Positions 1-36,199 of a stretch of 36,199 nt of DNA are shown here, piece by piece. The notes under the pieces were generated by a model that was given only the letters and a program-made list of their open reading frames with translations, made no database searches and was not told the origin of the DNA. A program made the position numbers and the translations under genes. The stretch is from assembly GCA_039908345.1 (NCBI GenBank), contig JAMOBD010000029.1, positions 1 to 36,199 on the forward strand, written 5' to 3'. Numbering within the stretch: position 1 is the stretch's first letter; each line of letters starts with the position of its first letter. This DNA is from Magnetospirillum sp. WYHS-4. Its GTDB lineage: Bacteria; Pseudomonadota; Alphaproteobacteria; Rhodospirillales; GLO-3.

Positions 1-79
1 CCACCACGAAACCCCCACCTGAAACCCCGCCACCCCGGAATGTAGTGCTAACAAACCCGTGCCACTCCGTAACAGTCTG

Positions 80-382
80 TTACAGAACAGCTTTTTCTCG
101 GGCACTGTTCAAGTTGGGGAAGACGTCGATGTCGGCCCGGACGTGGGGCCGGTCGGAGGAGGGCGCCGGAGCGTCGGGAGAGCCGGCGGTGGGGGGTTCG
201 GTGGTGGGCGGTTCGGTGACGGACGGGAGGTTCCGGCGGGCGGCATCGCCATCGCCGTCCGTCCCGGCGGCTTCCGCCAACACTCCGAGCGGCCGGGGCT
301 CCGGCAACGGGCCCCCCAGGACGGCGTCGCGGGAGCCGGGTTCCATCCACCGGGTCAGGCGGCGGAGGAAGGTATCGGCCAT
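80..382 (-). CDS. hypothetical proline/alanine-rich small protein
   Basis: This is a 100-residue open frame starting at ATG 382. The N-terminus (MADTFLRRLTRWMEP) looks like a short amphipathic helix. A low-complexity Pro/Thr/Ala/Asp-rich middle follows, with no signal peptide or membrane segment. The amino-acid composition is more protein-like than the Gly/Arg-rich frames overlapping it, which is the main argument that it is coding. A GGAG lies directly against the start codon, too close for a good ribosome site, so the start is weak; a longer start at 439 would run into the 13-bp repeats. I recognise no family. It is GC-rich, unlike the AT-rich gene upstream on the same strand, so the two probably have different origins. 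Confidence 0.35.
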   Translation of the reverse strand: MADTFLRRLTRWMEPGSRDAVLGGPLPEPRPLGVLAEAAGTDGDGDAARRNLPSVTEPPTTEPPTAGSPDAPAPSSDRPHVRADIDVFPNLNSAREKAVL

Positions 383-424
383 CTCCGGATCGGCCTGCCC
401 CAGGCGCGGCAATGGTAGCCGATT

Positions 425-450
425 ACCCTCTCTGTACACCCTCTCTGTAC
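425..450. repeat. perfect 13-bp tandem duplication with TGTACA motifs
   Basis: Two head-to-tail perfect copies of ACCCTCTCTGTAC occupy 425-437 and 438-450. Each contributes to a TGTACA palindrome (433-438 and 446-451), and the second extends to CTGTACAG. The pair sits between the AT-rich gene ending at 506 and the small minus-strand frame starting at 382, where a promoter or operator for the latter would be expected. It could be a two-site operator or a simple replication-slippage duplication. Confidence 0.6.
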
Positions 451-505
451 AGTTAATGTGTTGCCACAGAACTGGGTGCGATATGATATTGCGATATATA
501 ACGCT

Positions 506-1594
506 CTATTCTGGATTCCGTGGTATGCAAAGATAAGACATTGCAACATTAATTCCGTTGTGCTCGAAAATCATCTTCATTTCGTCCGTAGGAGCGGAAA
601 TCAATAGCTCTGCCACATCTTCTGGGATCTCATTCAGGTCGAATGCCCCTCCGCTTCTGTTACAAGAATCTCCGCTATTTATCCTAACAAGAACCAATGG
701 TCTACAAATAACCTTTCCACCTCCAGATGACATATAGGCGTCAATACCATATATAACGTCTACCTGCGGCAGTGTTGATTTGAACAGCAGAATTGGAGAG
801 AAGCTAGATATATCGGTGGTTGATAGTATGCAAAACATTTCATCCTGCATTGCTATTATATTGCCAAAATATGCATCCTCATCTGCTCCTGTTTCTGTCA
901 TCGATAGATTTTTCCCATTATTTTCGATAACATTGTGTCTTGCTAATATGGGTTTTTTATATCTCCTGGATGACATCGCCCACGGTGAATACCTATAGGA
1001 TATATATTCACCACAGTATTTGTCGAGAGCTGTTCCACATAGTGTAATGCCAGACTTGCGACCGAATAGCTCCGCGATCCATGTCTGGTCACACACTGAA
1101 GATAACTCGCAACTTGAACCAGAAATGCCGTCGATTATATCAGAAACCGGATTTGAGATGCTCACTGGATTATCTATAACATGCTTTACAACGGATGAAA
1201 TTCTTTCTATTGATTTAAGTCCAGCAGACATTGATGATGTGTCATATTCAATTGTTTTTATAAATGCTATATCAAATGGCAGTTTTGTTCCTTTCAAAGC
1301 AACCTGAATTGTTGGCTTTCTAATCGCGTGTCTTGCTGCTAATTCATAATATACATTCGGATTAGCTCCAGTAAGATCGGCGATGACCAGATCTGCACGC
1401 TTGATCATATCCATTATAGAACGGGTTATCATGCCGGGGTCCGGAACCATGTCGGCCCGCACAACCTCAAAATTATATTGCGAGACAGCTCGCTCGATCA
1501 ACAGAAACGCCTCGTCTGCCTGTTCCCTTTCCGGACTATCTTCGGAACCTATCTGCGATATCACAAAGCAAAGCTTCGGATCTGGTTCGGACAC
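506..1594 (-). CDS. TIR-like / nucleoside deoxyribosyltransferase-like domain protein, possible defence effector
   Basis: The 362-residue protein is read from GTG 1594, which has GGAGG five bases ahead; ATG 1606 would add four residues and has no such site. Residues 5-125 look like the Rossmann-like nucleoside 2-deoxyribosyltransferase/TIR-like fold: a first strand (CFVISQIG), then RADLVIADLTGANPNVYYEL with Glu84 at the position of the family's catalytic glutamate, then RHAIRKP. Residues from about 175 to the end have no family I recognise; no membrane segment or signal is visible. Base composition is strikingly AT-rich for this window, as are the flanks, which indicates recent horizontal transfer. 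Members of this fold cleave N-glycosidic bonds of nucleotides, and TIR relatives consume NAD in antiphage systems. An NADase-like or nucleotide-hydrolysing defence role is inference. No partner gene is visible on either side. Confidence 0.8.
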   Translation of the reverse strand: MSEPDPKLCFVISQIGSEDSPEREQADEAFLLIERAVSQYNFEVVRADMVPDPGMITRSIMDMIKRADLVIADLTGANPNVYYELAARHAIRKPTIQVALKGTKLPFDIAFIKTIEYDTSSMSAGLKSIERISSVVKHVIDNPVSISNPVSDIIDGISGSSCELSSVCDQTWIAELFGRKSGITLCGTALDKYCGEYISYRYSPWAMSSRRYKKPILARHNVIENNGKNLSMTETGADEDAYFGNIIAMQDEMFCILSTTDISSFSPILLFKSTLPQVDVIYGIDAYMSSGGGKVICRPLVLVRINSGDSCNRSGGAFDLNEIPEDVAELLISAPTDEMKMIFEHNGINVAMSYLCIPRNPE

Positions 1595-1714
1595 CGCTCC
1601 CTCCATTCAAACCAATGCCAATAGCATCTTCCTCACGTTCCTCGATTAGTACAACGAAATAATGTCAATAGAACTAAAAAATATCATCCATCATATTGAC
1701 AATTTTATATAGCA

Positions 1715-1757
1715 TGGACCCGTCTGGGATTCAAACCCGGTGGTACCCGTTGTCGGA
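1715..1757 (-). other. degenerate tRNA-like T-arm and variable-arm sequence at an AT/GC boundary
   Basis: Read on the minus strand, this stretch contains ACAACGGGTACC followed by GGGTTTGAATCCC. It resembles the long variable arm and T-arm of a bacterial tRNA-Ser, although the T-loop has T in place of the usual C56. No matching 5' acceptor, D-arm or anticodon arm is found towards 1800, where the transporter gene begins, and the 3' end does not form a proper acceptor plus CCA. It lies exactly where AT-rich DNA gives way to GC-rich core DNA. It could be a tRNA remnant or old attachment site, or a chance resemblance. Confidence 0.25.
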
Positions 1758-1785
1758 ATTGCCGCGGCTGGGCTATCCTGCCGCC

Positions 1786-2682
1786 ATGGAAAACGTGCTC
1801 CCCGTCCTGTTCCTGATGGCGGTCGGCGTCGGTCTTCGTCGGCTGCCGGCCTTTCCCGCCACCACGGGACAGAGCCTCAACATGTTCGTCGTCTACGTCT
1901 CGCTGCCCGCCCTGGTGCTGGTGCAGGTGCCGAAGCTCGAGGTTTCGGCCGATCTTTGGGTGCCCATCGCCCTGCCCTGGGTCATGCTGGCCGTCTCCGC
2001 CCTGGCGGTCCTGGGGCTGGCGCGGCTGTTCCATTGGGACCGCAAGGTGGTGGGCGGGCTGTTGCTGGGGGCGACGCTGGGCAATACCTCCTTCTTGGGA
2101 ATTCCCTTCGTCCAGGCCTTCTTCGGCGAGGCCGGGGTGCCCTATGCGGTGCTCTACGACCAGTTGGGCAGCTTCTTCGCCCTGGCCATCTACGGGGCGA
2201 CCGTCATCGCCTTCTACGGCGGCGAGGGGCGACCCGACGCGGGAAAGATTCTCTGGCGTATCGTCACCTTCCCGCCCTTCCTGGCCATGGTCGCCGCCTT
2301 CCTGCTGCGCGGCTGGACCTATCCGGAACCCGTCGCCGCCGCCCTGGAACGGATCGCCGGCACCCTGGTGCCCGTCGTGATGGTGGCGGTCGGCTTCCAG
2401 TTGACCCTGAAGGTGCCGAAGTCGCAGATGCTGCCCCTGGGGCTGGGCCTCGCGATCAAGATGGTGGCGGCGCCGCTGCTGGCCCTGGGCGCCCTGACGG
2501 CGCTGGGCGTGACGGGCGAAGCCACCCGGGTCGCCATCTTCGAGGCCGGCATGGCCCCCATGATAACCGCCGGCGCCCTGGCCATCGCCGCCGGCCTGGC
2601 GCCCGAGATGATGGCGGCCATGGTGGGGCTGGGCATCATGATGTCCTTCGCCACCTTGCCGGTGCTGTTCAGTCTGCTATAA
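1786..2682 (+). CDS. AEC-family (auxin efflux carrier-type) transporter
   Basis: This 298-residue protein is hydrophobic almost throughout, with about eight to ten membrane segments. The family-like first helix begins at MENVLPVLFLMAVGVGLRR, and there are Gly/Asn-rich turns such as GATLGNTSFLGIP in the middle. Length and layout fit the AEC family (inner-membrane permeases in which the two halves are related; the bacterial substrates known are mainly carboxylates such as malate and malonate). The substrate here cannot be told from the sequence. I chose ATG 1786 because upstream in-frame starts translate tRNA-like and AT-rich DNA that does not look coding. The next gene starts 7 bases after its stop, so the two are probably co-transcribed. 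It is the first core gene right of the AT-rich edge. Confidence 0.85.
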   Translation: MENVLPVLFLMAVGVGLRRLPAFPATTGQSLNMFVVYVSLPALVLVQVPKLEVSADLWVPIALPWVMLAVSALAVLGLARLFHWDRKVVGGLLLGATLGNTSFLGIPFVQAFFGEAGVPYAVLYDQLGSFFALAIYGATVIAFYGGEGRPDAGKILWRIVTFPPFLAMVAAFLLRGWTYPEPVAAALERIAGTLVPVVMVAVGFQLTLKVPKSQMLPLGLGLAIKMVAAPLLALGALTALGVTGEATRVAIFEAGMAPMITAGALAIAAGLAPEMMAAMVGLGIMMSFATLPVLFSLL

Positions 2683-2689
2683 GCGGGGG

Positions 2690-3877
2690 ATGACAAACCT
2701 TTCCCGCCTTTTCCTCAACGCCGGCGCCGACCGCCGGCTGCGCCACGGCCATCCCTGGGCCTATTCCAACGAAATCCGCATGGACGCCGCCGCCAAGGCG
2801 CTGCCGGCGGGCAGCCTGGCCCGGCTTTGCCGGGTGGACGGCAAGCCCTTGGGGGTGGGGACCTTCAATCCCCATGTGCTGATCGCCTTCAGGATGCTGT
2901 CCGAAAACGCCGATGCCGCCATCGACGAGGGCTTCCTGGCCGGCCGGCTGCGCCGTGCCCTGGCCTTGCGCGAAAGGCTCTACGACGAACCCTTCTACCG
3001 CTTGGTCCATGCCGAATCCGACGGCCTGCCCGGCCTGATCGTCGACCGCTTCGGCGACGTGGCGGTCCTGCAGGTCAACACGGCGGGCATGGAAGCCTTG
3101 TCGCCGTCCCTGCTGGCCGCCGTCGACGCCGTGTTGAAGCCGCGCGCCGTGGTGCTGCGCAACGACACCCCGGCCCGTCAGGCGGAAGGGCTGGAAGCCT
3201 ATGTCAAGGTCGCCAAGGGCGACGTCGCCGGGCCCGTGGAATTGCGCGAGAACGGGCTCGTCTTCTTCGCCGATCCCGTGGCCGGGCAGAAGACCGGCTG
3301 GTTTTTCGACCAGCGCGACAACCGGGCCTTCGTCGCCCCCCTGGCCAAGGGGCGGCGCATGCTTGACGTCTACAGCTACGGCGGCGGCTTCGGGATCGCG
3401 GCGGCGGCGGCCGGAGCCACCGAGGCCGTCATCGTCGACAGTTCGGAAGGCGCCCTCGACCTGGTCCGCCGGGCCGCGCAGGCCAACGGCGTCGCCGGAC
3501 GCTGCAAGCCGGTGCGCGGCGATGCCTACCGGGAACTGGAACGCCTGGCGGCGGCCGGGGAACGTTTCGGCGTCGTGGCTTGCGACCCGCCGGCCTTCGT
3601 CAAGTCGCGCAAGGATCTGAAGGCCGGCCTCAAGGGCTATCGCAAGCTGGCGGGCCTGGCGGCGCCGCTCATCGAGCCGGGCGGCTTTTTGTTCCTCGCT
3701 TCCTGTTCCCACAACGTGGCGCCGGCCGAATTGCTGGACGAGGCGGCGGCGGGCATCGGCCGGGCCGGCCGGTCGGGCCGCCTGATCCGCCAGGCGGGGG
3801 CGGCGCCCGATCATCCGGTGCATCCCCACCTGCCGGAGACCGCCTATCTCAAGGCGCTGGTCTTCCAACTGGATTGA
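2690..3877 (+). CDS. rlmI: class I rRNA methyltransferase, RlmI-like (23S rRNA m5C1962 type)
   Basis: The 395-residue length is normal for the RlmI/YccW family, which uses S-adenosylmethionine to methylate a cytosine of 23S rRNA. An N-terminal PUA-like RNA-binding domain spans roughly residues 1-75 (GHPWAYSNEI). The EEHEE-type middle region contains DGLPGLIVDRFGD. A Rossmann methyltransferase domain runs from about 200, with the SAM motif LDVYSYGGGFGIAAAAAGA, the motif IV DPPAF followed by VKSRKD, and the cysteine motif SCSHN. GGGGG abuts the ATG. It follows the transporter closely but has no obvious functional link to it. The exact target base is assigned by family only; related COG1092 enzymes exist. 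A stem-loop begins immediately after the stop codon. Confidence 0.85.
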   Translation: MTNLSRLFLNAGADRRLRHGHPWAYSNEIRMDAAAKALPAGSLARLCRVDGKPLGVGTFNPHVLIAFRMLSENADAAIDEGFLAGRLRRALALRERLYDEPFYRLVHAESDGLPGLIVDRFGDVAVLQVNTAGMEALSPSLLAAVDAVLKPRAVVLRNDTPARQAEGLEAYVKVAKGDVAGPVELRENGLVFFADPVAGQKTGWFFDQRDNRAFVAPLAKGRRMLDVYSYGGGFGIAAAAAGATEAVIVDSSEGALDLVRRAAQANGVAGRCKPVRGDAYRELERLAAAGERFGVVACDPPAFVKSRKDLKAGLKGYRKLAGLAAPLIEPGGFLFLASCSHNVAPAELLDEAAAGIGRAGRSGRLIRQAGAAPDHPVHPHLPETAYLKALVFQLD

Positions 3878-3990
3878 TACCGGCCACTCGTTGGCCGGTA
3901 TCGAGCGGCCATTGAGGCCGCGGCCAAGCGAGCGCCCGGCGAGGGCCAAGAATAAGGGTACCAATCGGTCAAGTCATTGGCCGGTTGGTA
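3878..3990. repeat. stem-loop cluster between convergent genes (terminator or REP-like)
   Basis: Three inverted repeats lie in a row. The first is TACCGGCCA-CTCGT-TGGCCGGTA at 3878-3900, starting at the base after the rlmI stop. The second is GCGGCC-ATTGA-GGCCGC at 3905-3921. The third is a 10-bp stem with one G-T pair, 3959-3968 with 3981-3990, which spans the rsmD stop codon. The first and third share GGCCGGT and both have TACC/GGTA ends, so they may be copies of one element. No run of T follows any stem. The position between two converging genes suits a bidirectional terminator; a REP-type repeat is the alternative. Confidence 0.6.
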
Positions 3991-4549
3991 TGAAGCGCAG
4001 GAAGATCACGCGCGCCCTGCCGTAGACCCGTTCCTGCAGGGCATCGAAGCCCTTGGGCGGGGCGAAGGGCTCGCGGGCGGCCACCTCGACGACGCAGATC
4101 GCCCCGTCCTTCAGCCAGCCCTTGGCGGCGAGCCCTTGCAGGGCCGGATGGGCAAGGCCCGATTCGTAGGGCGGATCGAGAAAGGCCAGATCCAGCGGCG
4201 CCCCCGCCGCGCCCGGGGGCGGCGGCAGCCGGGTGCAGTCGAGCCTCAAGGTGACGATGTTCTTCACCTCGCCCAGGGCGGCGGCGTTGCGCCGGGCGGC
4301 GAGCAGGGCCGGCTGGCTGGCGTCGACGAACACGGCGCGGACGGCGCCCCGCGACAGGGCTTCCAGCCCCAGGGCGCCGGTGCCGGCGAACAGGTCGGCC
4401 ACCGCCGCGCCTTCCAGATCCAGCCCTTCGATGCCATGCAGCAGGACGTTGAACACGGCCTCGCGAGTGCGGTCCGACGTCGGCCGGGTGTCGCGTCCTT
4501 CCGGCGCCGCCAGCTTCCGCCCCCGATGCCTGCCCCCGTTGATGCGCAT
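3974..4549 (-). CDS. rsmD: 16S rRNA (guanine966-N2)-methyltransferase RsmD
   Basis: This is a 191-residue protein of normal RsmD length. It begins with the family-typical MRINGGRHRGRKLAAPEG and TRPTSDRTREAVFN. The SAM-binding motif is ADLFAGTGALGLEALSRGA, an acidic FVDAS strand follows, and the catalytic N2-methyltransferase motif DPPY is present (FLDPPYE). The enzyme methylates G966 of 16S rRNA on the assembled 30S subunit. A GGGAA precedes ATG 4549 at suitable distance. The gene starts 9 bases after the stop of the histidine kinase upstream and is the last of a same-strand run aspC-maeB-kinase-rsmD. Its 3' end overlaps a stem-loop shared with rlmI, so two rRNA methyltransferase genes face each other here. 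Confidence 0.93.
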   Translation of the reverse strand: MRINGGRHRGRKLAAPEGRDTRPTSDRTREAVFNVLLHGIEGLDLEGAAVADLFAGTGALGLEALSRGAVRAVFVDASQPALLAARRNAAALGEVKNIVTLRLDCTRLPPPPGAAGAPLDLAFLDPPYESGLAHPALQGLAAKGWLKDGAICVVEVAAREPFAPPKGFDALQERVYGRARVIFLRFIPTGQ

Positions 4550-4558
4550 ATTTCCCGG

Positions 4559-6361
4559 TTATCCCGCCGGCAGGGTGAAGCGAAAGGTGCTGCCTTCGCC
4601 GGCCAGGGAATCCACCCAGATGCGGCCGCCGTGGCGTTCCACGATGCGCCGGCAGACCGCCAAGCCGATGCCGGTGCCCTCGTATTCGTCCGCCGTATGA
4701 AGCCGCTGGAAGATCAGGAAGATGCGTTCGAAATATTCGGGCGCGATGCCGATGCCGTTGTCGGCGATCGAGATCACCCACTTGTTGCCCTCGCGCCGCG
4801 AATCCAAGCGCACCACGGGCGACCGGTCCGGGTGGCGGTATTTCAGGGCGTTGCCCACCAGATTCTGGATCAGGCGGACCAGCTGGATATCGTCGCCGAC
4901 CACCAGGGGCAGGGGGGCGGCTTCCACCCGGGCGCCGACCTCCTGGATATCGGTCTGCAGATTGTCCAGAGCTTGGCGCGTCACGTCGTCCAGGCAGACT
5001 GGGTTCATGTCGCCGCCCTTGCCGTCGATGCAGGAGTATTCCAGCAGGTCCCGGATCAGCGCCGACATGCGTTTGGCGCCTTCGACCGCGAAGCCGATGT
5101 ACTCGTGGGCGTTGTCGTCCAGCTTGTCCTTGTAGCGCTTGTCCAGCAGTTGCAGGTAGTTGGTCACCGTGCGCAGTGGCGTCTGCAGATCGTGGGACGC
5201 CACGTAGGCGAACTGCCGCAGGTCCACGTTGGAACGCGCCAGGGCCTCGGCCTTATCCGCCAGTTCTTCCCGACTGTGGCGCAGTTCGGCGGTCATCCGC
5301 AGCGCTAGTGCCTCGGCTCGCTGCTGTTGGCGGGCGATGGAAGCGATGATGACGAACAGCAAAAGGTCGATTAGCACGCCGCCCATCGCGACCACCAGAG
5401 GCTGGCTGGCTTCGGCGGCGGTCACAAAGCCCTTCTGGGTATAGAGATGGAGCGTCCAGGCATGACCCGCGTGCTGGATGGCCGATGTCTGGGTAAATTC
5501 CGGCCGTTGTTCCGGGTCGCCAAAATCGCGATGACCGCCGGGATCGCTATCGTAGAGCAGCGTCTCGGCGGACGGCGTTGTGCCATCGTAGAGTTCGAAA
5601 TGCAAATCGGTCATGCCGGCCCCCAGGATGCCCCGCATCAGGTCCTTGATGCGGAAGGGCGCATAGACGAAACCCTCCAGGGCCGCCTGCCGTTCCTCGA
5701 CCGTCCCGGCCGGCATGCCCGCCCGGTAGACCGGCAGGTAGACCAGCAGGCCGCGCTGGACGTCTTGGTCGGTTTCCTGCACCAGGGTAACCATGCCCGA
5801 CATGGCGGCCTGCCCCGTGTCGCGGGCCCGTTCCATGGCGGTGCGGCGCACCGGTTCGGAGAACATGTCGTAGCCGAAGGCCCTGAGATTGCGGCCGGCG
5901 AAGGGCTCCAGGTAAACGATGGCGGTATAGACCTCCCGCTCGCCGTCCGGACGGATGGTGTAGTTGGGGAAGCCCTCGGCCCGCACCGCTTCGATATGGG
6001 CGGCCTTGGCGTCCGGCGGAACGATCCGACTGTAGCCGATCCCCTGGATGCCGGGAAAATAGCGATCGATGGCTGCCGTTTCGACGAAGGCCCCCCATTC
6101 CGCGCGCTCGACCGTCTCGGAAGCCGCGAACAGCCCGACGCCAGACCGCAGGACCGCTTCGTATTCCAGCATCCGGCGCGCGATGCCCGCCTTGATGTCC
6201 TGGGCCTGGAACTGGAAGCGGTCGCGGGCCCGTTCCTGCACGAACCGATTCGAGATATGCCAGGCCGCCGCGGTCAGAATCAGGGAACAGACCAGGATGA
6301 CCCAGGCCGTGGCCGGATTGTGCAATACCTGCAGGAAACGGGCCTTGACGTCTTCCCCCAT
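4559..6361 (-). CDS. CHASE-domain sensor histidine kinase
   Basis: The membrane-bound kinase has 600 residues from ATG 6361, chosen because it lies just after the maeB stop at 6366; an ATG at 6394 would overlap maeB by 29 bases. A membrane helix lies at about 19-36, then a periplasmic CHASE domain to about 300 (IGYSRIVPP, YTIRPDGEREVYTAIVYLEP), then a second helix near 320-345. The HisKA region has the H-box ASHDLQTPLR with the phosphorylated His. The ATPase domain has VGNALKYRHP, IADNGIGI and GTGIGLAVCRRIVERHGG, so the catalytic motifs are complete. CHASE domains sense small extracellular molecules; the ligand is unknown. The H-box and following region resemble the phytochrome-like kinase class. 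No response regulator is adjacent, so the partner is elsewhere. The position inside aspC-maeB suggests co-expression with those metabolic genes, not a proven link. Confidence 0.9.
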   Translation of the reverse strand: MGEDVKARFLQVLHNPATAWVILVCSLILTAAAWHISNRFVQERARDRFQFQAQDIKAGIARRMLEYEAVLRSGVGLFAASETVERAEWGAFVETAAIDRYFPGIQGIGYSRIVPPDAKAAHIEAVRAEGFPNYTIRPDGEREVYTAIVYLEPFAGRNLRAFGYDMFSEPVRRTAMERARDTGQAAMSGMVTLVQETDQDVQRGLLVYLPVYRAGMPAGTVEERQAALEGFVYAPFRIKDLMRGILGAGMTDLHFELYDGTTPSAETLLYDSDPGGHRDFGDPEQRPEFTQTSAIQHAGHAWTLHLYTQKGFVTAAEASQPLVVAMGGVLIDLLLFVIIASIARQQQRAEALALRMTAELRHSREELADKAEALARSNVDLRQFAYVASHDLQTPLRTVTNYLQLLDKRYKDKLDDNAHEYIGFAVEGAKRMSALIRDLLEYSCIDGKGGDMNPVCLDDVTRQALDNLQTDIQEVGARVEAAPLPLVVGDDIQLVRLIQNLVGNALKYRHPDRSPVVRLDSRREGNKWVISIADNGIGIAPEYFERIFLIFQRLHTADEYEGTGIGLAVCRRIVERHGGRIWVDSLAGEGSTFRFTLPAG

Positions 6362-6365
6362 CTTC

Positions 6366-8660
6366 CTACCATTCGCGGTCGTTGCGGGCGGCATGGGTCT
6401 GGGCGTCGACCACCGCGAGCGCCGTCATGTTGACCAGCCCGCGCGCGGTGACCGAAGGCGTCACCACGTGCACCGGCTTGGCGGCGCCCATCAGGATCGG
6501 CCCCACGGCTAGGCCGTCCCCCAGCACCTTCAACAGGTTGAAGGCGTTGTTGGCGGCGTCCAGGTTGGGCAGTACCAGCAGGTTCGCCTGGCCCTTGAGG
6601 CGCGACGAGGGGAAGATGCGCTGGCGCAGGTCCTCGTTGAGTGCCGCATCCGCGTTCATCTCGCCTTCCACTTCCAGGGCCGGCTGCCGCTCGGACAGGA
6701 TGCGTACCGCTTCCCGAACCTTCCGCGGGCTGTCGGTATCGCCGGTGCCGAAGGTGGAATAGGACATCAGGGCCACCTTGGGCGTGACGCCGAAGCGCCG
6801 CACCACGTCGGCGGCGAGCGTGGTGGCTTCCACCAGTTCCTCGGCCGTCGGGTCCGGATTGACATGGGTGTCGCAGAAGAAGAAGGTCCCCTTGGGCAGG
6901 ATGAGGGCGGACAGCGCGGCACACTTCTGCACCCCCGGCGCCCGGCCGATCACATCCAGCACGTAGGCGAGGTGCCGGGGATACTGGCCCACGGTGCCGC
7001 AGACCAGGGCGTCCGCCTCGCCCCTTTCCACCATCAGGGCGGCGATCACGGTGGAATTGGTGCGCACCACTTCGCGTGCCCGATCGGGCGATACGCCGCG
7101 CCGTTCCATGATGCGATGGTAGAGCTTCCAGTACTGGTCGTAGCGCGGATCGTCTTCGGGATTGGTGACCTCGAAGTCCTGGCCGGGGCGGATGCGCAGC
7201 CCCAGGCGCTCGATGCGCTTTTCGATGACTTCGGGGCGCCCCACCAGAATCGGCAGGGCCAGGCCCTCGTCGACCGCCATCTGCACGGCGCGCAGCACCC
7301 GCGGTTCTTCCCCTTCCGCATAGACCAGGCGGCGCGGGTCCTTGCGGGCCCGCTCGTAGACCGGCTTCATCAGAAGCCCGGACCGGAAGACGAACCGCGA
7401 CAGCTTCTCGCGGTAGGCCTCGAAGTCGGCGATCGGCCGGGTGGCGACCCCGCTGTCCATGGCCGCCTTGGCGACCGCGGGCGCGATTTCGACGATCAGA
7501 CGCGGATCGAACGGCTTGGGAATCAGATAATCGGGGCCGAAGGTCAGGTCCTCGCCCTTGTAGGCCTTGGCCACCGCTTCCACCGATTCCGCCTTGGCCA
7601 AGTTGGCGATGGCCTTGAGGCAGGCCTGCTTCATGGCCTCGTTGATGGTGGTGGCGCCCACGTCCAGGGCTCCCCGGAAGATGAACGGGAAGCAGAGCAC
7701 GTTGTTGACCTGGTTGGGGAAGTCGGACCGTCCGGTGGCGATCACCGCGTCGGGCCGGGCCGCCTTGGCGACGTCGGGCATGATCTCGGGCGTCGGATTG
7801 GCAAGCGCCAGGATGACCGGCTTGCCGGCCATGCGCTTGACCATCTCGGCGGTCAGGATGCCGGGAGCCGACAGGCCCAGGAACACGTCGGCGCCGTCGA
7901 TGGCCTCGCCCAGGCTGCGGGCCGGCGTGTCGACGGCATAGTCGGCCTTCTGCGGGGTCATCTGCTCGGTGCGGCCCTTGAAGACCACGCCCAGGTGATC
8001 GACCAGAATCACGTTCTCGCGCCTGAGCCCCATGTCGAGCAGCAGGTTCAGGCAGGCGATGCCGGCCGCGCCGCCGCCGGTCGACACCAGCTTCACCTCG
8101 TCCAGGCGCTTGCCGACCACTTCCAGGGCGCTGATTAGCGCCGCCCCGGCCACGATGGCGGTGCCGTGCTGGTCGTCGTGAAAGACGGGGATCTTCATGC
8201 GCCGGCGCAGGTCGGCCTCGACCTCGAAGCATTCCGGAGCCTTGATGTCTTCCAGGTTGATGGCCCCGAAGGTAGGCTCCAGCGCCGCCACGATGTCGGC
8301 CAGCTTCCCGGGGTCGGTTTCCGCGATCTCGATGTCGAAGACGTCGATGCCGGCGAACTTCTTGAACAGGACCGCCTTGCCTTCCATCACCGGCTTGGCG
8401 GCCAGGGGCCCGATGTTGCCGAGACCCAGGACCGCGGTGCCGTTGGTGACGACCGCCACCAGGTTGCCGCGGACGGTCATCTCCGCGACGGTGGCGGGAT
8501 CGGCGACGATGGCGTTGCAGGCCGCCGCCACCCCGGGGGAATAGGCCAGCGCGAGGTCGCGCTGGCTTCCCAAGGGCTTGGTCGGCATGACCGTCAGCTT
8601 GCCCGGCTGGGGTTCCCGGTGGTAGCGCAGCGCCTGCTGGTCGAGGTCCTTGCCCGTCAT
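6366..8660 (-). CDS. maeB: NADP-dependent malic enzyme with phosphotransacetylase-like C-terminus (MaeB)
   Basis: This 764-residue protein has the normal length for bacterial MaeB. It oxidatively decarboxylates malate to pyruvate with NADP and supplies NADPH and pyruvate. The N-terminal malic domain shows [24 protein letters not shown] and the metal-binding [12 protein letters not shown]. The nucleotide-binding fold has [17 protein letters not shown]. From about residue 430 a phosphate acetyl/butyryltransferase-type domain follows ([17 protein letters not shown], then [12 protein letters not shown]), which in characterised homologues binds acetyl-CoA as an allosteric regulator and is not catalytic. 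ATG 8660 lies 7 bases after the aspC stop, so aspC and maeB are very likely one transcript joining aspartate/oxaloacetate and malate/pyruvate metabolism. The kinase gene follows with only a few bases between. Confidence 0.95.
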
Positions 8661-8667
8661 GGCGGGC

Positions 8668-9957
<1,290 letters not shown>

Positions 9958-10434
9958 TCACCACCCGGCCCAGACGCGGCGCAGCAGGTCGACCAGTTGG
10001 CGCCGTTCTTCTTCCGTGAAATCCTCCATGACCCGTCGTTCGTGGTCGCGCACCTTGCGCTTCAGGCGGGCCAGCAGGGTCTTGCCGTCATCGGTAAGAG
10101 CCAGGGCATAGGACCGGCGGTCGTCGGGCGACGGGCGACGTTCCACCAGCCCCTTTCCCTCCAGCGAATCGATGACCGCCACCATGGTCGACCGTTCCAC
10201 CCCCATGGCCTTGGACAGGGCCGACTGGGTGAGGCTGTCGTTGCCGCCGATGACCGCCAGGATGCCGAACTGGCCCGGCGTGATGCCATCGCGGGCGATG
10301 ACGCGGCCGAAGCGGCTGAATACCGAGATCTGGGCCCGTCGCAGATGGAATCCCAACAGATCGGGAAGAATATCGTAGTCGATGCCGCCCGCCAGCAAAT
10401 CGGACGGCGGCGGATGATTGGTCCGGCGGGACAC
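9958..10434 (-). CDS. MarR-family transcriptional regulator
   Basis: The 158-residue length is typical of the family. The winged helix-turn-helix covers about residues 50-120: GITPGQFGILAVIGGN, then SLTQSALSKAMGVERSTMVAVIDSLEGKGLVERRPSPDDRR in order, where the last part is the wing with the characteristic D-R-R. Flanking helices should give the dimer. The start is GTG 10434, supported by an AAGGGGG ribosome site 6-7 bases ahead. MarR proteins usually repress an adjacent or divergent gene and release DNA on binding a phenolic or other small ligand. Here neighbours on both sides run in the same direction, so a target could be aspC downstream or the gene itself. The ligand is unknown. Confidence 0.9.
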   Translation of the reverse strand: MSRRTNHPPPSDLLAGGIDYDILPDLLGFHLRRAQISVFSRFGRVIARDGITPGQFGILAVIGGNDSLTQSALSKAMGVERSTMVAVIDSLEGKGLVERRPSPDDRRSYALALTDDGKTLLARLKRKVRDHERRVMEDFTEEERRQLVDLLRRVWAGW

Positions 10435-10527
10435 GGCTGACCCCCTTGAAGTAATGACGCGACGCGGAAATGAGAATAAGGATGATTGCGGCGGCCGTCC
10501 ACACGACTAACGTCATAGAAGGCGGTT

Positions 10528-12573
10528 TTACAGGGGAAGGGTCGCTTGCTCCAGCCACCGTGCCGCCTCGGCGTCCAGCAGGGGCCCGAGAGTCTCGCGG
10601 ACCCGCGCGTGGTAGGCGTCCAGCCAAAGGATCTCGTCGGCGCTCATGAGAGACTTGGCGATCGCGGCGCGATCGACGGGAGCCAGGGTCAGGATCTCGA
10701 AGCCCAGCATTTCCCGCTCGCCATCGGCGGGAACGCCCAGCGCCTTGACGACCATCAGGTTCTCGATCCGAATACCATAAGCCCCGGCCTTGTAGTAGCC
10801 GGGCTCGTCGGACAGCACCATGCCGGGTTCCAGCGGCACCCGGTTGGGCAGCTTGGAGATGCGCTGCGGTCCCTCGTGGACCGACAGGTAGCAGCCGACA
10901 CCGTGGCCGGTCCCGTGGTCGTAGTCCAGACCCGCTTCCCACAAGGGGCGGCGTGCCAGGGCGTCCAGTTGCGATCCCGCCGTGCCTTTGGGAAAGCGGG
11001 CCGATGCCAGGGCGATATGGCCCCGCAACACCCGCGTGAAATGGTCGCGCATGGCGTCGGTCGGAGTCCCGATGGCTACCGTGCGGGTCACGTCGGTGGT
11101 GCCGTCGGGATACTGGCCGCCCGAATCCACCAGGAACAGGCCGCCTGGCTCAAGGAGGCGGTCGGTCTTCTCGGTGGCACGATAATGCACGATGGCGCCG
11201 TTTGGCCCCGCCCCGGCGATGGTCGGAAAGCTGGGGCCGCGGAAGCTGCCGTCGGCGCTACGCAGGGATTCCAGGTGCCGGGCGGCGGCCATTTCGGTGA
11301 TTTCGCCCTTGGGGGCCTCGCGGGCCAGCCAGGCGAGGAAGCGCACCAAAGCCACCCCGTCGCGTCGATGGGCGGCGCGAATGCCCTTAAGTTCGGCCGG
11401 ATTCTTGCGGGCCTTGGGCAGGGCGCAGGGATCGGAGCCATGGACCACGGCCGCCCCCGAGGCCAGCAACCGGTCGGCGATCCAGGCGTTGGCAGAGGCG
11501 TTGTCCAGCCGCACTCGCCGCTTTTCCAGCCCCAGGCGGGCCAGGCCGGTGGCCAGGGCGCGCACCGGCTCGAGGGTGGCGATGGGGTCCAGGTGGCGAC
11601 GCACGGCGGGCGTGAGCTTGCGCGGGTCCATGAACAGGCGGGCCGAGGCGTCGGCCATGACGATGGCGAAGCCGAGCGGCAACGGGGCATGAGGCACGTC
11701 GCCGCCCCGGATGTTGAACAGCCAGGCGATGGAATCGGATGCGGTCAACACCACCGCGTCCTGACGCTCCGTGCCGAGAACCGAAGCCAGCTCCAGCAAC
11801 TTGTCCGCGGCGTCGCGGCCGGCGAAGACCGGCGGGTGGGGTACCACGGGAGCCAGGGGCGGCGGCGGCTGGTCGCGCCAGATGGCATCGATGGGATTGT
11901 CGTCCAGGGGCACCAGCCGCCCCCCGGCCTTTTCGCAGGCTGCCTTGTAGCGTTCCACCTGTTCAGGCGTGTGCAGCCAGGGATCGTAGCCCAGGCGCGG
12001 CGCGGCCGGGCCGCCCCGGTGGTCGCGATCCAGCACCTCGGCGAGCCATTGGTCGGGTGGCTGGTCGGTCAAATGCAGAATACGCCAGTCGTCGCCGTCC
12101 ACCTCGGCGGCGGCCTGCAGCGTGTAGCGACCATCGACGAACAGGGCGGCGCGATCGCGCAGCACCACCGCCACCCCGGCCGAGCCGGTGAAGCCGGTCA
12201 GCCAGGCCAAGCGCTCGGAACGGCGCGGGACGTACTCGCCCTGGTGCTCGTCGGCACGCGGCACGATGAAGCCATGCAGGCCGCGCGCTTCCAGGTGGGT
12301 GCGCAGAACCACCAGACGGGTATGGCGGTCGCCCTCGGCCAGTCCGTCCCGCCAGCCGGCCGCCATATCCTCCTTGAGGGTAAGGAGGTGCTGTTCCAGA
12401 TCGGGGTGGGAGCCGGCGGCGATCAGCGACGTCCAGGCATCGCCGTCGCGGCCCGTGGAAGCCGCCAGCACGCCCCGGACAATGTCGCGCACCCCGGCAG
12501 GGGAATAGGGGGAACCGGCCTCCGCGAGAAGCCGTTCCAGATCGCCGCCGCCATCGTGCCCACCATCGTTCAT
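10528..12573 (-). CDS. pepP: Xaa-Pro aminopeptidase, M24B family
   Basis: The 681-residue protein removes N-terminal residues ahead of proline using two metal ions. After about 75 residues of extra N-terminus (DLERLLAEAGSPYSPAGVRD) come two creatinase-type N-domains (LRTHLEARGLHGFIVPRADEH, FTGSAGVAVVLRDRAALFVD). The pita-bread catalytic domain runs from about 400 to 620. Metal ligands are visible: the two Asp in VDSGGQYPDGTTDVTRT, His in HGTGHGVGCYLSVHEGP, Glu in SDEPGYYKAGAYGIRIEN, and a final Glu in that same segment. It belongs to the long aminopeptidase P1-like class of about 600 residues, so the N-terminal extension is the unusual part. An AGAGGG precedes ATG 12573. The gene is divergent from the Hpt/receiver gene, sharing an 86-base spacer that contains TGGCGT-CGA-ACGCCA (12595-12609). 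It is cytoplasmic, with no signal peptide. The symbol is by family only. Confidence 0.88.
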   Translation of the reverse strand: MNDGGHDGGGDLERLLAEAGSPYSPAGVRDIVRGVLAASTGRDGDAWTSLIAAGSHPDLEQHLLTLKEDMAAGWRDGLAEGDRHTRLVVLRTHLEARGLHGFIVPRADEHQGEYVPRRSERLAWLTGFTGSAGVAVVLRDRAALFVDGRYTLQAAAEVDGDDWRILHLTDQPPDQWLAEVLDRDHRGGPAAPRLGYDPWLHTPEQVERYKAACEKAGGRLVPLDDNPIDAIWRDQPPPPLAPVVPHPPVFAGRDAADKLLELASVLGTERQDAVVLTASDSIAWLFNIRGGDVPHAPLPLGFAIVMADASARLFMDPRKLTPAVRRHLDPIATLEPVRALATGLARLGLEKRRVRLDNASANAWIADRLLASGAAVVHGSDPCALPKARKNPAELKGIRAAHRRDGVALVRFLAWLAREAPKGEITEMAAARHLESLRSADGSFRGPSFPTIAGAGPNGAIVHYRATEKTDRLLEPGGLFLVDSGGQYPDGTTDVTRTVAIGTPTDAMRDHFTRVLRGHIALASARFPKGTAGSQLDALARRPLWEAGLDYDHGTGHGVGCYLSVHEGPQRISKLPNRVPLEPGMVLSDEPGYYKAGAYGIRIENLMVVKALGVPADGEREMLGFEILTLAPVDRAAIAKSLMSADEILWLDAYHARVRETLGPLLDAEAARWLEQATLPL

Positions 12574-12659
12574 GCCCTCTTATATAGACTCCCTTGGCGT
12601 CGAACGCCATTGCGCCGGCCGCCGGTTGCGGACAGAATAGTGGGTGGAGGGCTAGGGAA

Positions 12660-13451
12660 ATGGCCAACGACCTGAACGGCGTCTACGCCTCGGGGGTGGA
12701 GGCTGTGGCCGGCGAGTTGCGGCAGGAATTCATCGACGAGGCGCGCGAGCGTGTCGGGGCGCTGGATGTCGCCCTCGACGCCGTCCGCAACGGACGGAAG
12801 GACCCCGCCGAACTGACGGCCGTCTTTCGCAAGACGGCCCTGGCGTTCCGGTCCCAGGCGGCCAACGTGGGGCTGCGCCTGATCGGCACCCTGGCCTACC
12901 GGCTGGAGGATTATCTCGCCAACGCCCGCGAACTGCCGCCCCGTGCCCTGGACGACCTGCAGGTCTTCATCGACCGTCTGGACGATGTGCTGGAGGGACG
13001 CCTCGCCCCGGACAGCGATGCCTCCCAGGTGGTGCGCGATCTGCCCAGCAAGATCGGTATCAGCGCCGCCGAGATCGAGGTGCGCAACATCGAAGTCATG
13101 CTGGTGATGCTGCACGGCACCGCCACCCATTTCGTCGAGCGCGAATTGCAGCAGTGCGGCTACCGGGTCAATACGGTGACCACGGTCTTCGAGGCCTTTC
13201 CGCTGATCGTGCGCACCAAGCCGGACCTCGTGGTGGTCTCGGCCATCATGCCGGAACTGGACGGCATCGACTTGGCCATCGGCCTGGCGGCCATGCCGGC
13301 TACCCGCAACATCCCCCTGGCGGTCATCACCAGCCTGGACCCCGGAGATGAGCACTTGGCCATGGTGCCCAAGCACATTCCCGTCATCCAGAAGGGTCCG
13401 TCGTTCGGCGACGACTTGTTCAAGGCCCTCGACAGCCTGTTCCTCATCTGA
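12660..13451 (+). CDS. fused Hpt-like and receiver-like protein lacking both phosphorylation sites
   Basis: The 263-residue protein starts at ATG 12660, with GGAGG nine bases ahead. Residues about 20-112 form a helical segment resembling an Hpt domain (FIDEARERVGALDVALDAVR, then LAFRSQAANVG and a following LAYRLEDYL). At the place of the phosphorylated His in the usual AHTLKGSA motif stands Leu61, and the Lys-Gly is Arg-Ser. Residues about 143-263 have the CheY-like layout: VMLVMLHG for strand 1 without the acidic pair, VVVSAIMPELDG with Ser194 where the phospho-acceptor Asp should be, then ITS (Thr224) and IQKG (Lys245) preserved. Both domains therefore look unable to carry phosphate. This suggests a scaffold or binding partner in a signalling pathway; that role is inference. 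The methyltransferase gene begins 2 bases after its stop, so the two are translationally coupled. Confidence 0.7.
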   Translation: MANDLNGVYASGVEAVAGELRQEFIDEARERVGALDVALDAVRNGRKDPAELTAVFRKTALAFRSQAANVGLRLIGTLAYRLEDYLANARELPPRALDDLQVFIDRLDDVLEGRLAPDSDASQVVRDLPSKIGISAAEIEVRNIEVMLVMLHGTATHFVERELQQCGYRVNTVTTVFEAFPLIVRTKPDLVVVSAIMPELDGIDLAIGLAAMPATRNIPLAVITSLDPGDEHLAMVPKHIPVIQKGPSFGDDLFKALDSLFLI

Positions 13452-13453
13452 CC

Positions 13454-14056
13454 ATGGGCTGGGACGAGAAGTTCTCGACCGCGGATTATATTTTCGGCAC
13501 CGAACCCGATCCCTTCCTGGTCGCACAGGCGGACAGGCTGAAGCCTGGCGGCCGGGCCCTGGCCGTGGCCGACGGCGAGGGCCGCAACGGCGTTTGGCTG
13601 GCCGGCCGGGGATTGCACGTGCTGTCGGCGGATGCCTCTCCCAACGCCCTGAGGAAGGCCGAGGCCCTGGCCGCGGCGCGAGGGGTCGGCATTGACGCCC
13701 TCTGTACCGATCTGCTGCATTGGGACTGGCCCCGCCGGGCCTTCGACCTGGTGGCCGACGTCTATTTCCACCTGGGACCGTTGGACCGGCCGCGCCTGCA
13801 CCGGGCCATGCTGGAAGCCCTGGTGCCCGGCGGACTGCTGGTGCTGGTGGCCTTCCATCCCAGCCAGGCCGGGCGCGGCACCGGCGGCCCGCCCGACCCC
13901 GAACGCCTATATTCGGCCGACCTGCTCCGCGGCGACTTCGCCGGGGCGGAAATCCTCCATTTGGAAGAATGCGAGGTCTTCTCCGACATGCGTCTCGACA
14001 GCCACCGGCCGGGCATGGCGGCGGTGACCCGGCTGCTGGCCAGGCGCAGGGATTAG
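13454..14056 (+). CDS. class I SAM-dependent methyltransferase, TehB/thiopurine-type
   Basis: The 200-residue protein begins MGWDEKFSTADYIFGTEPDPFL, typical of small TehB-like methyltransferases. The SAM-binding core follows: ALAVADGEGRNGVWLAGRG (motif I), an acidic SADAS strand, DLLHWDWPRRAFDLVADVYFHL in order for motifs II-III, and LVPGGLLVLVAF. No substrate-specific motif is evident. Family members act on small molecules such as tellurite, thiopurines or metabolites, so the substrate is open. The start codon follows the stop of the pseudo-Hpt/receiver gene by 2 bases and has no ribosome site of its own, implying coupled translation. Its stop overlaps the stop of the convergent FecR-domain gene by 4 bases. 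Confidence 0.85.
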   Translation: MGWDEKFSTADYIFGTEPDPFLVAQADRLKPGGRALAVADGEGRNGVWLAGRGLHVLSADASPNALRKAEALAAARGVGIDALCTDLLHWDWPRRAFDLVADVYFHLGPLDRPRLHRAMLEALVPGGLLVLVAFHPSQAGRGTGGPPDPERLYSADLLRGDFAGAEILHLEECEVFSDMRLDSHRPGMAAVTRLLARRRD

Positions 14057-14751
14057 CGGAACTCCACCGTCGCGAAGGCGCGGCGGACCCGGTCCTCGGG
14101 CCAAAGGGATGGGGCGGAGGGCGGCGCGTCGGGGGCGGCGATGGTGGTGCCTTGGCCGGGCTGCAAGTCGGCGGTGCCGACATCGTTGATCACCGAGACC
14201 AGCCCCTCGATCAATAGGACCGCGAAGCCTTTTTCCTCAACCCGGCGGAAAGCCGGCAGGGGTTCGTAGGTCATCGGATTGACCTCGCCGCCGGCGGCGG
14301 GCGGACCGATGCCGGCCAGCGGGCCGCCCCAGAACCGGGTGCCGCGGATGCCGATGCTGGCGAAGGGCGTGCGGACGGCAAAGGGACGATTCTCCAGCTT
14401 GGCGATGGCGCCGGTAGCGATAAGGAAGGCTCCCTCCGCCGCGCCCAGCAGGGCCTTGCCCGTGCCGGCCGCCGAATCGTAGACCATCGCGTCCACCGTC
14501 AGGGCCGCCGCGCCGCCCAGGGTGAGCAAGGTGCCGTCGACGAAGCCGACTTCCAGGCGGCCGTCCGGGGCCGTACGCAGCAGATCGCCTTCCCGGATCG
14601 CCATGCCGACTTCCAGGGACCGGGAAACGCCGGCCGTCACGGCTTCGGCACCGCCCCGCAGGCGGGTCACGGTTCCGGCCTCGCCCGCCCAGGTCGGCAG
14701 AGCCGCGACAAGCAACAGAAGGATCGAGGCGAGGCGCGTCATGCGGCGCAT
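14053..14751 (-). CDS. exported FecR-domain protein
   Basis: The 232-residue protein starts with a clear signal peptide (about residues 1-22, MRRMTRLASILLLLVAALP, then TWA-GEAG as a cleavage site). A FecR-type region follows: EAGTVTRLRGGAEAV, VGMAIREGDLLRTAPDGRLEV and FVDGTLLTLGG. This pattern (strand-rich, 'G..v..gD.l.T...g...l...DGs.l.l') is seen in periplasmic FecR-domain proteins. A second half has FAVRTPFASIGIRGTRFWGG. It lacks the membrane helix and cytoplasmic anti-sigma part of true FecR, so it is not a sigma regulator in the classic sense; no sigma factor is adjacent. Members are generally uncharacterised. Two ATGs three codons apart could start it. The C-terminus is Pro-rich. Confidence 0.85.
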   Translation of the reverse strand: MRRMTRLASILLLLVAALPTWAGEAGTVTRLRGGAEAVTAGVSRSLEVGMAIREGDLLRTAPDGRLEVGFVDGTLLTLGGAAALTVDAMVYDSAAGTGKALLGAAEGAFLIATGAIAKLENRPFAVRTPFASIGIRGTRFWGGPLAGIGPPAAGGEVNPMTYEPLPAFRRVEEKGFAVLLIEGLVSVINDVGTADLQPGQGTTIAAPDAPPSAPSLWPEDRVRRAFATVEFR

Positions 14752-14808
14752 GATAGCAGAGCGGGCGGCTCTCTTGAATCACGGCTGCGCGAGGGCTATC
14801 AACGGTTC

Positions 14809-15351
14809 ATGGCTTCTTCCGCCGACGTGATTATCGTGCTGGGCGCCGCGTTGCGCCCCGACGGCAGCCCCAGCCCGGCCCTGGAACGCCGGGTGGCGCG
14901 GGGCGTCCGCGCCTTCCGCGAGGGCTTGGCCCCCCATCTATTGCTCAGCGGCGGCGCCGTCCGCCATGCGAGGCCGGAAGCGGAAGCCATGGCAGCCCTG
15001 GCTCTGGCCCAGGGCGTCCCGGCCGGCAACATCGTCCAGGAACCGCGGTCGGCCAATACCTTCGAAAACGCCCTCCATTGCCGGCTGATGATGGAGGAAC
15101 GGGCCTGGCGCCGTGCCGTCGTGGTCACCGATTCCTTCCACATGCCCCGCGCCCTGTTCGTCTTCCGCCGCCTGGGAATTCCGGCGGTAGGTTGCCGCGT
15201 GGAGGGCCGGGGCGGCGAGTCCCGCTGGCGTTGGGCCGTCGCCTGCCTGCGGGAAGTGGCGGCTCTGGCTCGTTCCGCGACCCTGTTCGCCATGGGCCGG
15301 GACCGGGCGGGCATCGCGGCGGCCCGACGGCGCTTTCGCCGTCCGATGTGA
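14809..15351 (+). CDS. YdcF-like (DUF218) protein
   Basis: This 180-residue protein of the DUF218/YdcF superfamily has a Rossmann-like fold. Landmarks are DVIIVLGAALRPDGSPSPAL at the N-terminus, an arginine-containing helix (RRVARGVRAFREG), LLLSGGA, EAEAM, NTFENA, VVTDSFHMPRA and a C-terminal basic tail. YdcF of E. coli binds SAM, and SanA/ElyC relatives act in envelope biology; the reaction is unknown in most cases. There is no membrane segment at the N-terminus, unlike SanA and ElyC, so this is the short soluble type. It is divergent from the FecR-domain gene with 57 bases between, and the CHASE-type kinase gene follows after 82 bases. Confidence 0.85.
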   Translation: MASSADVIIVLGAALRPDGSPSPALERRVARGVRAFREGLAPHLLLSGGAVRHARPEAEAMAALALAQGVPAGNIVQEPRSANTFENALHCRLMMEERAWRRAVVVTDSFHMPRALFVFRRLGIPAVGCRVEGRGGESRWRWAVACLREVAALARSATLFAMGRDRAGIAAARRRFRRPM

Positions 15352-15433
15352 TGGCCATCACACCGCGGCATTCTCCTCGTCGCTAGTGTATTTCCCGGTT
15401 TGGGATTAGACGAATTCGACTTCCGGGGGCCTG

Positions 15434-17080
15434 ATGAACAACGCCTTGTCTTGGCGGGAAAAAGCCGTTGCCGTTGGCATGGCCATGGCGGTGTTCGCCA
15501 TGGTGGGTGGGATGGGCTGGGTCGTCGACGATTCGGAGAACGACCAACACCGCGCCCACCAGCGGATCATGGTCGACGAACGCCTGGCGTCCTTGCGCAG
15601 CCGCCTGGAGCAGGTGCTCAATGCCAACCTGACCGCCGTCGATGGATTGGAGGCCTTCGTCCGTTCCTGCCCCGACTGCGACGGCGCCACCCTTGATTCG
15701 TTCGTCGCGGCCATGGCCGATGGCCGCGAGGAAATCCGCGCCCTGCAACTCGCGCCCGGCGCCGTGGTTGCCCATGTCCACCCGAGGCCGGGAAACGAGG
15801 CTTCCCTGGGGCTCGATCTACGAACCTTGCCGGGCCAGGCCGAAACCGTGCGAAGGACCATCGAGGACGGCCGCTTCCGGCTGGCCGGACCGGTCGCCCT
15901 GTACCAGGGAGGAAGCGGTCTGGTGGGCCGCAAGCCCATCTACCTTTCCGAATCCGAAAAGCCCTTCTGGGGCTTCGCCACGGTGATCCTGGATCTGCCG
16001 GCCCTACTCGCCAAAGCCGGCTGGCAATCGGAAGACGGGATCGGCCGCTTCGCCCTGCGCGGCGCCGACGGCAGTGGCGCGCAGGGAACGGCCTTTCTCG
16101 GCGACGACCGGATCTTCGGACAGGACCCGTTGCTGACCGAAGTCGCCTTCCCCGGCGGGTCCTGGCAGTTGGCCGGCATCCCCCGGCAGGGATGGGGCTA
16201 TACGCGGCCGGCCGCGACCTCGTTCAGGAGTGCCGTCGTGTTGGTCGCCCTGCTGGCCGCCTTGGCCACCGCATTGGTCCTGCGCCTCGGCTTCGCCTCC
16301 CGCGGGACGCGCCGCCGCCTGATCGAAGCCAGCCGGGCCAAGGGCGATTTCATGGCCCGCATGAGCCACGAACTGCGCACCCCGCTGAATGCCGTCATCG
16401 GCTTTTCGGAAGCCATCGCCACTCAGGCCCTGGGGCCGGTGGGCAACCTGCGCTATCTGGAATACGCCGACGACATCAAGCGTAGCGGTCGCCATCTGCT
16501 GGACATCGTGAACGCCATCCTCGACCTGGAAAAGGCGGAAGCCGGTCACCTGGAAATCCACGCCGAGGCCCTGTCGCCGGCCCGCTTGTGCAGGGAGACG
16601 GCCCGCCTTATGGGGCATCGCGCCGAAACGGCCGGCATAGGCCTGGTAACGGAGGCTGCCCCCGACCTGCCCGGGTTGATGGCCGATCCACGCGCCCTGC
16701 GGCAGATGCTGTTGAACCTGGTTTCCAATGCGGTCAAGTTTACCCCGGCGGGCGGGCGCATCCGCTTGCGGGCCGCGACGACGCCGGAAGGACTGGAAAT
16801 CGCGGTCGCCGACGACGGCATCGGCATCGCCGCCGAGGATATTCCCAAGGTATTGAGCGCGTTCGGCCAGGCCGGCGGGAGCAAGACCAGGCACCATGGG
16901 GGCACGGGACTCGGACTGCCCCTCACCCAGGCCTTGATCGCACTGCACGGCGGCAGGCTGGATATCCGGTCCGAACCGGGGAAGGGCACTGTGGTGGCCC
17001 TGATCTTTCCCCCATCGCGCATCCTGCGGCTGCGGGAAAACGAAACCGCGCCCGAAGGCGCGGTTGCGGAAACGGCTTAA
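15434..17080 (+). CDS. sensor histidine kinase with CHASE-like periplasmic domain
   Basis: The 548-residue protein has a membrane helix at about 10-31 (AVAVGMAMAVFAMVGGMGWV) and a periplasmic CHASE-like region to about 255 (RSRLEQVLNANLTAVDGLEA, IRALQLAPG, RFRLAGPVAL). A second helix lies at about 260-282. HisKA carries the H-box MSHELRTPLNAVIGFSEAIA. The ATPase domain has LNLVSNAVKFTPAGG, VADDGIGIAAEDIPK and GGTGLGLPLTQALIALHGG, so the kinase motifs are complete. The H-box sequence is of the large PleC/DivJ-like class common in alphaproteobacteria. No receiver domain or response regulator is linked. The last codons contain the hairpin that probably terminates the convergent rpmJ transcript. 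It is the second CHASE-type orphan kinase in the window, with a different H-box from the one at 4559. Confidence 0.88.
   Translation: MNNALSWREKAVAVGMAMAVFAMVGGMGWVVDDSENDQHRAHQRIMVDERLASLRSRLEQVLNANLTAVDGLEAFVRSCPDCDGATLDSFVAAMADGREEIRALQLAPGAVVAHVHPRPGNEASLGLDLRTLPGQAETVRRTIEDGRFRLAGPVALYQGGSGLVGRKPIYLSESEKPFWGFATVILDLPALLAKAGWQSEDGIGRFALRGADGSGAQGTAFLGDDRIFGQDPLLTEVAFPGGSWQLAGIPRQGWGYTRPAATSFRSAVVLVALLAALATALVLRLGFASRGTRRRLIEASRAKGDFMARMSHELRTPLNAVIGFSEAIATQALGPVGNLRYLEYADDIKRSGRHLLDIVNAILDLEKAEAGHLEIHAEALSPARLCRETARLMGHRAETAGIGLVTEAAPDLPGLMADPRALRQMLLNLVSNAVKFTPAGGRIRLRAATTPEGLEIAVADDGIGIAAEDIPKVLSAFGQAGGSKTRHHGGTGLGLPLTQALIALHGGRLDIRSEPGKGTVVALIFPPSRILRLRENETAPEGAVAETA
17037..17065 (-). 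terminator. rho-independent terminator of rpmJ inside the convergent kinase gene
   Basis: On the minus strand a 9-bp perfect stem AACCGCGCC/GGCGCGGTT (17065-17044) closes on TTCG, a C(UUCG)G tetraloop known for high stability. The T-rich run TTTCGTTTT follows. It lies 29 bases past the rpmJ stop, within the last 13 codons of the kinase gene on the other strand. Confidence 0.75.
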
Positions 17081-17093
17081 CGACCCGGCAGGC

Positions 17094-17219
17094 TCAGCCC
17101 TGGCGGGCCTTGAAGCGCGGGTTGCTCTTGTTGATCACGTAGACGCGGCCCTTGCGACGGACGACGCGGCAATCCTTGTCGCGAGCCTTGGCCGTCTTCA
17201 GCGAATTCCTGACCCTCAT
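17094..17219 (-). CDS. rpmJ: 50S ribosomal protein bL36 (RpmJ)
   Basis: The 41-residue protein starts [17 protein letters not shown] and ends [13 protein letters not shown], the recognisable alphaproteobacterial bL36. Only one Cys (Cys17) is present, so it is the cysteine-poor, non-zinc-binding form; the four-residue zinc ribbon of the classic form is absent. It is a late-assembled component of the large subunit bound to 23S rRNA. ATG 17219 has a strong GAGGAGG six bases ahead. A complete promoter lies upstream and a tetraloop terminator downstream, so the gene is a monocistronic unit of about 200 bases between a kinase gene and the DUF3365 gene. A CCTC-TTTC-GAGG hairpin in the leader would overlap the ribosome site and could modulate translation. 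Confidence 0.96.
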
Positions 17220-17244
17220 GGTATCCTCCTCGAAAGAGGCGCGC

Positions 17245-17273
17245 ACCATAAGGGCTCGCCCCCGCCCTGTCAA
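17245..17273 (-). promoter_or_regulatory. sigma70-type promoter of rpmJ
   Basis: TTGACA (17273-17268), a 17-base spacer and TATGGT (17250-17245) give a near-consensus housekeeping promoter reading towards rpmJ. Transcription would start near 17238, leaving a leader of about 19 bases that holds GAGGAGG. It is the clearest promoter in the window. Confidence 0.8.
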
Positions 17274-17285
17274 CCGCCCGGAAGC

Positions 17286-17319
17286 GCTTTTCCGCCCCCG
17301 CGAGGGAGGGCGGAAAAGC
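17286..17319 (-). terminator. perfect 12-bp stem-loop after the DUF3365 gene
   Basis: GCTTTTCCGCCC (17286-17297) and GGGCGGAAAAGC (17308-17319) form a perfect stem with a 10-base loop, 12 bases beyond the stop of the DUF3365-type gene. There is no T run after the stem, although four A-T pairs lie near its base. It would separate that gene from the rpmJ promoter just beyond. Confidence 0.6.
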
Positions 17320-17331
17320 CGCAGCCGCGCC

Positions 17332-17922
17332 TTACTGCATCTTCACCGGCTGAGTGACGGTGAAAGCGCCGCGGATGTCGCCCGATTCGTAGCCGCGCGC
17401 CTTGTCCTTGGGGTAGTGCTTCTTGATCGCCGCGTCGACGTCGGCCGCCAGCTTGCCGCCGTGGCAGGTCTTGCAGGGCTTCTCGGCGGTCGGAATCGCC
17501 TTCATGTAGCGGAAGACCTTGCCGCCCTTCTTGTCCGAAAGAACCGCGTAGTCTTCCATGGTGGCAGGGTCCTCACCGGCCGCCTTGCGCTTCTCGAACT
17601 TGACCAGCACTTGCTTCTCCCAGGCGTCGGGCGCGTTCTTCGGATTGCGTGCCTTCAAGCTGGTGCGGGCCACCTTCCACCCCTTCTTCTGCGAGATGTC
17701 GGCGGCGATCTGGGCCGCGGTGGAATGGCAGACATCGATGGCATTGACCGGCCCGCCGCTCTCCAGGGCGGAAACCAGTTTGCCCCGCAAGGCTTCCCCG
17801 AACTCCTTGATCGCCGCCCGGCTTTCCTGGGCTCGCGCCAGCGACTCGTCGGCCAATGCGGGGCCGGCGGCCAGGATGACGACCGCCGCCGCGCCCAGAA
17901 CTCCCACCATCTTCTTGCTCAT
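17332..17922 (-). CDS. periplasmic DUF3365 (Tll0287-like) single-heme protein
   Basis: The 196-residue protein has a signal peptide (about 1-24, [19 protein letters not shown], cut after ALA). The body matches the DUF3365/Tll0287-like heme-binding fold: an N-terminal helix with [17 protein letters not shown], then [31 protein letters not shown], and the c-type heme motif CKTCH in [10 protein letters not shown]. It ends with [17 protein letters not shown], also typical. Members are found alone or as sensor domains and are thought to bind heme for redox or gas sensing; the role here is unproven. ATG 17922 is set by GGAGG upstream. A much longer open frame continues upstream to 20025 but is antisense to other genes. 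A 13-base palindrome lies just ahead of the ribosome site. Confidence 0.88.
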
Positions 17923-17932
17923 GGATACCCTC

Positions 17933-17945
17933 CGTGTTGAACACG
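17933..17945. promoter_or_regulatory. palindrome CGTGTT-G-AACACG upstream of the heme-protein gene
   Basis: This perfect 6-1-6 inverted repeat lies a few bases upstream of the GGAGG of the DUF3365-type gene. Its placement suits a repressor operator or a leader hairpin. No regulator is adjacent, and it could be chance. Confidence 0.3.
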
Positions 17946-18005
17946 CCGCCGGTTCCCGCCCGGGGCGACGACAATGTAGCTTGTCCGCCACGACTTCGGA
18001 ACCCC

Positions 18006-18485
18006 TCAGCCTTCGGTCTTCATGTTCAGCGGATTCGGCAGATCGTGGGCGATCAGCAGGGTCACGCCGGCTTCGCGGAACATTTCCTCGGTCAGGCGGA
18101 AGCTGTCGACCCAGCGCGGATTGTCGGAATGAGGCGCCACGACCTCGGCCAAGCCGGTCTGGATGATCATGGTGGCACAGACGGCGCAGGGCATCATCGG
18201 CCAGACGTAGAGGCTGAAGCCGCGCAGGCTCTGCCGGGCATCCAGGATGGCATTGCGTTCGGCATGGACGATCATCTGGTACTTGAGATCGCGGTCGTGC
18301 AGGCGCTCCAGGGTGTCCTCGACGCCACTGGGCAGGCCGTTGAATCCGGTGGCGATGACCCGCCGGTGCGGCGAGGCGATCACGGCGCCCACCTTGGTGC
18401 TGGGGTCCTTGGACCAGCCGGACACGTATCTGGCCATGTCCAGGAATCGGTAGTCCCAGTGGCTTAAGCGGCGGAGATCGGCCAC
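18006..18485 (-). CDS. deoxycytidylate (dCMP) deaminase family protein
   Basis: This 159-residue zinc deaminase probably converts dCMP to dUMP for thymidylate synthesis. It shows MARYVSGWSKDPSTKVGAVI, FNGLPSG, then the catalytic VHAERNAI (zinc-binding His and proton-shuttling Glu), and PMMPCAVCATMIIQ with the two zinc-binding Cys. The following region, GLAEVVAPH and WVDSFRLTEEMFREAGV, is typical of the ComEB/dCMP deaminase group. The start is GTG 18485, backed by AGGAGGG about 7 bases ahead; an internal ATG would delete the first helix. It is divergent from the GGDEF gene and downstream of nothing obvious, so it probably has its own promoter. A role in DNA-uptake competence, as the ComE name suggests, is not implied. 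Confidence 0.87.
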   Translation of the reverse strand: MADLRRLSHWDYRFLDMARYVSGWSKDPSTKVGAVIASPHRRVIATGFNGLPSGVEDTLERLHDRDLKYQMIVHAERNAILDARQSLRGFSLYVWPMMPCAVCATMIIQTGLAEVVAPHSDNPRWVDSFRLTEEMFREAGVTLLIAHDLPNPLNMKTEG

Positions 18486-18609
18486 GTCTTCCCTCCTCGC
18501 TGACGGTCCCGGCGCCGATCATAGCGTGGCGGCGCGGTTTCGTGAACCATTGACTCCCCCGTCCGCTCCGGCCACTCTGATTTTCCAATGGCGAGGCCAG
18601 GAAGAGCCT

Positions 18610-20016
18610 GTGCCAGGGGATAAGGATGCCGCGCAAGTGTCGGTCGTCGCCGTCGCCACCGAAAAGGATGCCGGTCTCGCATCGTCGGATCCCGACGATC
18701 TGGGGTTTCTTGCGTTGTCCTCGGACTTGGTCTGCATCTGCCGCAATGATCGCGTCACGGCCATCAACCCCGCCGGGGCCCGCATTCTCAAGGCCACCCG
18801 GCCCGCCGATCTGGTCGGGCGCCGCTTTCACGAGTTCCTGGCCCCCGACTACGCCGAGGCCGTCGACGAGGCGCTGGCCGTCTTGGTGGACGAAACCCAG
18901 CCCTTTCCCTTGAAGCTGATCGCCATCGACGGCACGGAGGTGGGCGTCCAGGTCAGCGTCTTCCTGGCCGGAGAACGAGATCCCTCGGCAGTGATCGTCT
19001 TCGCCCGCGACGTGACGCGCCAAGTGGAGCTTTCGGAGGCTATCCATCGCAGCGAACAGCGGTTCCGCAACATCGTCCACCACGCCCTCGACTTGATCTG
19101 CCTTTGCGAGGGCGATCGCATCGCCTTCGTCAACCGGGCCGGCCTGAAGATCCTGGGCGGCACCAATCCCGACGAAGTGGTCGGACGCAAGGTGGTCGAG
19201 TTTCTCCATCCCGACTACCAAGGTATATTCGCCGAAAGCGTCGTCCCCCTGATGCGCGAGGAATCCCTGCTGCCCGTCAAGATGATCCGCCTGGACGGAC
19301 GCGCCGTGGACGTGGAAATCGGCCTGACTCCCTTCGACGGCCAGATCGGCGCCCATTACCTGATGGAAGCTCGCGACATCACCGATCACAATCGCCATGT
19401 CACGGCGCTCCGGCGGCTGATCGAGACCCTGGAGCAACGGGTCCAGGAGCGGACCCGCGACTTGACCCACGAAGTGGCGGAACGGCGCCGCGCGGAAGAG
19501 GCCATGCGCCACATGGCCAGCCACGACGTCCTGACCGGCCTGCCCAACCGTTACCTGCTCAAGGATCGTCTTGGCCAGGCCTTGGCGCGGGCCCAGCGGG
19601 ATGGCGCCAAGGCCGCCCTGCTGTTCATCGACCTGGACGGCTTCAAGCCGGTCAACGATACCCTGGGGCACGAGGCTGGCGACCTGCTGCTTAGGGGCGT
19701 CGCCGGGCGTCTGGCGGATCGCATCCGGAGCACCGATACGGCGGCGCGGGTGGGCGGGGACGAGTTCGTGGTCGCCCTCGCCGACGTCAAGGCCGTGGAC
19801 GACGCGGGACGGCTCGCCCAGGCCCTGATCGACGAACTGAACCGCCCCTTCGACCTGGACGGCAGCGAGGTGCGGATCGGCGCCAGCGTCGGCTTGGCCC
19901 TGTTCCCCGATCACGGCGCTTCGGCCGACGATCTCCACCGGGCCGCCGACGCCGCCATGTACGAGGCGAAGCGCGGGGGTAAGAACACCTGGCGCCTGCC
20001 TCCCGGCTTGTTCTGA
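18610..20016 (+). CDS. PAS-PAS-GGDEF diguanylate cyclase
   Basis: The protein has 468 residues from GTG 18610, chosen because AGGA stands 7 bases ahead; an upstream GTG at 18526 would add 28 low-quality residues. Two PAS domains occupy about 30-140 (LGFLALSSDLVCICRNDRVT) and 150-270 (RFRNIVHHALDLICLCEGD, GGTNPDEVVGRKVVEFLHPD). A coiled coil follows (LEQRVQERTRDLTHEVAE). The GGDEF domain (about 310-465) has DVLTGLPNRYLL, FIDLDGFKPVND and the active-site loop RVGGDEFVV intact. It should therefore make cyclic di-GMP from two GTP. No RxxD inhibitory site precedes the GGDEF loop at the usual spacing (the residues there are STDT), so product inhibition may be absent. No membrane segment or EAL domain is present. 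The coiled-coil gene starts 7 bases after the stop. Confidence 0.92.
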   Translation: MPGDKDAAQVSVVAVATEKDAGLASSDPDDLGFLALSSDLVCICRNDRVTAINPAGARILKATRPADLVGRRFHEFLAPDYAEAVDEALAVLVDETQPFPLKLIAIDGTEVGVQVSVFLAGERDPSAVIVFARDVTRQVELSEAIHRSEQRFRNIVHHALDLICLCEGDRIAFVNRAGLKILGGTNPDEVVGRKVVEFLHPDYQGIFAESVVPLMREESLLPVKMIRLDGRAVDVEIGLTPFDGQIGAHYLMEARDITDHNRHVTALRRLIETLEQRVQERTRDLTHEVAERRRAEEAMRHMASHDVLTGLPNRYLLKDRLGQALARAQRDGAKAALLFIDLDGFKPVNDTLGHEAGDLLLRGVAGRLADRIRSTDTAARVGGDEFVVALADVKAVDDAGRLAQALIDELNRPFDLDGSEVRIGASVGLALFPDHGASADDLHRAADAAMYEAKRGGKNTWRLPPGLF

Positions 20017-20023
20017 GCCGCCC

Positions 20024-20962
20024 ATGGGCGCGCCGGCCCTCTCCCTTCCCCTCGATCTTCTTCCCGTCCTGACGGAGCCGGGAGACCGTCTGCTGGGACT
20101 GCGGCTTTCCGGCTATCCGGAGGGCGTCCTGTTCAATGTCGGTACCGACCTGGGCCGGGGCCTCTGGCACGTCCCCCCGCCGGAGGCCCCGGCTTTACGG
20201 CTGCTGCTGGCCGTCGACCGCTTGATCCCGCCCTTCCGTCTGACCGCCACCGCCGATGTCCGCCAGGCCGATGGCACCGCGGCGGTAGTTGATGCGGTGG
20301 TCGAGGTCGGGGGTCCGTTGCCTACCGAACCGGCCAGATCCGCTCCCGCGGTCAATCTCCGGGCTCGCCTGGCGCCCATTCGCAATCGGGCCCCTTCCCG
20401 CCTGGAAATCGCGCTACGCCAGATTCCCGGCCATGACCCTCGCGATTTGCCCGAGGCCGCGGCGGAAATCGCCCGCTTGAAGGAAGCCATCGGCGACCTG
20501 CGGATGGAAATGGAACGCATCCGCCAGGATACGGGGCCGGCCGCCGAGGCGGCCACGGCCGCCCAGCGTGACACGATCGTCGTCCTGCGCGGCGAAGCGC
20601 AATCGTTGCGGGATCGCCTGGAGGAACTGCGCGATGCGCGGCCCGAAGCCCTGCGCCAAGCAGTCGAGGAGATGGCTCCGACGATCGCCGAACTCAAGGA
20701 AGTGGCCCAGGAACGGCGCGACCGACTGGAGGCCTTGCGGAGCCGGCGGGAGGAATCGGTGGACCGGGCGACCTCGGGTACCGTCGAGGACCTGGGCCGC
20801 TACAAGGAAACGGTGCAGGCCTTGCGCGATGCCATCGAAGAGATGGTTGCCGGCTTTCGCGCCGAGCAGGATGCGTTGCGAGCCGAGGCCGACCAGCGCA
20901 TCCAGGTCCTCCGCCAAACCGTTGCCGGCCTGCGGGACCGCCTGGACGCGGCACGCGCATGA
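20024..20962 (+). CDS. coiled-coil protein of unknown function
   Basis: I do not recognise the family. The 312-residue protein has a globular, strand-rich N-terminal third (about 1-100, with LLPVLTEPGDRLLGLRLSGY and LFNVGTDLGRGLWHVPPP). A linker carries SRLEIALRQIPGHDPRDLPE, and from about 150 to the end lies a long charged heptad region (EIARLKEAIGDLRMEMERI, LRDRLEELRDA, LKEVAQERRDRLEALRSRR). There is no signal peptide or membrane helix, so it is cytoplasmic and probably an elongated dimer. It follows the diguanylate cyclase gene by 7 bases and lacks its own ribosome site, suggesting coupled expression. A role as partner, localiser or effector for cyclic di-GMP signalling is inference. Its stop directly abuts the stop of the convergent small gene. 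Confidence 0.75.
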   Translation: MGAPALSLPLDLLPVLTEPGDRLLGLRLSGYPEGVLFNVGTDLGRGLWHVPPPEAPALRLLLAVDRLIPPFRLTATADVRQADGTAAVVDAVVEVGGPLPTEPARSAPAVNLRARLAPIRNRAPSRLEIALRQIPGHDPRDLPEAAAEIARLKEAIGDLRMEMERIRQDTGPAAEAATAAQRDTIVVLRGEAQSLRDRLEELRDARPEALRQAVEEMAPTIAELKEVAQERRDRLEALRSRREESVDRATSGTVEDLGRYKETVQALRDAIEEMVAGFRAEQDALRAEADQRIQVLRQTVAGLRDRLDAARA

Positions 20963-21301
20963 TTATCCCGGCGGCGGGAAGATCTTGCGCAATCGTTCGA
21001 CGGCGGCCGCGGATTCCATGCGCAAGGCCTCGGGCAGCGGGCAGGGGCGGGTGGCGGCTTCCTTGAAGGAGGCGTCGGTGCTTTTCTCGAACAGTTCGCC
21101 GATCTCCCGCAGCTTGGGCGCATGCTCGATCACCGCCAGGCGCAGGCGATCCGCTTCGTCCTTGGCGCGGCAAGCCAGGGCGATGCCGTTCAGGCGCCCC
21201 GCGTTGGCGACGGCACGCTCTCCCGGGTCGGCCGGGTCCGTCGCCCAGGCCGGCGTCGCGATAAGGCCGGCAAGCAGCGCCAATAATGGATACGACTTCA
21301 T
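20963..21301 (-). CDS. small exported protein of unknown function
   Basis: The 112-residue protein has a signal peptide (MKSYPLLALLAGLIATPAWA, cut after AWA at about residue 20). The mature part is helical and charged, with two Cys (ALACRAK and RPCPLPE) that could form a disulfide in the periplasm. I recognise no family. It is convergent with the coiled-coil gene without a base between their stops. The upstream neighbour on the same strand is another convergent-region gene, so it is probably transcribed alone. Length and Cys spacing are all that can be said. Confidence 0.7.
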   Translation of the reverse strand: MKSYPLLALLAGLIATPAWATDPADPGERAVANAGRLNGIALACRAKDEADRLRLAVIEHAPKLREIGELFEKSTDASFKEAATRPCPLPEALRMESAAAVERLRKIFPPPG

Positions 21302-21381
21302 CGGAGCCTCATACGAAACGCCGGGGGCACGAGGGCCTTCAGGACCCCCGTGCCCGCAGTCCGGTACATCCGCCGCCTGCT

Positions 21382-21762
21382 TTACTGCGGCTGGGCGGCT
21401 TTCTTGTTGTGCTTGGCCTTGTTGATCTTCTTGCTCTCGTGGTCCTGGGCCTTCTGGAGGCGTTCGCGCTCCTTCCGGGTCACCTTGCCGTCGGCCTTGG
21501 CCTTGTCTTCCATCTTGTCGATGCGGGCCTGGCCCTTTTCGAGGCGCTTGGCCTCCTGGTCGGAAATCTGGCCGGACTTCACGCCCTGATCGATCCGCTT
21601 TTCCTGGGCCGCTTGGCGCTTGTCCACGCCGGGCGTCTGGCCGGACTTGGCGGCTGGCTGGGCCGGCGTCGCGGGGGTGGCGGGCGTGGCACCCTGGGCG
21701 AAGGCCTGGGACGAAAAGGCGAGGGCGACGGCGACGGCCATACCCTTGGCAACGATCTTCAT
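21382..21762 (-). CDS. small secreted charged-helix protein with EF-hand-like motif
   Basis: The 126-residue protein starts at ATG 21762 with a signal peptide (MKIVAKGMAVAVALAFSSQ, cleavage after AFA). A Pro/Ala/Thr-rich linker follows, then a highly charged helical body: AAQEKRIDQGVKSGQISDQE, AKRLEKGQARIDKMEDK and AKADGKVTRKERERLQKAQD. The K-x-D-G-K-V-T segment followed by a glutamate-rich helix resembles an EF-hand-like loop, and the same type of repeated 'RIDxG..SGxIT..EA..L' unit occurs in small proteobacterial secreted proteins I have seen only as hypothetical. Binding of a divalent cation is a guess. A frame extended to 21990 adds residues without signal character, so it was rejected. 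It is divergent from CheW. Confidence 0.75.
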   Translation of the reverse strand: MKIVAKGMAVAVALAFSSQAFAQGATPATPATPAQPAAKSGQTPGVDKRQAAQEKRIDQGVKSGQISDQEAKRLEKGQARIDKMEDKAKADGKVTRKERERLQKAQDHESKKINKAKHNKKAAQPQ

Positions 21763-21988
21763 GGCAGGAATACCTCGATGTCTGAAAACGATTGTCCAGG
21801 TCGGACGACGGGAAGCCTGGCGGCCGATTGCGGCAGCATCAAGGCGGCCTTTGGCGCAAAATAGGGGGATGAAGCGATGTCCATGATTTTTCCTTTGCGC
21901 TTTGCGGCGGCCCATGGAAGGATTCGCTTGGTATTGGGGTGGATGCCGGGCAGAGTTGCCCTGGAACCGACAGGGAAGAGGCGGATTC

Positions 21989-22474
21989 ATGAATCAGGTT
22001 GTTCCCGTTACCGGCGATCGTTCGGTGGCTGTTTTCCACGAAGAGAAGGAGACTCTGGTCACCCTGTACGTGGGTGGGCAGCTGTTCGGCATGCCGGTGC
22101 TGAGGGTGCGCGACATCATCATGCCCGAGCGCATTTTTCCGGTTCCTCTGGCGCCCAGGGAGGTCGCCGGATCGATCAATCTGCGCGGCCGCATCGTCAC
22201 CGTGATCGACATGCGCAGCCGCCTGGGGCTCCCCCCCAAGGAAAAAAAGGAAGGCGCCCAGACCTATTGCGTCACCGTGGACCACGGCGGGGAGCTTTAT
22301 GGTCTTCTGGTGGACCGGATTGGCGACGTGATGGACCTGTCCCGCGATCTGTACGAAGAAAATTCCTCCACCCTGGGAGCCCACTGGCGGGAATACAGCC
22401 TGGGTGTCTTCCGACTGTCCAAGGAGCTTCTGGTCAAGCTGGATATCGACCGGTTCCTCGACTTGAACGGTTGA
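21989..22474 (+). CDS. cheW: CheW chemotaxis coupling protein
   Basis: The 161-residue single-domain CheW has two five-stranded lobes. Landmarks are LVTLYVGGQLFGMPVLRVRD, then IIMPERIFPVPLAPREVAGS, INLRGRIVTVIDMRSRLGLP and GELYGLLVDRIGDVMDL. Such proteins bridge chemoreceptors and the CheA kinase. ATG 21989 is supported by AGAGG ahead; upstream in-frame starts run through non-coding-looking sequence. No cheA, receptor or other che gene is next to it, so it is an orphan that may join a chemotaxis array encoded elsewhere. The LuxR-type regulator follows after 107 bases on the same strand; whether the two are co-transcribed is uncertain. Confidence 0.93.
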   Translation: MNQVVPVTGDRSVAVFHEEKETLVTLYVGGQLFGMPVLRVRDIIMPERIFPVPLAPREVAGSINLRGRIVTVIDMRSRLGLPPKEKKEGAQTYCVTVDHGGELYGLLVDRIGDVMDLSRDLYEENSSTLGAHWREYSLGVFRLSKELLVKLDIDRFLDLNG

Positions 22475-22581
22475 AGCCCGGCGTTACCGGTCGGTAGGCC
22501 AACCGGATAAGGCGGTCCGTTGCCGTTTGCGCGCAACGATGGGGAAAATCGGTCCAGGATCGGGAATGCCGTAGCACGATC

Positions 22582-23244
22582 ATGAAGATACTCGTAGCCG
22601 ACGACCATGTGTTGTTCCGGAGCGGCATGCGCCATGTGCTGCAGGAACTCGATACCGCCGTCGAGGTCATCGAAGCCGGCAACTTCGAAGCCATCCGGCG
22701 CGAGATCGCCGCCCATCCCGACATGGACCTCGCCTTGGTGGATCTGGACATGCCCGGCATGAACGGCTGGTCGGGCGTCAAGGCTCTGTCACAGTCCTTT
22801 CCCGATCTGCCTCTGGTGATGGTCTCGGGGTCGGAGACGCCGGAACACGTGCGCCGGGCCTTGGCCAATGGCGCCATGGGCTACATTCCCAAGACTTCGG
22901 GTGTCGATGTCATGGTCGCGGCGTTGCGCCTGGTTCTTTCGGGCGGCGTCTACCTGCCGCCCACCCTGCTCGAAGACGAAGCCGGCCCGGTATCGCGTAC
23001 CGGTACCCTCGCTCTCCGCGGCGGCGGCCCGCACCTGACCCGGCGGCAACTCGACGTCCTGCGCCTGATGGCCGACGGGCGCTCCAACAAGGAAATCGCC
23101 CGCTTGCTCGATATCGCCGAGGGAACGGTGAAGATCCACGTTTCGGCGGTCATGGACGCGCTGGGCTGCGCCAACCGCACGGAAGCCGTCACCAGGGCGA
23201 CCCGGCTGGGCCTGATTTCCCTCGACCAGCCGTCAACTGGCTAG
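22582..23244 (+). CDS. NarL/LuxR-family response regulator
   Basis: The 220-residue regulator has a receiver at about 1-120 (MKILVADDHVLFRSGMRHVL with the acidic DD, LALVDLDMPGMNGW with phospho-Asp, VMVSGSETPEHV and YIPKTSG with the conserved Lys). The LuxR-type DNA-binding domain is at about 150-212 (LTRRQLDVLRLMADGRSNKE, then IARLLDIAEGTVKIHVSAVM and DALGCANRTEAV). All receiver key residues are present. The convergent hybrid kinase overlaps its last 12 bases, making that kinase a likely but unproven partner. Its targets are unknown. The start ATG has no strong ribosome site. PAS-containing hybrid kinases with NarL-type regulators are a common pairing. Confidence 0.93.
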   Translation: MKILVADDHVLFRSGMRHVLQELDTAVEVIEAGNFEAIRREIAAHPDMDLALVDLDMPGMNGWSGVKALSQSFPDLPLVMVSGSETPEHVRRALANGAMGYIPKTSGVDVMVAALRLVLSGGVYLPPTLLEDEAGPVSRTGTLALRGGGPHLTRRQLDVLRLMADGRSNKEIARLLDIAEGTVKIHVSAVMDALGCANRTEAVTRATRLGLISLDQPSTG

Positions 23245-25245
23245 CAGGCGCGTTACCAGCGCCCGCAAGCGGGCGGGGCGCAAGGGCTTGTAGGCCAGAT
23301 TGAACCCGGCCTGGGTCGCTTCGCGGATGCGGTCCGGATCGGTATCGCCGGTGATGACGACGCCTTTGAGCGGCATTCCCATGCGCCGTCCCAGGTCCTG
23401 GATGGCCTGGACCCCTGTCCAGCCGCCCGGCAGCCGGTAGTCCGCGACCACCAGGGCGGGCGGGTCCACCCAATCGGCCGCCAGGGCGAGGGCCTCCTCG
23501 GCCGAGGCCGCCGCCGTCGTCCGGCAACCCCAGGAGTCGAGCAAAATCAGCGTCGCCTCGCGGACATTGCGGTCGTCCTCGATGAGCAGGACGCGCGCTC
23601 CATCGAGGCGGCTGTCGGTGGTCGGCAGAGCCAGTTCCGGAGGTGGCGGCGCCTCGGCCGGGCCTTGGGCCAGCGGCACGGTCACCGAAAAGCAGGACCC
23701 TTTGCCCAGGCGGGAATTCAGCGCCAGCGGATGATCGAGCAGGCGGGTCAGGCGGTCGACGATGGCCAGCCCCAGCCCGAGTCCGCGTTCCCGGTCCCGC
23801 TCGGGATTGCCGATCTGATAGAACTCGCGGAAGATGGCGCCCTTCTGGTCGTCGGGAATGCCTTCGCCGGTGTCCCAGACCTGGAGAACCAGACCGCCGG
23901 CGCGTCGCCGGCAGCCGATCAGAATGCCGCCTCTGGCCGTATGGCGGATCGCATTGGCGATCAGATTGCGCAGGATGCGGCCCAACAGGCCGCGATCGCT
24001 GTCGATGGCGAGCGAGCAGGGCACGACCCGGAACCCGATGCCCTTATCTGCGGCTTGGGGGGTGAATTCGTTGCCGATCTCGTCGAGCAGCGGCCCGATG
24101 GCGAACGCGCCGCGGCGGGGCACCAGAACCCCGGCGTCCAGTCGCGAAATATGCAGAAGACTGTTGAGGAGGGTCTCGAAGGCTTCCAGGCTGGCGACGA
24201 GTTGGCGGACGATGTCCAGGGTCTCGGGATCGAGGGGGCGCTTGAGCAGCGAGCCGGCGAACAGGCCGATGGCATGCACGGGCTGGCGCAGGTCGTGGCT
24301 GGCGGCGGCGAGGAACTTGGACTTGGCGGCATTGGCCCGTTCGGCTTCCGCCTTGGCTTCGAGAAGGCTGCGCTCGGCCAGTTTGCGCTCGGTGAGGTCG
24401 CGGATGATGCCCTGGGCGACGATGCGCCCGCCGTACTCCACCAGACGAGCGTTGATCTCGACCGGAAAAAGGGTGCCGTCCTGGCGTCGGTGGACCTGTT
24501 CGAACAGGGTCCAGCCCTGGGCCCGGACTTGGCGCATCACCTGCTTCAGCTTTTCCCGGCTCCCGGCCGCGGTGATCTCGGCAACCGTCATGCCGAGCAG
24601 TTCCTCTCGGCCGTATCCCAGTTGCCGGGCCCCGTGCTCGTTGATATCCAGCAGGCGCCCGCTTTCCAGATCGGCAATGAAGATGGCGTCGCCCGCGTAT
24701 TCGAACAGGTTGCGGAACATGCGTTCGGATTCCGGTCGCGTGCATTCCGTCTGGCAGCGCTCCGTGACGTCGATGCCGGAAGCGAGAAGGGCGGTCGGTC
24801 GGCCATTCGCGTCCCGGCTGACGGCATGCTGCCAGGCGACGGTGCGGCAGGCCCCGGCCGCGGTCTGGACGTCATATTGATCGGCGGCCGTCGCGGAATG
24901 TCCGGCCAGCAGGCGGGCATGAGCCTCGCGGACGCCGACGCGCACCGCCTCGGGCAGGAAGTCCTCGACCCAGGGCCGCCCCAGAATCCGGTCCTCGGGC
25001 ATCCCCAGGATTTCGCAGCCCCGCCGGTTGATGGCCGCCACCCGGCCGTCGGGGGCGAGATCCAGGATCATCGCCTGGCAAAGGGCCAGGTATTCGGCAA
25101 CACGCTCCTGTCGGGACCGAAGATCCGCCACCTCGGCCCGCAGGTCCGGGGCATCCCCGCTCCCTCCCCGGAGGCCGCCGGCCAGCCGCCCCAGGTAGGC
25201 GGCCAGGCGATTCCGTTGCTTCCGGGGCGGGGGGCGATGGGTCAT
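23233..25245 (-). CDS. PAS-PAS hybrid sensor histidine kinase with C-terminal receiver
   Basis: The protein has about 670 residues from ATG 25245 (MTHRPPPRKQ); an ATG at 25269 would add eight. No membrane segment is visible, so it is cytoplasmic. After a short coiled coil (LRAEVADLRSRQERVAEYLA) come two PAS domains: one with ILDLAPDGRVAAINRRGCE, one with MFRNLFEYAGDAIFIADLES. HisKA carries the H-box AASHDLRQPVHAIGLFAGSL. The ATPase domain has LRNLIANAIRHTARGG, WDTGEGIPDDQK and GLGLGLAIVDRLTRLLDHPL. The receiver at the end shows LLIEDDRNVREATL, LVVADYRLPGGWTG with phospho-Asp, and YKPLRP with Lys. The intact HisKA and receiver suggest a phosphorelay in which an Hpt domain elsewhere might act, or direct cross-talk. 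Its 3' end overlaps the LuxR-type regulator by 12 bases in convergent orientation. Confidence 0.9.
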   Translation of the reverse strand: MTHRPPPRKQRNRLAAYLGRLAGGLRGGSGDAPDLRAEVADLRSRQERVAEYLALCQAMILDLAPDGRVAAINRRGCEILGMPEDRILGRPWVEDFLPEAVRVGVREAHARLLAGHSATAADQYDVQTAAGACRTVAWQHAVSRDANGRPTALLASGIDVTERCQTECTRPESERMFRNLFEYAGDAIFIADLESGRLLDINEHGARQLGYGREELLGMTVAEITAAGSREKLKQVMRQVRAQGWTLFEQVHRRQDGTLFPVEINARLVEYGGRIVAQGIIRDLTERKLAERSLLEAKAEAERANAAKSKFLAAASHDLRQPVHAIGLFAGSLLKRPLDPETLDIVRQLVASLEAFETLLNSLLHISRLDAGVLVPRRGAFAIGPLLDEIGNEFTPQAADKGIGFRVVPCSLAIDSDRGLLGRILRNLIANAIRHTARGGILIGCRRRAGGLVLQVWDTGEGIPDDQKGAIFREFYQIGNPERDRERGLGLGLAIVDRLTRLLDHPLALNSRLGKGSCFSVTVPLAQGPAEAPPPPELALPTTDSRLDGARVLLIEDDRNVREATLILLDSWGCRTTAAASAEEALALAADWVDPPALVVADYRLPGGWTGVQAIQDLGRRMGMPLKGVVITGDTDPDRIREATQAGFNLAYKPLRPARLRALVTRLLAS

Positions 25246-25390
25246 GAACGGGGGCTCTCCGGCTCCCATTGTCGCGATGCCGGGCTCCGCGGGCAACAGC
25301 GTTGTTGCGGTCTGAATTTTCCCGGTGCCCCATCGGATCGGCTTGTCGCTCCAGGCACGCATATCATGGCTGGGGTTCGGCGGAGGAAAG

Positions 25391-26536
<1,146 letters not shown>

Positions 26537-26578
26537 TACCTACCGCCCCCCCCGGCCGAGGAAGCGCCGAGGGAGACC

Positions 26579-28504
26579 TCAGCGCTTCTTGTCTTTGTTG
26601 GGGTCCACTTCCTCGAAGTCGGCATCCACCACTTTCGAGTCGCCGGCCGCCTCGTTCCCGCCGGCCTGGGGTCCCGCCTCGGGAGCGGCGCCTTCGGCCT
26701 GGGTCGCCTTGTACATGGCCTCGCCCAGCTTCATGGCCGCCTGGCCCAGGGTTTCGGTGCGCGCCTTGATCTCCTCGGCGTCTTCCTTGTCCATGACCTC
26801 ACGCAGCGCCTTGATGGCCTCCTCGATGGCCGCCTTCTCGGCGGTGCCGACCTTGTCGCCGTATTCCTTCAGGTTGCGTTCCGAGGTATGGACCAAGGCT
26901 TCGGCATGGTTGCGGGCCTCGACCACGTCGCGGCGCTTCTTGTCGTCCTCGCGGTGCTTGTCCGCCTCCTTGACCATGCGGTCGATGTCGGCGTCCGACA
27001 GGCCGCCCGACGCCTGGATGCGGATCTGCTGTTCCTTGCCGGTGGCCTTGTCCTTGGCCGACACGTTGACGATGCCGTTGGCATCGATGTCGAAGGTGAC
27101 TTCCACCTGCGGCACGCCGCGCGGCGCCGGCGGGATGCCCACCAGGTCGAACTGGCCCAGCAGCTTGTTGTCGGCCGCCATCTCGCGTTCGCCCTGGAAG
27201 ACCCGGATGGTCACCGCCGACTGGTTGTCCTCGGCGGTCGAGAAGACCTGGCTCTTGCGGGTGGGGATGGTGGTGTTGCGGTCGATCAGGCGGGTGAAGA
27301 CGCCGCCCAGGGTCTCGATGCCGAGCGAAAGCGGCGTGACGTCCAGCAAAAGGACGTCCTTGACCTCGCCCTTCAGCACCGCGCCCTGGATCGCGGCGCC
27401 GATGGCGACCACCTCGTCCGGGTTGACGCCCTTGTGGGGTTCGCGGCCGAAGAATTCCTTCACCGTCTGCACCACCTTGGGCATGCGGGTCATGCCGCCC
27501 ACCAGGATCACCTCGTCGATCTGGCCGGCCGTGATGCCGGCGTCCTTGAGGGCCTGCTGGCAGGGCTTGATGGTGCGCTGGAGCAGGTCGTCGACCAGAG
27601 CCTCCAGCTTGGCGCGGGTGAGCTTGATGTTGAGGTGCTTGGGGCCCGAGGCGTCGGCGGTGATGAAGGGCAGGTTGACCTCGGTCTGCACGGCGGACGA
27701 CAGTTCGATCTTGGCCTTCTCGCCTTCTTCCTTCAAGCGCTGCAGGGCCAAGCGGTCGTTGCGCAGGTCGATGCCGTGGTCCTTCTTGAACTCGTCGGCC
27801 AGGTAGTCGACGATGCGCTTGTCGAAGTCCTCGCCGCCCAGGAAGGTGTCGCCGTTGGTCGACTTCACCTCGAAGACGCCGTCGCCGATCTCCAGTACCG
27901 AGATATCGAAGGTGCCGCCGCCTAAGTCGTAGACGGCGATGGTGCCGGTTTCCTTCTTGTCCAGGCCATAGGCGAGCGCCGCCGCGGTGGGCTCGTTGAT
28001 GATGCGCAGCACCTCCAGGCCGGCGATCTTGCCGGCGTCCTTGGTGGCCTGGCGCTGGGAATCGTTGAAGTAGGCCGGCACGGTGATGACCGCCTGGGTG
28101 ACCTTTTCGCCCAGGAAGCTTTCGGCGGTTTCCTTCATCTTCTGCAGGATGAAGGCGGAAACCTGCGACGGGCTGTACTTCTTGCCGTCCGCCTCGACCC
28201 AGGCGTCGCCGTTGTCGCCGCGCACGATATGGTAGGGCACCAGCCCCATGTCCTTCTTGGTCAGCGGATCGTCGAAGCGACGGCCGATCAGGCGCTTGAT
28301 GGCGAACAGCGTGCGTTCGGGATTGGTCACCGCCTGCCGTTTGGCGGGCTGGCCGGCCAAGCGCTCGCCCGAGTCGGTGAAGGCGATGATGGACGGCGTG
28401 GTCCGTTGGCCTTCGGCGTTCTCGATGACCTTGGTGTCGCGGCCTTCCATGATGGCCACGCAGGAGTTGGTCGTCCCGAGGTCGATCCCGATAACCTTGC
28501 TCAT
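26579..28504 (-). CDS. dnaK: chaperone DnaK (Hsp70)
   Basis: The 641-residue Hsp70 has the nucleotide-binding domain signatures [34 protein letters not shown] and [18 protein letters not shown]. The substrate-binding domain follows ([40 protein letters not shown]), then the helical lid and an EEVD-like acidic tail ending [11 protein letters not shown]. The length is standard. It binds hydrophobic segments of client proteins in an ATP-driven cycle with DnaJ and GrpE. A heat-shock-type promoter lies upstream and dnaJ follows after 42 bases. The start at ATG 28504 has AGGG a few bases ahead. Sequence and context leave no doubt on identity. The upstream neighbour on the same strand is an MNT/HEPN pair, not grpE. 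Confidence 0.98.
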
Positions 28505-28563
28505 GACATCCCTGTTCCTTCTCTCGGCAAATTCCGGACTGGCGCCCTAGCGCGGAGCCTGGC

Positions 28564-28595
28564 GTTATATAAGCCTGTGATTCGGGGTCCGCAAC
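28564..28595 (-). promoter_or_regulatory. heat-shock (RpoH)-type promoter of dnaK
   Basis: On the minus strand GTTG (28595-28592) is followed by 18 bases and CTTATATAAC (28573-28564). This fits the alphaproteobacterial heat-shock consensus CTTG-N17/18-CYTATNT closely, with G for C at the first position. It also reads as TTGCGG-N17-TATATA for the housekeeping sigma factor. The start of dnaK is about 60 bases downstream. The promoter sits just ahead of the stop codon of the nucleotidyltransferase gene at 28607. Confidence 0.65.
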
Positions 28596-28606
28596 GGGGC
28601 TGGACG

Positions 28607-28903
28607 CTAAAGGCGCAAGACCGCGTGGCGGGCTTCGACGACGGCGCGGAAGCCGGGCTCGGTCCGCGCCCAGTCCAGGAGATCGACGCGAAACGGCAGG
28701 TCGGATTCGTCGAAGGCCTCGTCCAAGGTCTCGAGCAGGACCGGGGCCAGGGGCTCCTCGCCCAGAATGGCCAGGTCGAGGTCGGCGTAAGGCTTGGCCC
28801 CGGATGCGGCTCGCGAGCCGAAGACCCAGACCTCGCGGCCCGGCAGATGGCGGCGCAAGATGTCGCGCACCAATTCCAGATGGTCGGGGCGGAGGTCAAT
28901 CAT
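28607..28903 (-). CDS. MNT-type minimal nucleotidyltransferase, antitoxin-like
   Basis: The 98-residue minimal nucleotidyltransferase carries the motif GS-x10-DxD: Gly29-Ser30, then Asp41-Leu-Asp43 (VFGSRAASGAKPYADLDLAI), and a third acidic residue near Asp74 (FRVDLLDW). Such proteins transfer AMP, and in MntA-type systems they AMPylate the partner HEPN protein and so neutralise it. It overlaps the upstream HEPN gene by 8 bases. Its stop lies 12 bases upstream of the dnaK promoter elements and on the same strand, so readthrough could reach dnaK. Base composition is like the chromosome, with no sign of recent transfer. Confidence 0.87.
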   Translation of the reverse strand: MIDLRPDHLELVRDILRRHLPGREVWVFGSRAASGAKPYADLDLAILGEEPLAPVLLETLDEAFDESDLPFRVDLLDWARTEPGFRAVVEARHAVLRL

Positions 28904-29297
28904 CGATGGCCCCCAGACGGTTCAGGAGATGCCGGGCGTCTTCCGCGAAGCGGTCCAGGATGCCGGCGACGAGTTGGGCTTCCCGGGCGTTGTAGGTGTG
29001 GCTGGTCAGGTTGCGTTTGGCCAGATAATCGAACCAGGATTCCACGTCCCGCACCAGACCCCGCTCGCCCCCGATCCAGAACAGCCGGCGCTTGCTGTAG
29101 CCATCCACCTCACCGGCATCGGCCAGATCCATTTCCAGACGCCGCTTGAGAAGCTTCCAGCAAAGCTCGAAGCTGTACTCGAAACGCTGGATGCGGGCGT
29201 CGCGCAATTCTTCGTCTCCGGGGGCCCCGCGAAAGCGCACCAAGCCCCGGTCCAAACTGGCCAAAGCTTTTTCCAGGGGTTCGAGGTACAAGGTCAT
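28896..29297 (-). CDS. HEPN-family partner of the nucleotidyltransferase (HI0074-like)
   Basis: The 133-residue all-helical protein fits the HI0074/nucleotidyltransferase substrate-binding family, a branch of the HEPN superfamily. The body has LEPLEKALASLDRGLVRFRG, IQRFEYSFELCWKLLKRRLE and the motif RNLTSHTY: Arg95, His100 and Tyr102 match RX4HXY exactly. In HepT-type proteins this motif forms the RNase site and the Tyr is the AMPylated residue. The gene starts at ATG 29297 with AAGGA at proper distance and overlaps the MNT gene by 8 bases, so the two form a unit of the toxin-antitoxin type. HI0074 itself was described as a substrate-binding partner rather than a toxin, so the toxic activity is inference from the motif. 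Confidence 0.85.
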   Translation of the reverse strand: MTLYLEPLEKALASLDRGLVRFRGAPGDEELRDARIQRFEYSFELCWKLLKRRLEMDLADAGEVDGYSKRRLFWIGGERGLVRDVESWFDYLAKRNLTSHTYNAREAQLVAGILDRFAEDARHLLNRLGAIDD

Positions 29298-29323
29298 GCC
29301 TTTCCTTATAGCAGATTTCCGCC

Positions 29324-30193
29324 ATGATCGTCTCCGCCAGCTACAGGACCGACATCCCGGCCTTCTACGGCCCCTGGCTGATGAAGCGACTGCAGGCCGG
29401 CTTCTGCCGAACCGCCAGCCCTTACGGCGGTCCGCCCGCCACCGTCGACCTGAGCCCGGCCGCGGTGGACGGCTTCGTCTTCTGGACTCGCAACCTGGGG
29501 CCCTTCTTGCCCAACTTGGCGGCTATTCGCGCCGCTTGGCCCTTCGTCGTCCAGTATACGATTACCGGCTATCCGCGGGCGCTGGATGCCGCCACCATCG
29601 ATCCCGATGCCGCCGTCGCCCACCTGCACGATGTCGCCCGTGCCTTCGGGCCCAGGGCTGGCGTCTGGCGCTACGACCCCATCGTCTTCACCTCCCTGAC
29701 GCCGCCCGAATGGCATCGCGCCACCTTCGCCCGCCTGGCCGGGAAATTGGGGGGCGCGGTCGACGAGGTGGTCGTCTCGGTCGCCCAGATCTATCGCAAG
29801 ACGGCACGCAACCTGGGGGCGGCGGCCAAGGTCCACGGTTTCGAGTGGTGGGACCCGCCCGCCGGGGAGAAGCAGGCCTTGCTGCGGGACTTGGCGGGCA
29901 TCGCGGCGGAAGAAGGCCTTCGGCTCGCCGTCTGCGCCCAGCCCGACCTGCTGGCCGAAGGAGTCGGGGCGGCAGCCTGCATCGATCTTCGCCGCCTGAG
30001 CGATCTGGCCGGCCGCGATCTGGCAGTACCGCGCAAGCCCCATCGGCCCGACTGCGGCTGTTGGGCCTCGCGGGACATCGGTTCCTACGACAGTTGCCCG
30101 CAAGGCTGCGCCTACTGCTACGCGGTCGGCGGCCGTGCCGCCGCCAAGACGCGCCTCGCCGCTCACGATCCGGATGGGGAGTTTTGCGGATGA
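29324..30193 (+). CDS. DUF1848 family protein
   Basis: The 289-residue protein matches DUF1848: the family start MIVSASYRTDIPAFYGPW, then FVFWTRNLGPF, VWRYDPIVFTSLTPPEWH, and a cysteine-rich end with RPDCGCWASRDIGSYDSC, CPQGCAYCYAVGG. The C-terminal cluster of Cys (CGC, CPQGCAYC) suggests an iron-sulfur centre like the CxxCxYC of radical-SAM-related proteins, but with the cluster at the C-terminus. The function is unknown in the family; an association with DNA-lyase-like enzymes has been suggested for relatives (spore photoproduct lyase-type annotation), not shown here. It is divergent from the HEPN/MNT pair with 26 bases between. The small protein and DUF2141 gene follow after 45 bases. Confidence 0.87.
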   Translation: MIVSASYRTDIPAFYGPWLMKRLQAGFCRTASPYGGPPATVDLSPAAVDGFVFWTRNLGPFLPNLAAIRAAWPFVVQYTITGYPRALDAATIDPDAAVAHLHDVARAFGPRAGVWRYDPIVFTSLTPPEWHRATFARLAGKLGGAVDEVVVSVAQIYRKTARNLGAAAKVHGFEWWDPPAGEKQALLRDLAGIAAEEGLRLAVCAQPDLLAEGVGAAACIDLRRLSDLAGRDLAVPRKPHRPDCGCWASRDIGSYDSCPQGCAYCYAVGGRAAAKTRLAAHDPDGEFCG

Positions 30194-30238
30194 CAGGCGT
30201 AGAGACTCCGTTAACCATTCGGGTCTATGCTCGCCCCC

Positions 30239-30466
30239 ATGACCGAAGCGCCGACCCTCAATCCCCAGGCCTTGACGGCCCAACTGGCCCGCGACGGAAG
30301 CAGCCTGAAAACGGCGCGCGAGGCCCGGAGCCGGGCCGCCGTGACCCAGTCCGATGATTCTCCGGCCTTGCGCGGCGCGCTGGGGCGGCTGGACCGGGTC
30401 TTGCGAGGAGGCGCGCCGCCGCGCACCGACGTTCCCCGCGGCTACTATGTGAACATCCAGGTATGA
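30239..30466 (+). CDS. small conserved-looking protein of unknown function
   Basis: The 75-residue protein starts at ATG 30239 (MTEAPTLNPQALTAQLARDG); an ATG at 30227 gives four more residues. It is soluble, Arg/Ala-rich, with a central helix (TAREARSRAAVTQSDD) and an ordered-looking end, PRTDVPRGYYVNIQV. I recognise no family. Its stop codon overlaps the start of the DUF2141 gene in an ATGA, which is strong evidence that both frames are translated and coupled. No ribosome site is obvious. A cytoplasmic protein coupled to an exported one is unusual enough to note. Confidence 0.65.
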   Translation: MTEAPTLNPQALTAQLARDGSSLKTAREARSRAAVTQSDDSPALRGALGRLDRVLRGGAPPRTDVPRGYYVNIQV

Positions 30467-30885
30467 AGTACGTCGCCCTTGCGATCGCCGCCCTGCTGAC
30501 CGCCGGCTTGCCGGCGACGGCGGCCGACCTGCGCGTACGCATCGTCGATCTGCGCTCGACGGAAGGCGAGGTGCACATCGCCCTTTACGACTCGGCGGCC
30601 CGCTTCCCTAAACCCGACGGCCTCAAGGAAGACACGGTCCTGAAGGCCGATGGCGGCGGCGTGACCGCCGTGTTCCGCGATCTGTCCCCCGGCGTCTATG
30701 CGGCCGCCACCTATCACGACGAGAACGGCAACGGGCAGTTCGACCAGGGAATGCTGGGCCTGCCGCTCGAAGGCTACGCCTTCAGCAACGACGTCCAGCC
30801 GATCCTCGCGGCCCCCGATTTCCGTTCGGCCTCGGTGCCGCTGCCCGAACAGGGCACGGAAATCGTCATCCGCATGCGCTACTGA
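30463..30885 (+). CDS. exported DUF2141 protein
   Basis: The 140-residue protein has a signal peptide (MKYVALAIAALLTAGLPATA, cut after TAA near residue 21). The body shows the DUF2141 pattern: LRVRIVDLRSTEGEVHIALY, a strand-rich core, and FRDLSPGVYAAATYHDENGN with GNGQFD, then GLPLEGYAFSND. This is a periplasmic or surface beta-sandwich of unknown role. The D-E-N-G-N-G-Q-F-D stretch resembles a calcium-binding loop. ATG 30463 overlaps the stop of the small gene upstream. The DUF2141 family is common in proteobacteria and bacteroidetes; no ligand is known. Following its stop, a run of seven T (30913-30919) lies without a clear hairpin. Confidence 0.85.
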   Translation: MKYVALAIAALLTAGLPATAADLRVRIVDLRSTEGEVHIALYDSAARFPKPDGLKEDTVLKADGGGVTAVFRDLSPGVYAAATYHDENGNGQFDQGMLGLPLEGYAFSNDVQPILAAPDFRSASVPLPEQGTEIVIRMRY

Positions 30886-30969
30886 CGCATACCTCCCAGC
30901 AAAAATACCGCCTTTTTTTCGACCTCGAACGGCGTCATATTGGATACGGGGCTGACATGGGGGCATGGC

Positions 30970-31587
30970 ATGGGTGACTATGATCTTTCGGGACTGAAGG
31001 TGCTTCTGGTCGAGAAGCACGCCTATATGCGCCGGATCATCCACGATATCCTGAAGACCTTCGGCATCACCGCGGTGCGCGAGGCGAGCAGCCATGACGC
31101 CGCCTACGCGATGTTCAAGGATCAGCCGCCCGATCTGGTGCTGACCGACTGGTCGCCCGGCCTGGACGGCCTGCGGCTGGTGCGCCTGATCCGCACCGAT
31201 CTGGTCTCGCCCGACCCCTACGTGCCGATCATCGTGGTGACCGCCAATACGGAGATTCGCCACGTCATCGCCGCTCGCGATGCCGGGATGACCGAGTACC
31301 TGGCCAAGCCGATCACCGCCAAGTTCCTTTATGCCCGTATCCGCTCGATCATCGAGCGGCAGCGCGTCTTCATCCGTTCGCAGGAATTCTTCGGGCCCGA
31401 TCGGCGGCGGCGGCGTGCCGACCACGGGGGCCCCGAGCGCCGGTCCCATCGTAACGTGGCGGGCATGGAACGCCGCCAGCGGGAGCTTCCCCACCCAGGT
31501 TCCGAGCGCCGCCAGGGCTATCCGGGCTACCGGCCGCCGGACTGGCGGGAGGATGGCCGCGGCCAGAGTCCGGCGAGGGATTGGTAG
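30970..31587 (+). CDS. single-receiver response regulator with basic C-terminal tail
   Basis: The 205-residue protein has a receiver at about 8-130: VLLVEKHAYMRRIIHDIL, LVLTDWSPGLDGL with phospho-Asp60, VVTANTE with Thr91, and YLAKPIT with Lys113. Strand 1 has Glu15-Lys16 where the usual acidic pair stands, so the metal-binding site is altered but one acid remains. From about 140 the sequence changes to a low-complexity arginine-rich tail (GPDRRRRRADHGGPERRSHR and ERRQRELPHPGSERRQ) with no DNA-binding domain. The GPDRRRR motif after the receiver is a pattern I associate with a group of Rhodospirillales regulators of unknown output. The start ATG 30970 is preceded by GGGGG. No kinase is adjacent. 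The tail could bind nucleic acid or a protein partner; that is inference. Confidence 0.85.
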   Translation: MGDYDLSGLKVLLVEKHAYMRRIIHDILKTFGITAVREASSHDAAYAMFKDQPPDLVLTDWSPGLDGLRLVRLIRTDLVSPDPYVPIIVVTANTEIRHVIAARDAGMTEYLAKPITAKFLYARIRSIIERQRVFIRSQEFFGPDRRRRRADHGGPERRSHRNVAGMERRQRELPHPGSERRQGYPGYRPPDWREDGRGQSPARDW

Positions 31588-31594
31588 CGGCTTC

Positions 31595-32512
31595 CTAATC
31601 AAGTCCCATCAGGGCGCGGGCGAAGGCGCGGGCCTCGAAGGGCCGCAGATCGTCGGCCCCTTCCCCGACGCCGACCGCATGGACGGGCAGTCCGAACTTA
31701 TCGGCCAGGGCGACCACCACACCGCCCTTGGCCGAACCGTCCAGCTTGGTCATCACCAGCCCGGTGACCTGCACCATGTCGCGGAAGGCTTCGACCTGAC
31801 TGTGGGCGTTCTGGCCTACCGTAGCGTCCAGCACCAGCAAGGTGTCGTGGGGAATGCCGTCGTCGATCTTCTTCAGCACCCGGACGACTTTCTTCAGTTC
31901 GTCCATCAGGCCGGCCTTGTTCTGCAGGCGCCCGGCGGTGTCGATCAGCAGCACCTCGATGCCTTCCGCCTTGGCCCGCTGGAAAGCGTCGAATGCCAGC
32001 CCGGCGGCATCGGCGCCGGTTTCGCGGGACAGCACCGGGCAGCCGGTCCGTTCGCCCCAGATCTTCAGTTGTTCGACGGCGGCGGCGCGGAAGGTGTCGC
32101 CGGCCACCAGCATCACGCTACGCCCTTCGTCTTTGAACTGCTTGGCCAGCTTGCCGATGGTGGTGGTCTTGCCGCTGCCGTTCACTCCGCAGACCAGCAC
32201 CACCTGGGGTTTGCGCGTGGGATCGATGGTCAGCGGTCGGGCGACGGGGGCGAGCAGGATTTCCGCCTCGCCGGCCAGGGCCTCCAGAACCTCCAGGGTA
32301 TCCACCTCGCGCTCGAAGCGGCTGCGGGCCAAGCCTTTCACCAGGCTGGCCGCCGTCGCCACGCCCAGGTCGGCGCCGATCAACAACTCCTCCAATTCGT
32401 CCAGGGCGGTCTGATCCAGGCGCCGCTTGGTGAAGACCCCGGCGATGCCCCCGGCCAGCTTGGACGAGGTCTTGCCCAGCCCCGACTTCAGACGCGAGAA
32501 CCAACCGTTCAT
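31595..32512 (-). CDS. ftsY: signal recognition particle receptor FtsY
   Basis: The 305-residue SRP GTPase receptor docks ribosome-nascent chain complexes at the inner membrane. The N domain is helical (FSRLKSGLGKTSSKLAGGIA). The G domain has CGVNGSGKTTTIGKLAKQFK (P loop), LLIDTAGRLQNKAGLMDE, and MTKLDGSAKGGVVVALADKF for guanine binding. The acidic A domain of the E. coli protein is missing, as is normal in many alphaproteobacteria; membrane contact then relies on the N-terminal helix. ATG 32512 overlaps the stop of mtaB by 4 bases. It ends the chain dapF-mntA-hepT-mtaB-ftsY. A much longer open frame upstream (to 33595) is antisense-like extension and not part of the gene. Confidence 0.96.
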   Translation of the reverse strand: MNGWFSRLKSGLGKTSSKLAGGIAGVFTKRRLDQTALDELEELLIGADLGVATAASLVKGLARSRFEREVDTLEVLEALAGEAEILLAPVARPLTIDPTRKPQVVLVCGVNGSGKTTTIGKLAKQFKDEGRSVMLVAGDTFRAAAVEQLKIWGERTGCPVLSRETGADAAGLAFDAFQRAKAEGIEVLLIDTAGRLQNKAGLMDELKKVVRVLKKIDDGIPHDTLLVLDATVGQNAHSQVEAFRDMVQVTGLVMTKLDGSAKGGVVVALADKFGLPVHAVGVGEGADDLRPFEARAFARALMGLD

Positions 32513-33741
32513 GCCGCCTCCGCGATCAGTTCGCCGTCGGCGGTTCCGGCCAGGCGCACCCGCGCCAGGCGGCCCGCGGCCAAACCGGAGGGCAGGCGCA
32601 CGGTCGCATACCAGGGGCAGCGGCCGATCCCTTCTTCTTCCACCAGGACCTCGACGGTTTCGCCGACCCGCCCGGCCAACCAGCGGGCCAATCGGGCCTC
32701 GCCGGCGGCGCGCAGACGGGCCGCGCGTTCCTTGCGCACCGCTTTCGGCACCTGGGGCATGCGAGCGGCCGGCGTGCCCTCGCGGGCGGAAAAGGGAAAG
32801 ACGTGCAGGAACTGTAGGCCGAATTCCTCGACGAAGGCGAGGGTATTGGCGAACATGGCTTCGTCTTCGGTGGGGAAGCCGGCGATCAGGTCGGCGCCCA
32901 AGGAGACGTCGGGCCGGGCGGCGCGCGCCCGGCACACGGCCTCGGCCGCCTGGCTGCGGGTATGGCGGCGCTTCATGCGCTTGAGCACCAGATCGTCGCA
33001 AGCCTGCAGGCTCAGGTGCAGGTGGGGCATGAAGCGAGGTTCCTCGGCCAGCAGGCGGAAGATCTCCGGGTCCAGGGCCGCCGGGTCCTGGGAGGTGAGC
33101 CGCAGCCGCGCCAGGCCGGGAACCCGTTCCAGGATCAAGCGGGCCAGCCCGCCCAGGCTGGGCAGGCCGGACCGGTCCGTCCCAAAGGACGAGGCGTCGA
33201 CCCCGGTGAGCGCGATTTCCAGATAGCCGTTTTCCACCAGGGTCCGCGCCTGGGCGACGATGGCCTCGGGCTCCAGGCTGCGGTTGGGGCCGCGGGCAAA
33301 CGGCACGACGCAGAAGGTGCAGCGATGATCGCAGCCCTGCTGCACCTGGACGAAAGCCCGTGAGCGGCCCTCGAAGCCGGCGATCAGCGGGGCCTCGGTT
33401 TCGTTCCCCCGCATGATGTCGGAAACGGCTATCTCGCCGTCGCCGCGCAACAAGCCGGCGTCCAGCTTTTCCGCGTTGCCGAGCACCCGGTCGACTTCCG
33501 GCATTTCGGCGAAACGCTCGGGATGAAGCTGGGCGGCGCAGCCGGTAACCAGGATGCGGACGCCCGGCCGTTCGCGGCGCAGGCGGCGGATGCATTGGCG
33601 GGCCTGGCGCTCGGCCTCGGCGGTCACCGCGCAGGTGTTGACGATCACCGTGTCGGCCAAGCCCTCGCCCAACTGGCGCATGACCTCGGATTCGAAGGTG
33701 TTGAGCCGGCAGCCCAGGGTGACGATCTCGGGGCCGGTCAT
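32509..33741 (-). CDS. mtaB: tRNA t6A37 methylthiotransferase MtaB
   Basis: The 410-residue radical-SAM enzyme adds a methylthio group to threonylcarbamoyl-adenosine 37 of ANN-reading tRNAs. An N-terminal UPF0004 domain carries three cluster Cys (TLGCRLNTFES, VNTCAVTAEAERQA, LVTGCAAQLHP). The radical-SAM motif is CDHRCTFCVVPFARGPNRS. The TIM-barrel strands follow (LTGVDASSFG, LADLIAGFPTE-like sequence), then a C-terminal TRAM-like domain. I chose ATG 33741 (MTGPEIV), which overlaps the stop of the hepT-like gene by 4 bases; a start at 33831 would add an Arg/Pro-rich stretch. It is followed by ftsY with the same kind of overlap. MtaB in alphaproteobacteria is usually next to dapF, here separated by two genes. 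Confidence 0.95.
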   Translation of the reverse strand: MTGPEIVTLGCRLNTFESEVMRQLGEGLADTVIVNTCAVTAEAERQARQCIRRLRRERPGVRILVTGCAAQLHPERFAEMPEVDRVLGNAEKLDAGLLRGDGEIAVSDIMRGNETEAPLIAGFEGRSRAFVQVQQGCDHRCTFCVVPFARGPNRSLEPEAIVAQARTLVENGYLEIALTGVDASSFGTDRSGLPSLGGLARLILERVPGLARLRLTSQDPAALDPEIFRLLAEEPRFMPHLHLSLQACDDLVLKRMKRRHTRSQAAEAVCRARAARPDVSLGADLIAGFPTEDEAMFANTLAFVEEFGLQFLHVFPFSAREGTPAARMPQVPKAVRKERAARLRAAGEARLARWLAGRVGETVEVLVEEEGIGRCPWYATVRLPSGLAAGRLARVRLAGTADGELIAEAA

Positions 33742-34103
33742 GGCGAAGCGTCCTCTTTGGCCCGGAGGCGCTCGATCATCGACGATACCGCGGCGGCAAG
33801 GGGAGGGAGATCCCTTTTGACGGTTGTCCAAATTTCGTGATCGATTACCTGGGTGTAAGCATGGCGCAGAACGTTGCCGATATCGGCTACGCCGCGCCAG
33901 TCGATTTCCGGGCGGGTCTCCTTGAATTCGTGGGGAATATGGCGCGAGGCTTCGGACAAGCGCTCCATATTGCGTTCGACGGCATCCCGGACGAGACGGT
34001 TGGCGCGGTAGGCGCCCAGATCCAGGCCTGTCACGAAGCCTTCGATGGCCGAGATGGCATCGAGGATGTGTTCCAACCGTTCGAGAGCCCGCAAGCGGTC
34101 CAT
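33738..34103 (-). CDS. HepT-like (DUF86) HEPN protein with altered RX4HXY motif
   Basis: The 121-residue helical protein belongs to the DUF86/HepT group: ERLEHILDAISAIEGFVTGL, LVRDAVERNMERLSEASRHI, and IDWRGVADIGNVLRHAY at residues 68-83. Where HepT toxins have R-N-x-L-x-H-x-Y, this has Gly76-Asn-Val-Leu-Arg80-His81-Ala-Tyr83, so the first Arg of the RNase motif is missing while His and the AMPylation-type Tyr remain. It overlaps the MNT gene upstream (ATGA at 34103) and mtaB downstream (ATGA at 33741). Known HepT proteins are RNases neutralised by MntA; with this motif, activity is doubtful. Sequence composition matches the chromosome. The IGNxLRHxY form may be a subgroup rather than a mutation; an alignment is needed to tell. 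Confidence 0.85.
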   Translation of the reverse strand: MDRLRALERLEHILDAISAIEGFVTGLDLGAYRANRLVRDAVERNMERLSEASRHIPHEFKETRPEIDWRGVADIGNVLRHAYTQVIDHEIWTTVKRDLPPLAAAVSSMIERLRAKEDASP

Positions 34104-34399
34104 CAGAAGACTTCCACCCGTTCCGAAGCCACCCGGTTGCGGAATCCCGGCGCGAGGTGGGCGGCTACGACGACATCCGTTTCCTTGCCGAGGATATCGC
34201 GAAGAAACACCCGAAGGCTGGCGTGGTCCACCAGGGAAAAATCCGAGGGATCGGCGATATCCACGACCACGTCGATATCGCTTTCCGGCTTGCTGTCCCC
34301 GCGCGCCGCCGATCCGAAGAGTCCGAGGTGGGTTACCCCCCTGGCCATGAGCGGCCCCTGGTGGCGCCTGAGAATTTCGACGATGGCCTCGCAGGTCAT
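34103..34399 (-). CDS. MNT-type nucleotidyltransferase, MntA-like antitoxin
   Basis: The 98-residue protein has [20 protein letters not shown] with Gly29-Ser30 and Asp41-x-Asp43, and a third Asp near 75 (ETDVVVAA). This is the minimal nucleotidyltransferase signature complete. MntA proteins AMPylate HepT to switch it off. Its start overlaps the dapF stop (ATGA at 34399) and its stop overlaps the hepT-like start at 34103. I chose ATG 34399 because it fits the family length and the overlap; a longer frame to 34978 is antisense to dapF-like sequence. The pair is thus inserted seamlessly between dapF and mtaB. It is only distantly similar to the first MNT protein of the window (GSAARGDS versus GSRAASGA). 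Confidence 0.88.
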
Positions 34400-35229
34400 G
34401 GCAGCAGGCTTTCGTCCAGCTCGCCCCGGTAGGCGACCGCAGCCGGGCCGGTCATCAGCACGTGGCCGTCGGGCAGCCATTCGATGGCCAGGGTCCCGCC
34501 GTCCAGCACCACGTCGGCCTTGCGGCCCGTCAGGCCCCGCCGGGCCGCCGCCACCAGGGTGGCGCAGGCGCCGGTGCCGCAGGCCCGGGTGATGCCGGCG
34601 CCCCGTTCCCAGACCCGCATGCGGATGGCACCCGGCGACAGGACCTGCGCCGCCTCGATGTTGGCGAATTGGGGGAAGAGGGCGTGGGTCTCCAGGCAGG
34701 GGCCGTGCTCCGCCAGGTCCACGGCCTGGACATCGGGAACGAAGAACACCGCGTGGGGATTGCCCATGCTCACTCCCACCGGGTCCTGCAAGGGGCCCGC
34801 GCCGATGCCCAGGTGCAAGGTGTCGCGGGCTTCCGACAAGGGAATGTCGCGCCAGTCCAGGCGCGCCGGCCCCATGTCGACGCCGACCAGGCCATCCTCG
34901 CGAACCTCGCAATCCAGAAGACCGACCACGGTCTCGACCAGGACCTCGCGCCGTCCGGTTTCCGCCATGACCAGCCAAGCCACGCAGCGCGTCGCGTTGC
35001 CGCAGGCCCCCGCTTCCGAGCCGTCGGCGTTGTAGATGCGCATGAACAGGTCGGCCTGGGTGTCCCTGGCCGGCTCCAGCACGATCAACTGGTCGCAGCC
35101 GACGCCGGTATGGCGGTCGGCGACGGCCTGGATTTGGGCGGGCGCGAATCCGCCGCCGCCTGCGCGGCGGTCGAAAACCGCGAAGTCGTTGCCGAGACCG
35201 TGCATCTTGACGAAGGACCGGATGCCCAT
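34396..35229 (-). CDS. dapF: diaminopimelate epimerase DapF
   Basis: The 277-residue PLP-independent racemase converts LL- to meso-diaminopimelate for lysine and peptidoglycan. The N-terminus has [17 protein letters not shown], and [15 protein letters not shown]. The two catalytic Cys lie in [11 protein letters not shown] (Cys76) and in [16 protein letters not shown], near residue 220. Substrate contacts [12 protein letters not shown] and [10 protein letters not shown] are present. The two-lobed fold length is normal. The ATG at 35229 has weak ribosome site; the Fe-S protein gene ends 10 bases upstream. Its stop overlaps the MNT gene start, the first link of a chain of ATGA overlaps through to ftsY. 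This is an essential gene in most species. Confidence 0.96.
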
Positions 35230-35239
35230 GGCCCGATTC

Positions 35240-35899
35240 TTACGACCCCGCCCCCCCGCGAGTCCACAGGAAAGCCTGCATGTGGAAGCGGGCCTGGGCC
35301 GGCGGATGGATGTGGGCGCGGCCCACGGGGCAGGCGCGCCGCGCCCGGCAGCCCCATTCGCGGCATTCGACGCCCTGCATCTCCCTCAGATGGCTGAGGC
35401 AGGCCGGAATGTCGTAGCCCCCGTTCCGGAAGGCCGCGACGGGGCAGGCATGAAGACAGGGCCTGTCGGGACAGGCGTCGCAAGCGTGATCGGGCCGCGG
35501 CGGCGGGGGCAGGTCCCGTCGTTCGGCAAAGGCCAGGGCGCCCCGCCAGGACAGCCAGAGACCATGTTCGGGATGGATCAGCAGGCCCAGCGGCGAAGGT
35601 TTAAGGCCCAAGGCCTCCATGGCCCACCGCTGAAAGGGTAGCCAGGGCGGTCCCTCGAAGGGATAAAGCGCCGTCGCCCCGACCTGGCGGGCCACCCCGT
35701 CGATGACGCGGCGCGACCAGGCGTCCAGGGGGTCGGATTCGTCGCGGCGGGCGCCTTCGAAGGCGGCCCAGAAGGAATTCCCCACCCCGCCCACCAGCAC
35801 CAGCGTGCCCGGCGCGCCGGGAACCCCGTCGTCGGGCCCGGGATGGAAGGCGCCCAAGGGTGACAGTCCGTGGGCGGCAAGCGGCGCGGCGAAATCCAT
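35240..35899 (-). CDS. ferredoxin-like protein with two Cys clusters (QueG-related)
   Basis: The 219-residue protein has no recognised N-terminal enzyme domain, but [19 protein letters not shown] and [17 protein letters not shown] suggest a compact alpha/beta domain. The C-terminal part holds Cys-rich motifs [14 protein letters not shown] (CxxCx4CxxxCP) and later [20 protein letters not shown]. These would bind two iron-sulfur clusters, in the arrangement seen at the end of epoxyqueuosine reductase QueG, although the rest of QueG is lacking. Function unknown; electron transfer is likely. ATG 35899 lies 3 bases after a TAG in the same frame. The stop is 10 bases before dapF, so it could head the dapF chain. 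Confidence 0.8.
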
Positions 35900-36199
35900 G
35901 CCCTAGATTGGGCTTGAACAGGGCCGCCAGATGGACTCGGGTTCGGGGATCGGCGATTTCGTTGAACAGGCGGAGCAGCTCGCGGCCTTCCGGTGTCGTC
36001 AGGGGGTTCGGTCGGTCGCTCGACTCCTGGCTGGGAAACAGGCTGTCGATGGAAATGTCGAAGCAGCGCGACAGGCCCAGCAGTTCGTGTGGCGTGAAGG
36101 AACCGGAACGGCCGGCCTCGCCTTTGCGCACCCGCTCTTCGGTCGCTTCCAGGTTGGCCGCCAGGGCGGCACGGGACAGGCCTTTCTCGCCGCGCAAGC
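35601..36199 (-). CDS. XRE-type transcriptional regulator, partial and possibly frameshifted
   Basis: The gene runs off the right edge, so its N-terminus is missing. The visible part begins with a helix-turn-helix of the Cro/CI type (GLSRAALAANLEATEERVRK), then LGLSRCFDISIDSLFPS, and a tail (LLRLFNEIADPRTRVHLAAL) typical of alphaproteobacterial XRE regulators that end shortly after such a helix. In this frame no stop occurs until 35601, so it would overlap the ferredoxin-like gene by 299 bases with Arg-rich antisense-like residues. A stop exists at 35903-35905 in the ferredoxin frame, 3 bases before its ATG. A frameshift (real or sequencing) near 35920, or an unusual overlap, explains this. 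The end coordinate is uncertain. Confidence 0.6.
   Translation of the reverse strand, partial: LRGEKGLSRAALAANLEATEERVRKGEAGRSGSFTPHELLGLSRCFDISIDSLFPSQESSDRPNPLTTPEGRELLRLFNEIADPRTRVHLAALFKPNLGHGFRRAACRPRTVTLGRLPSRARRRGSRRAGHAGAGGRGGEFLLGRLRRRPPRRIRPPGRLVAPRHRRGGPPGRGDGALSLRGTALATLSAVGHGGLGP

Follow-up and report, generated by a model that had tools for sequence, protein, structure and literature searches.

A 263-residue protein of Magnetospirillum sp. WYHS-4 joins an Hpt domain to a receiver domain, and the phosphorylation residue is gone from both. An earlier note on this DNA had proposed such a fusion, and Pfam, AlphaFold2 (AF2) modelling and an alignment of relatives confirm it. Judged from its sequence, the protein is incapable of standard His-Asp phosphotransfer, as both carrier residues have been lost, a state retained throughout its clade. 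Since relatives from a whole bacterial order share this loss, the protein probably functions as a phosphate-free adaptor and does not represent a defunct relay. The features discussed below lie in the window, i.e., the whole stretch of 36,199 nucleotides that was analysed:

12660..13451, plus strand: pseudo-Hpt / pseudo-receiver fusion gene, 263 aa (ORF, Pfam, AF2 model, 68-row alignment)
12684..12992, plus strand: pseudo-Hpt domain, residues 9-111, a four-helix bundle with zero histidines (Pfam Hpt, Hpt-only AF2 model)
12840..12842, plus strand: Leu61 codon, phospho-His position (position 61 counts, 68 rows)
13089..13448, plus strand: pseudo-receiver domain, residues 144-263 (Pfam Response_reg below cut-off; DivK Z 17.4; conservation)
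13107..13112, plus strand: Met150-Leu151 codons, where a canonical receiver has its Mg-binding acidic pair (position 150/151 counts, 68 rows)
13239..13241, plus strand: Ser194 codon, phospho-Asp position (position 194 counts, 68 rows)
13329..13331, plus strand: Thr224 codon, conserved receiver Thr (T in 68/68)
13392..13394, plus strand: Lys245 codon, conserved receiver Lys (K in 68/68)
13454..14056, plus strand: SAM-dependent methyltransferase (Methyltransf_25, 2.3e-11; adjacency not conserved)

The fusion protein and the residues missing from its two halves

A ribosome-site-like GGAGG was seen by inspection 9 bases before the ATG of the gene. Pfam recognizes Hpt at residues 19-108 of the window protein (E 1.4e-6; 28.8 bits, above the cut-off of 24.6) and Response_reg at residues 156-225 (E 2.6e-5; 24.8 bits, below the cut-off of 30.2). 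The full-length AF2 model, built from 68 aligned rows (pLDDT 87.7, pTM 0.83), places helices at 9-43, 49-70, 73-86, and 96-111 and an alpha/beta receiver after them. The predicted folds match an Hpt domain (CheA3 P1) and a receiver (DivK), and a chance resemblance is excluded by the profile, the models, and the 68 rows. As a full-length match, PhyR was the top Foldseek row, yet it was left unused with an rmsd of 18.8 Å and a TM of 0.35. No promoters or terminators were found in a scan of 12450-14120. An antisense open frame of 537 aa (window 12570-14183, minus strand) spans the whole gene; it has no Pfam match and is most likely a by-product of GC-rich coding.

The relatives come from a scan of genome contigs, which returned 75 loci besides the window. 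The closest are labelled Magnetovibrio (73, 72 and 70% identity to the window protein). Other Rhodospirillales names among the carriers are Magnetospirillum, Paramagnetospirillum, Terasakiella, Roseospira, Rhodospira, and Caenispirillum, together with many loosely named metagenome-assembled genomes (MAGs), and Rhodothalassium and Kordiimonas are more distant. The 68 rows of the alignment are the 76 loci minus eight: six with a predicted protein outside 240-275 aa (L055, L062, L080, L097, L123, and L124), L122 as a fusion, and L115, which was missed by the gene finder. Because Ser194 is part of one of the two peptide patterns behind the scan, its count at this position could be inflated. Among the 61 of 68 rows that match the pattern without this site (19 of them miss the Ser pattern), the count is S60 G1. 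Furthermore, 41 members with at least 44% identity, obtained by whole-genome profile or protein searches and thus unaffected by the patterns, read S38 G2 N1 at position 194, and His is found at position 61 in one of them.

In the receiver half, the earlier note had placed Ser194 at the phospho-Asp position and described the acidic pair as absent, with Thr224 and Lys245 retained. All of this holds. The pair positions are Met150 and Leu151, and the phospho-Asp position reads S67 G1 across the alignment, so that Asp is missing from 68/68 rows. Position 150 (M65 A3) is acidic in 0/68, and position 151 (P36 L18 E7 H4 plus three others) carries Glu in 7/68. Thr and Lys are both found in 68/68 rows, and the spacing between them is exactly 20 residues in all of them. 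Retention of Thr and Lys in every row would be unexpected for an idle pocket, and the pocket may bind something. Pro is kept at D+4 in 59/68 rows and Gly at D+8 in 68/68. The aromatic residue at K-3, described as part of the usual Tyr-Thr coupling (PMC12632262, section 7), is gone (V46 I21 T1 in the 68 rows). Structurally, the half matches DivK with a Z of 17.4 and 2.1 Å over 119 residues, and the receiver of FrzS also matches (Z 16.3, among the 50 entries listed). A clear helix alpha4 is missing from the modelled receiver, and most of 225-241 is coil. Response_reg is called in 68/68 rows at E 0.01. The half is thus recognized by PF00072, weakly in the window protein, and has lost DD and D out of DD, D, T, and K, of which a pseudo-receiver lacks one or more; where a canonical receiver has a phospho-acceptor Asp and an acidic pair, it has Ser194, Met150, and Leu151.

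Leu61 occupies the Hpt His position of the window protein, as had been claimed, and across the alignment this position reads L38 V18 I3 M2 F2 Y1 R1 G1 H1 N1 (68 rows). L116 is the single row with His, which is therefore absent in 67/68. A substitute within the Hpt half of the window protein (residues 1-151) is excluded, because its only histidines are at 152, 157, 232, and 239. Over all rows, some His lies between residues 52 and 72 in 19/68, at scattered positions and once at 61. The AF2 model of the Hpt half alone has a pLDDT of 85.8, and its best fold match is CheA3 P1 of Rhodobacter sphaeroides (3kyi/3kyj; Z 12.8, 2.4 Å over 109). Other rows of the fold search lie within 1 Z of it, and even designed four-helix bundles reach a Z of 12.4. 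By itself, the fold match is thus unspecific, and the Hpt identity is supplied by the Pfam match, with Hpt called in 59/68 rows at E 0.01. Taken together, this half has the four-helix bundle and PF01627 recognition of an Hpt domain, and Leu61 stands where a functional Hpt has a phosphorylatable His in helix 2.

The residues beside the lost His are still Hpt-like, with K or R at His+3 in 61/68 rows and Gly at His+4 in 55/68. They fit an intact receiver-docking face, and hence also a phosphorelay decoy, in which the pseudo-Hpt would dock receivers and block phosphate transfer by true Hpt proteins or CheA. Such a decoy would be in line with the nearest fold, CheA3 P1, having been crystallised with CheY6, and with the presence of His-bearing paralogues in several genomes of the order. 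However, conservation is lower in the Hpt part than in the receiver, and in the window protein the Gly at +4 has given way to Ser. Moreover, the two family members found in the window genome by profile search at E 1e-18 both lack His at the site, so that no sister Hpt of the family is seen there for the decoy to oppose. Proposed by analogy with plant pseudo-HPts, a decoy is conceivable but unlikely.

Selection on the family and the order of losses

The receiver is the better conserved half, with a mean of 0.634, whereas the Hpt part averages 0.444. The best conserved elements of the receiver include helix 1 (0.703) and the alpha3-beta4 loop (0.712), and its lowest value is that of the alpha4 region (0.518). 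Close pairs are under purifying selection, with a dN/dS of 0.077-0.185 in the six pairs of lowest dS (0.10-0.35), three of which come from one trio (L113, L114, and L119). In these six pairs, dN is 0.000-0.021 for the receiver versus 0.023-0.103 for the Hpt. Its better conservation and lower dN suggest that most of the function under selection resides in the receiver half, and that Asp phosphorylation plays no part in it.

The window protein and its nearest relative, L050, differ by a dN of 0.19 and a dS of 1.2. Among farther pairs, dN/dS is 0.508 at a dS of 0.39, the median is 0.40 over 1446 pairs (dS 0.05-1.6), and the ratio reaches 1.05 (L061/L120) among the 40 pairs listed. These high ratios may stem from unreliable dS in GC-rich genes, and no weight is placed on them here. 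They would also be expected if the protein were a decaying remnant of a relay without function, as would the loss of both catalytic residues and the single in-frame TAG in the Hpt half of one relative (L008 / L062), where one lineage may be losing the gene. Nonetheless, the low dN/dS of the closest pairs, the residues common to 68 rows, and the invariant Thr-Lys spacing all argue against decay, which is extremely improbable as an account of the family.

The family extends well beyond the close relatives. A profile of divergent members matches 135/259 genomes of the order at E 1e-18, and a profile of the window clade matches 48/385 genomes sampled from the class (E 1e-12). In a survey of 158 distinct full-length members, taken from, but not exhausting, a longer list and with 13 partial matches dropped, His is found at 61 in 39 and Asp at 194 in 2. 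Both acidic-pair positions are acidic in none of them, Thr is kept in 153, and Lys in 139. The 116 of these members that came from whole-genome searches read S82 A15 T8 N7 D2 G2 at 194, with His at 61 in 37. The two Asp-bearing members, L045 (genome G041) and L196 (G543), are sister rows in a small His-bearing group; they keep the Hpt His, the Thr, and the Lys and lack the acidic pair of strand 1.

Some members stand apart for other reasons. The second family member of the window genome (L031, G000:C23:2780-3538) is 33% identical to the window protein and adjoins a DEAD-box helicase and a type II dehydroquinase. L047, L048, and L049 form a divergent His-bearing branch in which the receiver Thr and Lys align with Cys and Ser. 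The L047 gene adjoins a LuxR-type regulator and a HisKA_3 kinase, with a CheA-like kinase about 0.8 kb off, and homologues of both kinases are carried by L048 and L049.

A quick search gave an unrooted tree of 78 rows, built without an outgroup and weak at 32 forks, in which the window falls in starred sets of 25 (96) and 33 (98) rows. Of the 27 His-bearing rows, 26 lie outside the 33-row set, and the only one inside is L116. The motif H-x-x-[KR]-G is found in 23 of the 27, and L116 has Val where the motif has Lys. The fewest changes of the His state on this tree are 7; if only losses are allowed, 10 are counted when any His is scored and 4 when the full motif is. As His is standard in Hpt domains, the direction is read as loss and not as gain. 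A phosphate-blind receiver on a live Hpt thus probably came first, and the window clade lost the His later. On this reading, an ancient fusion joined a live Hpt to a receiver already blind to phosphate, and the His was then lost repeatedly; how often and in which sequence is tentative, given the unrooted tree and its weak forks.

Gene neighbourhood

No neighbour common to the whole clade was found among the 76 loci. The neighbours form 77 distinct clusters (genes of at least 90 aa, one per cluster; distant homologues may count as separate clusters), among which GGDEF, MCPsignal, and HisKA are each found in 4, hemerythrin, Response_reg, and Methyltransf_25 in 3, and EAL and CBS in 2. The control consisted of genes located three to five genes away, i.e., 76 of a random 77 drawn from 236 clusters, with L071 (2190 aa) omitted. 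GGDEF, MCPsignal, and Methyltransf_25 are missing from the 25 control families listed, a list that hides most families seen once, and HisKA (2) and Response_reg (3) are present. The MCP signalling domain would also suit the decoy discussed above. Many neighbours are metabolic genes, and the ties to chemotaxis or c-di-GMP genes, with counts this small, are suggestive only. Two CHASE-domain histidine kinases are encoded in the window, one about 6 kb before the gene (4559-6361, minus strand) and one about 2 kb after it (15434-17080, plus strand); Pfam scans detected no receiver domain in either.

The methyltransferase directly downstream had been put forward as the probable output or co-factor of the window protein. 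The gap of 2 bases to its ATG (13454) was confirmed, and no AGGA-like ribosome site of its own was seen. The short gap and the lack of a visible separate site speak for a two-gene working unit, as do the three Methyltransf_25 neighbour clusters (the window's included) set against none among the control families listed. However, the adjacency is not conserved in the genomes searched, and the proposed role is unsupported. In 94 neighbourhood loci, tblastn at E 1e-8 gave zero matches to the methyltransferase. A homologue at E 1e-15 is found in 14/60 genomes including the window's, and in none of the 13 others does it lie beside a listed family member. The Magnetovibrio genomes G021 and G041, where the family proteins share 73 and 70% identity with the window protein, have no match at E 1e-15 either. 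The methyltransferase is rejected as a partner on synteny; it probably lies outside the system, and a two-gene unit is very improbable.

A role as a second-messenger receptor, in which the pseudo-receiver would bind c-di-GMP or another small ligand and the Hpt bundle would report the binding, draws on another part of the neighbourhood. In 25/76 loci, a divergent gene of a CBS-PAS-GGDEF-EAL cluster, of which one member was scanned, is located within three genes upstream. These genes (L081 6585-9107 and homologues in 24 other loci) belong mostly to Magnetospirillum-type genomes and are probably one syntenic set. In Rhodothalassium and Kordiimonas (L121, L124), a PleD-like REC-REC-GGDEF gene is located directly upstream, with a gap of roughly half a kilobase, and is preceded by a 121-aa receiver, taken for DivK on its sequence. 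The GGDEF clusters counted above and the Thr and Lys kept in every row are also consistent with a receptor. There is a precedent in ShkA REC1, described as binding c-di-GMP (PMC7010744); a pseudo-receiver of this type would bind it on the beta5-alpha5 surface. On the other hand, the counts are small and may include clusters counted twice, the control list hides most singletons, and the many metabolic neighbours fit poorly. Resting on analogy with ShkA, such a receptor seems distinctly unlikely.

The pseudo-receiver is also found in a different setting. L122 2784-4115 (the same contig sequence as L015) encodes a protein of 443 aa in which a ParA-type ATPase and a PilZ-like stretch precede a pseudo-receiver, and Hpt is absent. 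The C-terminal pseudo-receiver is about 60% identical to that of the window protein, and the fusion is a single case from one Rhodospirillales MAG. Its middle part resembles PilZ by eye, though Pfam makes no PilZ call there. A protein of another genome, L223, is 38% identical to L122 over the ParA part and the middle and has PilZ (E 1.1e-9) after ParA but no receiver. The ParA part of L122/L015 is the only N-terminal extension backed by homology; at the extension of L059, the gene finder puts another gene on the opposite strand. A search of viral contigs with the L122 fusion protein returned zero relatives. As it occurs in L122 without an Hpt, the pseudo-receiver appears usable as a module.

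A proposed phosphate-free adaptor and its place among known systems

The earlier note had inferred a phosphate-independent scaffold or sensor. The phosphate independence is borne out: of the two outcomes that the note had named as refuting it, predicted folds unlike Hpt or receiver and orthologues with His and Asp at the two positions, neither occurred, as both folds match and His is missing from 67/68 rows and Asp from 68/68. The scaffold or sensor role is only plausible. In the reading preferred here, the protein is a conserved phosphate-independent adaptor whose pseudo-receiver docks a partner, and belief and doubt in this reading are about evenly weighted. The pseudo-receiver would be the working half, docking the partner without a phosphate switch. 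Candidate docking stretches are helix 1 (V-E-R-E-L-x-x-C-G-Y-R), the alpha3-beta4 loop (M-P-x-T-R-N), and K-G-x-x-F-x-D-D-L after strand 5. The more variable pseudo-Hpt bundle may act as a tether, contribute to a dimer, or offer another face for docking. The ancestor would have combined a His-bearing Hpt with an already aspartate-less receiver that steered the Hpt to its partner. The window clade would then have lost the His, which would leave recruitment or scaffolding without phosphotransfer. The setting is likely chemotaxis or c-di-GMP control, albeit weakly supported.

The adaptor reading is weakened by the absence of a partner candidate and of a neighbour conserved throughout the clade. 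The His at position 61 of L116, the fast climb of dN/dS beyond the closest pairs, the Hpt-like residues still found beside the lost His in most rows, and the invariant Thr and Lys also count against it. A broader version is more tentative and, on present evidence, doubtful: an order-wide family of phosphate-free adaptors, in which Hpt and receiver were turned into a binding module by stepwise descent, with a partner linked to the chemotaxis or c-di-GMP machinery and with living intermediates of every step in related genomes.

The receiver half, as far as its sequence goes, fits the published definition of a pseudo-receiver, i.e., a receiver without at least one of five active-site residues, and belongs to the aspartate-less subset (PMC12632262). 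It shares with that subset the fold, the Pfam match, the loss of Asp and acidic pair, and the retention of Thr and Lys; the window protein adds an Hpt domain that is also without its His. According to the same source, 0.9% of Hpt domains (90/10,312) are without the His and 2.0% of receivers without the Asp, and the portion of this review that was available names no protein with both losses. The accessible part of a two-component survey of Azospirillum counts stand-alone Hpt proteins and shows no such family. No bacterial protein with both losses in one chain was found described in the open-licence literature searched. The parts, pseudo-receiver and pseudo-Hpt, are thus already known, and their union in one bacterial chain would be new within that literature.

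In plants, pseudo-HPts of the AHP6 type have the phospho-His replaced, with Asn at the site, and are held to block the phosphorelay. By analogy, they may be the nearest idea for the Hpt half, as both have an Hpt fold with the phospho-His replaced and a proposed role as non-transferring modulators. In contrast, the family described here is bacterial, is fused to a pseudo-receiver, and has mostly Leu or Val at the site. Compared to CheA3 P1 of Rhodobacter sphaeroides, with which it shares 19% identity, the window protein has no His and no kinase or CheW domains. PleD of Caulobacter is the best PDB sequence match (profile residues 153-234 to PleD 12-93, E about 5e-12). PleD consists of receiver, pseudo-receiver, and GGDEF, whereas the window protein has no GGDEF output and carries an Hpt in front; a PleD-like gene neighbours two relatives of the window protein. 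ShkA REC1 of Caulobacter, as far as it is described in PMC7010744, is likewise an alphaproteobacterial pseudo-receiver in a phosphorelay-type protein. It sits inside a hybrid kinase and misses helix alpha3, whereas alpha4 is missing from the model of the window protein. HmrX of Caulobacter, in the available part of its description, is a putative Hpt with a candidate His81 and is not a match.

The on-off switching of bacterial pseudo-receivers is called a mystery in the abstract of a recent review (Bourret et al. 2025, PMC12632262). As the protein is small, its model confident, and relatives occur in cultured species, knock-out and pull-down experiments would be direct. The family offers a natural series, from a His-bearing Hpt with a pseudo-receiver, through a pseudo-Hpt with a pseudo-receiver, to a pseudo-receiver behind a ParA-type ATPase in one genome. 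With such a series, the function of a pseudo-receiver could be studied where neither end of the protein can take up phosphate.
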